Notes under the pieces: model-generated
Told to the model about the DNA's origin: nothing
Database searches by the model: none
The model's input: only the letters and a program-made list of their open reading frames with translations
Program-made: the position numbers and the translations under genes
In this document: one piece after another, positions 1 to 64,000 of the stretch
Layout of the letters: the number at the start of each line of letters is the position of its first letter
Numbering within the stretch: position 1 is the first letter of the stretch
Assembly (NCBI GenBank): GCA_018262985.1
Contig: JADFDI010000001.1
Location: 389,027-453,026, forward strand
Source of the DNA: Spirochaetota bacterium
GTDB taxonomy: Bacteria > Spirochaetota > Spirochaetia > Treponematales > UBA12059
DNA: 64,000 nucleotides
Direction: 5' to 3'

Positions 1-2210
1 CGCTCGAACTCGCCCGCGTAGTAGGCGTCGCGCGCCCTGGTGATCAGGACTCGCGTCTGCTCGACGACGCGGGCGTCCTCGGAGGCGACGATGTCCTTGC
101 CGAGCCGGTCGAGCGAAGCCTCGCTGGCGGCCTTGAGCGTCGCGTCGTTCTCGAACGAGAGGCTGGCGCGGTAACGCTCGCCCGCCTGCTCGAGCCGCTC
201 GCGGGCGCCGTCGAAGTCGTCGCGGGCCAGGGCGGCGCGCGCCTCGGCCAGACGCCGGTCGCCCTCGGTCCTGGCCGAGATGGCGCGGAGCTTGAGGTCG
301 CGGGCGCTCGCGAGGGTAGCCTGCGCGCGCTCGAGGGCCGCCTGGGCCGAGCGGTCGAGCGCCCGGACCGCCTCGAGCTGGAGGACGATTCCCGCGGTTC
401 CGCCGATGAACTCGGGCTCCCGGGCCCAGCGGGCGAGGTAGTCGGCGGCCGCGGCGCGCAGGGACCTGATGGCCGCCTCCGCGTCGACGAGCGTCGGTTC
501 CGCCCTCGTCGGATAGCGTGCCAGGAAACCCGTCGCTTCGTCGGCGACGCCGTCCACGAGCGGCTTCGACGCGTCGTAGAGGGCGACGGCCGCCGCCAGG
601 CGCCGGTCGAAATCTTCGCGCTCGCGGCGGGCCGCGTAGGCGGCCACCGAGGCGGCCATCGAGCGCAGTTCGTCGCGGGCGGCGAGCAGGCGGGCGTCGA
701 GGGCGCCCTGCACGCTCTCCGCCCCGCCCGAGTCGAAACCGAGGCCGCTCCTCCGGACCAGCTCCTCGGCCCGCGCGAAGGACGCGTCGAACTCCTCGTC
801 GAAGGCCCCGAGCTCGGCCGCGAGCGAAGCCCGGAACGCTCCGTAGGCCGACAGGGCGGCGGACAGCTCCGCGGAGCCGTCATCCGCGGCGGCCCACGCG
901 TCGGCCTCCCGGGCGACGGCCAGGGCCCGCGCGCGCGATTCGGCCGCGCGGGCGGCGGACAGGGCCGAATCCCTGCGGTGCAGCGCGGCGAACCAGTCCG
1001 GGGCGGCCACGGCGAGCGCCGCCGCCCCGAAGCCAGATTCTCCCGAGTCGAGGTCGTTCGCGGCCACCGCGGACCAGAGTCCCACCGCATCGGCGGCGCG
1101 ATCGGCCAGCTCCGCGAGCGCGCGATAGCGCGCGCTGGCTTCCGCGGGCTCCGAATCGTCCCAGGCCGCGTCCGTCGCCGTCCCGCTCGCGTAGAGCATG
1201 GCCATCGCGGCGGTCTGGAGTTCGCGGAGCGTGCGAGAGATGCGCGAGTCGAAGGCTCCCACTATGCCCTCGAGCCAGGCGGCCTCCGGCCTGCCCAGGG
1301 TGAGGCGCCAGGCGAAGGGCAGCCAGGAATCGTCGGTCAGGTCGGGGGCGGTGGTTTTGAGCAGCTCGAATTGTCGCCTAAGCGAGCGGCCCGCGTCCGC
1401 GGCGTCGTCCCTGATCGAGGCGGCCGCACGGATCGCAGCCTCGGCCGCCGGCCAGGCCGACGCGATCGCCTTCGGATCGGCGCTCGCGAAGGCGCGGACC
1501 AGGACGGCCACGGCTTCCTCCGCCCGGGTGCCCATGGCCGCGGCGCGGTCTATGGCCGCGACCGCCGAGTCCACCCAGTCCTGCACGGCGTTGACGGTCA
1601 GCGCGTCGTAGCCCGCCTCGTAGAACTGCTCGCGGTAAAGCCCGTAGGCGGCCGCGTAGCGGCGGGCGGCGTCGACGTAGCGTTCGGCCTCGATCAGGGC
1701 GCGGCCTTCGGCCATGGCGCGGTCGAACGCCGCGCGGTTCTCGGTGAAGAGCGCCGTCTTCTCGATGTTGGCGAGCGTGGTACGGATGATGGGGTTCGGC
1801 GAACGTTCGATGCCTTTGAGCTCCTCGATGAGGGCGAGCTTGCGGGCCTGGTTCTCGGGGTCGTTGATGACGACGTCGACGACCTCCTCCGCCGTGCGGG
1901 CGTATTGCAACCGCCGTTCCATGATGGAGCTGATGCGCTTCTGGATGGCGTCGAAATCGTCGGGGCGCGCGCGGATCAGTTCGGTGAGCAGGGTGAGCGC
2001 CTCGTCGTAGCGCTGCTGTTCGATGAGGGCGTCGACCGCGTCGTAGGGGCTTTCGCGTTGCCCGAGCCCGTGGACCGGGGCGGCCCCCAGGGCGAGGAGG
2101 ACGGCGAGCAGGACCAAACCGGCGAATCCGGGGCGGGCGCGCGACGCGACCGGGAGGGCCGTCGGCCTTCCCCTTTCGGTCACTCGAGTCGCGGACCTGC
2201 CCCTTCCCAT
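1..2210 (-). CDS. Exported spirochaete protein of unknown function, 3' end outside window
   Basis: An open frame of 736 codons runs from an ATG at 2210 to the left edge without a stop, so the C-terminus is missing. Residues about 29-45 form a hydrophobic segment after an Arg-rich N-terminus, consistent with a signal peptide or anchor. The next stretch (DALIEQQRYDEALTLLTEL) resembles a TPR-like helical pair. The rest is Ala/Arg/Glu-rich helical sequence with no motif I recognise. It is divergent from the UPF0164 gene at 2417, which suggests an envelope role, but this is inference. Long open frames on the opposite strand here are composition artefacts of the high GC content. The coding frame is clear; the function is unknown. 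Confidence 0.7.
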   Translation of the reverse strand, partial: MGRGRSATRVTERGRPTALPVASRARPGFAGLVLLAVLLALGAAPVHGLGQRESPYDAVDALIEQQRYDEALTLLTELIRARPDDFDAIQKRISSIMERRLQYARTAEEVVDVVINDPENQARKLALIEELKGIERSPNPIIRTTLANIEKTALFTENRAAFDRAMAEGRALIEAERYVDAARRYAAAYGLYREQFYEAGYDALTVNAVQDWVDSAVAAIDRAAAMGTRAEEAVAVLVRAFASADPKAIASAWPAAEAAIRAAASIRDDAADAGRSLRRQFELLKTTAPDLTDDSWLPFAWRLTLGRPEAAWLEGIVGAFDSRISRTLRELQTAAMAMLYASGTATDAAWDDSEPAEASARYRALAELADRAADAVGLWSAVAANDLDSGESGFGAAALAVAAPDWFAALHRRDSALSAARAAESRARALAVAREADAWAAADDGSAELSAALSAYGAFRASLAAELGAFDEEFDASFARAEELVRRSGLGFDSGGAESVQGALDARLLAARDELRSMAASVAAYAARREREDFDRRLAAAVALYDASKPLVDGVADEATGFLARYPTRAEPTLVDAEAAIRSLRAAAADYLARWAREPEFIGGTAGIVLQLEAVRALDRSAQAALERAQATLASARDLKLRAISARTEGDRRLAEARAALARDDFDGARERLEQAGERYRASLSFENDATLKAASEASLDRLGKDIVASEDARVVEQTRVLITRARDAYYAGEFE

Positions 2211-2392
2211 GCTTCCCCCGGCTCCGATGCCGGCCGGCGGCCGGCTGGCATCGGGATTTCGAGCGGCCTGACGCCGCCGAGCGCTCGCGGCGCGGAACCC
2301 CCGTTCGATTCTCGGCACGATAGGCCCCGGGGTGGAGCCGCATCGGGACGCGAGCCGCGCGGCGCCGTACCCCTGATAGAAAAGGACGGTAC

Positions 2393-2405
2393 TATACAGT
2401 ATACT
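2393..2405 (+). promoter_or_regulatory. Possible overlapping -10 boxes before the UPF0164 gene
   Basis: TATACA (2393-2398) and TATACT (2400-2405) lie in an AT-rich patch just before the ATG at 2417. The core TATAC-A-GTATA is a small palindrome. I see no convincing -35 at 16-18 bp, so this is tentative. Confidence 0.3.
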
Positions 2406-2416
2406 CCAGCCTGAAG

Positions 2417-3751
2417 ATGAAGCGCGCCGCGACCCTCGCCCTGGCCTTGGCCCTCGCCGTCTCGGGCGCGGTGCCTCTAGTCGCCCAGTCGAGCTTTCCC
2501 GAAATCTACGGCCTTTTCTACGACCTCTTCGCCGACCGCGTCGACCCGAACGAGGGCGGTACCGTCTTCCTGTCGACCCTGGTGCCGATCGGCGGGCTCG
2601 GCGAGGCCATGGGCGGCGCCTACCTCGCGGTGGCCAGGGACAATTCCTTCATTGAATACAATCCCGCCGGCAGCGCCGTCATCGACCGCACCGAGCTCGC
2701 GCTCTACCACAACAACTGGATCGAGGAGGCCAAGGTCGAGGCCGCCGTCTACGCCATGCGCTTCGGGGACCTGGGCTTCGCCGTTTCTGGAAAGTGGCTC
2801 TACCTGCCCTTCACCGAGTACGACCAGTACGCCGCCTCCGTCGCGGGGTCGTACTACGCCGAGGCGATAGCCACCGCGAACGCCTCCGTCCGCCTCTTCC
2901 CCGGCTACTACTTCTACGGCCTCGCCGTCGGGCTGAACCTCAAGGCCGCGTACCGCTCCTTTCCCGACTACGACCTCGACGACGACGGCGTGCTCGAGCC
3001 CGACGAGCTCTCCACGGGCGAGGATCAATCGGCCTTCGCCGTCATGGTCGACGCGGGGCTGCTGACGCGTTTCAACCTGCTCAAATTCTACGGTTCGCGC
3101 TCCAAGAACGCCGCCGTGGGGCTGACCCTCCGCAACCTGGGGCCGCCCGCCAAGGGCGAGCCGCTCGCGACCGTGGCCTCGACCGGCTTCGCCTGGTCGC
3201 CGCTCCGCCCCCTCACCCTCTCCGCCGACCTCTCGCAGCCGCTCAACCTGCTCGATCCAGCCGCGAGCGAACGCCGGTACTGGTCGGTCGGCTTCCTCGC
3301 CCAGCTGACGGACTTCCTGGGCTTGCAGGGCGGCTTCCAGCTCAAGGGCGCGAACCCGAGGATCTCCCTCGGCGCCGCCGTCGAGATCGAGCCCGTCACC
3401 CTGCTCGTCAACTACAACCTCGATCTCGCCACGGCCTTCGGTCCCCTTAACCGGCTCTCGCTGGAAGCGCGCTTCGACCTCGGGGACCGCGGCCGCGCCG
3501 ATCGCGCGCGGAAGGTCGAGGAACTCTACCTGTCGGGGCTCGACGCGTACGCTTCGGGCGATTCGGAGCTCGCCGTCTCGTTCTGGCGGCAAGCCCTGGA
3601 GCTCGACCGGTCCTTCGATCCCGCGCGAGAAAGCCTCGACGCGGCGGTCGCCCTGCTCGACCTGCTCGACCTGCTCGAGGAGACCCGGCGCCTCGACGCG
3701 CCGGCCTCCGCGCCCGATCCCGCCGCCGGCGAACCCGAAGGAACTCCATGA
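2417..3751 (+). CDS. UPF0164 family outer-membrane protein (FadL-like), with C-terminal TPR-like tail
   Basis: The 444-residue product begins with a signal peptide (residues 1-23, ending ...VPLVAQ). The stretch from about residue 55 (LGEAMGGAYLAVARD, NSFIEYNPAGSAV, ELALYHNNWIEEAKVE) is characteristic of the UPF0164 proteins of Treponema (TP0548/TP0858/TP0859 type), which are predicted beta-barrels related to FadL. Regularly alternating strands continue to about residue 355. The last 70 residues (VEELYLSGLDAYASGDSELAVSFWRQALELD) form a TPR-like helical repeat and then a Pro/Ala tail. It is therefore likely an outer-membrane porin or fatty-acid-type transporter. It overlaps the YggT gene by 4 bp (ATGA), so the two are probably cotranscribed. 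Confidence 0.8.
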   Translation: MKRAATLALALALAVSGAVPLVAQSSFPEIYGLFYDLFADRVDPNEGGTVFLSTLVPIGGLGEAMGGAYLAVARDNSFIEYNPAGSAVIDRTELALYHNNWIEEAKVEAAVYAMRFGDLGFAVSGKWLYLPFTEYDQYAASVAGSYYAEAIATANASVRLFPGYYFYGLAVGLNLKAAYRSFPDYDLDDDGVLEPDELSTGEDQSAFAVMVDAGLLTRFNLLKFYGSRSKNAAVGLTLRNLGPPAKGEPLATVASTGFAWSPLRPLTLSADLSQPLNLLDPAASERRYWSVGFLAQLTDFLGLQGGFQLKGANPRISLGAAVEIEPVTLLVNYNLDLATAFGPLNRLSLEARFDLGDRGRADRARKVEELYLSGLDAYASGDSELAVSFWRQALELDRSFDPARESLDAAVALLDLLDLLEETRRLDAPASAPDPAAGEPEGTP

Positions 3752-4347
3752 ACCTGCTGTCCGCGATCTTCCACGCCCTCAACGCGCTGCTGACCCTCTA
3801 CGTCTTCGTCTGCATCGTGCGCCTGGTCTCGACCTGGATTCCCGCCCTGCCGGAAGGCTCGTTCGTGATGCGCGCGGTGAGCGCCCTCGCCGATCCGTGG
3901 TTCTCGCTGTTCGGCAGGTCGGGCCGGCTGCGGGCGGGACGCCTGGACTTTTCCCCGATGGTGGCCATCGGCGTCCTCTACGTGGTCGGCGGCGTGCTCA
4001 ACCAGCTCGCGGTGCTCGGACGCGTGCGCCTCGGCCTCGTGCTCGCCTCGATCGTCGGCGTGGCCTGGTCGGTCCTCGCCTTCTTCGCTTCGTTCTTCGC
4101 CGTGTTGATCCTCGCCCGCGGAGTCGCCTACGCGTTCCGCTGGAACAGCCTGCACCCCGCCTGGCGCGCGATCGACGCGCTCATCAATCCTGTCGTGTAC
4201 CGCACCAACCGGGTCGTGTACCGGAACCGCATAGTGAATTACCTCCAGGGCCTCGCCACCGCCTTCGTCATCCTGGCGCTCTTCAGGGTGGCCGGCGGCT
4301 TCGGCGTCACGGCGCTGAGCGGGCTCCTGGCCCGCATACCCTTCTGA
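3748..4347 (+). CDS. YggT family membrane protein
   Basis: The product has 199 residues with four to five hydrophobic helices. The motif IVRLVSTWIPALPEG near residue 25, followed by LADPWFSLFGR, matches a YggT domain, and a second degenerate copy follows (ALINPVVYRTNRVVYRN...). Two YggT halves in about 200 residues is usual for the family. Family members are small inner-membrane proteins of unclear role, sometimes linked to cell division or osmotic stress. It starts at the ATGA overlap with the UPF0164 gene. Confidence 0.8.
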   Translation: MNLLSAIFHALNALLTLYVFVCIVRLVSTWIPALPEGSFVMRAVSALADPWFSLFGRSGRLRAGRLDFSPMVAIGVLYVVGGVLNQLAVLGRVRLGLVLASIVGVAWSVLAFFASFFAVLILARGVAYAFRWNSLHPAWRAIDALINPVVYRTNRVVYRNRIVNYLQGLATAFVILALFRVAGGFGVTALSGLLARIPF

Positions 4348-4414
4348 TCCGGCGCCGGACGGGGCGACGTCCCCTTCCCGCGCGCGCGACCCCGTCGACG
4401 GGGAAAGGAAACGC

Positions 4415-4816
4415 ATGCTGACATCGAAACTTCGCGCCAGGCTCGCCGGCATCGCGGCGACGCTCGACCCTGTGGTCATCCTCGGCCGCGGCGGCGCCTC
4501 CGAAGGCGTCCGCGAGGCCCTCGCCGCGGCGCTCGAATCCCACGAGCTCGTCAAGCTCCGCTTCGGCGACTTCCAGGGCGAGAAGAAGGAATTGGCGAGG
4601 GATTTGGCCGCCGCCACGGGCGCCGAGCTCGTCCGCGTCATCGGCAACGTGGCCGTCTTCTGGAAGCGCAACCCCGACCCCGAAAAGCGCAAGGTCGCCC
4701 TCGAGGCCGAGCCCCCGATCAGGAAGACCGCCCCGGGAACCGTGACGGGGAGGAAGCCCGCCAAGCCTCCAAAACCGAGAAGAAACGCCGAAACGCCGAG
4801 GCCGCCGAGGGGATAG
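4415..4816 (+). CDS. yhbY: YhbY/CRM-domain RNA-binding protein (ribosome assembly)
   Basis: The product has 133 residues. Residues 1-95 form a CRS1/YhbY domain: LDPVVILGRGGASEGVREAL contains the conserved GxxG-type RNA-binding loop, and LVKLRFGD and ELVRVIGNVAVFWKRN are the following conserved strands. Bacterial YhbY binds pre-50S particles and helps 23S rRNA maturation. The C-terminal 38 residues are a basic Pro/Lys/Arg tail, probably disordered. A clear ribosome-binding site (AAAGGAAA) precedes the ATG. It follows the YggT gene after 67 bp, on the same strand. Confidence 0.88.
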   Translation: MLTSKLRARLAGIAATLDPVVILGRGGASEGVREALAAALESHELVKLRFGDFQGEKKELARDLAAATGAELVRVIGNVAVFWKRNPDPEKRKVALEAEPPIRKTAPGTVTGRKPAKPPKPRRNAETPRPPRG

Positions 4817-4950
4817 TGAAGCGAGATTGGCGTCGGCATTCGCCTCCATATCCCGTGCGCCGGGGACGAAGGAACTGAATCCGTTTCCTCGCCCTGCTCG
4901 TCGCGCTCGGCGCCTCGGCGTTCGTTTCCGCGAGGTTTCCCTCCCGTGGT

Positions 4951-6294
4951 CTATTCGGGTTTGCGGCGGACGACGGCCTTGGTCTTCCAGCGGCCGGTGG
5001 AGTAGTACCAGGTCGAGAAGGCGGCGCCGACGGCCCAGCCCGCCGGCACGCTCAACCAGATGCCGTCCGGTCCCAGGTATTTCGAAAGGATGATCGCCGC
5101 GGGAATGCGGACCGCCCAGAGCGCGAGCAGGGTGTTGATCATGGGGATGAAGGCGTCGCCCGCGCCGCGCATCACGCCGTTGTTGATGAACATGGTGGAG
5201 AAGAGCACGTAGAAGACGCCTACGATGAAGAGGTAGCGGGCGCCGATCGCGACCACCGCGGGATCGGCCGAGAACATGGTCATGAGCGGCGTGCCCGCGA
5301 AGACGACCGCGGCCCCCACCGCGACGGAGATCGCGGCGCCGACGGCGACGGCCGACAGGTGGCCGCGCTTGACCCGCTCGGGTTTCCCCGCGCCGAGGTT
5401 CTGCCCCGTGAAGGTGCTGATGGCCTGCGAAAGGTTCATCGCGGGCATGGAGGCGAACGCGTCGAGGCGGCTCGCGGCGGCGAAGCCCGCCATGACGTCG
5501 GTGCCGAAGCCGTTGACCACGCGGGTCAGGGCCATCATGCCCGCCGCCACCATGGTCTGCTGGACGCCGCTCGGCAGGCCGATGCGCAGGGACTGGACGA
5601 AGATGGCCTTGTCGAAGCGCAGCGCCTTGATCTCGAGCCGCACGAATTCGTTCCGCCGGTCGAGCCAGGCCAGGGCGCCGAGGAACGACAGGCCCTGGGA
5701 GACGACGGTGGCCCAGGCGGCGCCGGCGACTCCCCATCCGAAGCCGACCACGAAGACCAGGTCGAGGACGATGTTGGCGAGCGTGGCGGCGACGAGGATC
5801 CAGAGCGGGGTCCTGGAATCGCCCAGGCCGCGCAGGATGGCCGATACCGCGTTGTACCCGAACATGGGCAGCATCCCGGAAAAGATGATGCGGAGGTAGG
5901 TGGAGGCCTCGCCGTAGGTGTCGGCGGGCACCTTGAGCAGGCGAAGGACGGGATCCGCGACCAGCAGCCCGATGGCGGTCAGGGCGAGCCCGGCCCAGAA
6001 GAGGACGATGTAGCCCGTGTCCACCGCGCGCCGGACGGACTCGCGGTCGCGTGCGCCGTAGTATTGCGCCACCAGGACCGTGGTTCCCATGGTCACGCCC
6101 ATGACGAGGGCGATCATCAGGAACATGACGGGGAAGCTCGCGCCGACGGCCGCGAGCGCGGTCTTGCCCACGAAGCGGCCGACGATGGCGCTGTCGACCA
6201 TCGAGTAGAGCTGCTGGAACACGTTGCCGAGCAGCATGGGCAAGGCGAAGGCGATGATCGACGTGGTTTCGTTGTCGGTCGTGAGATCCCTCAT
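4951..6294 (-). CDS. MATE family efflux transporter
   Basis: The product has 447 residues and 12 predicted membrane helices, the normal MATE length. The N-terminal half has the hallmark stretch ALPMLLGNVFQQLYSMVDSAIVGRF with FVGKTALAAVGASFPV. The second half repeats the topology (LRIGLPSGVQQTMVAAGMMALTRVVNGFG). It should export cationic drugs or metabolites in exchange for Na+ or H+. Its substrate cannot be read from sequence. The start is supported by a GGAAG ribosome-binding site and by the promoter at 6362-6390. It is divergent from the histidine phosphatase at 6448. Confidence 0.9.
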   Translation of the reverse strand: MRDLTTDNETTSIIAFALPMLLGNVFQQLYSMVDSAIVGRFVGKTALAAVGASFPVMFLMIALVMGVTMGTTVLVAQYYGARDRESVRRAVDTGYIVLFWAGLALTAIGLLVADPVLRLLKVPADTYGEASTYLRIIFSGMLPMFGYNAVSAILRGLGDSRTPLWILVAATLANIVLDLVFVVGFGWGVAGAAWATVVSQGLSFLGALAWLDRRNEFVRLEIKALRFDKAIFVQSLRIGLPSGVQQTMVAAGMMALTRVVNGFGTDVMAGFAAASRLDAFASMPAMNLSQAISTFTGQNLGAGKPERVKRGHLSAVAVGAAISVAVGAAVVFAGTPLMTMFSADPAVVAIGARYLFIVGVFYVLFSTMFINNGVMRGAGDAFIPMINTLLALWAVRIPAAIILSKYLGPDGIWLSVPAGWAVGAAFSTWYYSTGRWKTKAVVRRKPE

Positions 6295-6361
6295 GGCACT
6301 TCCTGGAAGCGGGATGGCGCGGTTCGCGCCCGGTTCGCGCCGGACGGTGGATGCTCGCTAG

Positions 6362-6390
6362 AAGATAGGCCTTTCGCCTCGGGCGGACAA
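6362..6390 (-). promoter_or_regulatory. Sigma-70-type promoter of the MATE gene
   Basis: Read on the minus strand: TTGTCC (6390-6385), 17 bp spacer, TATCTT (6367-6362), about 68 bp before the ATG at 6294. Confidence 0.55.
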
Positions 6391-6408
6391 GCCATGCCGA
6401 CGCGCGCC

Positions 6409-6438
6409 TTCCCGCGTCGGCGCGGAGCGGGCTATACT
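6409..6438 (+). promoter_or_regulatory. Promoter with -10 nine bases from the start codon (near-leaderless)
   Basis: TATACT (6433-6438) ends 9 bases before the ATG at 6448. A weak TTCCCG sits 18 bp upstream. Initiation 6-7 bases after the -10 would leave a leader of about 3 nt, and there is no Shine-Dalgarno sequence. Confidence 0.5.
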
Positions 6439-6447
6439 GGCCTTCCG

Positions 6448-7173
6448 ATGGAACAGGAACTTGACCGGACGCGCGCCGGCGACGCGATGGCCGAACGGGT
6501 CGATGCCCGGTTTTTTTCCACCCTCGCGCGGGAGACGCGTTTCTTCATCGCGCGGCACGGCCAGAGCGTGGGCAACGCGAAGGGCGTCATCCAGGGCCTG
6601 ACCGACTATCCGCTCGACGAAGCCGGCCGCGAGCAGGCCGCCGCGCTCGGAGCATGGCTCCGCGACCGAGGCATCGCCGCCTGCGCGGCCTCGCCGCTTT
6701 CCCGCGCGCGGGAGACGGCGGAAATCGCGGCCGAGGCGGCCGACCTTCCGCCGCCGGGCTTCGACCCGGTGTTCCGCGAGCTGGATACCGGCGCGTTCTC
6801 CGACCTCTCGATGGAGGAAATCCGCGCGCGTTTTCCCGCCGAGCACGCCGCCTTCGAGCGCCTGAGCTGGGAGGGCGTTCCGGGAGCCGAGCGGGTGGCC
6901 GGATTGGCCGCGCGCGCCCGCCTGGCCTGGGCGCGGCTCAGGGATCTGGCGAACTCGTCCGGCGGAAACGTCCTCTGCGTGAGCCACGGCGGCTTCATCC
7001 AGTGGCTCGTCCGCGTCACCTTCGGCCTCGAGGATTCGTGGATGCCGCTCGTTCCCACGGGGAACTGCGGCGTCTTCGAACTGCTCGCCGCGCCGCTCGG
7101 CGACGGAGCCTACGTGCAGTGGCACCGCATCAATCACTTGCCGACGCAGCCGAAATCGCCCGCGCTGTTCTGA
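6448..7173 (+). CDS. Histidine phosphatase family protein (phosphoglycerate-mutase-like)
   Basis: The product has 241 residues. Near residue 32 is the catalytic RHG motif (FFIARHGQSVGNAKG), which carries the phospho-accepting His. Further family marks are the Arg in LSRARETAE, the acid-base Glu in FRELDTGAFSDLS, and the second catalytic His in VLCVSHGGFIQW. The substrate is not predictable; such proteins act on sugar phosphates, cobalamin intermediates or phosphoproteins. I chose the ATG at 6448 because the promoter -10 lies directly upstream and the longer open frame upstream is antisense to the MATE gene. Confidence 0.85.
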   Translation: MEQELDRTRAGDAMAERVDARFFSTLARETRFFIARHGQSVGNAKGVIQGLTDYPLDEAGREQAAALGAWLRDRGIAACAASPLSRARETAEIAAEAADLPPPGFDPVFRELDTGAFSDLSMEEIRARFPAEHAAFERLSWEGVPGAERVAGLAARARLAWARLRDLANSSGGNVLCVSHGGFIQWLVRVTFGLEDSWMPLVPTGNCGVFELLAAPLGDGAYVQWHRINHLPTQPKSPALF

Positions 7174-7218
7174 CGAAAATCGAAAAGCCGGCGAAGGGCG
7201 TTATCAAGGCCTGCCAGG

Positions 7219-7285
7219 GCGGGGCCTGACACGGAATAGCACACCCCACTCGCTGACGCTCGGGGGCGCGCCATTCCGTGTCACC
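7219..7285 (-). repeat. Inverted, shorter copy of the structured hairpin repeat
   Basis: TGACACGGAAT (7227-7237) and ATTCCGTGTCA (7273-7283) are perfect 11-bp arms. Read on the minus strand the interior is GGGTG...CCCGAGCG-tc-AGCGAG...CAGG, the same tip and end sequences as the elements at 7710, 20549 and 37741, but with an entirely different stem. Confidence 0.55.
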
Positions 7286-7324
7286 CGCCGTCCTGCTTGG
7301 TTCCGACGGCGCTGCGCCGGGTTT

Positions 7325-7601
7325 GCGCTTTCACGCCGGCCGACGTGGCGGGCGGGTTCGGAAGGCGGCGGTTCGGCGGGGGCTCGGGAGATCGACGAAG
7401 CCTTCGGTAAATCGCCGAAGCCGCTTTGCGGCTTCGGCGCCGCGACCGCGACAGCGGTCGCGCGCTTTCACGCTGGCCGACGTGGCGGGCGGGTTCGGAA
7501 GGCGGCGGTTCCGCGGGGGGCGCGGGAGATCGACGAAGCCTTCGGCAAATCGACGAAGCCGCTTTGCGGCTTCGTCGCCGCGACCGCGAAATGCGGTCGC
7601 G
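7325..7601. repeat. Two tandem 137-bp units, each with two hairpins
   Basis: Unit 1 spans 7325-7461 and unit 2 spans 7462-7601. Each holds a stem of CGNCGAAGCCGC-TTT-GCGGCTTCGNCG (7413-7439 and 7551-7577) and a second stem of CGCGACCGC/GCGGTCGCG (7441-7462 and 7579-7601). The N positions change from C:G in unit 1 to A:T in unit 2, so pairing is kept. No open frame here looks coding. Confidence 0.7.
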
Positions 7602-7612
7602 CGCGCCCGGAA

Positions 7613-7746
7613 GGCTGACCCGTCGCGCCTTTGGAAGCTGTGGATGGCGGCGTCGTGGAGAAGAATAACACGCCCGATAGGCCGACCCGTCGCGCGTGCG
7701 ACGCGCCGCGCATGGAAAGCGGCGTGATGGAGTAACGATACGGCGC
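7613..7746. repeat. Two diverged 67-bp direct repeats overlapping the outer box of the next element
   Basis: Copies begin GGCTGACCCGTCGCGC (7613) and GGCCGACCCGTCGCGC (7680). Both contain a GCGGCGT...TGGAGNA segment near position 40 of the unit, which is the left outer box of the structured element at 7710. The 3' halves have diverged. Confidence 0.5.
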
Positions 7747-7877
7747 ACGTTGTACCGGTGTGGGTAGCGCGGGGGGTGGCGACGCGCGACGCGCCCCCGA
7801 GCGCTAGCGAGGGGGTGCGTAGTGCGTCGACAGGACCCCCGCTATCCGGTTCGCGAACGGCCTGCGCCGATTTCCAT
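7710..7877 (+). repeat. Structured intergenic repeat, copy A (about 168 bp)
   Basis: The left outer box is CATGGAAAGCGGCGTG (7711-7726) and the right outer box is the near-complement GCCGATTTCCATG (7865-7877). Between them GGTGGCG (7775) and CGACAGGACCC (7828-7838) bracket a stem-loop whose tip is CGAGCG-ct-AGCGAG (7798-7811). The whole element can fold as one long hairpin. Related copies lie at 20549-20680 and 37741-37911. Its right end runs into the 3' end of the pseudouridine synthase gene region. No coding capacity is seen. Confidence 0.65.
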
Positions 7878-7892
7878 GACTCGCGGGTGGCG

Positions 7893-8633
7893 TTACATGG
7901 AAGCCTGGTTTTCCGCGCGCGCGACGGGATAGCCGGGGAACGCTGACCAGAGCGGCTCGTCGGCGGGGAGGGGCGCTTCGATCTCGAGGGCCGGGGTCTT
8001 CCCGACCGGGGGCAGCGAGAGCTTCCAGGCGTGCAGCATCACCAGGCCGTTGCCGCAGCTGCGGCGCGCCCCGTACTTGAGGTCGCCGCGGATCGGAGAA
8101 AGCCCCGCGGCCAGCTGGGCCCGGACCTGGTGGTGGCGCCCGGTCAGCAGCTCGACCTCGACGAGCGCGTAACGCTCGGAGAGGGCCGCGCGCCGCCAGG
8201 CCAGCACGGCGATCTCCGACGGCACCGCGCGCCCCGCGCGGGCGTCGGCTTCCCAGCCCGCGGCCAGCGCCGGATCCACCGACTCGACTCGCGAGACGTT
8301 GCGCCTGCCGTCATGCCGGAGCCGGTGGACGAGGACGCCCGTTTCCGCCTCGGGCGCGCGTTCCACGACGGCCAGGTATATCTTGCGCACCTTGCGGAGC
8401 CGGAACGCCTCCGAAAGGATCGCGGCGGCCTGGGCGGAGCGGGCGAAGGCGAGGGCCCCCGTCACGCGGCGGTCGAGGCGGTGCGGCGCCTCGAGGAAGG
8501 CGCAGTCGAAGCGTTGGGCTACCATCGCCCGGATGGAGGCGTCGCCGGAGGGGTCGGGGGCGGCGGGGACGTTCGCGAGCTTGTCCACGACGACGAGGCG
8601 GGGATCGATATGAAGGACGAGGTAGGGTTCCAC
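7893..8633 (-). CDS. RluA-family pseudouridine synthase
   Basis: With the GTG start at 8633 the product has 246 residues. HRLDRRVTGAL near residue 51 is the RluA-family motif II with the catalytic Asp (D54). KIYLAVVE and LLTGRHHQVRAQLA are the following conserved blocks. It should isomerise uridines in rRNA or tRNA. There is no N-terminal S4 domain, so it is a short RluA-type enzyme. An ATG further upstream at 8744 would add 37 Arg/Gly-rich residues and overlap the divergent gene's TATAAT. The GTG has a TACACT seven bases upstream, as in other leaderless genes of this window, so I prefer it. Confidence 0.8.
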   Translation of the reverse strand: MEPYLVLHIDPRLVVVDKLANVPAAPDPSGDASIRAMVAQRFDCAFLEAPHRLDRRVTGALAFARSAQAAAILSEAFRLRKVRKIYLAVVERAPEAETGVLVHRLRHDGRRNVSRVESVDPALAAGWEADARAGRAVPSEIAVLAWRRAALSERYALVEVELLTGRHHQVRAQLAAGLSPIRGDLKYGARRSCGNGLVMLHAWKLSLPPVGKTPALEIEAPLPADEPLWSAFPGYPVARAENQASM

Positions 8634-8717
8634 GCTCCGGAGTGTAGCCCGGACGGCCGACTCGAGGCGAGAGGCGTCGCGGCCCGAGCCGCGCTGGCGT
8701 CCGCCCCTTCCCGCGCG

Positions 8718-8723
8718 TATAAT
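8718..8723 (+). promoter_or_regulatory. Perfect -10 box (TATAAT) of the histidine kinase gene
   Basis: TATAAT at 8718-8723 lies 32 bp before the ATG at 8756. The -35 region (CTGGCG, 18 bp upstream) is weak. Confidence 0.5.
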
Positions 8724-8755
8724 GGTCCCGAAAGACGTGGCCATGGGGGACCCGG

Positions 8756-10372
8756 ATGGGCGTACGGTTGCGCGCGGACGGCTCGCGAGGAAGGAGCGCC
8801 CTCCTGCTCTCCGTTCTCGGCGCGAGCGCCGCGATCGCGTGGACGGCGGTGCTGCTCGGGGCTTACAGCGAGCGGCGCGAGCTGATCGCGGGCGCCGGCA
8901 CGGAGGTGGAGCGGCTGGCCCAGATCGCCGCCGAGCAGGTCGGCGGCATCCTCAACGAGGTTCGGGTCTACCTCGGATTCCTCGACGCTTGGCTCGCCGA
9001 CCACCCCGAAGCCGATCCGCGCACCGACCCCCGCTTCGTGCGTCTCGTCGACAAGCTCCGCGAGAACGCGCGGTTCCGCATCGACGTCAGGCTCGTTTCC
9101 GCGGACGACGGCCTCTTCTACATCCCTTCGACCGAGCTCTCGGCGCCCCTGGCCGACGTAGGCGACCGCGAGTACGTCCTGGCGCAGAAGGACGACGAGA
9201 CCCGCGGCTTCTACGTCGCGGGACCGGTGCTGAGCCGCGTGACGGGCATCTGGGGCATTCCGGTCTCCTACCCGCTCTCGACGCGGAACGCCGGCATGGC
9301 CGTCATCTTCGCGGCCATCGAGTTGCCGCCGCTCCACGACCTGTTCGAGACCATCCGCCCCAAGCCCGACGGTTCCGTCTCGCTGCTGCGTTCGGACGGC
9401 GTGCTCATGACGCGCCTGCCGTTCGACGCCGGGAACCAAGGCAGGAGCTACGTCGACGATCCGTCGTGGCGGGCCCGGGCCGAAGGCGCCAGGCTCGGCG
9501 CCTCCCCGATCGACGGCCGCGAGCGGGTCATCGCGTTCAGACCGGTCGGGAAGGTTCCGCTTGAAGTCGGCGTCTCGATGGGCATGAATGCCATTCTCGA
9601 CCCTTGGGAATCCTCCATGCGCTCCCGGATCGCGGCCCTGGCCGGCGCCACCGCGATCCTTCTCGCGCTCGGCTTGAGGCTGCTCCATGAATGGAAGCAG
9701 GTGGCCGAGTCGAACCGCTACATCGGGGCGCTGAACGCGGAGCTCGAGCGGAGCATCGCGCTGGCGAAGGCGCGGCTCGGCGAAAAGGAGCTGCTCATCC
9801 GCGAGACCAACCATCGGGTAAAGAACCACCTCGCGCAGATCGTCTCGCTGGTGGACCTCTCCAGGAGCGCCGATCCGGAGACCGCGCTCGGCGCCATCAA
9901 GAGCCGGATACTCGGCTACGCCCTCCTCTACGAAAAGCTCTCGTACCGCGAGGGCGACGCCGACGAGCTGGACCTCGCCGTCTACCTCCGAGATCTGGTG
10001 GGAACCGTGGTGAACGTGACCCCGTCGGCGATCCCGGTCGACTTCCGCTTCGAGGCCGAGCCGACGGTCGTGTCGCCCAGGAAGTGCACGTCCTTCGGTC
10101 TCGTGGTCGCCGAACTCGTCACGAACTCGATCAAGCACGCGGGCGACGGCCGATCCTCGCTCGCGCTGGGCGTCTCGGTCAGGCCCGAGGCGGGCGGGCG
10201 GGCGTCGCTCGTCTACACGGACGACGGCCCGGGCTTCGACTGGACCGCCGCGATGAAGGACGCCGGGGGGAAGGGGATCGGAATGATACTCATCGACACC
10301 ATGCTGGCCCAATACGGGGGAAGCATCGAGTACTCGGGATCGGGCGGTTCCCGCTTCGCCATCGTGATGTAG
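8756..10372 (+). CDS. Membrane sensor histidine kinase, HisKA_2 type
   Basis: The product has 538 residues: TM1 (about 14-36), an extracytoplasmic Cache/PDC-like sensor (about 40-285), TM2 (about 293-312), then a short coiled linker. The phosphotransfer block is ETNHRVKNHLAQIVSLVDLS with His353. The HATPase_c domain has the N-box VVAELVTNSIKHA near 450-462 and the G-box DDGPGFDW and GGKGIGM. HisKA_2 kinases use this HRVKN motif and often pair with response regulators lacking classical DNA-binding domains. No regulator gene is adjacent, so it is an orphan kinase here. The start has a GGGGGA ribosome-binding site. Confidence 0.88.
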   Translation: MGVRLRADGSRGRSALLLSVLGASAAIAWTAVLLGAYSERRELIAGAGTEVERLAQIAAEQVGGILNEVRVYLGFLDAWLADHPEADPRTDPRFVRLVDKLRENARFRIDVRLVSADDGLFYIPSTELSAPLADVGDREYVLAQKDDETRGFYVAGPVLSRVTGIWGIPVSYPLSTRNAGMAVIFAAIELPPLHDLFETIRPKPDGSVSLLRSDGVLMTRLPFDAGNQGRSYVDDPSWRARAEGARLGASPIDGRERVIAFRPVGKVPLEVGVSMGMNAILDPWESSMRSRIAALAGATAILLALGLRLLHEWKQVAESNRYIGALNAELERSIALAKARLGEKELLIRETNHRVKNHLAQIVSLVDLSRSADPETALGAIKSRILGYALLYEKLSYREGDADELDLAVYLRDLVGTVVNVTPSAIPVDFRFEAEPTVVSPRKCTSFGLVVAELVTNSIKHAGDGRSSLALGVSVRPEAGGRASLVYTDDGPGFDWTAAMKDAGGKGIGMILIDTMLAQYGGSIEYSGSGGSRFAIVM

Positions 10373-10412
10373 ATGGCGAGGGACGAGACGGGCTCCGCCG
10401 CGCGGCGGGTTC

Positions 10413-10442
10413 TTGATGCCCGCGCGCGCCCCGTCCTATAGT
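10413..10442 (+). promoter_or_regulatory. Promoter of deoD
   Basis: TTGATG (10413-10418), 18 bp spacer, TATAGT (10437-10442). The ATG follows at 10484 with a GGAG ribosome-binding site six bases before it. Confidence 0.6.
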
Positions 10443-10483
10443 TTCCGGGCGGGCGCCCGCGAGGCGCCCCCTCTGGAGCATCG

Positions 10484-11191
10484 ATGAGCATCCATATCGA
10501 AGCCGCCCCGGGCGCGATCGCCGAGGGCATCCTCCTGCCGGGCGACCCCCTGCGGGCCGCTTTCATCGCCGAGAACCTGCTCGAAGGCGCCGTCCAATTC
10601 AACCGCGTGCGCGGCATGTACGGCTACACGGGGTCCTGGAAGGGCCGGCGCGTGTCCGTCATGGGCACCGGGATGGGCCAGCCATCGCTGTCCATCTACG
10701 TGAACGAGCTCCTGCGCGAATACGGCGTGAAGCGGCTCGTCCGGGTCGGCACCTGCGGCTCGTTCCGCGAGGAGCTGCCCGTGCGAGGCCTCGTGCTGGC
10801 CATGAGCGCCTGCACGGACTCGGGGGCCAACCGCCAGCGCTTCCGGGGCATGGACTACGCGCCGACCGCCAGCTGGTCCCTGCTCTCGAAGGCCGCCGCC
10901 GCCGCCGCCGCGCGGGGGGAGGAAGTCCATGTCGGCCCCGTGCTCTCCTCGGACCAGTTCTACAACGAGGACGCGGAGGCCTGGAAGCTCTGGGCGCGCT
11001 TCGGCGTGCTCGCCGTCGAGATGGAAAGCGCCGAGCTCTACACGCTGGCCGCCAAGTACGGCGCCGAGGCGCTGGCCGTGCTGACCGCCAGCGACAGCCT
11101 GGTCACGGGCGAGCTCACCTCCGCCGCCGAGCGGCAGACGGGCTTCCGGAAGATGGCGGAGCTGGCGCTCGACGCGATCACCGCGGACTGA
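10484..11191 (+). CDS. deoD: Purine-nucleoside phosphorylase, DeoD type
   Basis: The product has 235 residues, the usual size of hexameric bacterial PNP. Marks are [14 protein letters not shown] (phosphate binding), [43 protein letters not shown] (ribose-binding MES motif) and [11 protein letters not shown] carrying the catalytic Asp. It cleaves purine (deoxy)nucleosides with phosphate to give the base and (deoxy)ribose-1-phosphate, in nucleoside salvage. It is monocistronic, between its own promoter and the terminator of the convergent SpiroCoCo gene. Confidence 0.93.
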
Positions 11192-11214
11192 GGCCGCGGG
11201 GCGGAACGTTCCCA

Positions 11215-11268
11215 GCCGAAAAAACCGAAGGCCGTCCTCCCCGCCGCGCGGCGCGAGGGACGGCCTTC
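11215..11268 (-). terminator. Rho-independent terminator of the SpiroCoCo gene
   Basis: On the minus strand an 11-bp perfect stem (GAAGGCCGTCC at 11227-11237 with GGACGGCCTTC at 11258-11268) is followed by CGGTTTTTTCGG. It lies 24 bp after the stop of the minus-strand gene and may also stop deoD transcripts. Confidence 0.8.
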
Positions 11269-11291
11269 CGGTCTCGTTCCGGACGTTCCGT

Positions 11292-14200
11292 CTAGGATTG
11301 GCCGCCGAGCTCGAGGATCAGCTCGACCTCGCCCCGGCTCAGCTTGGTGGTGCGGGCGATCTCCTCGACCTTCCAGCCTTGGTGCGCCAGCTTCCTTACG
11401 GTCTCCTGGACCGACACGGGCGGCGCCCCGCGCTCCTTGCGGGCGCCCGAATCCTCCTTGAGGAGGCTCTGCAGAAGCTTCAGCTGCTCGCTGGCCTGCT
11501 TGTTGATCTCCTCAAGACGGGTCTCGGTGCGGGCGAGCCATTCGCGGGCCTTGCCGAGCTTCTCCATGCGGGCCTCGGCGTCCTTCATGGCGGCGTCCAC
11601 CTCGTCGAGGCGGCCGATGGCGGCTTCCGCCTTGTCCTTCGAGGCGGCGAGCGCCCCGATCGAGCGCTCGAGGACCGCGACGCGCCCGGGCAGCTCTCGG
11701 AGCGAGGACTCGAGTCCGGCCACGAGCTCCTCGAGCTCGCGCGCGGCCTGGAAATTCTTGTCGACCGCGTCCGCCGTGGCGTCGAGCACCACCTGCTTCT
11801 TCTCCACGCGCTCGTACTTCTCGCGCGCCTCCTCGGCGGCCTCGGAAAGCTTCCTCATCTCCGCCTGGATGCGCGTCAGCTCGTCGTCCGTGCCGACGAT
11901 CTGGGCCAGCTTCTGGTCGACGGTCTGGGACACGGCCACGAGCCGGCGGAAGTCCTCCTCCATCGATTCGATGCGCCGCTGCTCGGCGAGGAAGCGGCCG
12001 AGCTTCTGGTTGAGCTCGTCCTCGAGGCGCTTGATCCGGCCCAGTTGGCTGTCGAGTTCCACGAGCTCGGGCTTGCGCGATTCGAGGCGGGCGAGGTCCG
12101 TCTTGAAGCCTTCGATGGCCTGGGCGAGCGCGTCGCGGAGTTCGTCGGTGCGTTCGAAGAGGCCCGTCTGCGCGACGAAGGCCTTGACCTGCCGGTCGAT
12201 CTCGGCCAGGGACGACTCGCGCGCCTTGACCTCCTCCGCCAGGCGGGCGCGGAGGGCCTTCTCCTCGGAGTTGAACTCGTCGAGGGTCTGGCGCGAGTCC
12301 TCGCGGAAGCTCCGCACCGCCCGGCCGATCTCCTCATCGATCTCGAGGGCTTTCTTGCGGGCTTCGTCGGCGGCGAGCGCGGATTTGCGCTCGAAGTCGT
12401 CGAGGGCCTTGGCCGCGCGGCGGCCGAGCTCGGCTTCCATCGAACCAAGCTGTTCCTCGAGGGCGGCGAGCCGTCGGGCGGTATCGTCGCGGCGGGTTTC
12501 GGCGGAAGTCCGCGCGTCCTCGTCCGCCGCCAGCATGGCCTCGAGGCGGGCTCCCGCCTCGCGCTCGGCCGCGCGCAGGCGCTCGGCGGCCTCGATCTTC
12601 CAGCGCTCCAGCTCCGCGGCCGCGAAGCTCGAGGCCGATTCGCGCGCTTCCGCGAAATCCGCCTCGACCGAGGCCCGGAATTCCGCGGTGCCGCGCTCGA
12701 CGGCGCCGATGCGTCCGGCCACCGATTCCTCGAAGGCCCGGGTGCGTTCGTCCACCGCGCCTATGAGGTCGGCGACGCGCGCCTGGAGGGCGCCGACGCG
12801 TTCGCGGGCTTCGTCCGCGGCGCGCGCCTCGGAAGCGATCCGCTCGCGCTCCGCTTCGGAAACCGCGGCCTCGAGGCGGGTCTCGAGCTCGGCCCGCCAC
12901 TCCAGGAGCCTGCGGTCGATCTCGGCGCTGCGCTTGCGGAGATCCTCGAAGAATTCGTCCTCGAACACCTTGAGCTTCTCCGACACGTTGGCGTAGGCCT
13001 GACCCTTGAGGGCCGCGAGGTCCTTCTCCAGCCCGGCCATCAGGCCGCGCAGCTCGGTCTCGCGCGCGGCGAGCCCCGCCTCGAGCTCCCGGCGCCGCCC
13101 GTCGAGCAGCTCGGCGGTCCGCTCGATCTCCGCGGCCACCCGCTCGCGCATCTTTTCGAGGGACTCGCGCAGGGCCGCTTCCATGCGGCCGACGTCTGCG
13201 CTGGCTTCCTCGACGCGTTCGAAGCGGTAGTCGAGGGCCTTGTCGAGCTCGCCGAAGCGCTTTTCGGCCTCGATCGCGACGCGGCGCTCGGCTTCGACGG
13301 TGGCGCTCCGCAGGGCCTGGTCGAGCCGGGCGAACTCGGCGCCGCGCTCCTCGAGGACGCGAGACGCTTCCGCCTGAGCCTCCCTGGCGGCCGCCTTGAT
13401 GGCGGCGGCCAGTTCCTGTCCTTCGCGCCTCCTTTCCTCGAAGCGCTCGCCCATCTCGGACTCGATCCGGGCGGCCTCGTCCTTGAGCGAGGCGGCGAGC
13501 TCGCCGAACTCGCGCCCGCGCGACTCGAACTCCCCGGAAAGCTCCTCCGCCCGCCGATCGGCCTCGGTCTTGAGCGAGTCGGCGCGCAGGGCGAACTCGG
13601 CGGCGCGCTTTCCGAACTCGGCGGCGATCTCGGCGACGTTCCGGTCCGCCTCCGCCTTGAGCGACGACGCGACGGCGGCCAGCTCCTTCCTGCGGGACCC
13701 GAGTTCCGCCGCCGCCTCCACCGCGACGCGCGAAGCCTCCGCCAGCAGGGTTTCGCCGGTGCGCGCCACGTTCTGCCGAACCTCATCCAGTTCCGCGGCG
13801 ACGGCGCGCGCCGTCTGGTCCGCCCCCGAGCGGAGCGCGGCCGAAAGCGCCTCGAATTCCTTCTTCCTCTCCTCGAGCGTCGCGGCGGCCGAGCGCGCCG
13901 CCTCGTCCGCCGCGGAGCGCAGGGACGCGGCGAGCGCCTCGAAATCCTTCTTTTTGGCATCGAGGGCCGAAGCTGCCGCGACGGCCAGGGCCGCGCCGCG
14001 CTCCTCGAGCGCCTTCGCCTCCGCTTCGAGCTCCCCGCGGCCTTCGGCGAGCGTCTCCTTGAGGGAGGCCTTGAGCTCGGCCTGCCGCCGCGCGTAGTCC
14101 TCCTGCACCGCCTTGATGGCTTCGCGGGTCTTGGCCTGGAAGGCGTCCGCGAACTCCGCGGCCTTGGCGTCGATGCGCTCCAGCCGCGATCCGACCTGGT

Positions 14201-15245
14201 TCTCGGACGCGGCGAGCCTGGCGTCGAGGGCCTCGAGGCGTTCGTCCATCCCGTCGGCGCCCGACTTGACGCGGGCCTCGAGCCTGGCGGCGGCCTCGTC
14301 GATGCGCTGCGCGAGCCTCTGCGCCTCGGCCTCCACCTCGCGCGCGCTCTCGGCGAGCATGCCCTCGGACTCGACCTTCCAGTCCGTCTTGAAGGCCTTG
14401 AGCAGGCCCTGGGTCTCGGCGACCTTCTCCCGGGCCTGGTCGCGGAGCTGGGTGAACTTGGTCTCGATGGCCTCCGAGAGCAGCTTGCCGCGCTCGGCGA
14501 TCTGTCCTTCGAGCTTCCGGAACGACTGGTCCTCGAGCTTCTCGGCCTCGGTCCGCGCCTTGCGGAAGGCCTCGCCGAGCAGGGCCTCGAGTTCGGCGAC
14601 CCGCGCCTTCGCGGCGCCCGCGGCCTCCGAATAGCGCGCGGCGACCTTGTCGGACTGGGCCTCGGCGTCCGCCCTGAGGCGCTCGACCTCGGAACCCGCC
14701 CGCTCGAGCTCGGACCGGACCGCGGAGAGCATTTCGTGCCGGGCGGCGTCGAGCGCGGCCGTGTTCTCGTCGGCGAAGCCTTCCTTCAGGGCGGGAATCG
14801 ACTTCTCGACGACCTCGAGCGCCTTGCGGGCCTCCTCCACGCGCCTGACCGCCCGGTCGGTGAACTCGCCCTCCTCGTGGAGCCGCCTCAGGTTCTCGTC
14901 GACGCGGGCGCTCATTTCCATCAGCGCGGCGAGCGACTTGTCGTAATCGCCCAGGCGGGTCGCGATCTCGTCCATGCGGGCGGAGCGTTCCCCGAGGACC
15001 TCCTCGGCCGCCTGCACCCGCTTCAAGGCTTCGCGGGCCGCCTGGTGGCGGACGTCGAGCTCGACGCCGTAGGACTTGAGGTCCTCGGCTCGCTTGTCGA
15101 CGTAGCCGGCCAGCTCGTCGCGGATGCGGTCCGCGAATTTCTTGACTTTCTCGAGCGAGCGGTTCTCGCGGTCGAGGTAGCGGTAGGCCGCGAGGACGAC
15201 GATGACGATGCCGAGGGTGATCAGGTTGCCCGCGTCGAATGGCAT
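11292..15245 (-). CDS. SpiroCoCo family giant coiled-coil protein, membrane-anchored
   Basis: The product has 1317 residues. Residues about 6-22 (NLITLGIVIVVLAAYRY) form one N-terminal membrane helix. Residues about 25-1270 are almost uninterrupted heptad-type helix rich in Ala, Glu, Arg and Leu, with many tandem segments of the type AA..LK.EADR. The last 35 residues (KLAHQGWKVEEIARTTKLSRGEVELILELG) form a compact helix-turn-helix-like unit. This architecture is that of the spirochaete-specific SpiroCoCo proteins. The role is unknown; a scaffold beneath the inner membrane along the cell body is plausible inference. The long Leu/Glu/Gly-rich frame on the opposite strand is an artefact of the same codons. 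Confidence 0.88.
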   Translation of the reverse strand: MPFDAGNLITLGIVIVVLAAYRYLDRENRSLEKVKKFADRIRDELAGYVDKRAEDLKSYGVELDVRHQAAREALKRVQAAEEVLGERSARMDEIATRLGDYDKSLAALMEMSARVDENLRRLHEEGEFTDRAVRRVEEARKALEVVEKSIPALKEGFADENTAALDAARHEMLSAVRSELERAGSEVERLRADAEAQSDKVAARYSEAAGAAKARVAELEALLGEAFRKARTEAEKLEDQSFRKLEGQIAERGKLLSEAIETKFTQLRDQAREKVAETQGLLKAFKTDWKVESEGMLAESAREVEAEAQRLAQRIDEAAARLEARVKSGADGMDERLEALDARLAASENQVGSRLERIDAKAAEFADAFQAKTREAIKAVQEDYARRQAELKASLKETLAEGRGELEAEAKALEERGAALAVAAASALDAKKKDFEALAASLRSAADEAARSAAATLEERKKEFEALSAALRSGADQTARAVAAELDEVRQNVARTGETLLAEASRVAVEAAAELGSRRKELAAVASSLKAEADRNVAEIAAEFGKRAAEFALRADSLKTEADRRAEELSGEFESRGREFGELAASLKDEAARIESEMGERFEERRREGQELAAAIKAAAREAQAEASRVLEERGAEFARLDQALRSATVEAERRVAIEAEKRFGELDKALDYRFERVEEASADVGRMEAALRESLEKMRERVAAEIERTAELLDGRRRELEAGLAARETELRGLMAGLEKDLAALKGQAYANVSEKLKVFEDEFFEDLRKRSAEIDRRLLEWRAELETRLEAAVSEAERERIASEARAADEARERVGALQARVADLIGAVDERTRAFEESVAGRIGAVERGTAEFRASVEADFAEARESASSFAAAELERWKIEAAERLRAAEREAGARLEAMLAADEDARTSAETRRDDTARRLAALEEQLGSMEAELGRRAAKALDDFERKSALAADEARKKALEIDEEIGRAVRSFREDSRQTLDEFNSEEKALRARLAEEVKARESSLAEIDRQVKAFVAQTGLFERTDELRDALAQAIEGFKTDLARLESRKPELVELDSQLGRIKRLEDELNQKLGRFLAEQRRIESMEEDFRRLVAVSQTVDQKLAQIVGTDDELTRIQAEMRKLSEAAEEAREKYERVEKKQVVLDATADAVDKNFQAARELEELVAGLESSLRELPGRVAVLERSIGALAASKDKAEAAIGRLDEVDAAMKDAEARMEKLGKAREWLARTETRLEEINKQASEQLKLLQSLLKEDSGARKERGAPPVSVQETVRKLAHQGWKVEEIARTTKLSRGEVELILELGGQS

Positions 15246-15396
15246 GGAGCGCTCCCGGTTTTTTCAAGCGGCGGCCCGAAACGCCGGCGCCGCCCGTTGC
15301 CGGGATTATATAGCATGAAGGCCCCCGCTGGAAGCGCGAGCGCTTCCGCGAAGCGGGGCGCGACCGGCGGACGCAAGCGGCGGATCCGGGAAAGCA

Positions 15397-15694
15397 TGGG
15401 GGACGAATGGCGCGGGCTTCGTCGCCAGCTCGCTTCGACCCTCATAAAAGGCCCGTCGTCGTCCCTGACGTACCCGTGCCCAGGGCGGCACGGGCTGCCA
15501 TCCGGGCGCCCATCCATGGGCGCCTTGCCGCCGTCCCCTTCGCGGAACCCCCTGTCCCCGCGGGCGTTCCCACCGGCCGCGCCTGGAATTCATCTCACAC
15601 AAAGACACGAAGGCACCAAGACACCAAGGGGAAGATGGGGTTCACGCCCCGGCCGTTACCTTTGTGCCTTTGTGCCTTTGTGCCTTAGTGTGAG
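15397..15694. repeat. Composite intergenic repeat, copy 1: GACGAATGGC module plus CACAAAGG long inverted repeat
   Basis: The first module (GGGGACGAATGGCGCGGGCT, from about 15399) recurs at 37333. The second is a long imperfect inverted repeat with 36-nt arms (15594-15629 and 15659-15694) made of CACAAAGG-like 8-mers and about six mismatches, separated by 29 bp. It fills most of the 548-bp gap between the SpiroCoCo and proC genes. The rest of the gap (15246-15396 and 15695-15793) shows nothing recognisable. Confidence 0.7.
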
Positions 15695-15793
15695 CCCTTC
15701 CTGATGCAGGCTTTTCCTTTCCCGCGGGATCTCGGCGTCCTTACGCGAGACCATCCCCGGCTGTTCGAATCGCGCTCCCGCGTTTAGCTTCGT

Positions 15794-16594
15794 CTATTGG
15801 GCGAGTTCCCTGGAGCGCTTGGCGGCGGCGTCGACGGCGTCCATGACTATGCTGCGGAAGGCGTGGCGCTCTAGGGTGTGGATGCCCGCCATGGTGGTGC
15901 CGGCTGGGCTCGCCACCACGTCCTTGAGCTCGCCCGGGTGCTTGTCCGAATCGAGGATGATGCGCGCGGCGCCGAGCACGGTCTGGGCGGCGAACTCGTA
16001 GGCCAGCTCGCGGGCCATGCCGTTCAGCACCGCCCCGTCCGCGAGGCTCTCGATGAAGAGGAAGGCGAAGGCGGGGCCCGAGCCCGAGAGCGCCGTCACC
16101 ACGTCGAACAGGCGTTCCTCGACGGCGCGCGCGCGGCCCGCCTCGGCGAAGAGGGCGACCACCTCGTCGACCGTCGACTTCGGCACGGATGGATCGGCGG
16201 CGACCGCCGTCATGCCGAGCCCGACGGACATGGGCAGGTTCGGCATGATGCGCACGACCTGCGGCGGCACGGTGAAGTGCCGCTTGATGGCCTCGATGCG
16301 CACCCCCGCCGCCATGGAGACGAGCAGCGATCCGGCGCCGACATGGAGCGCGGCCTCGGAGAGCACCTCGGCCACGGCGTGCGGCTTGACCGCGAGGAGG
16401 AGCCAGTCCGAACGCTCCGCCAGGTCCGCTATGGACGGCGCGACCTCCACGCCGAACTCGGCGGCCAAACGGTCGGCGCGCTCGCGCGTGCGGTTCCACA
16501 GCGCGATGTTCGCGTAGCCTATCGAGGGGCCGAGCGCCTTGAGCATGACCTCGACGATGCGTCCCGCCCCGATGAATCCGATGCGTCGTTCCAT
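15794..16594 (-). CDS. proC: Pyrroline-5-carboxylate reductase
   Basis: The product has 266 residues, normal for ProC. The N-terminal Rossmann fold starts RIGFIGAGRIVEVMLKAL; the family usually has GxGNM here and this copy has GAGRIV. Other marks are LLLAVKPHAVAEVL, VVRIMPNLPMSVGLGMTA and the C-terminal signature DVVTALSGSGPAFAFLFIESL and VASPAGTTMAGIHTLE. It reduces pyrroline-5-carboxylate to proline with NAD(P)H. The ATG at 16594 has an AAAGGAA ribosome-binding site and its own promoter, so it is separate from the TRAP operon upstream. Confidence 0.93.
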   Translation of the reverse strand: MERRIGFIGAGRIVEVMLKALGPSIGYANIALWNRTRERADRLAAEFGVEVAPSIADLAERSDWLLLAVKPHAVAEVLSEAALHVGAGSLLVSMAAGVRIEAIKRHFTVPPQVVRIMPNLPMSVGLGMTAVAADPSVPKSTVDEVVALFAEAGRARAVEERLFDVVTALSGSGPAFAFLFIESLADGAVLNGMARELAYEFAAQTVLGAARIILDSDKHPGELKDVVASPAGTTMAGIHTLERHAFRSIVMDAVDAAAKRSRELAQ

Positions 16595-16617
16595 GGCGTT
16601 CCTTTCCGTAGAGGCGC

Positions 16618-16646
16618 AGTATGGAACGAACGGGGGGCGTTTGCAA
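16618..16646 (-). promoter_or_regulatory. Promoter of proC
   Basis: On the minus strand: TTGCAA (16646-16641), 17 bp spacer, CATACT (16623-16618), then 23 bp to the ATG at 16594. Confidence 0.6.
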
Positions 16647-16671
16647 ACTCCGCGACGCCGCGCCGGGCATG

Positions 16672-16701
16672 AAAAAGGGGGGAATCCGGCGGATTCCCCC
16701 C
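16672..16701 (-). terminator. Rho-independent terminator of the TRAP operon
   Basis: Perfect 11-bp stem GGGGGGAATCC (16677-16687) with GGATTCCCCCC (16691-16701) and a 3-nt loop. On the minus strand it is followed by TTTTT (16676-16672). It lies 27 bp after the permease stop. Confidence 0.8.
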
Positions 16702-16728
16702 TGGAAAGCGCGACGACCGGGCGGCGGC

Positions 16729-18744
16729 TCAGGCGGCCGCGAGCTTCCGCGGCGCGGCCATGAAGCGCTGGATCAGGTAGGCGACGACGATCATACCGGC
16801 GCCGATGCCGTCGGTGAGGAAGCCCGGCGTCACCATGAGCACGCCGCCGACAATCCAGAGCGGCCGCTCCCACAGGCGCATGTCGCGGCGGATGAAGCCC
16901 ATGACGCCGCCCGAGACCGCGACGATGCCGATGGAGCTCGTCAAGATGATCCAGATGATATCGAAAGCGTTGACGTTGAAAAGCAGCATCTGCGGGTTGT
17001 AGACGAAGATGTAGGGCACGAGGAAGGCGGCGATGGCCAGTCGCGTGGCATTGACGCCGGTCTTCATCGGATTGCCCTTGGCTATGCCCGCGCCAGCGAA
17101 GGCCGCGAGCGCCACGGGCGGCGTCACGTCGGCTATGATGCCGAAGTAGAACGCGAACATGTGCGCCGGCAGCACGATCATCGGCGCGTAGGGCCCGAGC
17201 TCGGGGTAGACCTGGCGCAGGATGATGATGATGGCCGGCGCGGCGATGGTCGAGGTGATGACGTAGTTCGCGGTGGTCGGCACGCCCATGCCGAGGATGA
17301 TCGAGGTGACCATGGTGAAGACCAGGGTCAGGAAGAGCTTGCCGTCGGCCAGGGCCACCAGGCTCGAGCCGAGCTTGAGGCCGAGCCCCGTCTGCGTCAC
17401 GACGCCGATGATGATGCCGGCGCAGGCCGTGGCGGCCAGCACGCCGAGCACGCCGCGCCCGCCCGCCTCGAGGCCCTTCACGATGTCGACGGGCTTGAAC
17501 TCGACGGGGCGCTTCAGGAGCAGGTTGGCGCCCGACGCCAGGAGCGCCGTCGCGATGGACAGCACGATGGCCACCAGGGCCGCCCGCATCGGGGTGTAGC
17601 CCGTGACGAGCAGCCAGACGATGGCCCCGAGCGGGATGACGAGGTAGGCCTTCTGCCAGAGGTCCTTGAGCTTGGGCAGCTCTTCCTTGGTCATGCCGCG
17701 CAGGCCCAGGCGCTTGGCCTCGAGGTGGACGCCGGCCCAGACGCCGAAGTAGTAGAGCAGGGCGGGGATGACCGCGGCGCCGATGATGCGCGCGTAGGGA
17801 ATCTCGGTGAATTCCGCCATGAGGAAGGCCGCCGCGCCCATGATGGGCGGCATCAGCTGGCCGCCCGTGCTGGCGGTGGCCTCGACGGCGCCGGCGAACT
17901 CGGGCTTGTAGCCGAGCTTCTTCATCATGGGAATGGTGAAGCTGCCGGTGCCGACCACGTTGGCGACCGAGGAGCCGGACACCATGCCCATGAGGCCGCT
18001 CGAGAGCACCGCCACCTTGGCCGGGCCGCCCATCGACCGGCCCGCGAGGGCGTTCGAGAGGTCGATGAAGTACTGGCCGAGACCGGTCTTCTCGAGGTAG
18101 GCCCCGAACAGGATGAAGAGGAAGATGAAGGTGCTCGACACGCCGAGCGGTATGCCGAAGATGCCCTCGGTGGTGAAGAAGAGGTGGCCCACCAGGGTCT
18201 CGAAGTCGGCGCCGCGGTGCCCGAGGCGGCCGGGTATCCAGGGCCCGAGGAAGGCGTAGACGATGAAGAGCCCCGCGATGGCCACGATGGGGACGCCCAC
18301 GACGCGTCGCGCGGCCTCGAGCACGAGCAGGATTCCGACCACGCCCACGACGATGTCGAGCGGCGTCGGCATGCCGGCGCGCTTCACCAGCTCGGAGTAG
18401 GTCCCGATGATGTACATCGGCGTCAGCGCCCCGAGCGCGGAGAGGGCCCAGTCCAGCGGATGTATGCTCGAGCGCGGCCACTTCTTGCTGGCCGGGTAGA
18501 GCAGGAAGATCAGCGCCAGGCCGAAGGACAGGTGGATGGAGCGCTGGATCATGGCGTCGAAGACGCCGAAGACGGCCGTGTAGACCTGGAACGACGAAAA
18601 GACGATCGCGATGGCCGCGACCAGCTTGCCGAGGAAGCCGCCGAGGATCCGGAAGTCGGATTCCTTGTCGAATTTCCTGAGGATGTCCTGGCCGTCGACG
18701 CGTTCCGTCGCGCCGGCCGAGCCCTTGCCTGTCAGATCGCTCAT
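16729..18744 (-). CDS. Fused TRAP transporter permease (DctQM-type, TAXI system)
   Basis: The product has 671 residues with about 16 hydrophobic helices: a small 4-helix DctQ-like part (about 35-175) fused to a DctM-like part. Family marks include FFTTEGIFGIPLGVSSTFIFLFILFGA, the conserved loop GLMGMVSGSSVANVVGTGSFTIPMMKK (about 245-280), ATASTGGQLMPPIMGAAAFLM and GMGVPTTANYVITSTIAAPAI. This fused form accompanies TAXI binding proteins. It should carry a small organic acid or amino acid with Na+. It overlaps the DUF1850 gene by 4 bp (ATGA). Confidence 0.92.
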   Translation of the reverse strand: MSDLTGKGSAGATERVDGQDILRKFDKESDFRILGGFLGKLVAAIAIVFSSFQVYTAVFGVFDAMIQRSIHLSFGLALIFLLYPASKKWPRSSIHPLDWALSALGALTPMYIIGTYSELVKRAGMPTPLDIVVGVVGILLVLEAARRVVGVPIVAIAGLFIVYAFLGPWIPGRLGHRGADFETLVGHLFFTTEGIFGIPLGVSSTFIFLFILFGAYLEKTGLGQYFIDLSNALAGRSMGGPAKVAVLSSGLMGMVSGSSVANVVGTGSFTIPMMKKLGYKPEFAGAVEATASTGGQLMPPIMGAAAFLMAEFTEIPYARIIGAAVIPALLYYFGVWAGVHLEAKRLGLRGMTKEELPKLKDLWQKAYLVIPLGAIVWLLVTGYTPMRAALVAIVLSIATALLASGANLLLKRPVEFKPVDIVKGLEAGGRGVLGVLAATACAGIIIGVVTQTGLGLKLGSSLVALADGKLFLTLVFTMVTSIILGMGVPTTANYVITSTIAAPAIIIILRQVYPELGPYAPMIVLPAHMFAFYFGIIADVTPPVALAAFAGAGIAKGNPMKTGVNATRLAIAAFLVPYIFVYNPQMLLFNVNAFDIIWIILTSSIGIVAVSGGVMGFIRRDMRLWERPLWIVGGVLMVTPGFLTDGIGAGMIVVAYLIQRFMAAPRKLAAA

Positions 18745-19301
18745 TGCTCACCTCGGAAGGAAGCCCGCGCGCCGTCGGAGGGGAGCCGGCCCTTGCCGGG
18801 CACCGCGACGAGCGTGACGAGTTCCCCCGTCTCGAAGATGTCGGCGAAGGCCACGAAGCCCTCCGCCGTCTGTATGCCGTGCCCCGCCACGGGCGAGACC
18901 CGGACGGGAAGCTCGCGGAAGCGCCGCGAAAGGGTGAGGACGAAGCGTCCGTCCTCGATGGAGAAGCCGTCCTCCGTGTCGGAGGGCATGCCGGAGCTCA
19001 TCTGGTCGTAGCGGAGGCTTTCCAGATGGAGAACCCCGTTGCGCTCCACCGTGAAATCCTCGTCCACCCGACCCAGGTTGATCGAATGGACATAGACGTG
19101 GGAGAAGCGCCGGTCAGGCAGGAAGAGCCGCGTCCGGACCGTCCCGTTCCCGTCGACCAGGTCGAGCCAGGTCGCGGAACCGGCCGCGGCCTCGTCGAGG
19201 GGCCGGCCGCCGCATGCGATGAAGCCCGCCGCGAAGGAAAGCGCGACGAGCGCGAGGAAGGCGGGCGCCGAGGCCCGCGACGCTTTCGCGACGGATTTCA
19301 T
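18741..19301 (-). CDS. DUF1850 domain lipoprotein of the TAXI-TRAP operon
   Basis: The product has 186 residues. A signal peptide ends in FIAC at Cys30, a plausible lipobox. The body (LFLPDRRFSHVYVHSINLGRVDEDFTVERNGVLHLE) matches the DUF1850 pattern, in which a HSI/HSV motif is followed by an ExF strand. DUF1850 genes regularly sit between TAXI binding-protein and permease genes, as here; their role is unknown, possibly as an accessory periplasmic subunit. Confidence 0.82.
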   Translation of the reverse strand: MKSVAKASRASAPAFLALVALSFAAGFIACGGRPLDEAAAGSATWLDLVDGNGTVRTRLFLPDRRFSHVYVHSINLGRVDEDFTVERNGVLHLESLRYDQMSSGMPSDTEDGFSIEDGRFVLTLSRRFRELPVRVSPVAGHGIQTAEGFVAFADIFETGELVTLVAVPGKGRLPSDGARASFRGEQ

Positions 19302-19320
19302 CGGTTCGGCCCGGACGGCG

Positions 19321-19352
19321 GACGGGCCCCGGAGCGCGCCCCGGGGCCCGTC
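19321..19352 (-). promoter_or_regulatory. Intercistronic hairpin after the TAXI binding-protein gene
   Basis: Perfect 12-bp stem (GACGGGCCCCGG, 19321-19332; CCGGGGCCCGTC, 19341-19352) with an 8-nt loop and no T-run. It lies between the binding-protein stop and DUF1850, where such stems usually stabilise the upstream mRNA or attenuate read-through. Confidence 0.65.
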
Positions 19353-19373
19353 GCCGTTACCGGAAGCGGGCGC

Positions 19374-20318
19374 TTACTTCACCGATCCGAAGTACTTCTC
19401 CACGCCCGGGTGGAGCGGGAGCGACATGCCGTCGCGCGCGTTGGCGACGGTGATGTTGGCGCCCTGCTTGTGGGCGGCCGAGAGCCGGTCGCCGGCCGCG
19501 AAGAGGGTGCGCGCCATCTTTTCGGCGATTCCCGCGTCGAGCTTGGAGCTGACCGCGAGCATGGCCTTGACGGCGATGGTCTGCACGTCGGCGTCGACGC
19601 CCTTGTAGGTGCCGCCGGGGATGGTCTGCTTCGTGTAGAAGGGGTAGCTCGCGAGCAACTTCGCCACGACGGCGGGCTCGATGGAGACGACCACGATGTC
19701 CTTGCTGGCCGCGATGTCCTGCACGGCGCTGGTCGGGTAGCCGGCGGTCAGGAAGGCCGCGTCGATGTTGTTGTCCTTGAGGCCGTTGGCGGCTTCCGCG
19801 AAGGAAAGGTACTGGACGCTGATGTCGGCGTAGGTGACGCCGGCGGCCTCCATGATCTGGCGGGCGTTGGCCTCGACTCCGGAGCCGGCGGCGCCGACCG
19901 CGACGCGCTTGCCCTTGAGGTCGGCGACGGACGCGATGCCGGAATCCTTGAGCGCCACGAGCTGGCAGGTTTCCTGGTAGAGGGTGGCGAAGCCCATGAG
20001 CTCGGGATACGGGGCGTCCTTGAACATCTCCTGCCCGTTGACCGCGTAGTAGGCGATGTCGTTCTGGACGAAGATGACGTCGACCTTGTCCTCGCGGAGC
20101 AGGTTGACGTTGGCCACCGAGGCGCCCGTGGTGGTGGCGCTGGCGTTCATGCCGGGGATGTCCTTCTGCCAGATCTCGGCCATGGCGCCGCCGAGCGGGA
20201 AGTAGGTGCCGGCCGCGCCACCGGTGGCAATCGTTACGAAGGTCTGCTTGGGCGCGCAGGCCGTCAGGGCCAGGGCGACGAGGGCGAGGGCCAGGGCAAG
20301 GGTAGCGTAGCGTTTCAT
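19374..20318 (-). CDS. TAXI family TRAP transporter solute-binding lipoprotein
   Basis: The product has 314 residues. A lipoprotein signal ends LTAC with Cys21. VTIATGGAAGTYFPLGGAMAEIW directly after it is the TAXI-family signature region, followed by ATTTGASVANVNLL, DVIFVQNDIAYYA and GKRVAVGAAGSGVEANARQIM. It captures the substrate outside the inner membrane for the fused permease. Family members are often linked to glutamate or other carboxylates, but the substrate here is not determined. A strong AAGGAGG ribosome-binding site precedes the ATG. It is the first gene of the operon. Confidence 0.93.
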   Translation of the reverse strand: MKRYATLALALALVALALTACAPKQTFVTIATGGAAGTYFPLGGAMAEIWQKDIPGMNASATTTGASVANVNLLREDKVDVIFVQNDIAYYAVNGQEMFKDAPYPELMGFATLYQETCQLVALKDSGIASVADLKGKRVAVGAAGSGVEANARQIMEAAGVTYADISVQYLSFAEAANGLKDNNIDAAFLTAGYPTSAVQDIAASKDIVVVSIEPAVVAKLLASYPFYTKQTIPGGTYKGVDADVQTIAVKAMLAVSSKLDAGIAEKMARTLFAAGDRLSAAHKQGANITVANARDGMSLPLHPGVEKYFGSVK

Positions 20319-20337
20319 CAGTGCCTCCTTAGGCTAT

Positions 20338-20365
20338 GCATTCCGCCCCGGGCGGGGCGGAATGC
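20338..20365 (-). promoter_or_regulatory. 5'-terminal mRNA hairpin upstream of the TAXI gene
   Basis: Perfect 12-bp stem GCATTCCGCCCC/GGGGCGGAATGC with a tetraloop. It begins at the predicted transcription start and ends six bases before the Shine-Dalgarno region. Confidence 0.65.
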
Positions 20366-20372
20366 AACGCTG

Positions 20373-20401
20373 ATGGTACTACGACCCTTCCGCAGGCGCA
20401 A
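20373..20401 (-). promoter_or_regulatory. Promoter of the TAXI-TRAP operon
   Basis: On the minus strand: TTGCGC (20401-20396), 17 bp spacer, TACCAT (20378-20373). Transcription should begin near 20366, at the foot of the hairpin. Confidence 0.6.
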
Positions 20402-20548
20402 GATTATTATCGATAGAGTCGCCCCGAAACCGCTTCAGGTTGACGCTAATGGAGGCAGGTGGCCATACCGAGTCGTCGTCGTCGTCGTCGGCGCGCGTCG
20501 CCGGCGAGGCGGGGCACGGATATCTCCATCACGCGCCGGTCGGAGGGC

Positions 20549-20680
20549 GGGAAGGCGGCGTGATGGAATTGCGATGCGGCCCGCCGATCCGCGGAGCGTC
20601 CGGAACCGCGGGTGGCGGCGAAAAACGGACTTCCGAGCGAAGCGAGGAAGCCTGTTCTTTCGCCGCCAGGACCCGTTCCA
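20549..20680 (+). repeat. Structured intergenic repeat, copy B (right end not recognised)
   Basis: The left box GGAAGGCGGCGTGATGG is followed 56 bp on by GGTGGCGGCGAAA (20611), a stem, the tip CGAGCG-a-AGCGAG (20634-20646), the complementary arm TTTCGCCGCC and CAGGACCC (20667-20674). The right outer box seen in copies A and C is not evident. The remainder of the 420-bp gap downstream of potD (20402-20548, 20681-20738) shows a GTC/GTCGTC run at about 20472 and nothing else. Confidence 0.6.
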
Positions 20681-20738
20681 AGTGGCTCGGCGATTCGGAA
20701 CTACGCCGTGCTATCCCTTGGGGTCCCTTTCTCCCCGC

Positions 20739-21791
20739 CTAATCGCCGATCTTGATGCGCTGCCAGATCTCGTTGTACGCCTCGAGGCCCTCGCCGAGGT
20801 CGTCCTTGAGCTCGCAGTCCGCCAGGGCTTCCGCGGTGTAGTACGGCGTCTTGGTCTGGAGCGCCCGGGCCGGCACGTTCGCGGTGGCCGGGAAGCCGAA
20901 GGAGTCGCAGAACTCCGCGTAGATCTCGGGGCGGTGGATGAAGTCGATGAACTTGTGCGCGAGGTCGACGTTCTTCGAGTCCTTGAGGATGACCATGGAG
21001 TCGATGTACATCGGCCCGCCCTCCTTGGGGATGAAGAAGCCGACCTGGTCCCAATCGGATTCGGCCACCTCGGCGTAGACCGACTCGGCGTAGCCCTGCA
21101 CCACCCAGAACTCGCCCGCGGCGAAGCCCTTGGCGAAGGCCTCGGCGTCGAAGCGGACCAGGTTGGGCTTCCATTCCTCCTGGATCAGCTTCTCGGCGGC
21201 GGCGAGCTCGGCCGGGTCGAGGGTGTTGACCGAGTGGCCCAGGTACTTGAGCGCGTCGCCCATGACCTCGCGCATGTCGTCCAGCATGGTCATCTTGCCG
21301 GCCAGGTCCTTCCGGCCGAAGATGCTCCAGCTCTCCTCGTACGAAGGGACCTTGTCGAGGCGGACCGCGACGCCGGCCGCGCCCATGTAGTAGGGCACCG
21401 ACCAGGCCATGTCGGGATCGTAGAGGGCCTTGCCGAGCACGACCGGGTCGACGTTCCCCAGGTTGGAGAGCTTCGACCTGTCGATGGGCTGCAGCATGCC
21501 TTCCTTCATCATGATGGAGACGTAGTCGCCGGAGGGGAAGGTGATGTCGTAGCCGGACCCGCCGGCCTTGAGCTTGGCGAACATCGACTCGTTCGAGTCG
21601 AAGAAGTCGTACACCACGTCGACGCCGTACTCCTTCTCGAATTTCTCGATGACGGAATCCGGGGTGTAGTAGGTCCAGTTGTAGATGTAGAGCTTGGCCG
21701 CGCCCTGCGCGTCCGAGCTCCCCGAGGCGCCGCACGAGGCGGCGACGGCGACGATCGCGGCGAGCGCCGCGAAACGGAGGAAGTGCTTCAT
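20739..21791 (-). CDS. potD: Spermidine/putrescine ABC transporter substrate-binding lipoprotein
   Basis: The product has 350 residues. A lipoprotein signal ends AASC at Cys20. KLYIYNWTYYTPDSVIEKFEKEYGVDVVYDFFDSNE, GSGYDITFPSGDYVSIMMKEGML and MAWSVPYYMGAAGVAVR are standard PotD/PotF motifs. It binds polyamines outside the inner membrane. It is last in the potABCD operon, 126 bp after potC, so it may also have its own expression control. The assignment follows from the full operon; the exact polyamine is unknown. Confidence 0.9.
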   Translation of the reverse strand: MKHFLRFAALAAIVAVAASCGASGSSDAQGAAKLYIYNWTYYTPDSVIEKFEKEYGVDVVYDFFDSNESMFAKLKAGGSGYDITFPSGDYVSIMMKEGMLQPIDRSKLSNLGNVDPVVLGKALYDPDMAWSVPYYMGAAGVAVRLDKVPSYEESWSIFGRKDLAGKMTMLDDMREVMGDALKYLGHSVNTLDPAELAAAEKLIQEEWKPNLVRFDAEAFAKGFAAGEFWVVQGYAESVYAEVAESDWDQVGFFIPKEGGPMYIDSMVILKDSKNVDLAHKFIDFIHRPEIYAEFCDSFGFPATANVPARALQTKTPYYTAEALADCELKDDLGEGLEAYNEIWQRIKIGD

Positions 21792-21917
21792 GCTGCTTCC
21801 CTCCCGATGGTGATGCCTGCCCGCGGACGCGAAGGCCCGCGGTGTCCGGTCTCTTGGCGCGTCCGGCTGCGCTTTCCCCGGGGCCGGACGCGAGGCCCGG
21901 CCGCGGGGAAAATCCGA

Positions 21918-22817
21918 TCACTTGGCCGCGATGTACTTCAGGTAGTTCCGGAGCGGGAGGATGAGGGCCACCGTCCCCGCCACCATGACCACCGACAGCG
22001 CGTTGATGACGGGCGACACGCCGAAGCGGATCGCCGAGTAGACGAAGAGCGGCAGCGTCGTCGCGCCGGGGCCCGTCACGAAGAAGGTGATGACGAAGTC
22101 CTCGAGCGAGAGCGTGACCGCGGTCAGGAAGCCCGAGGCGATGCCCGGCATCGACATGGGCACGATGACCTTCATGAGGGTCTGGAATTCGCTTGCCCCG
22201 AGGTCGCGGGCGGCCTCGATGACCGAGTAGTCGAACTCGTCGAGCCGCGCGCTGACCATCAGGAAGACGAAGGGCAGGTTGAAGGTGGCATGCGCGATGT
22301 AGATGGAGACGAGGCCCAGCTTGAGGCCCACCCCGGCGAAGAACACGAGCAGCGAGATGCCGATGACGATCTCGGGCAGGATCATCGGCAGGAAGTTGAG
22401 CGTGCGCACGTAGCCGCGGAAGGGGAACCTGTACCAGGTGACGCCGATGGCCGCGAGCGTGCCGAGCACCGTGGCGGTCAGCGCGCTCGCGAGGGCGATG
22501 GCCACGGAATTCCCGAAGGCGCGCCAGAGCTCGCCGGATTCGGTGAAGAGCTTCGCGTACCAGACGAGGGAGAAGCCCGACCAATCGCCGCCCTTCTCCT
22601 TGTCGAAGCTGGCGACGAGCAACACCACGAGCGGCATGAAGAAGAAGACTATGGTCGCCCAGTAGGCGAAGCCGGAGAAGGACGAGCGCGCGCGCGCCTT
22701 GGCGTGCCTCTGGCGCGACTCGAGTCCGCTCCGGCCGGGACCGGCGTGGCGCGTCGCCCGGGCGGCCGTCCCGTTCGCCGCGTTCGCGGCGTCCGCGTTG
22801 AGCGCGGCGTCGCTCAT
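21918..22817 (-). CDS. potC: Polyamine ABC transporter permease PotC
   Basis: The product has 299 residues with six membrane helices after a polar, Ala/Arg-rich N-terminal extension of about 45 residues. The EAA loop is IEAARDLGASEFQTLMKVIVPMSMPGI, typical of PotC/PotI. It forms the membrane channel with PotB and couples to PotA. Start and PotB stop overlap (ATGA), so the two are translationally coupled. Confidence 0.92.
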   Translation of the reverse strand: MSDAALNADAANAANGTAARATRHAGPGRSGLESRQRHAKARARSSFSGFAYWATIVFFFMPLVVLLVASFDKEKGGDWSGFSLVWYAKLFTESGELWRAFGNSVAIALASALTATVLGTLAAIGVTWYRFPFRGYVRTLNFLPMILPEIVIGISLLVFFAGVGLKLGLVSIYIAHATFNLPFVFLMVSARLDEFDYSVIEAARDLGASEFQTLMKVIVPMSMPGIASGFLTAVTLSLEDFVITFFVTGPGATTLPLFVYSAIRFGVSPVINALSVVMVAGTVALILPLRNYLKYIAAK

Positions 22818-23713
22818 CGTCCGCCTCCCGCCGCGACCGCGGCCTCGGCGGCCAGGGCGGCCGCCTGTTCCTTCGATATTCCGGGCCGCTTCTGCCGGGC
22901 CAGGAAGAGGAGCACTCCGACCGTGGACACGAAGGTCACCACCATCGAGATGGAGGAGGCGAAGGGCCAGTCGCGAACCTTCATCACCTGGTCGGCTATG
23001 ACGTTGCCGAGCATGTAGCCGTCCTTGCCGCCGACGAGCAGGGGCACCGCGTAGGCGCCGAAGATCGGGATGAAGGTGAAAAGCACCGCGGTGACGAGCC
23101 CCGAGCGCACGTTGGGCAGCATGACCTTGACGATGGACTCGAGCTTGCCGGCCCCGAGGTCGCGGGCCGCGTCGAGCAGGATGAAGTCGAACTTGTCCAT
23201 GGTCGAGAAGAGCGGCAGCACGGCGTAGGGCAGGTACATGTAGACCAGGACGAGGATGACCGCGCCCTGGTTGTACATGAGGTGGATCGGGTCGGAGACC
23301 AGCCCGACGGAGCGGAGGAAGCCGTTGATCGTCCCCTCGTTGCCGAGGATGGCGATCCAGGCGTAGATGCGGATCAGGAAGTTGGTCCAGAACGGCACGA
23401 TGACGAGGAAGAGCTTCAGGGTCTGGTTCTTCGAGCGCGCCATGTTGTAGCCGACCGGCAACGCGACGAGGATGGTGAGCGCCGTCGCCGCCAGCGCCAC
23501 GAGCAGGGTGCGGAAGGCCACCTTGACGATGCCCGCGTTGGCGAGGAGGGCGTAGGCGTGCAGCGAGAACTCCGGTTCCACCCCGCCGTAGAGGCCCTTC
23601 TTCATGAAGCTGTACGCCACGATGATGAGGAGCGGGGCCAGGAAGAAGAGGGTCAGCCAGAGCGCGTTGGGCAGGGCGTAGAGGGCGCCGCCCTTGGTGG
23701 GCCGCGCCGTCAT
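22814..23713 (-). CDS. potB: Polyamine ABC transporter permease PotB
   Basis: The product has 299 residues with six membrane helices. [24 protein letters not shown] is the hallmark stretch of PotB/PotH permeases. The EAA-type loop is [28 protein letters not shown]. The start at 23713 overlaps the potA stop in ATGA, which rejects the longer open frame running antisense-like through potA. Confidence 0.93.
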
Positions 23714-24819
23714 GGACGCGCCACCTCGACGAGCGTGCCGTCCTCGGCGCTCCAGGAGAGGAAGACTTCCTGCTTCCACTTGATCTCGGGGCCCTTGTCG
23801 GAGTAGTCCGCGTGCTGCTTGAAGACCTTGAAGGTGACGCCCTTCTCGGTGCGGACGTAGAACTTGGTCTGGAAGCCGGAGTAGATGGGCTCGTCGACGT
23901 GGCCCTTGACGACGTTGAGGTCCTTCCGCGCGGCGGCGGGCTTCTGGGCGGCGATGCGGATCTTCTCGGGGCGCACGGCGAAGCTGACCTGGGAGAGCGC
24001 GGGCACCGGGTCGTCGGTGGTGACGAGCACCTCGCCGACCTCGGGGATGGCCACCGTGGCGAGCAGGCCCTCGGAGCGGACGACCTCGCCGCGGAAGAGG
24101 TTGGTCTCGCCGATGAAGCGCGCGACGAAGTCCGTGGCCGGGTCCTCGTAGATCTCGTGGGGCGGGCCGACCTGCAGCACCCGGCCCTGGTTCATCACCG
24201 CGATGCGGTCGGAAACCGAGAGGGCCTCGCCCTGGTCGTGCGTGACGTAGATGAAGGTGATGCCGACCTTGTCGTGGATGGAGTCGAGCTCGACGAGCAT
24301 GTGCTGGCGGAGCTTGGCGTCGAGCGCCGAGAGCGGCTCGTCGAGCAGCAGCACCGAGGGCTCGTTGATCAGGGCGCGCGCGATGGCGACGCGCTGCTTC
24401 TGGCCGCCGGAGAGCTGGGCGGGCATCTTGTCGGCGTGCGCCTCGAGCTGGACCAGGGACAGGTAGTCCTTGACCCGAGACGTGAGCGTCTTCGACGGCA
24501 CCTTGCGGAGGCGCAGGGGGAAGGCGACGTTCTCGAAGATGGAGAGGTGGGGGAAGAGGGCGTACGACTGGAACACGGTGTTGGTGCGGCGCTTGTCGGC
24601 GGAGAGTCCCACCACGTCGACGCCGTCGATCGCCACCGTCCCCTCGTCGGGTACTTCGAAGCCGCCGAGGATCCGCAGCAGGGTCGTCTTGCCGCAGCCC
24701 GAGGGCCCGAGGAGCGAGAAGAACTCGCCCTTTTTGATGTCCAAGCTGACGTCGTCCAGGGCCGCGAAGCTCCCGAACGACTTGCCCACGCGCGAGATGG
24801 TGACGTCGCTTCCGTTCAT
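23710..24819 (-). CDS. potA: Polyamine ABC transporter ATP-binding protein
   Basis: The product has 369 residues. It has Walker [15 protein letters not shown] (about 39-52), the signature [15 protein letters not shown] (about 136-150), Walker [13 protein letters not shown], the switch His in VTHDQGEAL, and a C-terminal TOBE regulatory domain ([11 protein letters not shown] onward), all as in PotA. It drives polyamine import. It is the first gene of potABCD. Confidence 0.94.
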
Positions 24820-24879
24820 GTAGGTGTAGTGGCCTCCCGGCGCTTTCCGCGCTTCGTGACGATGCTGTAGCCCACGCGC

Positions 24880-24908
24880 ACAATGGGAATTTCCCCGGTT
24901 TTTGTCAA
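24880..24908 (-). promoter_or_regulatory. Promoter of potABCD
   Basis: On the minus strand: consensus TTGACA (24908-24903), 17 bp spacer, CATTGT (24885-24880), 60 bp before the potA ATG. Confidence 0.65.
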
Positions 24909-24968
24909 TGAGTCCGGCGCATCATTATGCGGCCGTAATGGATAGTATTGCGCTTCCGGGAGCGTTTC

Positions 24969-25002
24969 GCCACGTCCGCGGGCGCTCGCCCGACCGCGTG
25001 GC
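24969..25002 (-). terminator. Possible hairpin terminator after pgl
   Basis: GCCACG (24969-24974) pairs with CGTGGC (24997-25002), with GGGCG/CGCCC inside. No T-run follows, so termination strength is uncertain. Confidence 0.35.
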
Positions 25003-25037
25003 CGGGACGGCCGGCCGGCCGGTTGGGCCGCCGGCGC

Positions 25038-25739
25038 TCAGGGGCACCAGAAGGCGAGGGCGCGAGGCGAGGCGAGGACGCGCGCGACCGGGAGGGCGGC
25101 GGCCGCCCGGTCGCCCGAGGCGACGCGCTCGAGCAGGGCGAGCTTGTCCGCGCCGCGGACGAGGAGGCGGATCCGCTCCGACGCGAGGATGGCGGGCAGG
25201 GCGAGCGTGACGCGCGCGCGGGGCTCGGAGGGCGCCGCGGCGGGCAGGGCGGGGCGCGCTTCGCTCTCCCGGGCGGACTCGAAGGCCGCGTCGCCTGGGA
25301 AGAGCCCCGCGACGTGGCCGTCGTTCCCCATGCCGAGCCAACAGAGGTCGAAGCGCGGCAGGCCCGCGTCGTCGCGGGGCAGCTCGGCCTCGAGGACCGC
25401 CGCGAAGGCCGCCGCCACGGCCGCGCCGTCGGAGCCTTCGGGCCAGGGACGGAGCTCGGGCGGGGGGGTCCAGGCGGCGCCCGCGAAGGCGAGCGCGATC
25501 ATGGCGCCGTTCCGGTCGGGGGAATCCGGGGGAACGAGGCGCTCGTCGCCGGGACGGAGGCGGACGGGGCGGCGCACGCTCAGAGCGGCGAGCGCGCGGT
25601 AGGCGGGACCGGGCGTCGAGCCGCCCGCGAGGGCCGCCTCGAGCGGCCGCTCCGGGGGAACCGCGGCGCAGGCCTCGAGGAAGTCCGCCCGAATCGCCTC
25701 GATCCACGCGGCTTCGTCGGCGAAGCGGCGAAGGGTCAA
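25038..25739 (-). CDS. pgl: 6-phosphogluconolactonase
   Basis: The product has 233 residues. LEAALAGGSTPGPAYRALA and VRLRPGDERLVPPDSPDRNGAMI are the SugarP_isomerase/DevB-type motifs, with FDLCWLGMGNDGHVAGLFPGD carrying the catalytic GxGxDGHxAsLFPG block. It hydrolyses 6-phosphogluconolactone in the oxidative pentose phosphate pathway. The start is a TTG at 25739 whose bases overlap the zwf stop (TTGA), with GGAGGG nine bases upstream. This coupling rejects the longer frame running through zwf. Confidence 0.9.
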   Translation of the reverse strand: MTLRRFADEAAWIEAIRADFLEACAAVPPERPLEAALAGGSTPGPAYRALAALSVRRPVRLRPGDERLVPPDSPDRNGAMIALAFAGAAWTPPPELRPWPEGSDGAAVAAAFAAVLEAELPRDDAGLPRFDLCWLGMGNDGHVAGLFPGDAAFESARESEARPALPAAAPSEPRARVTLALPAILASERIRLLVRGADKLALLERVASGDRAAAALPVARVLASPRALAFWCP

Positions 25740-27358
25740 CTCCGGCCCTCCGGAGGGAGGCCCCCGGCGCCGAACCCCTTCGAGCCGCGCCCGTCGACGT
25801 CGCGCCCGTTCCGGGCCGCGGGCCGCGGGGGCGGAGCCGCCGGCGCGGCCAGCGCCGCGAGCGATGGCCCCTCGCTTCCCGCCGCGTACTCGACGAGCTC
25901 CTCGGGCGGGCCCGAGTCCCAGGCGGCGCGGAACGCGTCCACGATGCGCCAGGCCTCCTCCGCCTCGTCGAAGCGGATGAAGAGGGTGGAGTCGCCTGCG
26001 AGCGCGTCGCCGAGCAGGCGCTCGTAGGCCTCGGGGTAGTAGTCGGACCGCGAGCGCCAGCTGAAGCCGAGCTCCTCGCGGGCGACGGTGGCCCGTCCCG
26101 GGCGCTTGGCGTTGAACCAGACGGAGAGCCCCTCGTCGGGCTGGACGCGGAGCACCAGGTCGTTCGGGGGCAGGCGCTCGCCGCAGGCGCCGGCGAAGAG
26201 GGCGGAGGGCGGGCGTCGGAAGCGCACGGCCACCTCGCTCATGCGCTTCGAGAGCGCCTTGCCGGTGGACAGCACGAAGGGCACCCCGGACCAGCGCCAG
26301 TTGTCGATCTCGAGGCGGACCGCCGCGAAGGTCTCGGTGCGCGAATCGGGCGCGACGCGCTCCTCGTCGAGGTAGGCGGCGAGCGGCGCGCCCTTGGAAT
26401 CCTGCCCCGCGGCGTAGCGGCCGCGCACCGAGCGCGCGCGGAGCCGTTCGGGACCCGGCGTCGCGATCGACTTGAGCACCTTCACCTTCTCGGCCCGTAT
26501 CGACTCGGGGTCGAGGTTCGCCGGCGGCTCCATGGCCACGAGGCAGAGGAGCTGCATCAGGTGGTTCTGGAGCATGTCGCGGGCCGCGCCGGCCTTGTCG
26601 TAGTAGCCCGCCCGCGAGCCGACGCCCACCGTCTCCGTGACCGAGATCTCCACGCGCTCCACGTGGTCGCGGTTCCAGAGCGGCTCGAAGATGGCGTTGG
26701 CGAAGCGGAGGTAGAGCAGGTTCTGCACCGTCTCCTTGCCGAGGTAGTGGTCGATGCGGAAGACGTCGGCCTCGCGGAAGCGCTCGCGCAGGGCCGCGTT
26801 GAGCTCGTGCGCGCTCGAGAGGTCGGCGCCGAAGGGCTTCTCCACTACGAGGCGCCGGTACGGGCGGGCGGCCGCCTGGGCGGGCGAGAGCCCCGCCGTG
26901 CCGAGCCCCGCCTCGCCGAGTCGCTTCGCCACCGTGGCGAAGAGCTCGGGCCCGCAGGCCAGGTAGAAGAGGGCGCCGCGCCCCGTCCCCTCGAGCCAGC
27001 GCTCGCGGAGGACCGCGTAGGGGGCGCTTTCGTCGAACTCGCCGCGCAGGTAGCTGACGCGCGATTCGAAGGAAGCCCACTCGGCGGCGAGCGCCGCGGG
27101 CTTCCGGCGGGCGAACTCGCCGCAGGCCTCGCGGAGGCTGTCGCGGAAGGCGGCGTCGGACAGCTCGCGCCGGGCGAAACCGAGCACGGCGAAATCTTCG
27201 GGGAGGCCGCCGTCGAGGTGGAGGTCCCAGAGCGCGGGCACGATCTTGCGGCGCGTCAGGTCGCCCGTGGCGCCGAAGACGACGATGACGGCCGCGCCGG
27301 GGCGCTTTCCTTCCGGGGCGAGCTCGCAGGCCGCGTCGTCGGCCGGTCGTTCGATCAT
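25736..27358 (-). CDS. zwf: Glucose-6-phosphate dehydrogenase
   Basis: The product has 540 residues. The Rossmann motif VVFGATGDLTRRKIVPALW is near residue 22. VEKPFGADLSSA and the active-site signature FRIDHYLGKETVQNLL (the general-base His follows further on) are the family hallmarks. It oxidises glucose-6-phosphate to the lactone, making NADPH. I chose the ATG at 27358 (GGGAGG ribosome-binding site five bases before) over a start 129 bp upstream that would overlap the malic enzyme gene. A Pro/Ala/Arg-rich C-terminal tail of about 30 residues is unusual. It is coupled to pgl. Confidence 0.93.
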   Translation of the reverse strand: MIERPADDAACELAPEGKRPGAAVIVVFGATGDLTRRKIVPALWDLHLDGGLPEDFAVLGFARRELSDAAFRDSLREACGEFARRKPAALAAEWASFESRVSYLRGEFDESAPYAVLRERWLEGTGRGALFYLACGPELFATVAKRLGEAGLGTAGLSPAQAAARPYRRLVVEKPFGADLSSAHELNAALRERFREADVFRIDHYLGKETVQNLLYLRFANAIFEPLWNRDHVERVEISVTETVGVGSRAGYYDKAGAARDMLQNHLMQLLCLVAMEPPANLDPESIRAEKVKVLKSIATPGPERLRARSVRGRYAAGQDSKGAPLAAYLDEERVAPDSRTETFAAVRLEIDNWRWSGVPFVLSTGKALSKRMSEVAVRFRRPPSALFAGACGERLPPNDLVLRVQPDEGLSVWFNAKRPGRATVAREELGFSWRSRSDYYPEAYERLLGDALAGDSTLFIRFDEAEEAWRIVDAFRAAWDSGPPEELVEYAAGSEGPSLAALAAPAAPPPRPAARNGRDVDGRGSKGFGAGGLPPEGRS

Positions 27359-27405
27359 GAAGCCTCCCGTTTCCCTCGATTCCGTGGCCCGGCGCGCCGG
27401 GACTG

Positions 27406-27418
27406 GATTAAAGTAATC
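27406..27418. promoter_or_regulatory. Possible operator between zwf and the malic enzyme gene
   Basis: GATTA-aag-TAATC is the only AT-rich palindrome in the 80-bp divergent spacer between two NADPH/carbon-metabolism genes. Its role is inferred only from position. Confidence 0.3.
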
Positions 27419-27438
27419 AAATCGGAGGACGAACACGC

Positions 27439-28914
27439 ATGGGCACGCGCGACGACGGAACGCTTTCGATCGAGGATCCGGATTCACTCTTCCCCGCGGA
27501 CTGGCCCGAGGAGAAGGTCGCGCGCGCGCGGACGCTCTTCCTCAAACGATTATCGGTGCTGGCCCACCGTTTCTACGGCGGGAAGCTCCAGGTGCTGCCC
27601 CGGGCCGGGCTCTACGGTTCCGGCTGGTTCGGCGCCTGGTACACCCCCGGCGTCTCGGCCGTCTCGACGGCCGTGCGCGACCATCCGGAGGAGTCCTTCG
27701 CGCTCACGGGCCGGGGGAACCTGGTGGCGGTGCTCTCCGACTCGACGCGCGTGCTCGGCGACGGCGACTGCGGCCCCTCGGGCGGGCTCGGCGTCATGGA
27801 GGGCAAGGCCTTCCTGATGAAGTACCTGGGCGGCGTCGACGCAGTGCCCCTCTGCATGGACAGCCGCGGCGCCGACGGGAAGCCCGACTGGCGGCGCATC
27901 GTCGACTTCGCGAAGATGGCCGCCCCGAGCTTCGGCGCCGTCAACCTCGAGGACATCAGCCAGCCGAACTGCTTCTTCGCGCTCGACGCGCTCCGCGACT
28001 CCTGCGGCATCCCCGTCTGGCACGACGACGCCCAGGGCACCGCCTGCGTGACTCTTGCCGGGCTGCTCAACGCCCTGCATCTGGCGGGCAAGAAGCTCGC
28101 CGACGCGCGCGTCGTGCTCCTGGGCGCGGGCGCCGCGAACACCGCGCTGGCGCGCCTGCTCATGACGGACGGGGCCGACCCCGCGCGCCTCGCCCTCTTC
28201 GACAAGGAGGGCGGCCTCCACGCGGGCCGAGTCGACCTGGAGCGCGACCCGCTCTCGTACCGCCAGTGGGAGCTCGCCAAGCTGACGAACCCGGCGCGCT
28301 TCGCGACGCCGGCCGACGCCCTGCGCGGCGCTGACGCCCTCGTGGCGCTCTCGGCGCCGGGGCCGGGCACCGTGAAGCGCGAGTGGGTGCGCTCGATGGC
28401 CGATGGGGCGATAGTCTTCGCCTGCGCCAACCCGGTGCCCGAGATCTGGCCCTTCGAGGCGAAGGAGGAAGGCGCCTTCGTCGTGGCCACGGGCCGCGGC
28501 GACTTCCCGAACCAGGTGAACAACTCGGTGTGCTTCCCCGGCATCCTGAAGGGCGCCCTGCTCGTGCGCGCGCGCGGCATCTCGGACGGCATGGCGATCA
28601 GGTGCGCGCACTCGCTGGCGGACTTCGCGAAGGACAGGCCGGGCGGCATCAAGCCGGACGACATCATGCCCTCGATGGAGGAGTCGGAGCTCTTCGCGGT
28701 CGAGGCGGCCGAGGTCGCGGAGCAGGCCGCGAAGGAGGGGCTCGCGCGCAGCCCCCTGCCGCGCGCCGAGGTCCGCGAGCGCGCCGCCGCCGACATCGCC
28801 GCCGCGCGCGCCTCCTACCGGGCCCTCATGGACGGGGGACACATCCCGCGGCCCGACCCCGCCATGATCCGCGAAGCCGCCGCCTGGGCGACGGCCGCTC
28901 TTGGAGAAAAGTAA
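27439..28914 (+). CDS. Malic enzyme (malate dehydrogenase, decarboxylating)
   Basis: The product has 491 residues. SDSTRVLGDGDCGPSGGLGVMEGKAFLMKYLGGVDAVPLCMD, FGAVNLEDISQPNCF and IPVWHDDAQGTACVTLAGL are the malic domain and divalent-metal site. VVLLGAGAANTALARLL is the NAD(P)-binding motif and ATGRGDFPNQVNNSVCFPGILKGALL the C-terminal signature. It converts malate to pyruvate and CO2 with NAD(P). There is no phosphotransacetylase fusion. It starts with a GGAGG ribosome-binding site and is divergent from zwf-pgl, which also makes NADPH. Confidence 0.93.
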   Translation: MGTRDDGTLSIEDPDSLFPADWPEEKVARARTLFLKRLSVLAHRFYGGKLQVLPRAGLYGSGWFGAWYTPGVSAVSTAVRDHPEESFALTGRGNLVAVLSDSTRVLGDGDCGPSGGLGVMEGKAFLMKYLGGVDAVPLCMDSRGADGKPDWRRIVDFAKMAAPSFGAVNLEDISQPNCFFALDALRDSCGIPVWHDDAQGTACVTLAGLLNALHLAGKKLADARVVLLGAGAANTALARLLMTDGADPARLALFDKEGGLHAGRVDLERDPLSYRQWELAKLTNPARFATPADALRGADALVALSAPGPGTVKREWVRSMADGAIVFACANPVPEIWPFEAKEEGAFVVATGRGDFPNQVNNSVCFPGILKGALLVRARGISDGMAIRCAHSLADFAKDRPGGIKPDDIMPSMEESELFAVEAAEVAEQAAKEGLARSPLPRAEVRERAAADIAAARASYRALMDGGHIPRPDPAMIREAAAWATAALGEK

Positions 28915-28922
28915 GTACAGAG

Positions 28923-29164
28923 AGACGCAAACGTACAAAGGCGCAATGGCACGGAGGGAAGAGGGAGAGAAGAACGAGGGAAGGGATAGCGAGCAGGACG
29001 ACGCGAAGAAGCTATCTCGGGCTTCGCTTGGGGGGAGCCCGTCGCTTGAGCCTGAAAACGCGACCGCGCCGCCTCGGGGCGGGTCGGAGCGAGCTCGAAG
29101 CCCCGGCGCCTATTTCCCCGGAATTCTATTCCTTCTTCCCTCTGCGCCTCTCGGTCTGCGTCGC
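28923..29164. repeat. Diverged long inverted repeat in the 316-bp gap after the malic enzyme gene
   Basis: The left arm (28923-28964: AGACGCAAACGTACAAAGGC...GAGGGAAGAGG) and right arm (29131-29164: CCTTCTTCCCTCTGCGCCTC...GCGTCGC) are imperfect complements. The arm composition (ACAAAGGCGCA) recalls the CACAAAGG family at 15594 and 37456. Internal GC-rich hairpins lie at about 29075-29105. No gene is seen. Confidence 0.5.
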
Positions 29165-29230
29165 TTCGCGCCGCTTTCGGAGTGGAGGGATTCAAAGCCC
29201 GCGCTTCGCGCGGGCGGCCTCATCCGCGGT

Positions 29231-30367
29231 TCATTCCTTGGCGGGGTTCGCGGGGAACCAGTGGAACCAGAGGGGTTCGTTGCCGGCGGCGAGCTTGCGG
29301 CTCGTGGCGGGCCTGGCGCCGAAGAAGGACGGGAAGTCCTCGGCGTTGACGACGAAGCCGAGCGACCAGCCGGGGAAGCGTTCGCGCAAGGCGCCCGCCT
29401 CGCGCCACGAGGCTTCCGCCTCCTCGCGCGAGCCGATGCGGAGCCCGTAGGGCGGGTTGCCGAAGATGACGCCGGGCTTCTGGCCTTCCTTCGGGACGAT
29501 CTCCGCGGCCTCGGCCTTGGCGAAGCGGACGAAGCCGCCGACGCCGGCGCGCTCGGCGTTGCGCGACGCGATGCCCACGGCCGCGGGATCGCGGTCTGAG
29601 CCCAGTATGTCGACCATCACGTCGTTCCGCACCCGCTTCGAAAGCTCCTCTCGCGCGGACTCGAAGGCGGCCTTCTCGAAGCAGGGCATGAGCTGCCAGG
29701 CGAAGGCGCGGTTCAGGTTGGGCGCCTTGTCGAGGGCGTAGAGCGCAGCCTCGATGGCGATGGTGCCCGAGCCGCAGTAGGGGTCGCGGAGCGGCAGCCT
29801 GCGGGTCCAGCCGGCGAGGAAGAGGAGGCCCGCGGCGACGGTCTCGCGCAGGGGCGCCTCGACGGCCTCGACGCGCCAGCCGCGCTTCGAGAGGGCCTCG
29901 CCCGAGAGGTCGACGAGGATCTCGCAGCGGTCGTCCTCGAGGTCGACGCGGATCTCGCGCTCAGGTCCCGTCTCGGGGAGGCGCGAGGTCTTGTAGGCCT
30001 GCCCGAGGCGCGCGTAAACGGCCTTGTGGACCACCGACTGGACGGCGGTGGAGGCGGAGAGGCGCGAATCGCGGCTCCGGACCTTGCCCACGGTCACCTT
30101 GTCCTCGCGGGCGGCCCAGCGCTCCCAGGGGAGCTTGCGGACGCCCTCGAAGAGGCTGTCGAAGTCGGGCGCGTCGAACGAGGCGACGCGGAGGAGGAGG
30201 CGGTCGGCGGTGCGGAGGGCCATGAGGCCGAGGGCGAGGCCCCGGCCGTCGGCCGAGAGCGTGACGCGGCCGGCCGAGCGGTCGGAAGGCGTGAGCCCCA
30301 GGCGGCGCGCTTCCTCGGCGAGGACGCGCTCGAGCCCCACGGGGCAGAAGGCGACGATGTCGTGCAT
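29231..30367 (-). CDS. THUMP-domain SAM-dependent RNA methyltransferase (RlmL/Trm14-like)
   Basis: The product has 378 residues: an N-terminal ferredoxin-like/THUMP region (MHDIVAFCPVGLERVLAEEARRLG ... DKVTVGKVRSRDSRL) and a C-terminal class I methyltransferase with DPYCGSGTIAIEAAL (SAM motif) and IFGNPPYGLRI (NPPY, N-methylation motif IV). It matches the RlmL N-terminal family of 23S rRNA m2G methyltransferases. The ATG at 30367 is placed exactly downstream of a promoter -10, so the message is probably leaderless; the longer upstream frame lacks support. Confidence 0.87.
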   Translation of the reverse strand: MHDIVAFCPVGLERVLAEEARRLGLTPSDRSAGRVTLSADGRGLALGLMALRTADRLLLRVASFDAPDFDSLFEGVRKLPWERWAAREDKVTVGKVRSRDSRLSASTAVQSVVHKAVYARLGQAYKTSRLPETGPEREIRVDLEDDRCEILVDLSGEALSKRGWRVEAVEAPLRETVAAGLLFLAGWTRRLPLRDPYCGSGTIAIEAALYALDKAPNLNRAFAWQLMPCFEKAAFESAREELSKRVRNDVMVDILGSDRDPAAVGIASRNAERAGVGGFVRFAKAEAAEIVPKEGQKPGVIFGNPPYGLRIGSREEAEASWREAGALRERFPGWSLGFVVNAEDFPSFFGARPATSRKLAAGNEPLWFHWFPANPAKE

Positions 30368-30374
30368 GGATAAC

Positions 30375-30404
30375 AGTATCCGCCGTAAGGGCCCCCGTGG
30401 GCAA
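30375..30404 (-). promoter_or_regulatory. Leaderless promoter of the RNA methyltransferase gene
   Basis: On the minus strand: TTGCCC (30404-30399), 18 bp spacer, GATACT (30380-30375), then seven bases to the ATG. There is no Shine-Dalgarno sequence. Confidence 0.55.
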
Positions 30405-30423
30405 GGGTGGCGCGCGGGGGGCC

Positions 30424-31944
30424 TTACGCGAGCGGGCCCCGGTAGCGGTTGACGCCGAGCCGGTCGAGCATGGCGCCCCAGGGCCCGAGCCTCCGCGAGA
30501 ACGAGGCGAAGTCGCGGCGGGATTTTGGGGTCCAAGCTACTTCTGCGATGGCCGAGAGCCGCGGGAAGGTCTGGTACTCGGCCTGGCGCCCGTTGTAGGC
30601 GACCTCGGTCCAGAGGTTGGCCTGCACGCCGAGCACGCGCCCTTCGTCGCCGCCCGCGAAGCCCGCGACGGGCTCGAAGGCGTAGCTGTCGGCCACGGTG
30701 CAGACCGCGTGCTGGCCCGGCTCCTCGCCGTCGTCCAGGTGCTTGTGGTCGAGGTAGCAGGCCCTCGTCATCGGGCACATGACCGCGTCGACGCCCTGCC
30801 GCGCGGCTTCGGGCCCGCGCTCCGCCCCGCGCCAGGCGAAGACGAGCGAGCCCGGGGGGACGCCCGCCTCGAGGGCCTCGTCCCAGAAGGCCGGCGTCTT
30901 GCCGCGTTCGGCGACCATGCGCGCCACCTCGCGGGTGAACCAGCCCTGGAGCCGCTCGGGCTCAAGCCTGAGCTTCGCGGCGCGCGCGCGGCAGCGGGGA
31001 CAGGCTTCCCAGCGCGTCGTCGGCACCTCGTCGCCGCCCGAATGGAGCCACCTGCCGGGGAAGAGCCGCGCCGCCTCGTCGAGGATGCGTCCCGCGAAGG
31101 CGAGGACCTCGTCCTTGCCGAGGCAGAGCACGTCCTCGAAGATGCCGAAGCGGTCCTCGGGCGCGAACTCGCGGGGGACGCAGGCGAGCTCCGGGTGCGA
31201 GGCGAGCAGGGCGCTCACGTGGCCGGGCAGCTCGATCTCGGGGACGATCTCGACGCCGCGCGCGGCCGCGTAGGCCACGACGCGGGCGACGTCGGCCTCG
31301 GAGTAGCTGCCGTCGCGGACGTAGGGCGAATCGTGGTAGCGCGTGTCGGGGCGGCTCGAGCCCTTGGCCGCCAGCTCCGGGAAGGCGGCGAGGTCGAGGC
31401 GCCAGGCCTGGTCGTCCGAGAGGTGCCAGTGGAAGCGGTTGAGCCGGTGGAGGGCCGCGAGGTCGATCATGCGCTCGACGAAGGGGACGCCGAAGAAGGT
31501 GCGCGCGCAGTCGAGCATGAAGCCGCGCCAGGCGAAACGCGGCTCGTCCTCGACGCGGCAGGCGGGAAGGACCGGGCCGTGCAGCAGGGCGAGGGCGCGG
31601 AGCGCGTTGACGCCGGCCTTGAGTCCCGCTTCCGTGGACGCCTCGAGCGCGCCGCCCGAGGGGCCGAGCTCGAGGACGTAGCCTTCGTCCGCGAGTCCGT
31701 CGCGGCGACGGATGGAGAGGACGCCGCTCCGGCCCGGGGCGACGCCCGCGGCGAGGCGCCAGGGACGGTCCCAGGCGGCGGATAGCAGGGCGCGGGCGTC
31801 CTCGAGCGCGGCCGCCGGGAAGCCGTCGCCCTCGAGGAGCGGCGCGGCGCCGGGGTCGAAGGAGCCGTTCCGGCGTTCCGCGCGGACCGGGCGCGGCACG
31901 AGGCCGAGGGCGTCCTCGTCGATTTCCCGGTTTGCCTGCGTCAT
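30424..31944 (-). CDS. Beta-N-acetylhexosaminidase, GH20
   Basis: The product has 506 residues. Residues about 10-135 are the GH20b-type domain and the rest is the (beta/alpha)8 barrel. FAWRGFMLDCARTFFG and LHRLNRFHWHLSDDQAWRLD are classic GH20 motifs, and LHSGGDEVPTTRW carries the catalytic Asp305-Glu306 pair. It releases terminal GlcNAc or GalNAc. No signal peptide is seen, so it probably acts on imported chitobiose- or muropeptide-type oligosaccharides. It is divergent from ROK-nagA-nagB, which would degrade the released amino sugar. Confidence 0.92.
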   Translation of the reverse strand: MTQANREIDEDALGLVPRPVRAERRNGSFDPGAAPLLEGDGFPAAALEDARALLSAAWDRPWRLAAGVAPGRSGVLSIRRRDGLADEGYVLELGPSGGALEASTEAGLKAGVNALRALALLHGPVLPACRVEDEPRFAWRGFMLDCARTFFGVPFVERMIDLAALHRLNRFHWHLSDDQAWRLDLAAFPELAAKGSSRPDTRYHDSPYVRDGSYSEADVARVVAYAAARGVEIVPEIELPGHVSALLASHPELACVPREFAPEDRFGIFEDVLCLGKDEVLAFAGRILDEAARLFPGRWLHSGGDEVPTTRWEACPRCRARAAKLRLEPERLQGWFTREVARMVAERGKTPAFWDEALEAGVPPGSLVFAWRGAERGPEAARQGVDAVMCPMTRACYLDHKHLDDGEEPGQHAVCTVADSYAFEPVAGFAGGDEGRVLGVQANLWTEVAYNGRQAEYQTFPRLSAIAEVAWTPKSRRDFASFSRRLGPWGAMLDRLGVNRYRGPLA

Positions 31945-32005
31945 GGCTGCCTCCCAGCGTCGATCGTCGCGCGGCCCGCGGCCCGCGTTCCGGAGGACCG
32001 GACGC

Positions 32006-32068
32006 TTGACAAGGCCGCGATGGCGCGCGTACCTTTAGTTTGTACTCCGCGTGTACCAACCTTGTCAA
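32006..32068. promoter_or_regulatory. Amino-sugar locus control region: nested inverted repeats
   Basis: TTGACAAGG (32006-32014) and CCTTGTCAA (32060-32068) are perfect inverted arms. Between them GTTTGTAC-tccgcgt-GTACCAAC (32038-32060) is an operator-like palindrome. It lies in the divergent spacer of GH20 and the ROK gene, where a ROK repressor would be expected to bind. TTGACA (32006-32011) may also be a -35 element. Confidence 0.55.
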
Positions 32069-32104
32069 CTCGACCGGTGCCGCGGGTCGGGGGGAGACCG
32101 GACG

Positions 32105-33247
32105 GTGAGGACGAGCAACAACCGATTCCAGCGCGACGCCAACCTCGCGGTCGCCGCGCGCGCCGTCTGGCGCCGGCCCGGCCTGTCGCGCGCCGACTTC
32201 GCGCGCGAGCTCGGCCTGCACCGCTCGACCGCCGGCAGCCTTATCGGCGCCCTCCTCGAGTCCGGCCTGCTCGTCGAGGGCGAGCCCGGCGAGTCGGCGC
32301 CGCGCGGCGGCCGCCGGCCCGTCGCCATCGACTTCGACCGGCGCTTCGGGCTGGTCGCCGGCCTCGACCTGACGCCCGGCTCCTGGCGCGGCGCCCTCGT
32401 CGACCTCCGCGGCGACCTGGTCGAGCGCTTCGCCGCGCCCGGGCACGCGCCGGGCGCCGCGATCACGGAGCTGGCCCGAGCCGCCCTCGCCGAAGCCCGA
32501 ACGCGCGCGGCGGCGCGCGCCCTGCCCCTCGTCGGCGCCTGCGCGGCCGTCCCCGGCATCGTCGACCCGGTCGAGGGCACCGTGCTCCGCTCGCGTCCCT
32601 TCGGCCTCCGGGACTATCCGCTCGCCCGCGAACTGGCTCCGGACACCCGGTTCCCCTTCATAGTGGAGAACGACGCCAACGCCTGCGCCTGGGCGCGCCT
32701 CGCGAACGCGCGGACCGAGCCGGGTTCCGACTTCGTCTGCGTCCTCGCGCGGGGGAACGGAACCTCGCCGGACGGACCCCTCACCGCGCCAGGCGCCGGC
32801 CTCGGCATCGCCCTTGGCGGCCGGGTCCACTACGGTTCGCTTTACGCGGCCGGCGAAATCGCAGACGCGGACGGTCGCGCGCCGGGCGATTTTCCGGACG
32901 CAGGCTCCGTCGACTCCTTCGCGGGCTTCACGGAACGGGTGTTCCGTTCGCTCGTGCCGGTGCTCGCGGCGCTCGCCCCGCGCGCCGTTTTCGCCTGCGG
33001 CGAGTTCCGGCGCCGCGAGGCCGAGACCCGCGCCGCCCTCGAGGCGAGGTTCCCCGCTTTCGGCGGCATCCTCGCCGCCCACGGCGCCGCCTTCGTGTTC
33101 GCCGGCGACGGCGGGCACGACGTGGCCGAAGGCGCCTGCGCCACCTTCCTCTCGCGGCTCTTCGCCGTGCCCGAGCTCTCCGGTCCGGGCGCGCGGCTGC
33201 CGATCGGCTGGGACCGCGTGCTCCGAGCGCGCGCGGAAGGGGCGTGA
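32105..33247 (+). CDS. ROK family transcriptional regulator (NagC/XylR-type)
   Basis: With the GTG start at 32105 the product has 380 residues. Residues about 5-65 form a winged helix-turn-helix (RADFARELGLHRSTAGSLIGALLESGLLVE). A ROK sugar-kinase-like domain follows (LVAGLDLTP, VENDANACAWAR). The usual ROK zinc motif CGCGxxGCxE is absent. It is likely the local GlcNAc-6-P or GlcNAc sensor. I preferred GTG 32105 (GGGGAG eight bases upstream) because an earlier GTG at 32051 lies inside the palindromic operator. nagA follows after 2 bp. Confidence 0.82.
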   Translation: MRTSNNRFQRDANLAVAARAVWRRPGLSRADFARELGLHRSTAGSLIGALLESGLLVEGEPGESAPRGGRRPVAIDFDRRFGLVAGLDLTPGSWRGALVDLRGDLVERFAAPGHAPGAAITELARAALAEARTRAAARALPLVGACAAVPGIVDPVEGTVLRSRPFGLRDYPLARELAPDTRFPFIVENDANACAWARLANARTEPGSDFVCVLARGNGTSPDGPLTAPGAGLGIALGGRVHYGSLYAAGEIADADGRAPGDFPDAGSVDSFAGFTERVFRSLVPVLAALAPRAVFACGEFRRREAETRAALEARFPAFGGILAAHGAAFVFAGDGGHDVAEGACATFLSRLFAVPELSGPGARLPIGWDRVLRARAEGA

Positions 33248-33249
33248 CG

Positions 33250-34422
33250 ATGCGACCCCTCGTGCTCCGCGGCGCCACGGTCATGACGGGCATCGCCACC
33301 ATGGAAGACTGCTCGGTCCTGGTCGAGGACGGCCGGATTTCCGACGTGTTCGGCGAAAAGCGCTTCCGCCAGAAGACCTTCGGCCCCGAGACCCTCGTCA
33401 TCGATTGCTCGGGGCTTTTCGTCGCGCCGGGCTTCATCGACACGCACATCCACGGCTTCGGCGGCTTCGGCACCGAGGACTCGAGCGCCGACGCGGTGGT
33501 CGCCATGTCGGAGGCGCTCGCGCAGCGCGGCGTCACCGCCTTCTGCCCGACCCTCTACCCCATGGAGTCGGGCGCCCTGCTCGAGGCCGTCCGCGCGGCG
33601 AGCTCCGCCATGGGACGCGAGCGCGGCGCCCGGATCATGGGCCTCCACCTCGAGGGTCCCTTCCTCAGCCCCGAGCGCCTCGGGGTCCAGCGCCCCGAGA
33701 CCCTCAAGCCCGTCGACCTCGACTACATGGACGAGCTCTGGCGCGCCTCCGAGGGACGCATCAGCAACATGACCGTGGCGCCGGAGCTGAAGGGCATGCG
33801 CGAACTCGCCTTGAGCTGCGCGCACAAGGGCATCGTGCTGCAGGCGGGCCACACCAACGCGAGCTACGAGCACATGGTGGAGGGCATGCAGGCGGGCATA
33901 CTCCACGCCACCCACTTGTGGAACGCCATGAGCCAGATGCACCACCGCAACCCGAACGCGGTCGGCGCGGTGCTCATCCATCCGGAATTCTCCTGCGAGA
34001 TCATCGCCGACGGCCAGCACGTCCACCCGGACCTGGTCAGGCTCCTCGTGCGCGACAAGCCCATCGACCGCATCGTGCTGGTCACCGACGCGCTCAAGCC
34101 CACCGGCCAGGCGGAGGGACCGCTCGTCGCGAACGGCGAGGAGGTCTACCTCGAGGGCGGCGTCTTCCACCGCAAGGCCGACGACGTCATCGCGGGCTCG
34201 GCGCTGACCATGGCCGACGGCGTGCGCAAGCTCGTGTCCTGGGGGCTCTCCATGTCCGACGCCGTGCGCACGGCCAGCACCAACCCCGCCCAGGTGCTGC
34301 GCTTCCCCCGGAAGGGCTACCTCCTGCCGGGCTACGACGCGGACCTCGTGGCCTTCGACGGCGAGCTCGACGTCAAGCTTTCCGTCGCGGGCGGCGCCAT
34401 CCTCAAGGATTCGGTTTCCTGA
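33250..34422 (+). CDS. nagA: N-acetylglucosamine-6-phosphate deacetylase
   Basis: The product has 390 residues. FVAPGFIDTHIHGFGGFGTED, MGLHLEGPFLSPERLG (metal-binding Glu), VLQAGHTNASYEHMVEG and ATHLWNAMSQMHHRNP (metal-binding His) and VLVTDALKPTG (catalytic Asp) match NagA. It converts GlcNAc-6-P to GlcN-6-P and acetate. The start two bases after the ROK stop and the nagB gene 25 bp downstream indicate one operon. Confidence 0.94.
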   Translation: MRPLVLRGATVMTGIATMEDCSVLVEDGRISDVFGEKRFRQKTFGPETLVIDCSGLFVAPGFIDTHIHGFGGFGTEDSSADAVVAMSEALAQRGVTAFCPTLYPMESGALLEAVRAASSAMGRERGARIMGLHLEGPFLSPERLGVQRPETLKPVDLDYMDELWRASEGRISNMTVAPELKGMRELALSCAHKGIVLQAGHTNASYEHMVEGMQAGILHATHLWNAMSQMHHRNPNAVGAVLIHPEFSCEIIADGQHVHPDLVRLLVRDKPIDRIVLVTDALKPTGQAEGPLVANGEEVYLEGGVFHRKADDVIAGSALTMADGVRKLVSWGLSMSDAVRTASTNPAQVLRFPRKGYLLPGYDADLVAFDGELDVKLSVAGGAILKDSVS

Positions 34423-34447
34423 CGATAATCCCGGTACGGAGGATCCG

Positions 34448-35248
34448 ATGCGGCTCGTGATCAAGAACGACTACGACGAGGTGTCGCGCTGGGCGGCCCG
34501 GCACGTCGCGAACAGGATCGAAGCGTTCGCGCCCGGCCCGGGCCGCCTCTTCACGCTCGGCCTCCCGACCGGCGCCTCGCCCGAGGGCATGTACCGCGAG
34601 CTGGTCCGGCTACACAGGGAGGAGGGGCTCTCGTTCCGGCACGTCGCCACCTTCAACATGGACGAGTACGTCGGCCTTTCCGCCTCGGATCCGCGGAGCT
34701 ACCGCGCCTACATGCGCGACAGGCTCTTCGACCGCGTCGACGTCGAGGCGGCGAACGCGCATCTTCCGGACGGCGCGGCGGCCGAGCTCGACGCGGAGTG
34801 CACCGCGTACGAGAGAGCCATCGCGGAAGCGGGCGGCATCCGCCTCTTCGTCGGCGGCGTCGGCGCCGACGGCCACCTCGCCTTCAACGAGCCCGGCTCC
34901 TCGCTCGCGAGCCGCACCCGCCAGAAGACCCTGACCGCGGACACGCGCATGGCCAACGCCCGCTACTTCGGCGGCGATCCGGAGGCCGTGCCGCCGCGCG
35001 CGCTCACGGTCGGCATCGGCACCATCCTCGACGCGGACGAGATCCTCCTCATCGTGTCGGGCCACGCCAAGGCGCGCGCGCTCCGCGCCATGGTCGAGGA
35101 GGGCGTCAACCACATGTGGACCGCCTCCTGCCTCCAGCTCCACCGCAAGGCCGTGGTCGTCTGCGACGAGGACGCCACCGACGAGCTGACCGTCCGCACG
35201 GTCCGCTACTTCAAGGAAATCGAGGCCAGCCTCGGGGACGAGCCGTGA
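34448..35248 (+). CDS. nagB: Glucosamine-6-phosphate deaminase
   Basis: The product has 266 residues, the normal NagB length. LGLPTGASPEGMYRELVRLH, TFNMDEYVGL (catalytic Asp), and FVGGVGADGHLAFNEPGSSLASRTR (ring-opening His in DGHLAFNEPGSS) are diagnostic. It converts GlcN-6-P to fructose-6-P and ammonia, completing the amino-sugar pathway with GH20 and NagA. Its stop overlaps the next gene's GTG (GTGA). Confidence 0.95.
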   Translation: MRLVIKNDYDEVSRWAARHVANRIEAFAPGPGRLFTLGLPTGASPEGMYRELVRLHREEGLSFRHVATFNMDEYVGLSASDPRSYRAYMRDRLFDRVDVEAANAHLPDGAAAELDAECTAYERAIAEAGGIRLFVGGVGADGHLAFNEPGSSLASRTRQKTLTADTRMANARYFGGDPEAVPPRALTVGIGTILDADEILLIVSGHAKARALRAMVEEGVNHMWTASCLQLHRKAVVVCDEDATDELTVRTVRYFKEIEASLGDEP

Positions 35249-36048
35249 GCGCCGGCCGGGCCGCCGCCTCCGCGGCCGACCCCGCCCTGGCGGCGGGCGC
35301 GACCGAGGCCCGCTCCCCCTCCGCCCGCCCCGCGCCGGCTCGGGCGGAGCTCCGCGTCGTCCGCGTCGACCTGGCGCTGCGCGAGCTGGGACGGCGCCGC
35401 CTCGAAGCGGGCCTCGTCGACATCTGCCACCGCACCGGCCTCTACGGCCGCGACATGGCCGGCACCGGGATCTTCGACGACCGGAAGCTCTTCGCCCTCC
35501 TCTTCGTCCTCTACTACCCGCGCTTCGAGCCCGAGTCCGGCTTCGTCGCGCTCGAGGGGGAAGGCAGGTCCGCGCGCGTCCGCGGCTACTGCGTCGGCAC
35601 GCCCGATTCCGCCCGCCAGGCCAGGCTCGTCCGCCGCATGGCCCCCGCCCTGTTCGCGCGCATGGCCGTCGCCGCCCTCTTCCATCCGGAGAGCTTCCGG
35701 ATCGCCCGCCGCCTCGTTTCGGGCGCCAAGGCCGACGCCGCGCCCGATCCGACCTGGAAGGAGTACCCCGCCCATCTCCACATCAACGTCGACCCCGGCC
35801 TCCAGCGCGGCGGCGCCGGAAGCCGCCTCATCGAGGCCTTCGAGGCGCGCATGCGCGAGCTCGGGGCGCCCGGCATCCAGCTCCACACCTCCACCGAGAA
35901 CGCCAAGGCCATCCCCTTCTACCGCAAGCGCGGCTATGAGGTCCTCTCCGAAGGAGCGCCCGGCCAAAGCCTCTGGCCGGGCTTCCCCGACGCGCGTGAC
36001 CTGGCCTTCTGCAAGCGCCTCGGCAGCGCGGCCAAAACGCTGGCCTGA
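35245..36048 (+). CDS. GNAT family N-acetyltransferase coupled to nagB
   Basis: The product has 267 residues from the GTG at 35245, which overlaps the nagB stop. After about 35 Ala/Arg-rich residues, the acetyl-CoA-binding motif A is LHINVDPGLQRGGAGSRLIEAFEARMRELG (QRGGAG loop), followed by ENAKAIPFYRKRGYEV. The N-terminal half resembles GNAT domains found beside bacterial glycosidases. The coupling suggests an amino-sugar or sugar-derived substrate, but this is inference. Confidence 0.8.
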   Translation: MSAGRAAASAADPALAAGATEARSPSARPAPARAELRVVRVDLALRELGRRRLEAGLVDICHRTGLYGRDMAGTGIFDDRKLFALLFVLYYPRFEPESGFVALEGEGRSARVRGYCVGTPDSARQARLVRRMAPALFARMAVAALFHPESFRIARRLVSGAKADAAPDPTWKEYPAHLHINVDPGLQRGGAGSRLIEAFEARMRELGAPGIQLHTSTENAKAIPFYRKRGYEVLSEGAPGQSLWPGFPDARDLAFCKRLGSAAKTLA

Positions 36049-36158
36049 AGCGAAGGCCGGACTCATTCCCCCACTGTCCGCCGCCGATATTCGGAAGGAG
36101 GTCCCGATCCGCGGTGCGCGGAAGCGGGGCCGATCCGGATTCGCCCCGAGAGGTTCCC

Positions 36159-37310
36159 ATGCCCCGAACCAGATCCGAGCTCCGTCGCCTCACGGTCCTC
36201 CTCGCCGCAGTCGGTTTCGCCCTGGCCCTGCTCGCGGTACCGCTCGCCGCGCAGGAAGCCGATGCTCCCGAAGCGGCGCCCGCGACGGAAACCGAGCCCG
36301 CCGCCGGAACTGACGGCGGCCTCGATACCGGCGAATCAGGCGAAGCCTCCGGGGAAGCGCCGGGCGGGGATGCGCCTGCCGGGGAAGCCATTCCCGACGC
36401 GACGCCCGTCGAGACGCCCGCGCCCCCGGCCCTGTCCCTCGAGGAGGCCCTCGAGCGCATCGTGGAGCTCGAGGACGAGCTCGCGCTGCTCCGCGCCGAG
36501 CGCGACGCCATGGAGGAGGAGAGCCTCGCCATCCTCGACGAGATCAGCCGGCTTACCGAAGCCGCCGAGGTCTCCGAGTCCGCCCGCCAGGTCGCCGAGG
36601 CCGAGAGCGCGCTCCGCGCCGCCGAGATCGTCGCGCTCGAAGCCCAGGTCGAGGAGCTGGAAACCCGCATCGCCGGCCTCGAGGCCGCGCGCGGCGCCGC
36701 CGGCTCCTCGGTCACAAGCACCTTCGACATCGACCGTTCGATCTTCACCGAAACCCTCAAATCAGGCTTCTCCGGCGCCCGCCCCCTCATGGGCACCTGG
36801 GCCCTCTCGAGCTCGACCGTCGCCCAGACCGATCCGCGCCAGTACTTCTCGCGCCTCTCGCTCGCCCTCGCGCAGGAGCGGAAGCCCGTACTCTACGCCT
36901 TCTCGGTCAAGGCCGGCGCGGAAGGCTGGGTCGGCGCGGGCCTCCACTTCTTCGTCTCCGGCGTCCGCTCCGAGCGCGGCTACGGCGAAGGCAAAAGCCT
37001 CCTGTTCTGGCTCACCCGCGACCCCAAGGCCCGCGGTTCCGGCGCCACCTGGCTCCAGCTCTACCGCTCCGACGACGACGTCAACATGGAGCGCGTCCTC
37101 GACGCCAAGCTCGAAAAGGGCATCGCCGAGTGGCGCCGCGTCGAGATCCTCTACGACCCCGCCGCGGAATTCGTCGCGGTCGCCGTCGACGGCCAGGTCA
37201 AGGCCGCCTACCGCACCTTCTTCGGCCTCGGCTCGGGCGTCTCGGTGAGCCTCCGCACCCTCGGCTCAGGCGTCTCCTTCAAGGATTTCTCCGCGAAGAC
37301 CACGAAGTAG
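36159..37310 (+). CDS. Exported coiled-coil protein with C-terminal LamG-like domain
   Basis: The product has 383 residues. The signal peptide (LTVLLAAVGFALALLAVPLAAQ) follows the ATG at 36159, which has a GAGAGG ribosome-binding site; an earlier ATG at 36114 would place 15 polar residues before it. Residues about 25-95 are a Glu/Ala/Pro-rich low-complexity linker, about 95-190 an acidic coiled coil (LEEALERIVELEDELALLRAERD). The C-terminal 190 residues are beta-rich (LYAFSVKAGAEGWVGAGLHFF, EWRRVEILYDPAAEFVAVAVDGQ), as in concanavalin/LamG-type folds. Periplasmic location is likely; the function is unknown. Confidence 0.75.
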   Translation: MPRTRSELRRLTVLLAAVGFALALLAVPLAAQEADAPEAAPATETEPAAGTDGGLDTGESGEASGEAPGGDAPAGEAIPDATPVETPAPPALSLEEALERIVELEDELALLRAERDAMEEESLAILDEISRLTEAAEVSESARQVAEAESALRAAEIVALEAQVEELETRIAGLEAARGAAGSSVTSTFDIDRSIFTETLKSGFSGARPLMGTWALSSSTVAQTDPRQYFSRLSLALAQERKPVLYAFSVKAGAEGWVGAGLHFFVSGVRSERGYGEGKSLLFWLTRDPKARGSGATWLQLYRSDDDVNMERVLDAKLEKGIAEWRRVEILYDPAAEFVAVAVDGQVKAAYRTFFGLGSGVSVSLRTLGSGVSFKDFSAKTTK

Positions 37311-37324
37311 CGCAAGCCGGCGGA

Positions 37325-37546
37325 GCATGGTATGGGGACGAATGGCACGGGCTTCGTCCCCCGCTCGCTTCGACCTTCACGGAAGGCCCGCCGTCCCCTT
37401 CGCGCCGCCTCCAATCCCCGCAGGCGCTCCCCGCAGTCCGCCCCTCGAATGCGCATCACACAAAGGCACAAAGGCACGAAGGGGCATGTTGCCGTAGGCA
37501 GTCACACCCTACATTGGTGCCTTTGTGTCTTTGTGCCTTGGCGTGA
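37325..37546. repeat. Composite intergenic repeat, copy 2
   Basis: GGGGACGAATGGCACGGGCT (37333 on) and GCTCGCTTCGACCTTCA match the copy at 15397, and a long inverted repeat follows with arms at 37456-37482 and 37516-37546 built from GGCACAAA-like units. Together with copy C of the structured hairpin repeat it fills most of the 676-bp gap 37311-37986. Confidence 0.7.
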
Positions 37547-37740
37547 GGTTTCCCCGCCACTCCCCCCAGACCGCGCGGCGCTTCACCGGGTTCAGGCCAA
37601 GGACGCCGCTTTCCGGGCCTCGCGAATCCGACCCGGCGCTCTAGTGGTCATGAATTCGCAGGGCGTCGCTCGAATCGCAAAACCATGACAAGTCAAACGC
37701 CCGACGAGCGCCCCGTCCGCGCGCCACCTTTCGACGAGGA

Positions 37741-37911
37741 CCATGAAAAGCGGCGTGCAAGGCCCCCGACCCGGCGACTGCCCCGCGGGGCCGGGTGGCG
37801 CGGGGGGTGGCGCGGAAAAACGCGCACCCGAAGCGCAGCGGAGGGCGTGCGTATTTCCGCGACAGGACCCCCGCTTACCGGTCTTGAAAAGGCCTCCGCC
37901 GCTTTCCATGG
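37741..37911 (+). repeat. Structured intergenic repeat, copy C (171 bp)
   Basis: The left box CCATGAAAAGCGGCGTG (37741-37757) is complemented by GCCGCTTTCCATGG (37898-37911). Inside, GGTGGC (37806) opens a stem CGCGGAAA..ACGC..CCC that pairs across the tip CGAAGCGCAGCGGAG with GGGCGTGCGTATTTCCGCG, then GACAGGACCC. The stem sequence differs from copies A and B but pairing is kept. The remainder of the gap (37547-37740, 37912-37986) holds nothing I recognise. Confidence 0.65.
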
Positions 37912-37986
37912 CTTGAACCGATTTTCCCTGGCCCTTCCGCAAGCGCGCGCGCGGACGGAACGCGGTGCAAGCCCAGGGGGTGTTCC

Positions 37987-39036
37987 ATGCGCCGCGTTCC
38001 TTCCTTCGCCTTGGCCGCCGCGATTTCGTCGCTGCTCGCGCTCGTCGCGTGCTCCTGCCTGCCGGAACTCGTCGCCGGCGCCTTCGAGCCCGGCGACCTC
38101 GACCCGCCCGGCCTCGTCTCCTGGGACGTGGTCGAGGGCGGCGCCCTGGTCCTCCGCTTCGACGAGCCGGTCGGGGCCGCGGCGACGGATTTCGCCTTCG
38201 ATCCCGGCCGCGCGGTGGCCTCGGTACGGACGGACGACGGGGCGCGGATCGTCACCGTGCTTCCGGACGGGAGCTTCGAGCCCGGCGTCGCCTGTTCGAT
38301 CGCCGGGTCGGTGTCGGACGCCTCCGGCAACACGGTGCGCTTCGTCCTGCCCTTCACCGGATGGAACCCGCGCGTTCCCGCGCTCGTGCTCAACGAGCTG
38401 CTCACCGAGGCTTCGACCACGCACAAGGACGCCCTCGAGCTCCTCGTCCTGTCCGACGGCAACCTCGCCGGCCTCGCGGTCGGATCGGGCAAGCTTTCCG
38501 ATCCGGCTTTCTCCTGGCGCCTGCCCGCGGCCGAGGTCAGGGCGGGGGACTTCGTGTCGCTCCACCTGAAGCTCTCGGGCACCGGCGTCGAGAGCGACGA
38601 GCTCGGGGACGACCTGGCGCTGTCGGGCGGGCTCGACGCGGAGTCGACGGCGCGCGACCTCTGGTACCCGTACGACGACGGGGCCCTGCCCGGCTCCAAC
38701 GGGGTCGCGTGGCTCAGGAGCTCGCCGACGGGGCCCGTGCTCGACGCGGTCTTCTGGTGCGAACGGACCAGCGCTTCCGATACGAACTACGACGGCTTCG
38801 GGACGGCCGCCCTGCGCGACGCGGTCGCCGAACTCTGGCTCGCGGGCGCCTGGGCCATCGCGGGGACGGCGCCGGCTCCCGAGGACGGCGCATGGTCGGC
38901 CGCCGTAACCGCCACGCGGACCCTGGCCCGCTGGAAGGACCGGGCGGACGCCGACGGCCGCGAGGACTGGTACGTCGTCGCCACCTCCGGCGAGAGCCTC
39001 GGCTTGCCGAACCTCGCTCCCGCCTATGTCCCGTGA
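37987..39036 (+). CDS. Lipoprotein with Ig-like and lamin-tail-like regions
   Basis: The product has 349 residues. A lipoprotein signal (LLALVAC) gives Cys22. Residues about 38-130 form a beta-sandwich-like segment (LVSWDVVEGGALVLRFDEPVG ... SIAGSVSDASGNTVRF) resembling SbsA/Big_5-type Ig domains. The next 200 residues begin LVLNELLTEASTTHKDALELLVLSDGNLAGLAV, as in lamin-tail (LTD) domains. Such exported proteins often sit beside nucleases or hydrolases, but none is encoded here. It is probably surface or periplasmic. The function is unknown. Confidence 0.75.
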   Translation: MRRVPSFALAAAISSLLALVACSCLPELVAGAFEPGDLDPPGLVSWDVVEGGALVLRFDEPVGAAATDFAFDPGRAVASVRTDDGARIVTVLPDGSFEPGVACSIAGSVSDASGNTVRFVLPFTGWNPRVPALVLNELLTEASTTHKDALELLVLSDGNLAGLAVGSGKLSDPAFSWRLPAAEVRAGDFVSLHLKLSGTGVESDELGDDLALSGGLDAESTARDLWYPYDDGALPGSNGVAWLRSSPTGPVLDAVFWCERTSASDTNYDGFGTAALRDAVAELWLAGAWAIAGTAPAPEDGAWSAAVTATRTLARWKDRADADGREDWYVVATSGESLGLPNLAPAYVP

Positions 39037-39038
39037 CG

Positions 39039-39085
39039 AAAAAAAGACCCGGGAGCGGGCGGCCCGAGGCCGTCCCTTCCGGGTC
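39039..39085 (-). terminator. Rho-independent terminator of trxA
   Basis: On the minus strand the GACCCGG...CCGGGTC stem (39085-39046) is followed by seven T (39045-39039), 26 bp after the trxA stop. It abuts the stop of the convergent lipoprotein gene. Confidence 0.8.
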
Positions 39086-39110
39086 GTCGCGCCGCGCCGC
39101 GGGGCGTCGC

Positions 39111-39434
39111 TCAGATTTCCTTCTTGAACATGTCCTCGATCGCGGCCTTGGGAAGCGCTCCGACGCGCTGGGACACGACCTGGCCGCCCTTGAAGACGAG
39201 CAGGGACGGTATCGAGGTGATGCCGTACTGCCCGGCCAGGTCGGGCTCGGCGTCGACGTCGAGCTTGGCCACCTTGAGCCTGCCCGAGTACTGCTCCGCG
39301 AGCTGCGCCACGGAGGGCGCTATCATCCGGCAGGGTCCGCACCACTCGGCCCAGAAATCCACCAGGACGGGAATCGCGGAATCGAGGACCTCGGTCTGGA
39401 AATTACCGCTCGTCAGGTTCACTTCGGCGCTCAT
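39111..39434 (-). CDS. trxA: Thioredoxin
   Basis: The product has 107 residues, classic thioredoxin length. VDFWAEWCGPCRMIAPSVAQLA carries the redox pair Cys32/Cys35 in WCGPC; the cis-Pro lies in ITSIPSLLVFKGG. It is a cytoplasmic general disulfide reductase. It is monocistronic with a strong promoter and a terminator. A GGAGGAG ribosome-binding site precedes the ATG. Confidence 0.96.
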   Translation of the reverse strand: MSAEVNLTSGNFQTEVLDSAIPVLVDFWAEWCGPCRMIAPSVAQLAEQYSGRLKVAKLDVDAEPDLAGQYGITSIPSLLVFKGGQVVSQRVGALPKAAIEDMFKKEI

Positions 39435-39481
39435 CGGCGACGCTCCTCCGTTTCGTCCCCCGGGGGACGCACATGGCTTGA

Positions 39482-39511
39482 ATAATACGGGGCGGGAACC
39501 CGGATAGTCAA
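39482..39511 (-). promoter_or_regulatory. Promoter of trxA
   Basis: On the minus strand: TTGACT (39511-39506), 18 bp spacer, TATTAT (39487-39482), 48 bp before the ATG. It is among the strongest consensus promoters in the window. Confidence 0.7.
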
Positions 39512-39513
39512 AC

Positions 39514-39537
39514 GGCGGCGGAGCCGAAGACGCCGCC
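39514..39537 (-). terminator. Hairpin between the peptide-transporter operon and trxA
   Basis: GGCGGCG (39514-39520) pairs with CGCCGCC (39531-39537). It lies 27 bp after the last ATPase gene's stop. No T-run follows, so read-through into trxA is possible. Confidence 0.4.
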
Positions 39538-39563
39538 TCCGCGCCGATCGGATCCTCCCGAGC

Positions 39564-40526
39564 CTAGGCCAGGTGGCAGGCCACCTGGTGGCCGGGAGCG
39601 AGCTCGCGCAGCTCGGGCTTCTCGGCCTCGCAGCGGGCGACCTTGATCGGGCAGTTGGACTTGAAGGGGCAGCCGACGGGCTTCACGAGCGGCGAGGGCA
39701 CCTCGCCCGAGTACTGCCGCCGGTCCTTCCGCGCGGTCGGGTCGGTCGAGGGGATGGCGGCGATGAGCGCCTTCGTGTACGGATGCCGCGGCGACTCGTA
39801 GATGGCCTTCGAGTCGGCCAGCTCGGCCACGGTGCCGAGGTACATCACCGCGACGCGGTCGGACATGTGCCGGACCACGCCGAGCGCGTGCGAGATGAAC
39901 AGGAGGGTGAGCCCGTGCTCCTTCTGGAGCGAGAGCAGCAGGTTGAGCACCTGCGACTGCACCGAGACGTCGAGGGCGCTCACCGGCTCGTCGCAGACGA
40001 TGACGCGGGGCTTCAGGGCCAGGGCGCGCGCGATGGCGATGCGCTGGCGCTGCCCGCCGGAGAATTCGTGCGGGTAGCGCATCGAGGCGGACGGGTCGAG
40101 GCCCACGTCGGTCAGGAGCTCGGCCACGCGGTCGCGGCGCTCGCGGTCCATCATCCTGGTCTGGATGATGAGCGGCTCCTCGACGATGTAGCCGACGGGC
40201 AGGCGGGGATTCATGGAGTCGGCGGGATCCTGGAAGACGATCTGCATCGAGCGGCGGAGGAATTTGAGCTTGCGCTCGGGCAGCCTGGTCACGTCGACGC
40301 CGTCGAAGAGCACCTGTCCCCCCGTGGGGTTGTAGAGGCGCATGACGGCGCGCGCCAGGGTGGACTTGCCGCAGCCGGTCTCGCCCACGAGGCCCAGGGT
40401 CTCGCCCTCGCGGACCGTGAGCGAAACGCCGTTCAGGGCGTGCACGACCGAGCGGCCGAGGAAGCGCCCCTGGGCGAAGTGCTGCACCAGGTCGCGGGTT
40501 TCTATGAGGGTTCGCGCTTCGTTCAT
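39564..40526 (-). CDS. Peptide ABC transporter ATP-binding protein (OppF/DppF type)
   Basis: The product has 320 residues. Walker A is [20 protein letters not shown] (about 47-60), the signature is [18 protein letters not shown] and Walker B is [17 protein letters not shown]. The C-terminal oligopeptide domain has Cys-rich [15 protein letters not shown], typical of the OppD/F group. It is the second of two separate ATPases; in E. coli YejF these are fused. Its ATG shares one base with the preceding TGA (TGATG). Confidence 0.92.
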
Positions 40527-41509
40527 CAGATTTCCCCCCTGCGCAGGCAGCGGACGAGATGGCCGGGGGCGGCTTCCTCGAGGACCGGCGCGGTCCGGGA
40601 GCAGCGTTCCTGCGCGAAGGGGCAACGCCCCGCGAAACGGCAGGTGTCCGGGTACCGGGTCGGCGACGGCACCACGCCCTTGATGCTCGGCAACTCGCTT
40701 TTCGGCTTCGAATCCATGCTCGGCATCGAGGAGATCAGGCCGCGGGTGTACGGATGGATCGGTTGCTTGAAGATCTCGGTGACCGAGCCCTTCTCGACGA
40801 TCTGTCCCGCGTACATGACGGCCACGTCGTCGGAGATCTCGGCCACCACGCCCATGTCGTGGGTGATGTAGAGCACCGCCATGCCGATGTCGCGCTGGAG
40901 GCTCTTGATCAGGTCGAGGATCTGGGCCTGCACCGTCACGTCGAGGGCCGTCGTCGGCTCGTCGGCGATGAGCAGCTTCGGGTTGCCCGCCAGGGCCATG
41001 GCGATCATGACGCGCTGGCGCATGCCGCCCGAGAGCTGGAAGGGGTAGGCGCCGAGCCTGGTCTCGGGCGAGGGCATCTCCACCTTCCTGAGCAGGTCGA
41101 GGATGATCCCGCGCCTCTCGTCGCCCTTCATGGCCTCGCGGTGCAGCGTGATGACTTCCTCGATCTGCGCGCCGGCCTTGTGCACCGGGTTGAGCGCGGT
41201 CATGGGTTCCTGGAAGACCATCGAGATCATGCCGCCGCGCAGCTTGTACATCTCGTCCACCGGAACCCGCACGAGGTCGACCCCGTCGAAGAGCACCTGG
41301 CCGCCGGTGATCTGCCCGTACGGCTGCGGCAGGATGCGGATGATCGACGAGGCCGTCACGGTCTTGCCGCAGCCGGATTCGCCGACGAGCGCGAGGGTCT
41401 TGCCCGGCTCTATCGACAGCGAGACCTTGTCGACGACCTCGACCTTGCCCGCGTCCGTGGAGAAGGAGACCGAGAGGTCCTTGATTTCGAGGAGGGCCTT
41501 GCCCGCCAT
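40526..41509 (-). CDS. Peptide ABC transporter ATP-binding protein (OppD/DppD type)
   Basis: The product has 327 residues. Walker A is [21 protein letters not shown], the signature [36 protein letters not shown], and the switch region [11 protein letters not shown]. The C-terminal [19 protein letters not shown] contains the oligopeptide-type Cys cluster. It should couple ATP hydrolysis to the two permeases of this operon. Confidence 0.92.
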
Positions 41510-41572
41510 GCTGCACCTCGCGAACGGGGGCGGCGCGTGCGCCGCCCGCCTGTTTCATTTGGATGGGATATG

Positions 41573-41636
41573 CCGTCCGCCCCCTCGTCGGGAGCGGACG
41601 GACGCCCCGCGCCGGGACCCTCGGGCCCCGGCGCGG
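41573..41636 (-). promoter_or_regulatory. Two intercistronic hairpins after the peptide-binding protein gene
   Basis: A perfect 10-bp stem, CCGCGCCGGG/CCCGGCGCGG (41607-41616, 41627-41636), and an 8-bp stem, CCGTCCGC/GCGGACGG (41573-41580, 41594-41601), lie between the binding-protein and OppD-type genes. Without a T-run they more likely stabilise the upstream message than terminate fully. Confidence 0.6.
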
Positions 41637-41648
41637 AGGCGGAAAAGC

Positions 41649-43568
41649 TTACTTGGCCTTGAAGGTCTCGTCCTTGATCAGGAGGGGCTTGTAGGCCTGG
41701 CCGGACTTCTTCGCGGCGAGGACTTCCTTGCGGATGGCCTCGTCGATCCAGAAATACCCGCCGTTGATCGGATCGCTCCAGGAATCGTCGAACTGCTGGC
41801 CGAGCCAGGCCGGGTAGCGCACCCACTTCCAGGAGGCGAGGCGCGTGAAGGGCACGTAGTAGTTCGGCACCACGAGGGCTTCCTCGTGGACCATGCGCTC
41901 GATCTTCTGCTGGAGCTCGGCCTTCTTGGCCAGCGAGGGCTCGGCTTCGAACGCGTCGAGCAGCTTGTCCATCTCGGGGTTCGCGTAGCTCCAGAAGTTG
42001 TTGGTCTGGGGCTTGGCGTTCTCGGAGTGGAAGTACTGCCAGTAGCTGCCGTAGAGTCCGGTGCTCATGGCGCCCCACCAGGCCTGGAAGTTCTTCTCCA
42101 GGATCGAGGTGAAGATGCCGGTCTGCTGGAGCTTGAGCTGCATGTCGAGGCCGGCCTTCTTGGCCTCCTCGCGGAGGATGGAGAGGCGGGCAGTGTGGTT
42201 GGGCGAGGAGTACAGGAGCTCGAACGAGAGGCGCTGCCCGGCGGCGTTCTTGCGGATGCCGTCGGAGTCGAAGAGGCTGTAGCCGGCCTTGTCGAAGAAC
42301 TCGCCGGCCTTCTTCGGGTCGAAGTCGGGCTTGCGGAGGTCCTCGGCGTTGAACTTGATGCCGCCGAAGACGTGCGCGAGGCCGATGTTGTGGTAGCGCG
42401 CGTACTCGCCGCGGAGCTCGGTGTCGATCATCTTCTGGATGTTGACCGCGTAGTACATGCCCCAGCGGACGTTCTTGTCGGCGAAGAGCGGGAACGCGGT
42501 GTTCATGATGATGCCGGACACGCCGGTGAGCGGGACGTAGAAGTGGTACTGTCGGTCGATCCAGCCCTTCTTGATGGCCTCGGCGCTCTCGCCGGCGGCC
42601 CACTCGGTCGGGATGATCTGGAAGAACTGGTCGATCTGGCCGTCGTAGAAGTACTTCTTGACGATCTCGTTGCCGCCGGTGATCACCTGGTACTCGAGGA
42701 ACTCGGCGTTGTAGCGGTACTTGTTGTAGTCGTACTCGTGTCCCCACCAGCCCTTGACCTTCTGGAAGGTGAGCGTCTCGCCCTTCACGTAGTCGAGGAG
42801 CTTGTAGGGGCCGGTGACGGGCTCGGCCTTCCACTGGTAGGCCTCGACGAAGTCCGCGGGGACCTTGCCGCCGTAGAAGTGCGCGGGGCGGGGGCCGACG
42901 GAGGTGTTGTAGAGCAGGTCGTCCTTGTCCATCGCCACGTTGGCGGTGACGGCGATCACGTAGTCGCCGTACGCTTTGATGTCGGTGATGGTCTCGGTGT
43001 AGTAGTTGTTGTACCACGGGGCCTGGATGTGCGGGCTCCGCATGAACTCGAGCATGAAGAGGTAGTCCTTGGACGTGACGGGCGCGCCGTCGGACCACTT
43101 CACCTTCGGGTTCAGCTTGTAGTACACGGTCTTGCCGTCGGCGCCGAAGGCCCAGTGGGTCGCCTCGCCGGGAATCCATTCCTTGGTCTCGGAGTTGATG
43201 TTGATGGTTCCGACGTTGGTCAGGAACAGGCTCCGGTACGCGTGGTTGGAGTTCGGTCCCACGGTGCGGAAGGTGGTCGGGTACTCGGCCATGTAGCCGG
43301 ACCAGACGCCGCCGGCCTTCGCGCGCTTCGAGCCCATGACGGGGGGCTTCGAGGTGTACCAGGTCAGGGTCTCGGGCAGGCCCGCGACCTTGACGGACTT
43401 GTCGACGAACGCGGGCGACGAGAAGTCGGGGCGCTTCTCGGCGAGCAGGGCCTTCTCGTCCGCCGCCACCGCCTTCGACGTGTAGTACGTCTGGGCGGCG
43501 AGCGGGGCGAGGAGGAAGAGGGCGACGAGGGCGATGAGCGTCGCCTTCGCGATCCTGGAAACCTTCAT
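41649..43568 (-). CDS. yejA: Peptide/microcin-C-type ABC substrate-binding protein (SBP_bac_5, YejA-like)
   Basis: The product has 639 residues. A signal peptide (about 1-25, ending LAAQ) has no lipobox Cys, so the protein is probably free in the periplasm. YPTTFRTVGPNSNHAYRSLFL and WAFGADGKTVYYKLNPKVKWSDGAPVTSKDYLFMLEFMRSPHIQ are the family-5 binding-protein core as in YejA. It delivers oligopeptides to the YejBE-like channel. It lies third in the operon, followed by strong hairpins. Confidence 0.85.
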   Translation of the reverse strand: MKVSRIAKATLIALVALFLLAPLAAQTYYTSKAVAADEKALLAEKRPDFSSPAFVDKSVKVAGLPETLTWYTSKPPVMGSKRAKAGGVWSGYMAEYPTTFRTVGPNSNHAYRSLFLTNVGTININSETKEWIPGEATHWAFGADGKTVYYKLNPKVKWSDGAPVTSKDYLFMLEFMRSPHIQAPWYNNYYTETITDIKAYGDYVIAVTANVAMDKDDLLYNTSVGPRPAHFYGGKVPADFVEAYQWKAEPVTGPYKLLDYVKGETLTFQKVKGWWGHEYDYNKYRYNAEFLEYQVITGGNEIVKKYFYDGQIDQFFQIIPTEWAAGESAEAIKKGWIDRQYHFYVPLTGVSGIIMNTAFPLFADKNVRWGMYYAVNIQKMIDTELRGEYARYHNIGLAHVFGGIKFNAEDLRKPDFDPKKAGEFFDKAGYSLFDSDGIRKNAAGQRLSFELLYSSPNHTARLSILREEAKKAGLDMQLKLQQTGIFTSILEKNFQAWWGAMSTGLYGSYWQYFHSENAKPQTNNFWSYANPEMDKLLDAFEAEPSLAKKAELQQKIERMVHEEALVVPNYYVPFTRLASWKWVRYPAWLGQQFDDSWSDPINGGYFWIDEAIRKEVLAAKKSGQAYKPLLIKDETFKAK

Positions 43569-43621
43569 GTGGTCCTCCTGGTCATACTTTCGCTACTCCG
43601 TTCCGCCGACGGGCTCGATGC

Positions 43622-44749
43622 CTACCGGTAGACGGTGTGCTTCCTCGGATCGAACGCGTCCCTGAGGCCCTCGCCCACGAAGGCGATGGTCACGAGGACG
43701 AAGGTCATCGCGGTCACGATGGAGGCCAGGATCCAGGGGGCGGCCTCGTACTGCGCGATGCCCATGGAAAGGAGCTCGCCCCAGCTCGGCGTGGGGGCGC
43801 GCAGCCCGAAGCCGAGGTAGTCGAGCGCGGTCAGGCTCGAGATGGCGCCCGAGACCGCGAAGGGGAGCGAGGTCAGGATGACGACGAGCACGTTGGGGAC
43901 TATGTGCACGCCGATGATGCGCAGCGTGCTCGCGCCCATGGCCCGGGCGGCCAGGATGTAGTCGCGCTCGCGTTCGCGGTAGGTCATGGCGCGCACCGAC
44001 CAGGTGCGCCCGCTCCAGCCGAAGATGACGAAGATGCCCACGAAGAGCAGGAAATTCGGCTTGAAGATGGCGCCCAGGATCATCACCACGTAGAGGAAGG
44101 GGATGCGCTCCCAGATCTCGATGAGCCGCTGGAAGACCATGTCGAAGGGGCCGCCCCAGTAGCCCATGAGGGCGCCGATGACCGTGCCGATCAGGAAGGT
44201 GGCGCCGACGTAGAGCAGCGAGAAGAGGATGGCCGTGCGGAAGCCGTAGAGCAGGCGCGCCAGCACGTCGCGCCCGATGATGTCGGTGCCGAGGAAGTGC
44301 CTGCGCTCCACGGACGGCGGGTTCGGGGGGTATTCGCCCTCGATGAAGTCCTGCTCGTAGGCGTTCCAGGGCACGGGGGGCAGGATGACCCAGCCCTTGC
44401 CGTTCTCCTTGAGGACGTCCTTGAGCACGCGGTAGTCCGTCTCGTACTTGTAGTCGAGGCCGAATTCCTCGCCGAGGAAGACGCGCGCGTAGGTCGGGAA
44501 GTAGAGCTTGCCCTCGTAGCTGACGACGAGGGCGCGCGAATTGACGAACAGCTCCGCGACCAGCGAGAGCGCGAGCAGCGAGGCGATGGCGATGAAGGAC
44601 CAGTAGCCCCGCTTGATCTGGGTGAAGCGCTTGATGCGGGCCTTGGTAAGCGGATCGACGCGGATGCGGAAGCCGGCGCGGTCGTCCGCGCGCCCGGGGG
44701 CGTCCCCGGCCGGCGGCCGCTTGCGGAAGAGTCCGAGGGGCGCCTTCAT
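43622..44749 (-). CDS. yejE: Peptide ABC transporter permease, YejE-like
   Basis: The product has 375 residues. After TM1 there is a periplasmic insert of about 90 residues (VVSYEGKLYFPTYARVFLGEEFG ... GWVILPPVPWNAYEQD) that is characteristic of YejE and absent from ordinary OppC. LGTDIIGRDVLARLLYGFRTAI and the EAA loop ILAARAMGASTLRIIGVHIVPNVL follow. Its ATG overlaps the YejB-like stop (ATGA). Confidence 0.88.
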   Translation of the reverse strand: MKAPLGLFRKRPPAGDAPGRADDRAGFRIRVDPLTKARIKRFTQIKRGYWSFIAIASLLALSLVAELFVNSRALVVSYEGKLYFPTYARVFLGEEFGLDYKYETDYRVLKDVLKENGKGWVILPPVPWNAYEQDFIEGEYPPNPPSVERRHFLGTDIIGRDVLARLLYGFRTAILFSLLYVGATFLIGTVIGALMGYWGGPFDMVFQRLIEIWERIPFLYVVMILGAIFKPNFLLFVGIFVIFGWSGRTWSVRAMTYRERERDYILAARAMGASTLRIIGVHIVPNVLVVILTSLPFAVSGAISSLTALDYLGFGLRAPTPSWGELLSMGIAQYEAAPWILASIVTAMTFVLVTIAFVGEGLRDAFDPRKHTVYR

Positions 44750-45783
44750 GCCTTCCTCCCGAAGCGCACCCGCGGGTCGACGAGCGACACGAAGAAGTCG
44801 CTCAGGATGTTGCCGATGAGCGAGACGAAGGAACTGATGGCGAGGACGCCGAGGACCACGGGATAGTCCTGGCCGGTCAGCGAGGTGTAGCCGAGCATGC
44901 CCATGCCCCTGATGTTGAAGATGTTCTCGATGAGGAAGGAACCCGCGAGGAACACGCTGATGATGCCGCCGAAGCCCGCCGCGATCGGGATCAGGCTGTT
45001 GCGGAAGGCATGCTTCCACATGGCGTCCTTGAAGGTCATGCCCTTGGCGACGGCCGTCTTGACGTAGTCGGCCGCCATGTTCTCCATCAGGTTGTTCTTC
45101 ATGACGATGGTCAGCACCGCGAAGTCGCCGATGACGTAGGCGGTCAGGGGCAGGGCCATGTGCGTGACGCGGTCCCAGATCTTCTCGAAGAAGCCCATGG
45201 CCATGTAGTACTTCGACTGGAATCCGCCTATGGGCAGCCAGCCGAGCCCGAACGAGAACACCGTGAGCAGGATGATGCCCACTATGAAGCCGGGCAGCGC
45301 GTACCCGAAGAAGAGGAGCGCCGAGCTCACGTTGTCGAAGGGCTTGCGGTGCCGCAGCGCCTTAGCGATGCCGAGCGGTATCGAGATCAGGTAGGTCAGG
45401 ATCAGCGAGGTGACGCCGAACCAGAGGCTGATCGGGACGCGCTGGACTATCATCTCGATGACGGGGTCGCCGAAGCGCGTCGACTTGCCGAAGTCGAAGC
45501 GCAGGAGCTTGCCGAGCCATTCGACGTAGGCCGGCACGACCGGTTTGTCGAGGCCGTAGAAGGCCTTGAGCTGGTCCATCTGGGCCTCGCTCAGCATGTT
45601 TCCGCTCCGGTCGGCGCCCTTGAGCTGGCGGCCGCCCTCGCCGCCCTGTCCCATCATCTGGGCGCGGATGGCCTCCTCGAGGGGGCCGCCGGGCACGAAG
45701 CGGGTCAGGGCGAAGATGAGGAGCGTGATGCCGAGGAAGGTCGGGATCACCAGGAGGATGCGGTTGAAGAAGTACTTTACCAT
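44746..45783 (-). CDS. yejB: Peptide ABC transporter permease, YejB-like
   Basis: The product has 345 residues with six helices. MVKYFFNRILLVIPTFLGITLLIFALTRFVPGGPLEEAI is a typical OppB/YejB N-terminus, followed by a Gly/Glu-rich loop and MDQLKAFYGLDKPVVPAYVEWLGKLLRFDFGKS. The EAA loop is VKTAVAKGMTFKDAMWKHAFRNSLIPI. It is the first gene of a five-gene peptide uptake operon. The ATG at 45783 has only a weak ribosome-binding site (AAAGCAG). Confidence 0.88.
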   Translation of the reverse strand: MVKYFFNRILLVIPTFLGITLLIFALTRFVPGGPLEEAIRAQMMGQGGEGGRQLKGADRSGNMLSEAQMDQLKAFYGLDKPVVPAYVEWLGKLLRFDFGKSTRFGDPVIEMIVQRVPISLWFGVTSLILTYLISIPLGIAKALRHRKPFDNVSSALLFFGYALPGFIVGIILLTVFSFGLGWLPIGGFQSKYYMAMGFFEKIWDRVTHMALPLTAYVIGDFAVLTIVMKNNLMENMAADYVKTAVAKGMTFKDAMWKHAFRNSLIPIAAGFGGIISVFLAGSFLIENIFNIRGMGMLGYTSLTGQDYPVVLGVLAISSFVSLIGNILSDFFVSLVDPRVRFGRKA

Positions 45784-45814
45784 CTGCTTTGAACCCCCCA
45801 ACTCGGGTTCGGAG

Positions 45815-45843
45815 ACGGTAGCACGGCACCTTGACGGACGCAA
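45815..45843 (-). promoter_or_regulatory. Promoter of the peptide-transporter operon
   Basis: On the minus strand: TTGCGT (45843-45838), 17 bp spacer, TACCGT (45820-45815), 31 bp before the ATG. It resembles the TAXI-operon promoter (TTGCGC-17-TACCAT). Confidence 0.55.
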
Positions 45844-45871
45844 GGATTTTCTCGGCCGCGGCGCGCGCCGC

Positions 45872-45900
45872 TTGCCTCGGAGGCGTCGACGGCCTATGAT
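45872..45900 (+). promoter_or_regulatory. Leaderless promoter of the MarC-family gene
   Basis: TTGCCT (45872-45877), 17 bp spacer, TATGAT (45895-45900), six bases, then the ATG at 45907. No Shine-Dalgarno can be present. Confidence 0.6.
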
Positions 45901-45906
45901 CGGCCC

Positions 45907-46530
45907 ATGCTCGCCCAGTTCTTCCAGATAGCGCTGACCATCGTCATCATCATCGACCCGATCGGCATCGTGCCGCTCTTCATCTCGTCGACGGGCCACC
46001 TCGACGCGCGACGGAAGCGCGCCACCATACGCAAGGCCATCACGGTGGCGGCGGTGGTGCTCGCGGTCTTCATCCTCGCCGGCCGGTACATCCTCTCGTT
46101 CTTCGCCATCTCGCCCGGGGCCTTCTACATAGCCGGCGGCATCGTGTTCTTCATGATTTCGCTCGACATGCTGCTCGGCCAGAAGAAGCGGACCAAGACC
46201 AGCGCGGAGGAGGAGGCCGACGAGGAGCACCTCGAGGTGGCCGTCTTCCCCCTCGCCATCCCCATGATCGCGGGACCGGGGACCATCACCACGCTGATGC
46301 TTTATTCCGCGGGCACGGGCGAGCACCTGGCCATGACCGCCATGCTCTTCGGCGCCGTGGCCCTCGCCCTCGTACTCGTGTGGGCCGCCATGCGCTCGAG
46401 CGCGGTCATCCTCCGCGTGCTCGGGAAGACCGGCGTCTCCGTCATCGAGCGCATGATGGGCCTCGTGCTTTCGGGCCTCGCCGTCCAGTTCGTCTACGAC
46501 GGCCTCGAGAAGCTCGGGCTCGCGGGCTGA
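45907..46530 (+). CDS. MarC family integral membrane protein
   Basis: The product has 207 residues and six helices, the usual size. FFQIALTIVIIIDPIGIVPLFIS at the N-terminus, FYIAGGIVFFMISLDMLLG, and VFPLAIPMIAGPGTITTLMLYS are the MarC/UPF0056 hallmarks. Despite the historical name, a role in multiple-antibiotic resistance is not supported; the family may transport small solutes. The start is set by the promoter directly upstream. Confidence 0.9.
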   Translation: MLAQFFQIALTIVIIIDPIGIVPLFISSTGHLDARRKRATIRKAITVAAVVLAVFILAGRYILSFFAISPGAFYIAGGIVFFMISLDMLLGQKKRTKTSAEEEADEEHLEVAVFPLAIPMIAGPGTITTLMLYSAGTGEHLAMTAMLFGAVALALVLVWAAMRSSAVILRVLGKTGVSVIERMMGLVLSGLAVQFVYDGLEKLGLAG

Positions 46531-46539
46531 GCGGCGGCC

Positions 46540-47934
46540 TCAGGCCTCGACCAGCCAGCGGGTCCAATTGGGCGGCACCCTGACGGCGAGCGCGTTTTCG
46601 CTCCCGCCCGCCTCGACCCGACAGCCTCCGTCCAGGACGTCCGTCCAGCTGCCTCCGACGCCTTCGAGCCGGATTTCCGCTTCGGCGTCCGAAGCGTTGA
46701 AGAGCGCGACCACGCGGGATCCGGGCCCGTTCCCCTCGGCCAGCCGCTCGAAGGCGAAGGTCTCCGCGGCGACGTGGAGCTTCCGGTACGTCCCGCGCCG
46801 CAGCGCGGGCAGCCGCTTCCGCGCCTCGATGAATCGGGCGATGGCGCGCGCGAGGTCGGGTTCGGAAGCGCCGGACTCGATCTCCGCCATGGGGCGCCTG
46901 AGCGCCCGGTCGGAGCCGTTTCCGCGCCGGCCCTCCGCGCCGTATTCCGAGCCGTAATAGATGGCCGGGATCCCGGGCATCGAGAAGAGGAGCGCGTAGA
47001 GCGGGTACAGGTGGGCGCGCTTGCGTAGGGTCGACGCGGCGCGGTCGACGTCGTGGTTGTCGACGAAGGCGAGATGGCTGAGCCCGCGGTAGATGCCGGC
47101 TTCGCCGTACTGGCGTTCGAGCGACCACGCGATCTCGTGGTAGTTCGCGTCGTTGAGGCTGGACCAAAGGCCTTTGTAGCACTCGTAGTTGGTGGCGCAG
47201 TCGAGGCCCCCGTCCCGGACCAGCTCGCGGTAGTCGCCGTGCACCGCTTCCCCCGCGAGCCAGAAGTCCGGATCCTCCGCGCGGCAGGCGGCGGCCAGCT
47301 CCGCGAGGAAGCCGCGCTCGATGACGTCCGCCGCGTCGAGCCTGAGCCCCGAGATGCCGAAGCGCCGTATCCACGACACCGCCTCCCCGACGAGGACGCG
47401 GCGGGTCTCCCCGTCGCGGTGCCCGAATTTGACCAGGTCATGGCAGCCGGCCCAGCCTTCGTAGTCGAAGCCGTCGCCGCGGGGACCGGGACGGGAAAAG
47501 TCCAGGCCGGCGAAGCGGCCCCTGAACGGAGACTCCTCGCGGCGCGTCCGCACGTCGCGGAACCAGGGATGCTCCCGTCCCGCGTGGTTGAGCACCGCGT
47601 CGAACACGACGCGCATGCCGCGAGCGCGCGCCGCGGCGACGAGCTCGAGCAAGTCACCCTCGGTTCCGAGCCGTCGGTCGAGGCGGTCGAACTCCACCGT
47701 GTCGTAGCCGTGCGAGGAGGATTCCCAGAGCGGACCGACGAGCAGGGTGTCCGCGCCGAGCGCGGCGATGCCGTCGAGCCTGCGGGTGAGCTCGCGGAGC
47801 CGCGGAACCGGCTCCGCCGCGGGGTCGTTCCGCTCCGGCGCGCCGCAGTAGCCGAGCGCGTACGCGTGGTACACCACCGCGTCCGCGGCCCAGGGCGCTC
47901 GTCCGCCGCTTCCGGCGGCGTTTCCGTCTTCCAT
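46540..47934 (-). CDS. Alpha-amylase family glycosidase, GH13
   Basis: The product has 464 residues from the ATG at 47934, preceded by AAAGGAGG. GH13 motifs: VVFDAVLNHAGREHPWF (region I), ISGLRLDAADVIERG with nucleophile Asp200 (II), FWLAGEAVHGDY with acid/base Glu229 (III) and AFVDNHDVDRAAS with Asp295 (IV). A beta-sandwich C-domain (VVALFNASDAEAEIRLE) follows. With no signal peptide it should act on cytoplasmic maltodextrin-like substrates. A start 96 bp upstream is rejected. The palindrome at 47985 suggests control by the adjacent TetR. Confidence 0.88.
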   Translation of the reverse strand: MEDGNAAGSGGRAPWAADAVVYHAYALGYCGAPERNDPAAEPVPRLRELTRRLDGIAALGADTLLVGPLWESSSHGYDTVEFDRLDRRLGTEGDLLELVAAARARGMRVVFDAVLNHAGREHPWFRDVRTRREESPFRGRFAGLDFSRPGPRGDGFDYEGWAGCHDLVKFGHRDGETRRVLVGEAVSWIRRFGISGLRLDAADVIERGFLAELAAACRAEDPDFWLAGEAVHGDYRELVRDGGLDCATNYECYKGLWSSLNDANYHEIAWSLERQYGEAGIYRGLSHLAFVDNHDVDRAASTLRKRAHLYPLYALLFSMPGIPAIYYGSEYGAEGRRGNGSDRALRRPMAEIESGASEPDLARAIARFIEARKRLPALRRGTYRKLHVAAETFAFERLAEGNGPGSRVVALFNASDAEAEIRLEGVGGSWTDVLDGGCRVEAGGSENALAVRVPPNWTRWLVEA

Positions 47935-47984
47935 AGGATGGCCTCCTTTCTCCACGGTCCGGACCCCGTTCCGCGGATCAAAAC

Positions 47985-48000
47985 TACCTACCGGTAGGTA
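47985..48000. promoter_or_regulatory. Perfect 16-bp palindrome upstream of the amylase gene
   Basis: TACCTACCGGTAGGTA resembles a TetR/AcrR-type operator and lies 51 bp before the GH13 start and 55 bp after the TetR stop. Confidence 0.55.
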
Positions 48001-48054
48001 AATTATTGTCGACGGAGCGCGGCGCTTCATTCCGCGCTCCGCCGCTTCATTCGA

Positions 48055-48633
48055 TCAGGAGAAGATGCCGTGCATGAATTGCCGCGCGAGCTCGCGGACC
48101 TCCCGCTCCGACAGGGCCGCTTCCCCCGCGAGCTCGAGGCCGATCCTCGCGTCGAGGACGCCGAGGAACGACAGCGCGAAGGCCCGCGACCTGCCGCGCA
48201 TGTTGCCGTGGTGGCGTTCGGCGCCGCGGAACCAGGCTTCGAGCGCTTCGCGGAGCCTCGCGTTGAAATCGGAGGCGGAGCGCGCGGCCTCGGAGGCCGG
48301 GGGCGCCCACGCTAGCGCGAGGCGGAGGCGGGCGAAATCCGGATCCGCGCGGGCGGCCCGGACCAGGGCGAAGGCGATGAGCTCCAGCCCCCGGGGCACG
48401 TCCGCTTCCGCGCCCGCGCCCGCGGCCGCGGCGCCCAGGAAGGCCGCGCCGCGCTCCTCGACGATGGCGTCGAGGAGGCCCCGCTTCGAGCCGAACCAGT
48501 GGTACAGGGAGGGCTTGGTCACGCCCGCGGCGTCGACTATCTCGGCCACGCCCACGGCGTCGTAGCCGCGCTCGGCGAAGAGGCGGGCGGCGTTGGCGAG
48601 CAGCAGCCCGCGGGTCGTCTCCGTGTCGTCCAT
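48055..48633 (-). CDS. TetR/AcrR family transcriptional regulator
   Basis: The product has 192 residues. The N-terminal helix-turn-helix is LLLANAARLFAERGYDAVGVAEIVDAAGVTKPSLYHWFGSKRGLLDAIVEE (about residues 10-60), standard for TetR proteins. The ligand-binding C-terminus has no recognisable specificity. The start is the ATG at 48633, located seven bases from its -10. Its own promoter contains a palindrome, implying autorepression. Likely targets are itself and perhaps GH13. Confidence 0.88.
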   Translation of the reverse strand: MDDTETTRGLLLANAARLFAERGYDAVGVAEIVDAAGVTKPSLYHWFGSKRGLLDAIVEERGAAFLGAAAAGAGAEADVPRGLELIAFALVRAARADPDFARLRLALAWAPPASEAARSASDFNARLREALEAWFRGAERHHGNMRGRSRAFALSFLGVLDARIGLELAGEAALSEREVRELARQFMHGIFS

Positions 48634-48640
48634 GGCGAGA

Positions 48641-48669
48641 AATATACCGAACGGTATACCCACCGTCAA
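48641..48669 (-). promoter_or_regulatory. Leaderless, palindrome-embedded promoter of the tetR gene
   Basis: On the minus strand: TTGACG (48669-48664), 17 bp spacer, TATATT (48646-48641), seven bases to the ATG. TATACCG-aa-CGGTATA (48643-48658) occupies the spacer and the -10, so a bound repressor would block polymerase. Confidence 0.65.
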
Positions 48670-48682
48670 TAGCGGCCGGCGT

Positions 48683-49579
48683 TTATTCCGCGATGTCCAT
48701 GCTCGCCGACAGGCTCACGAGGCCCACCATGTCCGCCACGCCCAGCTTGCGGTACGCGCGCGCGAGCGTGTTGCGCACGGTCGACGTCGCGACGGCGGAA
48801 TCGGAGGCGATTTCCTTCACCGAGGCGCCGTCGAGGATGGCCAGGACGTAGCGGCGTTCCGACGCGGAAAGGCCGCGCTCGGCCAGCGAAAGGGTCGGCC
48901 TGGTCCCGTCCCGCAGTAGCGGCTTGCCCGTATGGCGCGCGCCCGAGACGATCAGCGCGAAGACGAAGATGGCCGCCAGGCTGAACGCGAGGAAGAACAC
49001 GAACAGCCAGTTGCTCACGGGAACCAGGCGTGACCGTTCGACGCCGAGCAGCGAGTACTCGAAGGCAAGCCTCGCGAGGGCGAACGCGGCGGACGCGCCG
49101 AGGAAGGCGTCGAACCACCCCAGGTGGCGGATCCGGCTGCGGTACGCCCTGTTCCGGATTATCGTGGGCACGAAGAGCAGGATGCTGCCCCCGGAGAGGA
49201 TCAGGGTACGGAGCTCGAGCATGCCGGGAAGAAGGAAATAGAAGGCGGCCGCGGCGACGACGCCCGTCGAGGCCACCCCGAGGTACCAGGCCAGCGGCGA
49301 GCCCGTGCCGAGCACGACGCGCGCGCCGCAGAGGAAGAGCGCGAAGCCCGCGACCGAGAACGCCACGCTGGCATAGCTCCAGGTTATCGCGGACTCAAGG
49401 GTCGGGTGGTTGACGGCCTCCGTCAGGCTGCCCGCGGCGATCAGGAAGAGGGAGGCCGCGAAGAAGCGCCAGCCGGCCTTCCTCGCGGCCGGAGACAGGG
49501 ACGCGATGACGATGACGCCGATGCCCAGCATGATGAAGCTTCCCAGTATGGCCGCCGTGGAGAAGTCGATGCGCCTCAC
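48683..49579 (-). CDS. Membrane-bound LuxR-type regulator (paralog 1)
   Basis: The product has 298 residues. Residues about 10-215 hold seven hydrophobic helices; residues about 230-295 form a LuxR/GerE helix-turn-helix (LSASERRYVLAILDGASVKEIASDSAVATSTVRNTLARAYRKLGVADMVGLV). A sensor with membrane helices directly fused to a DNA-binding domain implies one-component signalling at the membrane. It has the same length and layout as its neighbour at 49734, so the two arose by duplication. The ligand is unknown. Confidence 0.85.
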   Translation of the reverse strand: MRRIDFSTAAILGSFIMLGIGVIVIASLSPAARKAGWRFFAASLFLIAAGSLTEAVNHPTLESAITWSYASVAFSVAGFALFLCGARVVLGTGSPLAWYLGVASTGVVAAAAFYFLLPGMLELRTLILSGGSILLFVPTIIRNRAYRSRIRHLGWFDAFLGASAAFALARLAFEYSLLGVERSRLVPVSNWLFVFFLAFSLAAIFVFALIVSGARHTGKPLLRDGTRPTLSLAERGLSASERRYVLAILDGASVKEIASDSAVATSTVRNTLARAYRKLGVADMVGLVSLSASMDIAE

Positions 49580-49733
49580 GCCGTCGGCTCCGCCAGGTCA
49601 ATCACGATCATCCAAGCTTCCTTCTCCCGCGGGTCTCGAGGGCGATTTCGAGGATAGGTCGACCCTCGTCCCCGGTCAAGGACCGGGGCCCGGCGCGCGG
49701 GAAGCCGCGGGACCTGGGGCCGGAGGGTCTTGC

Positions 49734-50630
49734 TCAGGGCACGATCTCGTTCCGGCCGGCGAGGGCGACGAGGCCGATCATGTCCGACACGCCGAGCTTC
49801 CGGTAGGCGCGCGCCAGCGAATTGCGCACGGTGGAATCCGAGACCCCGGCCTCGGAGGCGATAGCCTTGATCGACTCGCCCGCGAGGATGGAGAGCACGT
49901 ACTGCCGCTCGGCCGGAGCGAGCCCCAGGTCGGAGAGCGAGATCCGCGGGCGCTCCTCCCCGCCGAGCGCGGGACGCCCGGATCTGCGCAGGGTGCCGAC
50001 TATCACGGTGAACACCGCGGCCGCCCCTATGCCCGAGGCCGAGAACGCGGCGAAGAGCCAGGCGTCGATGCCCGGATTGATCGGGACGCCGAGGACCAGG
50101 CCGCGGAGGGCGTGGAGCATGCGGCCCAGCGTGGCGAGCGAGGCGAAAATGAGCAGGTCGTCGTAGAGCCTCAAATAGCGGATGCGCGAATGATAGCGGA
50201 AATTCCTGGCGCAGGTCGGCAGGAACAGGGCCAGTACGCCCGAGGAAAAGGCGACGGTCAAGGCATGGGCGTAATCGCCCGAGCGGAGTCCCAAGGCCAG
50301 TACGGCGATGATCTCCGCCGCGGCGACGGCGAGGTACCACCAGGCGGGCGCGCCGGTGCCCAGGACCGCGTGCCCCGCTATGAAGAAGAGCGAGTAGGCG
50401 AGGATCGCCGACGCCGCGGCCGCGCTCGTCCAGTTCAGGGCATCGGCCGGCCCGGCATGCGCGAGGGCGTAGGCCGCCGTGTTGAAGGCGATCAGCGCCA
50501 GGCCGGGCAGCACCCAAGGCAGGGCGGCCTTCCGGGTCGCCGGATCGGCCGACCAGGCGAAGACCGCGCCGAGGGCGAAGAGGAGGAAGGCGCCCATGAC
50601 GATCACCGAAGGGAAGTCGAGGGCGTTCAT
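49734..50630 (-). CDS. Membrane-bound LuxR-type regulator (paralog 2)
   Basis: The product has 298 residues with about seven helices and a C-terminal LuxR HTH (LAPAERQYVLSILAGESIKAIASEAGVSDSTVRNSLARAYRKLGVSDMIGLV). It is closely similar to paralog 1 in the HTH and in the intracellular loop (RNFRYHSRIRYLRLYD versus RNRAYRSRIRHLGWFD). The membrane parts have diverged more, consistent with different inputs and related DNA targets. Paralog 1 follows 154 bp downstream on the same strand. Confidence 0.85.
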   Translation of the reverse strand: MNALDFPSVIVMGAFLLFALGAVFAWSADPATRKAALPWVLPGLALIAFNTAAYALAHAGPADALNWTSAAAASAILAYSLFFIAGHAVLGTGAPAWWYLAVAAAEIIAVLALGLRSGDYAHALTVAFSSGVLALFLPTCARNFRYHSRIRYLRLYDDLLIFASLATLGRMLHALRGLVLGVPINPGIDAWLFAAFSASGIGAAAVFTVIVGTLRRSGRPALGGEERPRISLSDLGLAPAERQYVLSILAGESIKAIASEAGVSDSTVRNSLARAYRKLGVSDMIGLVALAGRNEIVP

Positions 50631-50780
50631 GACCTTGATCGGACCGATTGAGTCATGGCGTGGCTCGCTTTCTTTCCGCGCGGCTCGCCGCGCGCGCCGC
50701 GGATCTCTCCCGGCCGGGCTCGTCCGGGGACGGGATCGACAGGATACGGGGAGAGCGCCTCCGCGGTCAAGAAGTTTATA

Positions 50781-52166
50781 TCACGGCCCGGCGCCTCGAG
50801 GTGAAGCGCGGCGGGCGGAGACGCCTCCCGACTTCAGCGCCGCGAGCAGCGAGGCGAGGACGGCGAGCCCGAGCAGGGTTATGAACGCGGACGAGAGGAA
50901 CCCGAGGCGGTAGGCCGTAACCGCGCCGGCGCCGGCGGCGAGCAGGCCGTCGATGACGGGGCCGGTGACGAGCGTGGCCGCGAGGCCCCAGCTCAGCATG
51001 AAGGTTGCGTTGTAGGCGGCGAACCATCGTCCGCGCTTTTCGGGCGGTATGAGGGCGGCGGCGAAGGCGTAGGAAGCCGCGCCGAGCAGGCCTTCCGAGA
51101 CGCCCTTGAGCGCGGACAGGGGGAAGAGGAGGGCCAGGCTCGGGCTGGCGGCGTACGAGACGAGGTAGAGCGCGCCCGAGGCCGCGCCGGCCAGCATCAG
51201 CGCGCCGGATCCGAAGCGCCGCGAAAGGAGCGCCACCGAAAGTCCGGCGACGATCAAGGCCCCCGATTCGACGTTCGCCATGAGGCTGATCGCGCGCGCC
51301 GAGGCCGCGAAGCCTTCCGCCAGGTCGAGGAACTGCGCCTTGACCGCCACCAGGCTGTTGATGCCCGAGTTGACGAGCAGCATGGCGACGAGGAACACCG
51401 CGAAGGCCCGGAAGTCGCCTTCCCTGGCAGCGTCGCCGCCCGCGCGGGGAATGCCCGGGCCCGTCCCTTCGGCCGCCTCGTTCCCTTCCGGGCCCGCGCC
51501 GGCAGCCGTCCTGGGGGAACCCGCCGCTTTCCGCGCCGCCCGCCCGAGGCCGCCTTCGGGCATGGCCAGGAAGGGCAGGACCGAGACCAGCATCACCGCG
51601 CCCACCGTGAAGAAGATGGCGCCTTCCCGGAAGCCCCAGCCCGCGTAGGCGGTTCCCGCGCGGTCGTAAAGGAAGCCCCCGGCCAGCGCTCCCGCGATGC
51701 GCCCGAGCCCGCCGACGCTCGCCAGCTTGCCCTGGACGGCGCTCCGCTCGGCCGGCGCGTAGAGGTCCGCGACGTAGGCCGACCAGCCGATGTTCGACAT
51801 CGACCAGAAGATCTCGATGACCGTGAGCCCCCAGATGATCACCCAGCCGGAGGAGCGGAGGTCCGGGGCGCCCGCGTGCAGGCGCCAGAGGAGGAAGTGT
51901 CCCGCGCCCGCGAGCAGCTCGCCCCAGACGATCAGGGTTTTCCGCTTCTGGAAGCGGTCCGCGAGCCTGCCCCAGACGAAGGTCTGGAAGAGGATGTTGA
52001 GCAGCATGGGGATGGTCTCGAAGAGGGTGGTCTCCGTGACCGAGAGCCCCAGGAAGGCCCGGAGGTAGACGCCGAGGAAGGTGTAGAACACGCCCCGCCG
52101 GAACATGGCGAGGGCCTGGAAGCTCGAGAGGCCGATGATGACGGTGCGGGGTCGCGGGAAGGCCAT
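50781..52166 (-). CDS. MFS transporter
   Basis: The product has 461 residues and 12 predicted helices. GRLADRFQKRKTLIVWGELLAG carries the MFS loop 2-3 motif (GxLaDrxGrrxxl). A long polar central loop (about residues 205-265, Gly/Ala/Glu-rich) separates the halves. The start is the ATG at 52166; a longer frame upstream is Arg/Pro-rich and unsupported. The substrate is unknown, probably a drug or sugar exporter. Confidence 0.85.
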   Translation of the reverse strand: MAFPRPRTVIIGLSSFQALAMFRRGVFYTFLGVYLRAFLGLSVTETTLFETIPMLLNILFQTFVWGRLADRFQKRKTLIVWGELLAGAGHFLLWRLHAGAPDLRSSGWVIIWGLTVIEIFWSMSNIGWSAYVADLYAPAERSAVQGKLASVGGLGRIAGALAGGFLYDRAGTAYAGWGFREGAIFFTVGAVMLVSVLPFLAMPEGGLGRAARKAAGSPRTAAGAGPEGNEAAEGTGPGIPRAGGDAAREGDFRAFAVFLVAMLLVNSGINSLVAVKAQFLDLAEGFAASARAISLMANVESGALIVAGLSVALLSRRFGSGALMLAGAASGALYLVSYAASPSLALLFPLSALKGVSEGLLGAASYAFAAALIPPEKRGRWFAAYNATFMLSWGLAATLVTGPVIDGLLAAGAGAVTAYRLGFLSSAFITLLGLAVLASLLAALKSGGVSARRASPRGAGP

Positions 52167-52330
52167 GCGGCGAAGGTATGACGAGCCGGGCCCTCGTGGC
52201 GAGGGGGCGCCGCCGGCGGCCCGTACGGCGCGAGGGAGGCGCACGGCCGGGCGGAAGCCGGCGCGGGGCGGTCGGGCGGGGCGACGCCGGCGATTCCGAG
52301 GCCGACCGCCCTCGAAGGCCGGTTTTCGAG

Positions 52331-52368
52331 CGGGCATGCGGACGAAGCGCGCATGCCCGTGGTATCAT
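52331..52368 (+). promoter_or_regulatory. Promoter region with a perfect 10-bp inverted repeat, ATPase-cyclase gene
   Basis: CGGGCATGCG (52331-52340) and CGCATGCCCG (52350-52359) flank 9 bp. TATCAT (52363-52368) follows as a -10 and GGAGGAG precedes the ATG at 52393. The repeat covers the expected -35, so it is a likely repressor or activator site. Confidence 0.55.
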
Positions 52369-52392
52369 CGCGTCCTTCCGGAGGAGCTTCCG

Positions 52393-54501
52393 ATGGCGCG
52401 GGACAACTGGATCATCGACGCGGACAATTTCAACATCTCGACCGGCAAGGACATGCTGCTCCTCAACCAGGAGATGATGGACTACCTCGAGAAGGACAAC
52501 TCCATCCAGTCCTTCGTCGTGGCCACCAAGGGCATCGGCAAGACCATGCTCCTCAAGATGAAGCGCGAGGCCATGGCCGGCTTCCAGATGATACCCGAGA
52601 GCGGCATCGACAAGTTCGCCTTCTCCGACAACCTGAGCCACGACTCGGTCGAGCTCTTCCGCGACCTGCACAACATCGAGTCGATCTGGTCCATCGCCAT
52701 CGTCATGGCCACCCTGCGCCGGCTCTCGTACGAGTTCGCGCCGGACGAGCTCAGCCACTTCCTCCAGGGGCTCTACCGCAAGCGCGGGGTCGGCTCGGTC
52801 TCGGAGTACTTCAGCCACCTGATCCACGCCGACCGCGACGACTACTTCCGCGCGAAGGCCGACCTCGAATCGGTGCTCGTGCCGGCCTACAAGCGCGCGG
52901 TGACGGCGCCGATCGCCATCTTCATCGACAACATCGACGAGTACTTCAACAAGCACCTCGACCCCGGCGCCGCCGAGAGCGTCGCGGGCGCGCTCGAGCC
53001 GGAGCTCTGGTACACCGCGCAGATGGGGCTCGTGCTCTCGTTCTTCAACCTGCACAAGTTCAACCACCACGTGAAGCTCTTCGCCTCGATCCGCAAGGAG
53101 GCGCTGGCGCGCTACCGGAAGGAGCTCGTGCTCTTCCAGCAGGTCGGCGAGCGCACCCTCGAGCTCCGCTACTCCAACCTCGAACTCGAGCGCATCTTCA
53201 TCAACAACCTCCGCCGCGAGCCCCGCGACCGCTTCGTCGACCCCTCCCGCATCGAAAAGGACCCGGTCGCCGCCTGGTTCGGCTTCCCGAGCATCAAGCA
53301 CAAGCAGGTCAAGTCCGACGAGGACCTCTTCCAGTACCTGGCGCGGCATACCCTCTCGCGCCCGCGCGACTTCATGCAGCTCGGCAAAGCCCTGTCGCGC
53401 CTCGCGCCCGAGGAGCGGAACCAGGAGTCGGTGCGCTCCGTGGTGCAGGAGGTGTCGGCGGACATCGTGGGCACCTACCTCTCGGAGGTGCGGCCCCACG
53501 TCGAGGCCATCGACATCCAGCGCGTCCTGCCCTTCATCGACACCAACGCGCTCGACCGCGATCGGCTCCGCGAGATCTGCCGCCAGTACAACGCCGTCGT
53601 CGTCGGCGGCAAGGCCGGCGCCGCCGTCTCGGACAGTCGCAACCTCTGGATACCCTGCGAGGCCGGCGAGTCCGACTGCGCGGGCTGCGAGGGTTGCGAC
53701 GTCTTCGGCATCCTCTACAAGCTCGGCTTCCTCGGCCACCTGATCGACGACGGATCGAAGTCCACCCGCATCCAGAAATTCTGCCTGCCGGGCGAGCGCA
53801 CCTTCGAGGGCGGCAACCTGCTGCCCGACTCCGCGCTCTACCTGATCCATCCCATCCTCAATTCGACCATCATGGAGCGGAACCGCGCCTACATCGGCAA
53901 CCGCAACAAGCGCAACATCGTCGGCAACGGCCTGCTCTGGTACCTCGAGGAAGAGCGCAGCACGCGCCGCAAGTACTGCGCCTTGAAGGCCGACGTCTGC
54001 GGCTTCTCCAGGATCATGGAGCAGGGCGCGAACCGCACGCTCCAGCTCAAGCAGAAGCTCGCCGAGCTGGCCACGGCGGAGAATCTCGGGCTCGAATCGG
54101 TCAGCTACTCCGAGGGCGACGCCGTCTCATGCCTCGAGCGGAACGCCGACCGCGCCGCGGAGGGCGCCTTCCGCCTCCTCGACGCCGTGCGCCGCCTCGG
54201 CCTCGAGGTGCGCGTCGCCCTCGACTGCGGGTTCATGACCGTGGCTGCCACGGGCGCCATGACCGGCACGCCCTTCCTGCATTCCGCCCGCGTCGAGCCC
54301 CTCGTCGAGCCCAACCAGATCTGGTGCACGGAAGCCTTCGCCAAGGAGCTCGCCCGCCTCGGCAGCCTCTACCGCTGCGTCGACCTGTCCGGGAATCCCC
54401 CGGCCGCGCTCGCCGCCCGCCGCGGCGCTTCAGGCTTCATCGTCAGCAAGGAGGGCCAGAGCGGCCTCGAACTGAAGCTGTTCAGGATCGTGAGGGACTA
54501 G
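52393..54501 (+). CDS. P-loop ATPase fused to a class III nucleotidyl-cyclase-like domain
   Basis: The product has 702 residues. Residues 41-51 (FVVATKGIGKT) form a Walker A, 174-185 (IAIFIDNIDEYF) a Walker B with two acidic residues, and 226-237 (HVKLFASIRKEA) a sensor-like strand, as in STAND/KAP-like ATPases. Cys422, Cys429, Cys432 and Cys435 form a possible metal knuckle. Residues about 528-660 resemble a class III adenylyl/guanylyl cyclase: ALKADVCGFSRIM with metal-site Asp534, SYSEGDAVSCLE with Asp576, RVALDCGF, and a final HSARVEP, where the usual Asn is replaced. No membrane segment is seen. The ribosome-binding site is GGAGGAG. Its stop overlaps that of the convergent SARP-type gene (CTAG). 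The function is unknown; ATP-driven control of a nucleotide-making or nucleotide-sensing domain is inference. Confidence 0.75.
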   Translation: MARDNWIIDADNFNISTGKDMLLLNQEMMDYLEKDNSIQSFVVATKGIGKTMLLKMKREAMAGFQMIPESGIDKFAFSDNLSHDSVELFRDLHNIESIWSIAIVMATLRRLSYEFAPDELSHFLQGLYRKRGVGSVSEYFSHLIHADRDDYFRAKADLESVLVPAYKRAVTAPIAIFIDNIDEYFNKHLDPGAAESVAGALEPELWYTAQMGLVLSFFNLHKFNHHVKLFASIRKEALARYRKELVLFQQVGERTLELRYSNLELERIFINNLRREPRDRFVDPSRIEKDPVAAWFGFPSIKHKQVKSDEDLFQYLARHTLSRPRDFMQLGKALSRLAPEERNQESVRSVVQEVSADIVGTYLSEVRPHVEAIDIQRVLPFIDTNALDRDRLREICRQYNAVVVGGKAGAAVSDSRNLWIPCEAGESDCAGCEGCDVFGILYKLGFLGHLIDDGSKSTRIQKFCLPGERTFEGGNLLPDSALYLIHPILNSTIMERNRAYIGNRNKRNIVGNGLLWYLEEERSTRRKYCALKADVCGFSRIMEQGANRTLQLKQKLAELATAENLGLESVSYSEGDAVSCLERNADRAAEGAFRLLDAVRRLGLEVRVALDCGFMTVAATGAMTGTPFLHSARVEPLVEPNQIWCTEAFAKELARLGSLYRCVDLSGNPPAALAARRGASGFIVSKEGQSGLELKLFRIVRD

Positions 54502-57500
54502 GCCCGGGACGCCGCCGCCGCCCGGAACGCGACGGAAGGGTCGCTCCCGCGCCGTTCGGCGCGACTCGGGCGACCGGCGGGCCCGTTGCCCGGGGCGACG
54601 AGCTCCGGTAGCTCCGCGTAGCGGATCCGCGAGCCGCGGAGCCATTCGTCCGAGGAACGCGCGGCGGCTTCGGCGAGATGGCGATCGATCCGGGGTTGCC
54701 CGGACGGCTTCGCGTCCGGCGCTTCGGTCGGCCCCGCCGCGCCCGGCGGAGCGCCCGAGGCGATCCAGGCCGTCTGGGCGATGGTTTCGAGGCCGAGCTC
54801 GCGGCGCAGGGCCCCGAACGCGCCGAGGAGCAGGTCCGCGCCGCGCCGGTCGCCGGCCAGGGCGCGGGCGACGCCCAGCTCGCCGAGGACGAAGACCGCG
54901 TCGCTCCGCGAGCCTATCGAAACGAAAAGCGAGAGCGAGTCGCGGAGCGTGACCTCGGCCTCGTCCGCGCGGCCCGAGAGCGCGGCGTTCATGCCGAGCC
55001 CCTCGAGCGTCCAGGCTTTGAGGAAGGAATCGCCGAGGGCGTCGAAACCGTCGAGGGCGCGCTCGTAGCAAGGCGCCGCTTCCCTGAAGTCGCCGCGGGT
55101 CCTCAGAAGATCGCCGAGCGCCTCGAAGGCGTGCGACTCGATCCATGGATCCTCCGCTTCCCGCGCCAGCCGGACCGCCTCCTCGAGGCCGAGGCGCTGC
55201 CGCTCGTCGCCCGGGCTGCCTCCCGTCGTCCCCAGGTCCCAGACCAGGGCCATCGCGAGCAGCCCCGGATCGCCGAGACCGCGGGCGAGCCTGACGGCGC
55301 GTCGGAGTCGCCCGTCGCCGTTCGCGCGGTCGCCGAGCCAGCGCTCGGCCACGCCGAGGTCGGCCAGGCAACGGACCAGGTCGAGCGAGGCCGGACCGGC
55401 CTCGAGGAGCGCGAGCGCCTCGAGGTAAAAGCCCCGCGCCTCGCGCCAGGCTCCCTGCGTGAAGCGGAGCCAGCCGAGGGCCCTCAGGCAGGCGCCGCGC
55501 AGCGGGCCCGGAGCCTCCCGACCGGCGGCGAGGGCCTTTTCGAGCGAGCGCTGGCCCGAGGCGAATTGCCCCGACCGATACCAGTACCACTCGAGGGCGG
55601 CGCAGAGTCGCAGCGCGTCGTCCGACCCGTCCCGCCCGGCCAGGAAGTCCAGCGCCGCTTCGAAGTTCGCCTCCTCCGGCACGAGCGCGGCGAGGGCCGC
55701 GGTCTGGCAGGGGCCTCGAAGGGCCGAGCTTCCCCGTTCGGCGCGCTCGAGGAAATGCAGGGCGTGCCGACGCCTGATTTCCGGAGCGTCCGGTCGCGCC
55801 TCGAAGAGCTCCAGCGCGAAGTCGCGGATCGATTCGAGAAAGGCGAGGCGTCCTTTCGTCCCCGCGCGCGATTTCCGGAGCAGGTTGGCGGCAACGAGGA
55901 TCTCCAGATCGGCCAGCGCGTCGCCGGCCCCCGGGCGAACCGCCTCCGCCGCTTCCACGTCGAAGCCGTCGGGGAAGACCGCGAGCGCGGAGAACAGCGC
56001 TCGCGCGGAGGGCGGAAGCAGCTCGTGGCTCCAGGCGATGACGGCGCGCAGGCTGCGGTGCCGCGGTGGGCGCGTCCTGCCCGCGGCGTCGGCAAGATCG
56101 AGCTTGCGGTCCATGCGGGCGAGCAGCTCGGCGGGCTCGAGTACGCCCAAGGCGGCCGCCGCGAGCTCCAGGGCCAGGGGCAAGCCGTCGAGCCTGGCGC
56201 ATAGCCGCGCGCAGTCCTCCAGGCCCGGCCCTTCCACGAAGCCGCCCGAGGCGACCTTTTCCGCCCGGAGGAGGAAGAGCTCGAGCGCCGGCCAGGCCGT
56301 TCTCGACGCGGATCGGAGGGACGCTCCTTCGGGCGGGGTCGCGAGGGGTTCGAGCGCGTGGTTCCGTTCCCCGCCCAGGCCGAGGGCGACGCGGCTCGTG
56401 CAGAGCAGGGTGAGTCGCGCGGATGCCGCGAGGAGCCAGGCCACCGCGCGCGCGGCGTCCGGCATTTGTTCGAGGTTGTCGAGGACGACGAGGCTCCGCC
56501 CCCTTCCGAGCCTCGCCTCGATCCGGTCCGACAGGGCGGCGGGCGATTCCTCCCGCTCGCCGAGGCCGATGGAAGCCGCCACGGCGTAGGGCAGACGATC
56601 CTTGTCCCGCAGGGCGGAAAGATCGACGAACCAGGCGCCTCCGGGGAAGGCTCCGCGCTCCAGCCGGAGCAAGGCCCTGGCCACGCTAGTCTTGCCGACG
56701 CCGCCGGGGCCGGTGATCGAATGGAGCCGATCCGCGCCCGAGCGAAGCGCCGCGCCGATCGCGGCCAGCTCCCGTTCCCGACCGACAAGCCGATGCTCCG
56801 GATCCTCCGGCGGGGAGTCCTCGCCCGAGGGTTCGATGAGTATCTTCGTGCTCTCCGCCGGCTCCCGTCCCAGCTCCTCGCGAACCAGCGCTTCCCAGGT
56901 CCGGTAGCGTTCGCGGGCCTGGTCTTCGTTGCCGAGTTCGAGGAGAACGCCGATCTGGAACCTGCGGGCTTCTTCGTCGAAGGGGGCGGCGTTGATCCAG
57001 TCCGACGCGAGCGCCGCGGCCTCGCGCGTCCGCGCGGTTCCCGCGAAACGCAGGGCCAGCCGCCTCAGCGCGGACACCCGGGCATCACGGAGCCGTCCCG
57101 CCTTCTCGAACTGCCAGTCGTCGAAGCCGCGGCTGTCGGGGAGGAAAAATCCTTCCATGAATCCCCCGCGCCACAAGCGTAGGGCCGCCGTGAGCGAGGA
57201 TTCGCAACGCGCGCAGGCCAGCTCGGGGACGTGGCACTCGCAAGGACCGACCAGGCCGAGGAACTCCGCGGCGTCGATCCGGAGCGCTCCCGCGTCGAGC
57301 GAAACCTGGTCCCCGGCCGTGCGGAAGAGTTCCTGCCCGAGCTCGTGCTCGAGCTCGAAGAGGGAGCGGCGCAGGTTCGATCGAGCGCGGACCTGGTCGC
57401 GCTCGGGCCAGAGGAAGGCGGACAGGCTGTCCCGGCCGTGCATGCCGGGTTCGAGCGCCAGGTAGGCGAGCAGCGCGAAGGACTTGCGCCGCGTGAACAG

Positions 57501-57599
57501 GACTGGTTCGCCAGCGCGGCTCAGCAGGGGCACGCCGAGCAGGGCCAGGGAAAGCGCCGCCGGATCCCGGACTCCGGCTTTCCCGTCGCTTTTTTCCAT
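54498..57599 (-). CDS. AfsR/SARP-type regulator: wHTH-BTAD, NB-ARC ATPase, TPR
   Basis: The product has 1033 residues. Residues about 15-105 are an OmpR-like winged helix (LALLGVPLLSRAGEPVLFTRRKSFALLAYLALEP), and 110-255 a BTAD domain. The STAND ATPase has Walker A GPGGVGKT (297-304) and Walker B VVLDNLEQM (371-379). The C-terminal 500 residues are TPR-like. This is the AfsR/GutR type of one-component activator, common in actinomycetes and less familiar in spirochaetes. The start at 57599 is fixed by its promoter. Neighbouring direct repeats suggest autocontrol and control of the divergent lipoprotein gene. Confidence 0.88.
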   Translation of the reverse strand: MEKSDGKAGVRDPAALSLALLGVPLLSRAGEPVLFTRRKSFALLAYLALEPGMHGRDSLSAFLWPERDQVRARSNLRRSLFELEHELGQELFRTAGDQVSLDAGALRIDAAEFLGLVGPCECHVPELACARCESSLTAALRLWRGGFMEGFFLPDSRGFDDWQFEKAGRLRDARVSALRRLALRFAGTARTREAAALASDWINAAPFDEEARRFQIGVLLELGNEDQARERYRTWEALVREELGREPAESTKILIEPSGEDSPPEDPEHRLVGRERELAAIGAALRSGADRLHSITGPGGVGKTSVARALLRLERGAFPGGAWFVDLSALRDKDRLPYAVAASIGLGEREESPAALSDRIEARLGRGRSLVVLDNLEQMPDAARAVAWLLAASARLTLLCTSRVALGLGGERNHALEPLATPPEGASLRSASRTAWPALELFLLRAEKVASGGFVEGPGLEDCARLCARLDGLPLALELAAAALGVLEPAELLARMDRKLDLADAAGRTRPPRHRSLRAVIAWSHELLPPSARALFSALAVFPDGFDVEAAEAVRPGAGDALADLEILVAANLLRKSRAGTKGRLAFLESIRDFALELFEARPDAPEIRRRHALHFLERAERGSSALRGPCQTAALAALVPEEANFEAALDFLAGRDGSDDALRLCAALEWYWYRSGQFASGQRSLEKALAAGREAPGPLRGACLRALGWLRFTQGAWREARGFYLEALALLEAGPASLDLVRCLADLGVAERWLGDRANGDGRLRRAVRLARGLGDPGLLAMALVWDLGTTGGSPGDERQRLGLEEAVRLAREAEDPWIESHAFEALGDLLRTRGDFREAAPCYERALDGFDALGDSFLKAWTLEGLGMNAALSGRADEAEVTLRDSLSLFVSIGSRSDAVFVLGELGVARALAGDRRGADLLLGAFGALRRELGLETIAQTAWIASGAPPGAAGPTEAPDAKPSGQPRIDRHLAEAAARSSDEWLRGSRIRYAELPELVAPGNGPAGRPSRAERRGSDPSVAFRAAAASRA

Positions 57600-57608
57600 G
57601 TTACGGCG

Positions 57609-57637
57609 AGTATTCGCCAGCCGCGGGCCGTTTGCAA
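57609..57637 (-). promoter_or_regulatory. Near-leaderless promoter of the SARP-type gene
   Basis: On the minus strand: TTGCAA (57637-57632), 17 bp spacer, AATACT (57614-57609), nine bases to the ATG at 57599. Confidence 0.6.
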
Positions 57638-57650
57638 CGCTCCTGCAACG
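57633..57650 (+). promoter_or_regulatory. Heptamer direct repeat typical of SARP binding sites
   Basis: TGCAACG (57633-57639), 4-bp spacer CTCC, TGCAACG (57644-57650). The 11-bp period is the spacing described for SARP-family sites. It overlaps the -35 of the SARP-type gene and lies upstream of the lipoprotein gene at 57697. Confidence 0.55.
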
Positions 57651-57696
57651 CCCTCGCGCGAGGATTGGGATATCTGGAATCCAGAGAGGAGGCACC

Positions 57697-58248
57697 ATGT
57701 ATCGGAAAGTTCGCGGAACGGGCCTGGCGGCCCTCGTCGTCCTCGCGTTCGTCGCGGCCGGATGCGCCGGCGGCCCCGAGATCCTCGGCGAAGCCGGAGT
57801 CCTGGCCGGCACCTGGCGCGGAGGCTCGGCCTACGAGCCCGGCGCGGATCCGGAGACCGGCCTCGGAGTCCGCTACCTGCTCAGCCTGACGCCCCTGGGC
57901 GGCGGGCGCTTCGGCGCGACCTGGGAAGGCTCCTACGTCCTGCCCGAAGGCTACGCGCGGATGACCCGCTACAGCGGTGAACTGGCGAAGCGCGCGGACG
58001 GCGGCTACGAGGTCCTCGGTATCGCCTTTTTCAACAGCTCGGCGGTCTTCCCCCCCGACACGCTCCCGCAGGTGTGGGCCATCCACGGCAAGGCCGAGCT
58101 GCTCGGCGACGGCCGCCTGAGGATCACCTACGACGGCTTCGAGGTCCACGATTGGAATTCCCGTCCCTTCGTCGATCCGCCGCTGTTCCGGCCCGTCCCG
58201 ACGCCCATCGTCGAGATCTACCGCCGCGTCGAGTTCGGCGGGAAGTAA
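57697..58248 (+). CDS. Small lipoprotein, divergent from the SARP-type regulator
   Basis: The product has 183 residues. The signal ends VAAGC with Cys23. The mature part (GTWRGGSAYEPGADPETGLGVRYLLSLTPLGGGRFGATWEGSYVLPEG) is beta-rich and lipocalin/META-like in pattern, with no named family recognised. An AGAGGAGG ribosome-binding site sets the ATG at 57697; the longer frame upstream runs through the SARP-type gene. It is the probable target of that regulator, on position and operator evidence. Confidence 0.75.
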   Translation: MYRKVRGTGLAALVVLAFVAAGCAGGPEILGEAGVLAGTWRGGSAYEPGADPETGLGVRYLLSLTPLGGGRFGATWEGSYVLPEGYARMTRYSGELAKRADGGYEVLGIAFFNSSAVFPPDTLPQVWAIHGKAELLGDGRLRITYDGFEVHDWNSRPFVDPPLFRPVPTPIVEIYRRVEFGGK

Positions 58249-58409
58249 CGGAAGCCCTCTCCTCCGGCGGCCGCCCTCCTCGTTTTCCTCGGGGAAAGAG
58301 GGGAGGGGCCGTCCGGGGCGAGGCTCCGCCTCGTCGCCATGCGGAGGGACGGTCCCGGGAAAATCGGCCGAATCGCAAGCGTCATCCGCTTTTCGAGCGG
58401 TATGGCGGC

Positions 58410-58934
58410 ATGCGTGAACCAAGGAACGTTAAAACCGGGATCCTGCACCTCGTCACGTGCCGGGTCGTGAACGACGAGCGGCTCCTCGCGCCGCCCGAGG
58501 CCAAGGATCTCTTCGTCGAGGACCTGGGTCGGCTCCGGGAGAAATACGGGGGCCTCGTCGTCGATTTTTCCGTGCTGGACGACCACGTCCACCTGCTCTT
58601 CGAGCCGAGGGGGAGCGCCGACCTGGCCGTCAACATGCGGTGGCTTTTCGGCGTCTTCGCCATGCGCTACAACCGGCGCTACGGTTCGTCGGGACACCTC
58701 TGGGGCCGGCGCTACGACTCGCGTCCGATCCGCGGCGGCGCCGAGCTTCTCGAGGCCATCGAACGAATCGACGACAACGCCGTGCGAGCGGGCCTCGCGG
58801 AGCGTCCCGAGGATTGGGAATGGAGCGGCCTCGGTCAGCGCCGCCGGGGCGACGCGAGCGCGATAGGCGAGCCGCCCCCCTGGCTCGGCCTGATCGCGAG
58901 CGCGCACCGGGCCCGCGCGCCTATTTCTTCCTGA
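58410..58934 (+). CDS. REP-associated-type (RAYT) Y1 transposase
   Basis: The product has 174 residues. LDDHVHLLFEPRG carries the HUH metal motif (HVH), and MRWLFGVFAMRYNRRYGSSGHLWGRRYDSRPI is the conserved IS200-like/RAYT block with the likely catalytic Tyr. The C-terminus (ELLEAIERIDDNAVRAGLAERPEDWEWSGLG) is typical of RAYTs. No terminal inverted repeats or second insertion-sequence gene flank it, so it is probably a domesticated single-copy transposase, of the kind that spreads REP hairpins. It overlaps the convergent S1-domain gene by 14 bp. Confidence 0.85.
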   Translation: MREPRNVKTGILHLVTCRVVNDERLLAPPEAKDLFVEDLGRLREKYGGLVVDFSVLDDHVHLLFEPRGSADLAVNMRWLFGVFAMRYNRRYGSSGHLWGRRYDSRPIRGGAELLEAIERIDDNAVRAGLAERPEDWEWSGLGQRRRGDASAIGEPPPWLGLIASAHRARAPISS

Positions 58935-60084
58935 GCAGGGCCGCGAAGGGGTTGTAGGTCTCGGTATCGTCCGGGCCGTCCAGGTATTTGGACGTCGTCG
59001 CGTCCTCCTCGACCGAGCTCGCCGGTTTCAAGGAGATGCGCCTGTTCGCCTGGTCCACGCCGAGGATCTGCACCGAAACGGTCTGCCCGACCTTGAGGCC
59101 CGCATCGCGCCGCCCGCCGTACGCGCCGGCCTTGCTGATTTCGGACTCGTGGAGGAGGCCGTCGAGGCCGGGCTCCAGGGTGACGAAGGCCCCGAACGCG
59201 GCCAGGCGGGCCACCGTGCCCGCGTGCTTCGAGCCCTCCGGGTACTTCTCCGCCGCGGTATCCCAGGGATCGGCCAGGAGGCTCTTCATGCTGAGCGTGA
59301 TGCGCTCGTTCGGCCAGTCGATCTTGAGGACGGCCGCCCGGACTTCCTGGCCGACGGAGAGGACGGCGTGGACGTCCTCGACCCGCGAGCGGCCGAGCTC
59401 GGAGACGGGCAGGAGGGCCTGGGCGCCGCCCAGGTCGACGAAGGCGCCGAAGGACTGGATGGACGCGACGGGACCGGAAACGACCATGCCCTCGCGGAGG
59501 GTCTTCTTCAGCTCCTCGAGCCGCTCCAGGCGGGCTGCCTCGTGGATGGCCCGGTTCGAGACGAGGATCCTGCGGCCGCCTTCCTTGAATTCCTCGATCC
59601 TGAAAGGCAGGCGCTTGCCAACATGCTCCGCGGGGTCGTCCGCGCGCCGCTCGCCCATCTTGGAATAGGGACAGAAGGCGCGGAACTCGCCGATTTTCAC
59701 GTCGTAGCCGCCCTTGATCTCCTTCTCGACCAGGCCCTCCACCGGAGTCTTGTCGAGGCAGGCCTGCTCCAGCATTCCCGCGCCGGCCTTGGACCCGTCG
59801 ATCTTCGTGGTGAAGCGCATGTCGCCGTTCTCGGCGTCGAGGAAGTAGGCCCGGATGCGGTCTCCCACCTTGACGGAGAGGTTCCCGTCCCCGTCGCGGA
59901 GCTCGTCCAGGTCGAGGAGGCCCTCGTTCTTTCCGTTGAGCCGCACGAACACGCAGTCCCTCGATATCGACACGACCTCGGTCTCGAGCGCCTGGCCGGG
60001 CTTGTAGTATTCCATGCCCGAAAAGCTCTGTTCGTACATCTTCGCGAGCGCGTCGGACTTCGGGTCTGAATGGAGCGCTTTCAT
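58921..60084 (-). CDS. S1-domain RNA-binding protein (ribosomal protein S1-like)
   Basis: The product has 387 residues with four S1-type OB folds: about 30-95 (GQALETEVVSISRDCVFVRL), 110-180, 197-265 (LREGMVVSGPVASIQSFGAFVDLGGAQALLPVSEL) and 285-362 (HAGTVARLAAFGAFVTLEPGLDGLLHESEIS). The GAFV(D/T)L loops are canonical. It lacks the six domains of E. coli S1, so it is either the ribosomal protein in shortened form or an accessory RNA-binding paralog. The start has GGGGGGA and its own promoter. Confidence 0.87.
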   Translation of the reverse strand: MKALHSDPKSDALAKMYEQSFSGMEYYKPGQALETEVVSISRDCVFVRLNGKNEGLLDLDELRDGDGNLSVKVGDRIRAYFLDAENGDMRFTTKIDGSKAGAGMLEQACLDKTPVEGLVEKEIKGGYDVKIGEFRAFCPYSKMGERRADDPAEHVGKRLPFRIEEFKEGGRRILVSNRAIHEAARLERLEELKKTLREGMVVSGPVASIQSFGAFVDLGGAQALLPVSELGRSRVEDVHAVLSVGQEVRAAVLKIDWPNERITLSMKSLLADPWDTAAEKYPEGSKHAGTVARLAAFGAFVTLEPGLDGLLHESEISKAGAYGGRRDAGLKVGQTVSVQILGVDQANRRISLKPASSVEEDATTSKYLDGPDDTETYNPFAALLRKK

Positions 60085-60107
60085 CGGTGTTCCCCCCGGG
60101 TGGGACG

Positions 60108-60136
60108 ATTGTAGCAGGAAAGGGCGACATGTGGAA
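60108..60136 (-). promoter_or_regulatory. Promoter of the S1-domain gene
   Basis: On the minus strand: TTCCAC (60136-60131), 17 bp spacer, TACAAT (60113-60108), 23 bp before the ATG. Confidence 0.55.
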
Positions 60137-60277
60137 ACACCGGATCAAGAGGGGGAGCATCGGGTTTGACGTGGCGCTCCGCGCGCCATCGTCTACGCGG
60201 CTCCCCCTGCCTCCGAAGTCCTCGCCCGCAGCGCGGGCTCCGGGCTTCTCCGGCACCCCCACTCTCTCTTGCCGTTA

Positions 60278-61339
60278 TTACCGTCCGTCCGCGCGAAGGC
60301 GAGCAGTCAAAGACCAATACCACATCGCTTCGGGGACCGCCTTGAGCCTGCGGATCGCCGCTAATTCCTCAGGGAAGGCAAGGGTCTTTAGGGTGCTCAA
60401 GCTAGCTTCGCTGTAGCGCAAGCCCGAGAGATCCACGTTACTCCGCATGGCTTGGGTGAGAAGCGCTGCCTTCGCCGCGGCAGTCTTCATTTCCTCCCGA
60501 CGGAACCTGGCGCCGACAAGGTGACTCTCAAGTTGCCTGCGACCAAGCTCCATGAGTTCGCAACGCCCGTCGGTCGGCGCTCCCGAGAGGCCAACCTGGG
60601 CCATGCAGTAGGCGGTCGAATAAGCGTCGTCCAGCGCCTGCTCGGATGTGAAACGCCCGCCTCGATACCTGTTTTCGGCAGCGAATATCGACTCGTAGGC
60701 CTTCCTCGCCTCGGAAATGTCCGAGGCCGCGTCGAAAAGCTCCCCTATATCGAAAACCTGTTTCATGAATTGCATGGAGTAGCGATCGGAAAGCGGGATG
60801 CCGGTCGTATTCGGGCCGAAGGCGGTGAGCTTGTCGCCGAGGAGCCCTTCCACCGTCGGGACAAGAAGGCTTCCGTCACCTTCCACGAAGGACGTTCGGA
60901 GCGGCAGGGCTTCGACCTTGGGGTAGAGGCTTCTTTCCTTCACGACATCGAGGAGGACGAAAGGCGCGGGATTCCTTGGATCGAGGGGGACATAGGAGAA
61001 CTTGAAATGCCGTCTGGACGGAAGGCGATTCGGTCCTCTCTCGTCTTCGGCCATGCGGGTAAACGGACGGCTTTGGCTGACTTCCGCGAGCAGTCGATCC
61101 AGGCTGGAATCAGGTTGCTCGCAGATGATGTCCGCGTCGATGGAGAGCCGGCGGATTCAGGGAAGCCGGAGAAGGAGGCTTGTCCCGCCCTTGAAGATGA
61201 ACTCAAGTCCCTTTTCCGCCAGGGCATCGAGGAGGGCAAAGGCGTGAATCGTTTTTTCAAGCAAGACTGGATCGCAGCCGCCGAGTTCCGCTCGCTTCCG
61301 TTCCTGCCATTCGGCGCCAAAGCATTTTGGATCAATCAT
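60278..61339 (-). pseudogene. AbiEii/AbiGii-type nucleotidyltransferase toxin, interrupted by one in-frame UGA
   Basis: The frame reads MIDPKCFGAEWQERKR... to FKGGTSLLLRLP, hits TGA at 61159-61157, and continues in the same frame as IRRLSIDADIICEQPDSSL through MAEDERGPN... to 60278 (353 codons besides stops). FKGGTSLxL and RRLSIDADI are the two halves of the AbiEii nucleotidyltransferase motif (GGTSL and the DxD pair), with the stop lying exactly between them. The downstream part alone (258 residues from 61054) lacks the active site. It is either a recently inactivated toxin or a recoded one. The antitoxin-like gene lies 15 bp upstream. Confidence 0.75.
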
Positions 61340-61354
61340 GCTCGCTCCGACAAA

Positions 61355-62110
61355 TCAATTCCGCCTAATTATCATAGGCGGAATTAGTTGATCGTCAGGT
61401 CTGAATAGCAGGCCAGGCTGGAGCTTCCTTTCCCTCGCGTAGCTCAGGAGCGTGGCCATGTTGATCCGTCGCGTGCCGGCGAGATTGGCCAACATGGCGT
61501 GGTACTCATCCGTCGCCATGAAGCCGAGATCGCGGGACTCGAAATAGAGTTCCACGAGCAGGTTTTCGATGGGAGCGACATGATCACGAGCCCGGTTCTT
61601 GACGCTTGACCGCCGAATGACCACGGAGCGCTTGCGCGGGCTAAAACGGGCGGCGTCCTTCCCGCGCGGGTTGAGATGGGCATCCCAGCCAGAATCGCGC
61701 AAGTGTCCGTAGACGGCATCCATCGCATCGCCTTCCACCATGACAAAGGCTACGAATGACCCCAGGAGATGGTGCGTGCCGCCCTGGATCTCCGCCGTGG
61801 ACCAGCAGGTGAAATTCACCAGGGGGAAGGCTCTTTCCAGGTCGCCGGCAAGGTCGTGGATTGCCGAGGCGTCGAGTTCGAAGGGGAGCGCGAGCCGCGA
61901 ATACCAGCCTCTTCCCGCATCGTAAATGAACGCGGAGGCGGTGAAGTCGTGCAGGTATCGGTTGAGTGTGCTGTCCTTGAAAGGTACCCCTCGCTTGACC
62001 AGGAAGCGGCGTATCTCCCCGAGGGGGAAATACGGCGCTTCCTTCGAGAGGGCGGGGAGGCAGGCATCGCGGAGGAAGGTCTTTAGTTCGATCTGACTGG
62101 CCTGCTTCAT
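61355..62110 (-). CDS. AbiEi-like antitoxin/regulator partner of the AbiEii-type toxin
   Basis: The product has 251 residues from the ATG at 62110, which has a GGAGGAGG ribosome-binding site. The N-terminus (KTFLRDACLPALSKEAPYFPLGEIRRFLVKRGVPFKDSTLNRYLHDF) looks like a winged helix-turn-helix. The middle (FPLVNFTCWSTAEIQ, FVMVEGDAMDAVYGHL, SVVIRRSSVKNR) resembles the DUF6577/AbiEi group of antitoxins beside AbiEii toxins. It should repress its operon and neutralise the toxin. The family assignment rests on pattern and gene context. Confidence 0.65.
   Translation of the reverse strand: MKQASQIELKTFLRDACLPALSKEAPYFPLGEIRRFLVKRGVPFKDSTLNRYLHDFTASAFIYDAGRGWYSRLALPFELDASAIHDLAGDLERAFPLVNFTCWSTAEIQGGTHHLLGSFVAFVMVEGDAMDAVYGHLRDSGWDAHLNPRGKDAARFSPRKRSVVIRRSSVKNRARDHVAPIENLLVELYFESRDLGFMATDEYHAMLANLAGTRRINMATLLSYARERKLQPGLLFRPDDQLIPPMIIRRN
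61357..61385 (-). promoter_or_regulatory. Hairpin across the antitoxin stop and toxin leader
   Basis: AATTCCGCCTA (61357-61367) pairs perfectly with TAGGCGGAATT (61375-61385), 7-nt loop. It spans the last antitoxin codons and ends 17 bp before the toxin start, so it could limit toxin translation. Confidence 0.55.
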
Positions 62111-62181
62111 ACGCCTCCTCCTTCCCGTAAGTATCGCATTCCCGCGCAAGCTCTCCAGGCCGCGATGCGCGACTCCCAGGG

Positions 62182-63846
62182 CTATTTCTTCCGAGTCTTG
62201 CCGCTGCCGCTCTCCGAGCCTGGCTTGCCATAGGGCAGCAGGGGCAGGCCAAGCTCCTTCAGGAACTCATTGTGCGCGCTCGTCGCCCTCGCTATCTCCG
62301 CCTCGATATCCACGAGCTCCTTGTGCACGGCGGCAAGGTCGATCTCCTCCTCCGCGACCGCGGTGCTCACGTAGCGGGAAATGTTCAGGTTGTAGCCATT
62401 GTCGACGATCTCTTTCATCGACACGCGCCGCGAGTAGCGGTCCCGCTTCTTCCGGAGTTGGTAGGTGGTGACGATGTCCTCGATATGCTTGTCAGTCAGC
62501 TGGTTCTGGCGCTTGCCCTTCTCGAAGTGCTCGGCGGCGTTGATGAAGAGGACGTCGTCGGGCTTCTTGCACTTCTTGAGCACGAGGATGCAGACGGGAA
62601 TGCCGGTCGAATAGAAGAGGTTCGCCGGGAGGCCGATCACCGTGTCGATGTGGCCGTCGTCGAGGAGCTTGCGGCGTATGCGCTCCTCGACGCCGCCGCG
62701 GAAGAGGACGCCATGGGGCAGGATGATCGCCATCACGCCGTCGTCCTTGAGGTAGTGGAGCCCGTGGAGGAGGAAGGCGAAGTCGGCCGCGCTCTTGGGC
62801 GCCACCCCGTGGTTCTTGAAGCGCGGGTCCTCGCCCATCGCCTCGCCCGGCTCCCAGCGATAGCTGAAAGGCGGATTGGCCACCACCGCGTCGAAGCGCG
62901 GCATCTTGGCCGGGTTCGTCTCGCGCAGGAAGTCCCAGTCGTTGGTCAGGGTGTCGCCGTGGTAGATCTCGAACTCGCCGTCCTTGACTCCGTGGAGCAG
63001 CATGTTCATGCGCGCCAGGTTGTACGTGGTGATGTTCTTCTCCATACCGTAGATCTTGCCGATGGTACCGCCAGCCTCTTTCATGCGGTGGCGCACGTTG
63101 AGGAGGAGGGAGCCCGAGCCGCAGGCGAAGTCGAAGACGCTCTCCAACTTGTTCCGCTTTCCGGTCTTGGGTTCCTGTCCGTCCAGCGTGACGATGGCCG
63201 AGAGGATCGAGGAAATCTGCTGGGGCGTGTAGAACTCGCCGGCTTTCTTCCCCGAGCCCGCGGCGAACTGGCCGATGAGGTACTCGTAGGCGTCGCCCAG
63301 GGCGTCGGTGTCGCGCGAGAAAAGCGACATGCCCCGCGAAATCTCGGAAATGATGGAACAGAGCTTGGCGTTGCGGTCCGGGTATTTCCTCCCGAGCTTG
63401 TCCGAGCCCAGGTTGATCTCGGAGAAGAGGCCCTGGAAGTTGCTCTGGAAGGAGTCTTCCTCGATGTGCTTGAAACCCTTTTGGAGCGTATCGAGAAGCC
63501 TGTCGTCCTGTGTCTTCGCCAGGTGGACGATGTTGCCCCAGAGGTACTGCGGCTCGATGACGTAATGGAGCTTGCGGCGCATCAGCTTTTCGAAGTCGGG
63601 CACGTCCTTGGGGTTCTGCCGGTACCAGAGCGCCAGCGGCGGCTCCCCTTCACCGTTTTCCTGTTTCGGATAGTCCCTTCCCAGTTCCTTCTTCGCCGCC
63701 GCCTCGTAGTTGCTGGAGAGGTAGCGGAGGAAGAGGAAGGAGAGCATGTAGTCGCGGAAATCGTCGGCGTTCATCGCGCCACGGAGCTGGTCGGCGATGT
63801 TCCAGAGGGTCTTGCCGAGTTCTCGCTGGTTTAGGTCGGTCATCAT
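62182..63846 (-). CDS. hsdM: Type I restriction-modification system methyltransferase subunit
   Basis: The product has 554 residues. The N-terminal HsdM_N helical domain (about 1-165) is followed by the N6-adenine methyltransferase domain: GEFYTPQQISSILSAIV, SAM motif DFACGSGSLLLN (239-250) and catalytic NPPF (324-327) in VVANPPFSYRWEPGEAMG. It methylates adenine in the bipartite target chosen by HsdS. A Ser/Gly/Lys tail ends the protein. The HsdS C-terminus lies upstream on the same strand; no HsdR is inside the window. Confidence 0.94.
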   Translation of the reverse strand: MMTDLNQRELGKTLWNIADQLRGAMNADDFRDYMLSFLFLRYLSSNYEAAAKKELGRDYPKQENGEGEPPLALWYRQNPKDVPDFEKLMRRKLHYVIEPQYLWGNIVHLAKTQDDRLLDTLQKGFKHIEEDSFQSNFQGLFSEINLGSDKLGRKYPDRNAKLCSIISEISRGMSLFSRDTDALGDAYEYLIGQFAAGSGKKAGEFYTPQQISSILSAIVTLDGQEPKTGKRNKLESVFDFACGSGSLLLNVRHRMKEAGGTIGKIYGMEKNITTYNLARMNMLLHGVKDGEFEIYHGDTLTNDWDFLRETNPAKMPRFDAVVANPPFSYRWEPGEAMGEDPRFKNHGVAPKSAADFAFLLHGLHYLKDDGVMAIILPHGVLFRGGVEERIRRKLLDDGHIDTVIGLPANLFYSTGIPVCILVLKKCKKPDDVLFINAAEHFEKGKRQNQLTDKHIEDIVTTYQLRKKRDRYSRRVSMKEIVDNGYNLNISRYVSTAVAEEEIDLAAVHKELVDIEAEIARATSAHNEFLKELGLPLLPYGKPGSESGSGKTRKK

Positions 63847-63940
63847 TGTTCCTTTTATCTAGCCCCGAAAAGCACGTAAAAACGAGGAGCGTTTGCAGCA
63901 ATTGGAGATGTGTTCCAATGCCTTCCGCGTCTTTCGTGGT

Positions 63941-64000
63941 TCACGAGATTTCTTCGGTAGCAGGAAATAGCCCCTGCATGAGCCCCTTCTTGTGGATCTT
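63941..64000 (-). CDS. hsdS: C-terminal end of type I specificity subunit HsdS (partial)
   Basis: Only 19 codons and the stop (TGA at 63943-63941) are inside. They read KIHKKGLMQGLFPATEEIS, and the KxHKKGLMQxLFP ending is the typical C-terminus of HsdS proteins. It lies 94 bp upstream of hsdM, so the order is S then M. The rest lies beyond the window. Confidence 0.75.
   Translation of the reverse strand, partial: KIHKKGLMQGLFPATEEIS

Follow-up and report, generated by a model that had tools for sequence, protein, structure and literature searches.

Here we describe REP/BIME-like repeats, best read as a new family in which the internal loop is fixed and the hairpins are exchangeable, from a 64-kb stretch of spirochaete DNA (hereafter “the window”, i.e., the whole stretch analysed). 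These repeats are probably non-coding, non-autonomous, intergenic palindromic DNA elements working like REP/BIME or MITE-type repeats, whose hairpins are re-perfected or exchanged. The host is a little-known spirochaete with ~40 such hairpins scattered through its genome, in which the stem is free to change against a constant shape and a handful of constant letters. Compensatory stem change is commonly read as proof of a selected RNA structure; here many copies occupy comparable fixed sites and the stem is often replaced whole, so that exchange, template switching and selection could be measured separately. It is also a repeat found family-wide whose internal loop is fixed, and it offers a good natural test of the evolution of paired stems.

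Four copies lie in the window. Three of them (A, B and C, all on the + strand) had been listed in the initial annotation, and reading the sequence recovered each with the boxes described there. A search with R1, a covariance model based on 14 home-genus copies, added a fourth, copy D, on the − strand and adjoining A, which was absent from that annotation. The features are as follows.

~7183-7345 (−), ends approximate: copy D, whole element, 5' to 5' with copy A
7213-7294 (−): copy D, hairpin core, 92 bits with R1
7346-7710: spacer between D and A, holding truncated 5' units of the element and another hairpin repeat
7711-7878 (+): copy A, whole element, 88 bits with R1, RNA fold z = -5.6
7766-7846 (+): copy A, hairpin core, with GGGTGGCG at 7774-7781 and CAGGACCC at 7831-7838
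20549-20710 (+): copy B, whole element, 70.5 bits with R1, outer stem imperfect
20602-20682 (+): copy B, hairpin core, tip CCGAGCGAAGCGAGG
37742-37911 (+): copy C, whole element, outer stem CATGAAAAGCGGCG / CGCCGCTTTCCATG, 79 bits, RNA fold z = -4.2
37797-37878 (+): copy C, hairpin core

Copy A runs in the order outer stem (CATGGAAAGCGGCG / CGCCGATTTCCATG), 5' module, hairpin and 3' module. An inverted outer box had been claimed for A and C only, and this holds, the version in B being imperfect (CTACGCCGTG). The second hairpin repeat between D and A (GCGACCGC..GCGGTCGCGGCGACGAAGCCG..CGGCTTCGTCGAT, at ~7360-7610 of the window) is also found upstream of many copies elsewhere, and is often inserted among the truncated units of the element.

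Broadly, the element is a non-coding, intergenic sequence of ~165-190 nt whose several nested stems make up an imperfect rod. The outermost part is an outer stem, GCGGCG/CGCCGC, lengthened by paired bases specific to each site; in the home genus the 5' junction is conserved (AAACCCGGCG), and the 5' module includes conserved, unpaired-looking letters (GTGATAGNGCAAACCCGGCGCAGCGCC). Inward of this module come a middle stem and then a short GC stem ending in GGGT/ACCC, followed by an asymmetric internal loop with G on its 5' side and AGG on its 3' side (GGGTG against CAGGNCC). Beyond this loop stand P4, a variable stem of 20-25 bp in which G.T or A.C wobbles are frequent at positions 12-16, and a small tip; many tips in the home genus are closed by G.A-type letters in tandem together with a GNNA or GNA loop. 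Across a consensus of 45 cores from several genera, the only fixed letters are those of the internal loop (GGGTG-N-C ... G-N-CAGG-N-CC). The ends of the element differ from genus to genus, and the copies of one carrier genome (G006) have inverted ends of 16 bp (CACGACGCGCCGCCCC / GGGGCGGCGCGTCGTG) and stop sharply on the 3' side.

The variable but paired stem noted at the outset is borne out, with pairing far above chance in comparison with shuffles. Among the 14 home-genus copies, 90% of cells are paired (74% in shuffles), both sides have changed in 61 cells (17 in shuffles), two-sided changes occur in 19 pairs, and covariation reaches 0.473, against 0.176 for shuffles and at most 0.122 for slid controls. 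The 45 cores of several genera likewise have 90% of their cells paired, with a covariation of 0.627 (0.156 when shuffled), figures that lean towards structure as the alignment was fitted to R1, a lean bounded by the slid controls. DNA folding of the four window cores gave z-scores of -4.5, -4.7, -3.3 and -5.1, better than every shuffle, and RNA folding gave those listed above for copies A and C. The initial annotation had proposed weighing covariation against shared ancestry: pairing does exceed that of shuffles, though shuffles control shared ancestry incompletely and processes at the DNA level can also yield compensated changes.

The same annotation had suggested a covariance-model search of the genome and its relatives, and held that a lack of further copies would count against the repeat. 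Many further copies were found, family-wide: the genome of origin (G000; 3.44 Mb, 22 contigs) holds ~41 copies with R1, and 40 at E <= 1e-5 with a second model (R2) built from the 45 cores, and two sister species hold ~34-40 copies each. By R2, counts were 40 in G000, 37 in G001, 32 in G002, 22 in G006 and 19 in G004, with fewer in other carriers; overall, 13 of the family's 23 genomes are carriers, each with 1-40 copies. R2 matched 4 of 296 genomes in a sample of the phylum, where matches outside the family (G034, G031) were weaker and serve as leads only. A strict pattern matched 2 of 84,980 species genomes, which are the sister MAGs JAFGNN01 and JAKLEE01. This pattern had 0 matches in IMG/VR and copy A had no match in phage records, so that a phage origin was rejected. 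Literature searches returned nothing specific on these repeats.

When sites are compared between genomes, whole hairpins are apparently exchanged between fixed sites. Most G000 copies have a syntenic counterpart in G001 as judged by the 3' flank, orthology being assessed from one flank only and G001 and G002 being fragmented MAGs. Over their whole length, elements at these sites are between 60% and >90% identical; across 28 ortholog pairs, the identity of the P4 hairpin spans 0.59-1.00 (19 of the 28 at <=0.79), even though most 3' flanks have an identity of 0.8-0.96. The closest hairpin is, in about half of the ortholog pairs, that of a non-orthologous copy in the other genome. An 88-nt tract over the hairpin core is identical between G000:C17:111998 and G001:C18:40260, two non-orthologous sites with different surroundings, and the true ortholog of the latter (G000:C6:39088) bears a different hairpin; this is the trace that a hairpin transferred between sites would be expected to leave. 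An apparent swap at C1:77837 could also be explained by a neighbouring copy. The site of copy B holds a different hairpin sequence in the two sister species and hence offers no clean empty site, and its comparison with these species revealed no target-site duplication. Elsewhere in G000, two copies separated by 2.8 kb (C11:602877 and 605655) are almost the same, sharing their identity from the 5' box to ~45 nt beyond the 3' end, into the flank.

Replacement of whole hairpins at syntenic sites means that pairing can be kept without site-by-site compensation. The initial annotation had taken conserved ends and a free but paired stem as suggesting selection on the fold, and this stands in part: what points to recognition of shape is that the internal loop is invariant, and the stem paired, from genus to genus. 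That a stem varies and yet pairs is in itself insufficient as proof of a selected RNA fold, because pairing also survives hairpin exchange and template switching; the latter can make multi-base compensatory changes, and create and maintain hairpins (PMC8794818).

A possible but unlikely alternative is that a structured non-coding RNA, or an mRNA 3'-end element, would be transcribed at each site and its fold selected, with true compensatory substitution varying the stems and recombination spreading the copies. The strong covariation and the fixed internal-loop letters across genera are consistent with such an RNA, as is the position of many copies very near gene ends. G.U outnumbers A.C mismatches 128:30 in the home genus, which would indicate that it is the plus strand that folds; however, this bias is concentrated at stem positions 12-15, and the other genomes have no excess (22:31). 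Rfam 15 gave 0 matches at gathering and no family on the elements at E <= 1, so that a known RNA was rejected, even at a relaxed threshold. The downstream neighbour is on the opposite strand in 50 cases and on the same strand in 26 (by rough composition-based gene calling), so that no single transcriptional context emerges, and the wholesale replacement of hairpins at conserved sites also argues against an RNA. On balance, these sequence comparisons appear to favour a DNA repeat.

Truncated units around the copies hint at how such a DNA repeat may change. Free 5' modules on the same strand occur 24 times upstream of full copies and once downstream, and a search for free 3' modules found almost none. 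The upstream flank of a free module had a median score of 22 against the full copy of its own site and 9 against those of other sites, which identifies the free 5' modules as local tandem duplications. The breaks of several truncated units fall at GGCGG/GGGTG, i.e., the base of the hairpin, which suggests slippage. At four G006 loci (L064, L155, L156 and L195), arrays of ~60-bp units (CACGACGCGCCGCCCCG...) lie upstream of copies and include an inserted segment containing ACAGGATNAACANGATAAG.

It is thus tempting to speculate, from these sequence patterns, that the hairpin extrudes as single-stranded DNA at replication forks, where the polymerase would stall and slip back, leaving truncated tandem units. 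The hairpin would then be replaced or re-perfected, either by template switching or by repair that uses other copies (ectopic gene conversion), and its stem would drift and yet stay paired. The fixed internal loop would be the likely recognition feature for a putative factor that spread the copies. A more austere version, in which the repeats are neutral debris without function or recognition and pairing is kept solely by replication template switching (quasipalindrome correction), seems improbable to us. It draws on the reported capacity of template switching to form hairpins and to compensate several bases at once (PMC8794818), and the tandem units stopping at the hairpin base may suggest polymerase trouble; but it leaves unexplained a GGGTG/CAGGNCC loop fixed across otherwise different sequences in several genera, as well as the head-to-head pairing of copies and their dispersal to ~40 sites.

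This pairing is uniform: in the match lists, all of the ~13 close pairs (<700 bp) are (−)(+) and 5'-to-5', some of them being orthologous to one another and thus not independent. Examples include 396239/396792, 97819/98315 and 598101/598419 in G000, and similar pairs occur in G006 (C63) and G004 (C43). REP families are mostly head-to-head dimers (PMC3733652), a trait which the element shares, the D/A pair included. Likewise, the REP/BIME/REPIN repeats (GTAG- and CGTC-tagged families; PMC3733652, PMC3116915) are short, dispersed intergenic palindromes with variable stems and mosaic units, as here. Yet REP palindromes measure 20-40 bp (PMC3733652), against ~165-190 nt with nested stems, and they bear an unpaired GTAG/CGTC tag, a tetranucleotide foot at the 5' side, whereas the fixed letters of our element form an internal loop.

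By analogy with REPs, Y1 (RAYT) transposases could move the copies in trans, by recognising a folded single strand. Head-to-head pairing and intergenic sites fit this (PMC3733652), and G000 has six Y1 transposase matches, two of them ~0.5 and ~1.6 kb from a copy; one match lies inside the window (58494-58730 (+), PF01797, E 2.2e-7, 32 bits). RAYT-associated REPs and REPINs, however, have a linked or co-occurring Y1, and G004 and G006 carry ~20 copies each with no Y1 match, the reverse being true of G009 and G010 (Y1 genes present, 0 copies). Moreover, the motif repeated in front of the G000 Y1 genes is a different one, GGGACAGAGCT (at L125, L126 and L128), likely a short repeat belonging to these genes. 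We therefore rejected Y1/RAYT as the driver, given the two copy-rich genomes that lack it, and regard such mobilisation as quite unlikely. The initial suggestion of a MITE/REPIN-like mobile hairpin accordingly survives as a dispersed, structured MITE/REP-like repeat found family-wide, and not as REPIN membership through association with Y1. CGTC repeats are also known without a dedicated transposase (PMC3733652).

Searches for other drivers gave a similar picture. Reverse transcriptase (PF00078) was found in none of G000, G001, G002 and G006, all of which carry copies, and a host reverse transcriptase was therefore rejected as the driver; with Y1 also missing from copy-rich genomes, no mobilising enzyme was found. 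No gene family recurs beside the copies, which argues against a cargo gene or cassette of their own, and element orientation had no relation to GC skew, so that a replication-strand effect is not supported.

It also seems doubtful that a dedicated recombination system that recognises structure would dock at these fixed sites, swapping whole hairpins as cassettes without gene cargo and using the GGGTG/CAGGNCC loop as its mark, much as integron integrases act on folded attC. The likeness to attC is one of working only (a recognition-type palindrome, asymmetric in a fixed feature and free in its terminal stem), and unlike attC the element consensus lacks the RYYYAAC / GTTRRRY core boxes (R'/R''), carries no cassettes and does not stand in same-strand gene arrays.

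The REP/BIME-like DNA repeat that we favour also resembles MITEs in being non-coding and dispersed, and in its terminal inverted repeats (the outer stem of A and C, the 16-bp ends in G006, and an imperfect form in B), with neither a target-site duplication nor a transposase with matching ends found for it. Structured dispersed repeats of the bcr1 type, from unrelated organisms, are roughly 150-200 nt long, multi-copy, intergenic and folded, and are like the element by description only. A separate inverted repeat, of the CACAAAGGCACGAAGG type, lies at ~37331-37428 of the window and has copies in both sister genomes.

Follow-up and report, generated by a model that had tools for sequence, protein, structure and literature searches.

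NTP-dependent conflict systems exchange cNMP-cyclase domains with TIR, caspase and other domains, and some of the cyclase domains that they carry have been judged inactive (PMC7159879, PMC8195603). EaPycC holds the base-pocket residues F100, R142 and Q144 beside its catalytic D102 and D146, where they set its choice of a pyrimidine (PMC11224242). The usual asparagine of class III cyclases is naturally absent from Rv1900c, which has His in its place, is active and is said to use both ATP and GTP, and from the DUF2652 group, which has Ile there and retains a cyclase-type site (PMC4886424).

We compare with these systems a single gene from the window, a 64,000-nucleotide stretch of spirochaete DNA, for which an original prediction had proposed a P-loop ATPase joined to a class III cyclase-like domain. 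The gene occupies positions 52393..54501 (it and all of its features given below lie on the + strand): its open reading frame runs from an ATG at 52393 to a stop codon at 54499–54501 and encodes 702 amino acids, with a ribosome-binding-like site, GGAGGAG (52380..52386), 6 bases upstream of the start. Full-length copies of the fusion occur in a second species of the genus (G002, 96% identity) and in a third (G001, 84%), and a search among 58 relatives placed close copies in this genus alone. Silent changes exceed replacements in both parts of the gene, which are thus under purifying selection: dN/dS for the whole fusion is about 0.11 against G002 and 0.24 against G001, with corresponding values of 0.08 and 0.19 for the ATPase and of 0.17 and 0.37 for the cyclase domain, the latter about twice those of the ATPase. 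The open reading frame is a real gene. Searched as a single sequence, the protein has no Pfam match, and no PADLOC model matches it; we also considered a phage or viral origin and rejected it, the fusion having no match in viral contigs or phage records.

The ATPase part and its cysteine cluster

The N-terminal part of the protein (residues 1–500; 52393..53892) is matched by the NCBIfam model ATPase_Sll1717 (NF047389) over residues 31–490 (E 1.3e-19, 70.7 bits) and along nearly the whole profile (23–451 of 454). The curated cut-off of this model is 75 bits, below which the window protein falls, so that it is not filed as a member; a cyclase-bearing homologue from a proteobacterial metagenome-assembled genome (MAG), P0006, passes with 86.3 bits. 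By its sequence, then, the window ATPase appears to be a borderline relative of the Sll1717 family. It has in common with that family the Walker A and B, Arg–Glu and RPRD motifs, whereas the model is silent on any cyclase partner. Walker A (ATKGIGKT, residues 44–51; 52522..52545) is kept in TIR-, SEFIR- and cyclase-bearing homologues alike. In our alignment A3, invariant residues mark Walker B (IAIFIDNIDE, residues 174–183; 52912..52941; D179, D182 and E183), a SIRKEA motif (residues 232–237; 53086..53103), whose Arg234 and Glu236 possibly serve as a sensor or finger, and an RHTLSRPRD motif (residues 318–326; 53344..53370; R318, H319, T320, P324 and R325). A search of PDB sequences with the ATPase profile gave no significant match, as to STAND features, relatives of the ATPase gave weak AAA_16 matches, and the name Sll1717 was not found in the literature searched.

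Within the ATPase C-terminal part lies an insert with a C-x6-C-x2-C-x2-C motif (residues 422–435; 53656..53697), possibly a zinc knuckle. The prediction had placed this motif between the two domains; the motif is present, its interdomain position is not borne out, as it falls inside the span matched by NF047389, in a region where the structural model has a pLDDT mostly below 50. The cluster is kept in the genus, but P0006 has none of it and P0012, the homologue from an acidobacterial MAG, retains a single Cys; we therefore reject it as a conserved interdomain linker or hinge. Two further relatives, P0002 and P0007, have different Cys patterns close to its location.

The cyclase-like domain and its active site

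In a single-sequence search the C-terminal domain (residues 515–702; 53935..54498) does not reach the gathering score of Pfam PF00211. A profile built from the five ATPase-fused domains (A4), compared with a class III cyclase profile, gives an hhalign probability of 98.6% (E 9e-16) and, run against PDB sequences, finds 3mr7 (E 1.4e-13), Rv1900c (2.3e-8) and Rv1264 (3.2e-8). The AlphaFold2 model of residues 515–702 (pLDDT 85.6) superimposes on 1ybu (Rv1900c) with a Z score of 21.2 and an rmsd of 1.9 Å over 159 residues, and the remaining structure matches listed are class III cyclases; a PycC chain is absent among the best 50 structure matches listed, which excludes nothing. With the full-length model (pLDDT 71.9), Foldseek likewise puts class III cyclases first. 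The domain is thus almost certainly homologous to class III cyclases, and the proposed joining of a P-loop ATPase to a cyclase-like domain holds on both sides, by the NF047389 match and by a fold prediction that falls squarely within the cyclase fold. Rv1900c (LipJ) shares with it the fold, both metal-site Asp residues, the transition-state Arg and the absence of the Asn, but joins its catalytic domain to an alpha/beta hydrolase, whereas the window domain stands C-terminal to a P-loop ATPase.

Both metal-site aspartates are kept, as had been predicted: Asp534, in Lys532-Ala533-Asp534 (53986..53994), and Asp576, in an SEGD motif (54118..54120). Together with the retained transition-state Arg633 (54289..54291) they are invariant across the five fusions, with domain identity down to 24%, and none of the five fused domains lacks both aspartates. 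The expected transition-state Asn is replaced by Leu629 (54277..54279), again in accord with the prediction, and by Leu or Arg across the fusions. The purine-selecting Lys, four residues before the second metal Asp (D-4), is Tyr572 in the window protein and Tyr, His, Val or Ile across the fusions; its Asp partner, as we read the sequence, is absent from the window protein. Set against class III cyclases at large, the window domain lies below Pfam detection, is without the purine-selecting Lys and Asp, and has a distinctive residue in Lys532: two residues before the first metal Asp (D-2), a position usually occupied by Phe, Lys is present in all five ATPase-fused domains and in none of 21 other class III-type domains (seven reference domains and 14 from the window genome). 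Judging from spacing, we infer that the window base-pocket positions correspond to those of PycC. With the purine-selecting Lys and Asp and the Asn gone, and with Lys532, specific to this lineage, at the base pocket, the substrate used or the product made may be something other than plain cAMP; a non-canonical product is a tentative proposal, and one on which we would not yet rely.

The loss of the Asn and of both purine-selecting residues also speaks for a pseudoenzyme, the main rival reading, in which the cyclase domain binds nucleotide and metal or merely dimerises, regulating the ATPase or sensing nucleotide pools, and the ATPase is the working part. The faster evolution of the cyclase domain points the same way, and for conflict systems, dead cNMP-cyclase domains have been reported in the vWA components (PMC7159879). 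An enzyme that has lost only the Asn is not dead for that reason, however, because Rv1900c and the DUF2652 group are also without it—the former active, the latter with a cyclase-type site (PMC4886424)—and the metal Asp pair, the Arg and the fusion-specific Lys have stayed invariant across very diverged fusions. We regard a pseudoenzyme as rather unlikely, and catalytic activity of the domain, as far as its residues indicate, as slightly the better bet.

A second rival is an ordinary adenylate/guanylate cyclase of broad specificity, for which the ATPase would be one more regulatory domain and whose cAMP or cGMP would feed the cNMP network of the host. The window genome (G000, 3.4 Mb) is well supplied for this, with at least 14 Guanylate_cyc and at least 15 cNMP-binding domains, and Rv1900c, whose fold comes closest to that of the window domain, is said to accept both ATP and GTP although it has no Asn (PMC4886424). 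Yet the fused cyclase domains form a clade of their own, apart from all 14 genomic cyclases (support 98/96), and they have lost the purine-selecting Lys, which is retained in 12 of the 14. This topology speaks against a recent origin of the domain from another cyclase of the same genome, and repeated independent capture is not supported either, as the fused domains group together, with the reservation that support in the ATPase tree is only moderate and that P0013, on a long branch, nests inside.

Relatives and the exchangeable C-terminal slot

Scanning genome contigs with a five-sequence alignment gave eight loci. ATPase–cyclase fusions occur in three lineages: the spirochaete genus, the proteobacterial MAG, whose P0006 has the same domain order at full length (32% identity over residues 6–699), and the acidobacterial MAG with P0012. 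In other relatives the ATPase is followed by a different domain: a C-terminal TIR in P0007 of Acidobacteriota (TIR_2, 1.2e-25) and, after a middle region, in P0008 (9.3e-17) and P0009 (1.4e-12) of Bacteroidota, and a C-terminal SEFIR in P0002, from the Butyrivibrio plasmid pCY186 (PF08357, 1.2e-6; PADLOC bSEFIR, 2.2e-27). The long variant P0013, from a MAG of an acidobacterial sample, is followed directly downstream by a SIR2_2–protein kinase gene, P0014. That locus (L073:3138-8828), a long Sll1717-like ATPase gene with a SIR2_2–protein kinase fusion gene, has the look of a defence unit made up of two genes. Strong relatives are scarce, being found in 2 of 392 Spirochaetota genomes and in 1 of 295 genomes in the class of a Winogradskyella homologue; relatives occur in 3 of 247 genomes in the phylum of the acidobacterial homologue, and plasmid copies of the family in two records. 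Members of the family are few, scattered in distribution and in part carried on plasmids.

From these architectures we consider it very probable that the C-terminal slot of the ATPase is exchangeable among cyclase, TIR and SEFIR domains. The presence of TIR or SEFIR in this slot among the relatives lends indirect support to the earlier guess that the protein is a defence or stress switch, and we judge such a role somewhat probable. That TIR or SEFIR otherwise fills the slot also weighs against a pseudoenzyme, and it weighs against an ordinary cyclase in that these partners are not the usual regulators of cyclases. One further reading takes the exchange literally: the cyclase domain, occupying the TIR/SEFIR slot, might be a direct toxic effector in the manner of TIR NADases, exhausting for example the NTP pool with no messenger involved, and no receptor gene was found nearby. 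No sequence feature, however, points to hydrolysis, we know of no protein of the class III cyclase fold that acts by depletion, and we consider such an effector highly improbable.

Three loci from the phylum search (L005–L007) encode ordinary cyclases or a P-type ATPase, not whole-protein relatives, and most Sll1717 matches in the order are far weaker or have no cyclase. Two other Sll1717 ATPases of the order (L011 and L012) lie clearly above the cut-off, with N-terminal domains in which we see, by eye, a resemblance to TIR or deoxyribosyltransferase domains. In a related spirochaete MAG (L043:4999-6134), a gene in pieces, with no cyclase part and a short internal repeated stretch, adjoins an S1-protein gene resembling that beside the window gene; this broken copy may reflect decay or mis-assembly.

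The neighbours of the fusion gene are a divergent MFS transporter, a convergent BTAD/NB-ARC regulator, two GerE-type regulators, a TetR regulator, a Y1-type transposase protein and the S1 protein. The BTAD, NB-ARC and TPR regulator, on the opposite strand (54498–57812), overlaps the end of the fusion gene by 4 bases, and the flanking MFS and BTAD genes are identical in kind in G002. The two GerE-type genes (48683–50630), adjacent paralogues, may encode membrane-bound regulators: each protein has a GerE helix-turn-helix at its C-terminus and a hydrophobic N-terminal half. In the nine neighbours scanned there is no gene for a cNMP receptor or cNMP-binding effector (TM or TIR) and none for vWA, MoxR or VMAP, and no defence island was found among the neighbours. 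A setting amid transporters and regulators that recurs in a second species would suit an ordinary broad-specificity cyclase; weighed with the separate clade and with the partners of the ATPase, that reading strikes us as distinctly improbable.

A possible switch and its known counterparts

How might such a protein work? We give about even weight to a single-gene, immune-type molecular switch in which the ATPase assembles the cyclase domains. The Sll1717-like ATPase would bind a trigger and oligomerise with ATP, a model that we borrow by analogy from STAND and TIR systems; oligomerisation would pair the C-terminal cyclase domains and, because class III cyclases function as dimers, switch them on. 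Since Asp534, Asp576 and Arg633 are kept, the paired domains would then carry out a metal-dependent reaction on an NTP, and its product would be read by receptors encoded at other loci of the genome. Counting against this switch are the missing defence island, adjacent cNMP receptor and PADLOC model, together with the loss of the Asn and both purine-selecting residues and the roughly twofold higher dN/dS of the cyclase domain. In its most specific form the proposal is speculative, and we think it unlikely to be right in every part: a single protein would serve as an immune switch of a new class, its Sll1717-type ATPase assembling and activating a re-tooled cyclase whose messenger is neither cAMP nor cGMP, with the base selected by Lys532, and it would be the counterpart to TIR signalling on the same scaffold.

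A single ATPase scaffold whose slot holds TIR, SEFIR or a cyclase would place NAD-type and cNMP-type signalling under one shared trigger mechanism. The small set of fusions, with its unusual active site, is a place to seek a new nucleotide messenger and, if the cyclase domain is active, would allow trigger, assembly and product to be studied together in a system of one gene.

Among described systems, the NTP-dependent conflict systems come close, in that a cNMP-cyclase-type domain sits where further members have a signalling domain of another kind; the window protein differs in belonging to another ATPase family, in being encoded by one gene and in having no MoxR, vWA or VMAP nearby. Two proteins seen in our searches, both of conflict type, fit the theme of cyclase modules in such systems: P0011 (L008:952-3162) combines Guanylate_cyc, CHAT and NB-ARC, with Asp replacing the cyclase Asn, and P0015 (L061:88-2073) joins TPR-S to Guanylate_cyc, with Ser in that place. 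Because exchange of cyclase modules with TIR and caspase has already been described with other ATPases (PMC7159879, PMC8195603), the fusion is not a categorically new system: of the 'undescribed system' first proposed, the two-domain architecture stands, and the word 'undescribed' claims too much in this one respect. With Pycsar it shares a class III-type cyclase in a putatively immune context and a D-2 position that, in PycC, matters for substrate choice (PMC11224242), but it is ATPase-fused, has no adjacent receptor effector and bears Lys at D-2, not Tyr or Phe. TIR and SEFIR defence proteins (PADLOC bSEFIR and TIR models) offer a further parallel, since a homologous ATPase carries these domains C-terminally, where the window protein instead holds a cyclase-like domain.

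Follow-up and report, generated by a model that had tools for sequence, protein, structure and literature searches.

A direct repeat of two heptamers between an AfsR-like regulator gene and a divergent lipoprotein gene is best read as the operator on which this regulator, acting as an AfsR-type activator, would switch on its neighbor. We consider this reading likely from comparison of sequences, with both binding and activation being predicted. A compact AfsR-like circuit had been proposed in a sequence-only reading of the window (the whole stretch of 64,000 nucleotides of this spirochaete that was analysed), and the proposal is now supported by conservation of the repeat, by an AfsR domain order, by the predicted fold of the regulator and by the spacing between the repeat and a -10 hexamer, contact with DNA being predicted. 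What stands against it is the poor fit of one relative (G058), the weakness of the -10 hexamer in the window and the alteration of base-reading residues in the regulator.

The regulator (1033 aa, 54498-57599, minus strand) has the architecture of the large SARPs of the AfsR type. An N-terminal DNA-binding domain is followed by a BTAD domain (PF03704, residues 109-254, E 4.5e-13 in Pfam), and then by NB-ARC (291-524) and, towards the C-terminus, TPR_12 (826-891), both above the curated Pfam cut-offs; the NB-ARC/AAA region extends over about 270-524 and the TPR region falls within about 674-891. No receiver domain, the hallmark of the OmpR/PhoB kind, was found by Pfam at E 0.1. An AlphaFold model of residues 1-270, built from six sequences with a mean pLDDT of 88, gave its best structural matches to AfsR (8k60, Z 19.0; 8hvr, Z 18.3), followed by EmbR of Mycobacterium tuberculosis (PDB 2fez and 2ff4, Z 17.3 and 17.1), while the next entry reached only 11.7. 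The alignments behind the best AfsR and EmbR scores span 236-239 residues, the EmbR match covering its DNA-binding and BTA fold over 239 residues, and a profile of the six N-terminal domains matched EmbR (E 3.5e-6) and AfsR (E 7.5e-5) along the domain. The N-terminal domain is thus AfsR/EmbR-like in its predicted fold, but EmbR carries a C-terminal FHA domain where the present regulator ends in NB-ARC and TPR.

Conservation of individual DNA contacts is less complete. The excerpts of the AfsR study give Q48, W74, P79, T88, R94 and K95 as DNA contacts common to Streptomyces SARPs, and R92 as a base contact (PMC10936776). In the alignment, read by eye, the counterparts of AfsR W74 and R87 are W64 and R77, kept in 6/6 rows, whereas the R92 position is Glu or Asp and both R94 and K95 are lost. 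Because R92 is replaced by an acidic residue and R94/K95 are not kept, we do not file the regulator as a Streptomyces-type SARP; the comparison supports a protein that would work like a SARP, though not of the Streptomyces type in detail. The six aligned N-terminal domains also share an invariant Cys-x2-His-x5-Cys-x2-Cys motif (C120, H123, C129 and C132), and residues 120-132 of the regulator, inside its BTAD domain, are a possible metal or redox site.

The repeat with its 11-bp period is present exactly as first described, TGCAACG-CTCC-TGCAACG at 57633-57650. In the direction of the lipoprotein gene (plus strand) its heptamers occupy 57633-57639 and 57644-57650, and on the regulator strand the same element reads CGTTGCA-GGAG-CGTTGCA. 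It stands in a 97-bp spacer (57600-57696) between the two genes. In exact form the pair is a single-copy element, found nowhere else in the window or in the 3.44-Mb genome, where the control has no copy. Allowing up to two mismatches, 5 places were found in the source genome and 5 for the reversed control; the window site is the sole place with fewer than two mismatches, and the other four, all carrying two, were rejected as a regulon since the number of places equals that of the control. At 3 mismatches the window contains 2 matches, below the shuffle mean of 3.9, so that the weight of the observation rests on exactness, place and conservation. The spacers of the source genome and its sister (G002) show 12 differences, all outside 57624-57654, the longest unchanged stretch (31 bp), which contains both heptamers.

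At E <= 1e-60, the regulator found matches in 9 of the 390 genomes of the order. In G005 and G064 the match begins only near residue 258, which leaves 7/390 genomes with the N-terminal domain. Identity of the orthologues to the regulator is 99% in G002, 50% in G058, 45% in G010 and G015, 40% in G091, where the gene is cut by the contig end, and 38% in G052. A profile of the N-terminal domain retrieved no additional orthologue from 30 genomes of the family of G052 or from 392 genomes of the phylum; the two other profile matches, in G058 (contig C240) and G580, are different proteins.

Absence of the heptamers from relatives had been named as an observation that would count against the circuit. 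We ran this comparison, and the pair was found upstream of the regulator in 7/7 orthologues, in degenerate form (3 mismatches) in G058. On the regulator strand it reads as above in the source genome and G002, CGTTGCA-GAAC-CGTTGCG in G010 and G015, CGTTGCA-AAAC-CGTTTCA in G052, CGTTGCA-AAAT-CGTTTCA in G091 and CGTTGCA-GGAT-CGCGGAA in G058. Viewed in the lipoprotein direction, the second heptamer is identical at 9/9 compared sites and the first varies (CGCAACG, TGAAACG or TTCCGCG in relatives). A test blind to the heptamer, which searched five 150-bp upstream regions (G000, the source genome, and G010, G052, G091 and G058) for repeats of periods 8 to 30 with 2 mismatches allowed in 14, recovered CGTTGCA repeated at period 11 in 4/5 regions; the best at any other period was 0 or 1, and no dinucleotide shuffle out of 2000 gave as many as 3 regions.

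Sites with at most one mismatch were present in 7/7 genomes with the regulator and in 0/2 chosen relatives without it (G001 and G017). The nine chosen genomes together hold 12 such places and the reversed control 5, so that weight can be given to a site only if it is perfect or linked to the regulator. A repeat pattern derived from the G010/G015 and G052 sites was found in 5/390 genomes of the order (control 0) and missed G000, G002, G058 and G091. Two of its matches, in G146 (L037) and G310 (L039), lie inside long open frames in genomes without the regulator, and tblastn with the regulator gave no match at either locus; both were dismissed as chance.

The heptamer appears to be particular to this orthologue group and not a general feature of BTAD proteins. 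Seven paralogue loci with the NB-ARC/TPR part alone in common (L009-L013, L017 and L031) had no site outside genes and a single 3-mismatch match within a gene; for L011 just 187 bp precede the match, probably short of the gene start, and the scan covered these seven among the weaker matches. The distant BTAD proteins comprised L014 and L060 (G022), L045 and L061 (G058) and L049 (G580), the last read by eye. The CGTTGCA pair is absent from L061 at up to 3 mismatches and from L045 at up to 4, L060 has one match at up to 3 mismatches inside a gene, and the L014 gene has no period-11 repeat within 260 bp upstream. Since these proteins are without the pair where scanned, the heptamer appears to belong to the orthologue group. 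The small BTAD protein of G058 contig C240 has its own upstream repeats, three direct copies of GCGGCCGTC... at a 22-bp spacing (L061, 1589-1656), which adjoin a divergent gene whose product has a signal-like start; 22 bp is the other period of the SARP rule, and these repeats are a candidate second SARP-style operator of different sequence.

Promoter geometry was scored against the TTGACA/TATAAT consensus, with weights that are approximate E. coli frequencies. In the lipoprotein direction, the likely -10 is GAGGAT at 57660-57665 (plus strand; GAAGAT in G002), which starts 9 bp past the second heptamer and matches the -10 consensus at 3/6 bases. A hexamer with A at its second position and T at its sixth stands exactly 9 bp past the second heptamer at 7/9 sites (GAGGAT, GACGCT, AAAGCT, TACAAT, GAGAAT, AATACT and TAGGCT), a tally that does not depend on the weights and that 0/5000 shuffles equalled. 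The nine sites leave out the G002 site and two G015 sites, as near-copies of those in G000 and G010, and share genomes in part (two from G010, two from G058 and three from G091). An earlier set, also with near-copies dropped, gave 5/7 sites, with 1/3000 shuffles as good over 26 offsets. Both misses come from G058: at the regulator promoter it has a degenerate copy with no -10 at 9 bp, and its perfect site, before the GNAT and DinB-like genes, has AGACTT there. At the later G091 sites rival offsets compete, offset 6 being equal on contig C125 and offset 15 better on C230. One further site with one mismatch (L072, on contig C11 of G015) points back into the preceding gene, with TCGTTT at 9 bp, and was dropped; its inclusion would bring the tally to 7/10.

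The excerpted description of SARP sites sets 8 bp between the 3' repeat and the -10 and gives 11 or 22 bp as the spacing of the repeats (PMC10936776). The predicted -10 here, at 9 bp, is one base off that distance, and the target promoter carries direct repeats at the 11-bp spacing. The -10 spacing supports, separately from the repeat, a SARP-style activation predicted to run towards the gene on the lipoprotein side.

The repeat had also been said to overlap the -35 of the regulator, and the predicted regulator promoter agrees, with a likely -35, TTGCAA, at 57632-57637 and a likely -10, AATACT (AATAAT in G002), at 57609-57614, both on the minus strand and 17 bp apart. This promoter has 8/12 consensus bases in the window and 9/12 in the sister genome; a generic promoter scan with a threshold of 9/12 found no regulator promoter. 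With it, the transcript would start only about 3 bases ahead of the ATG at 57599, which puts in doubt either the start site or the start codon of the regulator. A -35-like hexamer (TTGCAA, TTGCAG or TTGCGC) inside a heptamer and 17 bp from a -10-like hexamer was seen at 7/7 regulator promoters (G058 by eye), in the near heptamer in G000, G002, G010 and G015 and in the far one in G052, G058 and G091, and in the latter three genomes alternative placements score equally. The distance to the -10 varies in this direction (7 or 18 bp) and the pooled signal is weak, 23/3000 shuffles being as good and 210/3000 for the count of A2/T6 hexamers; the regulator side of the geometry is therefore the less certain one.

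These observations suggest a mechanism in which two regulator protomers would sit side by side, one per heptamer, on a single helix face. In the lipoprotein direction the pair would occupy the -35 position, 9 bp upstream of a poor -10, and the bound regulator would substitute for the missing -35 contact and recruit RNA polymerase in the way of AfsR at afsS. In the same bound state the regulator would cover its own likely -35 and would for that reason probably limit its own synthesis, while the NB-ARC/TPR part may gate activity by nucleotide and a signal. Binding, activation, negative autoregulation and the signal are all steps that we infer.

An autorepressor that only blocks its own -35, with the lipoprotein-side gene not a true target, would explain the -35-like hexamer found within a heptamer at all seven regulator promoters, ties in three of them included, and self-repression is common among regulators. 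We consider this unlikely, since sites elsewhere precede DUF4440 genes (the second sites of G010 and G015 and that on contig C125 of G091) and the fixed 9-bp spacing runs in the direction of the target. It is slightly more doubtful that the repeat is bound by a separately encoded protein of the OmpR/PhoB kind, with the AfsR-like gene as one of its targets. Domains of that type likewise use 11-bp direct repeats, but the sites track the AfsR-like regulator among the genomes compared, being absent from both chosen relatives without it, and the sole good site of the source genome adjoins its gene.

With thousands of spacers in play, a perfect pair of 7-mers at a given period within one of 97 bp would not be very unusual, and the heptamers might accordingly be a chance repeat, or -35 promoter sequence kept for other reasons. 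This is very improbable, given that the repeat is kept beside regulators just 38-50% identical and that neither the period test nor the spacing test was matched by a single shuffle. An AfsR-type activator acting on its own operator is the reading with which we proceed.

The predicted output in the window is a lipoprotein of 183 aa (57697-58248, plus strand, ATG at 57697), with a lipobox, VAAGC, and Cys23 recognized by eye. As the sequence-only reading had it, this is a single divergent gene, the next one being a transposase at 58410. A ribosome-binding-site-like GAGAGGAGG, also picked by eye, lies at 57684-57692 on the plus strand and is the same in G002, as is CTGGAATCCAG at 57674-57684, a short palindrome immediately 5' of it. 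The protein had no Pfam or NCBIfam match at E 0.1, and its model is a beta-barrel of low confidence (pLDDT 61). A nitrobindin-like fold was put aside as a hint at most (Foldseek E 2.4e-5, TM 0.37, sequence profile E 0.04). The lipoprotein is present in 2/58 genomes (G000 and G002), and a draw of 392 genomes of the phylum gave one marginal match, in G201 (E 9.8e-4), apart from which it was seen in this genus alone.

Elsewhere the genes next to the sites are different. In G010 and G015 the gene row contains a second DUF4440 gene, and a second perfect site precedes it. DUF4440 was above the Pfam cut-off in 4/5 of the genes first tested, and the fifth, beside the regulator of G091, scored 24.5 against 25.2 bits; the assignments rest on a Pfam run for the G010 copies, on 90% identity for the second G015 gene and on inspection by eye for the first G015 gene. 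A signal-like start, judged by eye, was seen in the first G010 gene, in both G052 genes and in the G091 gene, and the second genes of G010 and G015 are without one. On other contigs, G091 has two more perfect sites, both with A2/T6 at 9 bp: that on C125 precedes a clear DUF4440 gene with a signal-like start and then a second DUF4440-like frame, and the other precedes a 67-aa open frame with no Pfam match. The perfect site of G058 lies between the regulator stop and a GNAT gene, which is followed by the DinB-like gene. The predicted output gene is therefore not conserved, being a lipoprotein here and DUF4440 or GNAT/DinB genes in relatives. A DinB-like gene downstream of the regulator (L029, 425-1474, and L028 of G052) was noted in G058 and, by eye, in G052, and it may be a downstream partner of the regulator in that branch.

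In the congener G001, the sequences matching 52669-54509 and 58354-60140 are 222 bp apart, which means that regulator, site and lipoprotein are absent together, a cassette of 54510-58353; part of those 222 bp resembles 60168-60222. Downstream of the lipoprotein gene, 58410-58934 encodes a REP-associated tyrosine transposase-like protein (64.4 bits in NCBIfam against a cut-off of 80; Y1_Tnp in Pfam), and this gene is also found in G001, which has no cassette. On the other side, 52393-54501 encodes an Sll1717-like P-loop ATPase (70.7 bits, cut-off 75), convergent with the regulator gene and overlapping its end by 4 bp. Farther on, an AbiEii/AbiEi-like toxin-antitoxin pair (60278-62149) and a type I methyltransferase gene (62182-63846) form a defence cluster adjoining an S1-domain gene. 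None of the nearest genes (P-loop ATPase, lipoprotein, REP-type transposase and S1-domain protein) is biosynthetic.

Among described systems, AfsR of Streptomyces coelicolor has the same SARP-NOD-TPR order and N-terminal fold, and the afs box of its afsS promoter likewise has two 11-bp direct repeats over the -35 position, as set out in the excerpts of PMC10936776. Both promoters have a poor -10 that keeps A2 and T6 (CACTGT at afsS, GAGGAT here), and the -10-proximal repeat, invariant here, is in AfsR the one that tolerates mutation less well (PMC10936776). The two differ in the heptamer and in the base-reading residues already described, and the present system has one operator in its genome, a lipoprotein gene as output and a spirochaete host. 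SARP-LAL regulators such as PimR share the 7-bp direct repeats with 4-bp spacers and a unique target gene, and in PimR relatives the operator lies in the intergenic stretch that separates the target gene from the regulator gene, as here; unlike the present site, the main PimR operator has three CGGCAAG repeats, does not overlap a -35 and serves an antibiotic cluster (excerpts of PMC5930380).

SARP/AfsR-type targets in the literature found belong to Streptomyces and other Actinobacteria. Among the matches listed in the open-licence literature none describes a SARP-type operator from a spirochaete, and no paper was found there on DUF4440 together with SARP. We tentatively put forward, as a possibility about which we stop short of confidence, that regulator and operator travel among spirochaetes as a portable AfsR-type switch, one that retains the operator and its 9-bp distance to the -10 and swaps the gene under its control (the beta-barrel-like lipoprotein, DUF4440 proteins or GNAT/DinB). 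If this is true, SARP-style recruitment of RNA polymerase, which the literature found describes from Actinobacteria only, would extend to a further phylum, where the base-reading helix would be rewired and the outputs would often be envelope or secreted proteins. In this spirochaete group the sequence by itself is enough to name the operator, its orientation, the promoter spacing and likely targets. The group would offer a second phylum, and a small probe of about 100 bp, for testing sigma adaptation by SARP domains, as well as a handle on the signals to which the DUF4440 proteins and the lipoprotein respond.
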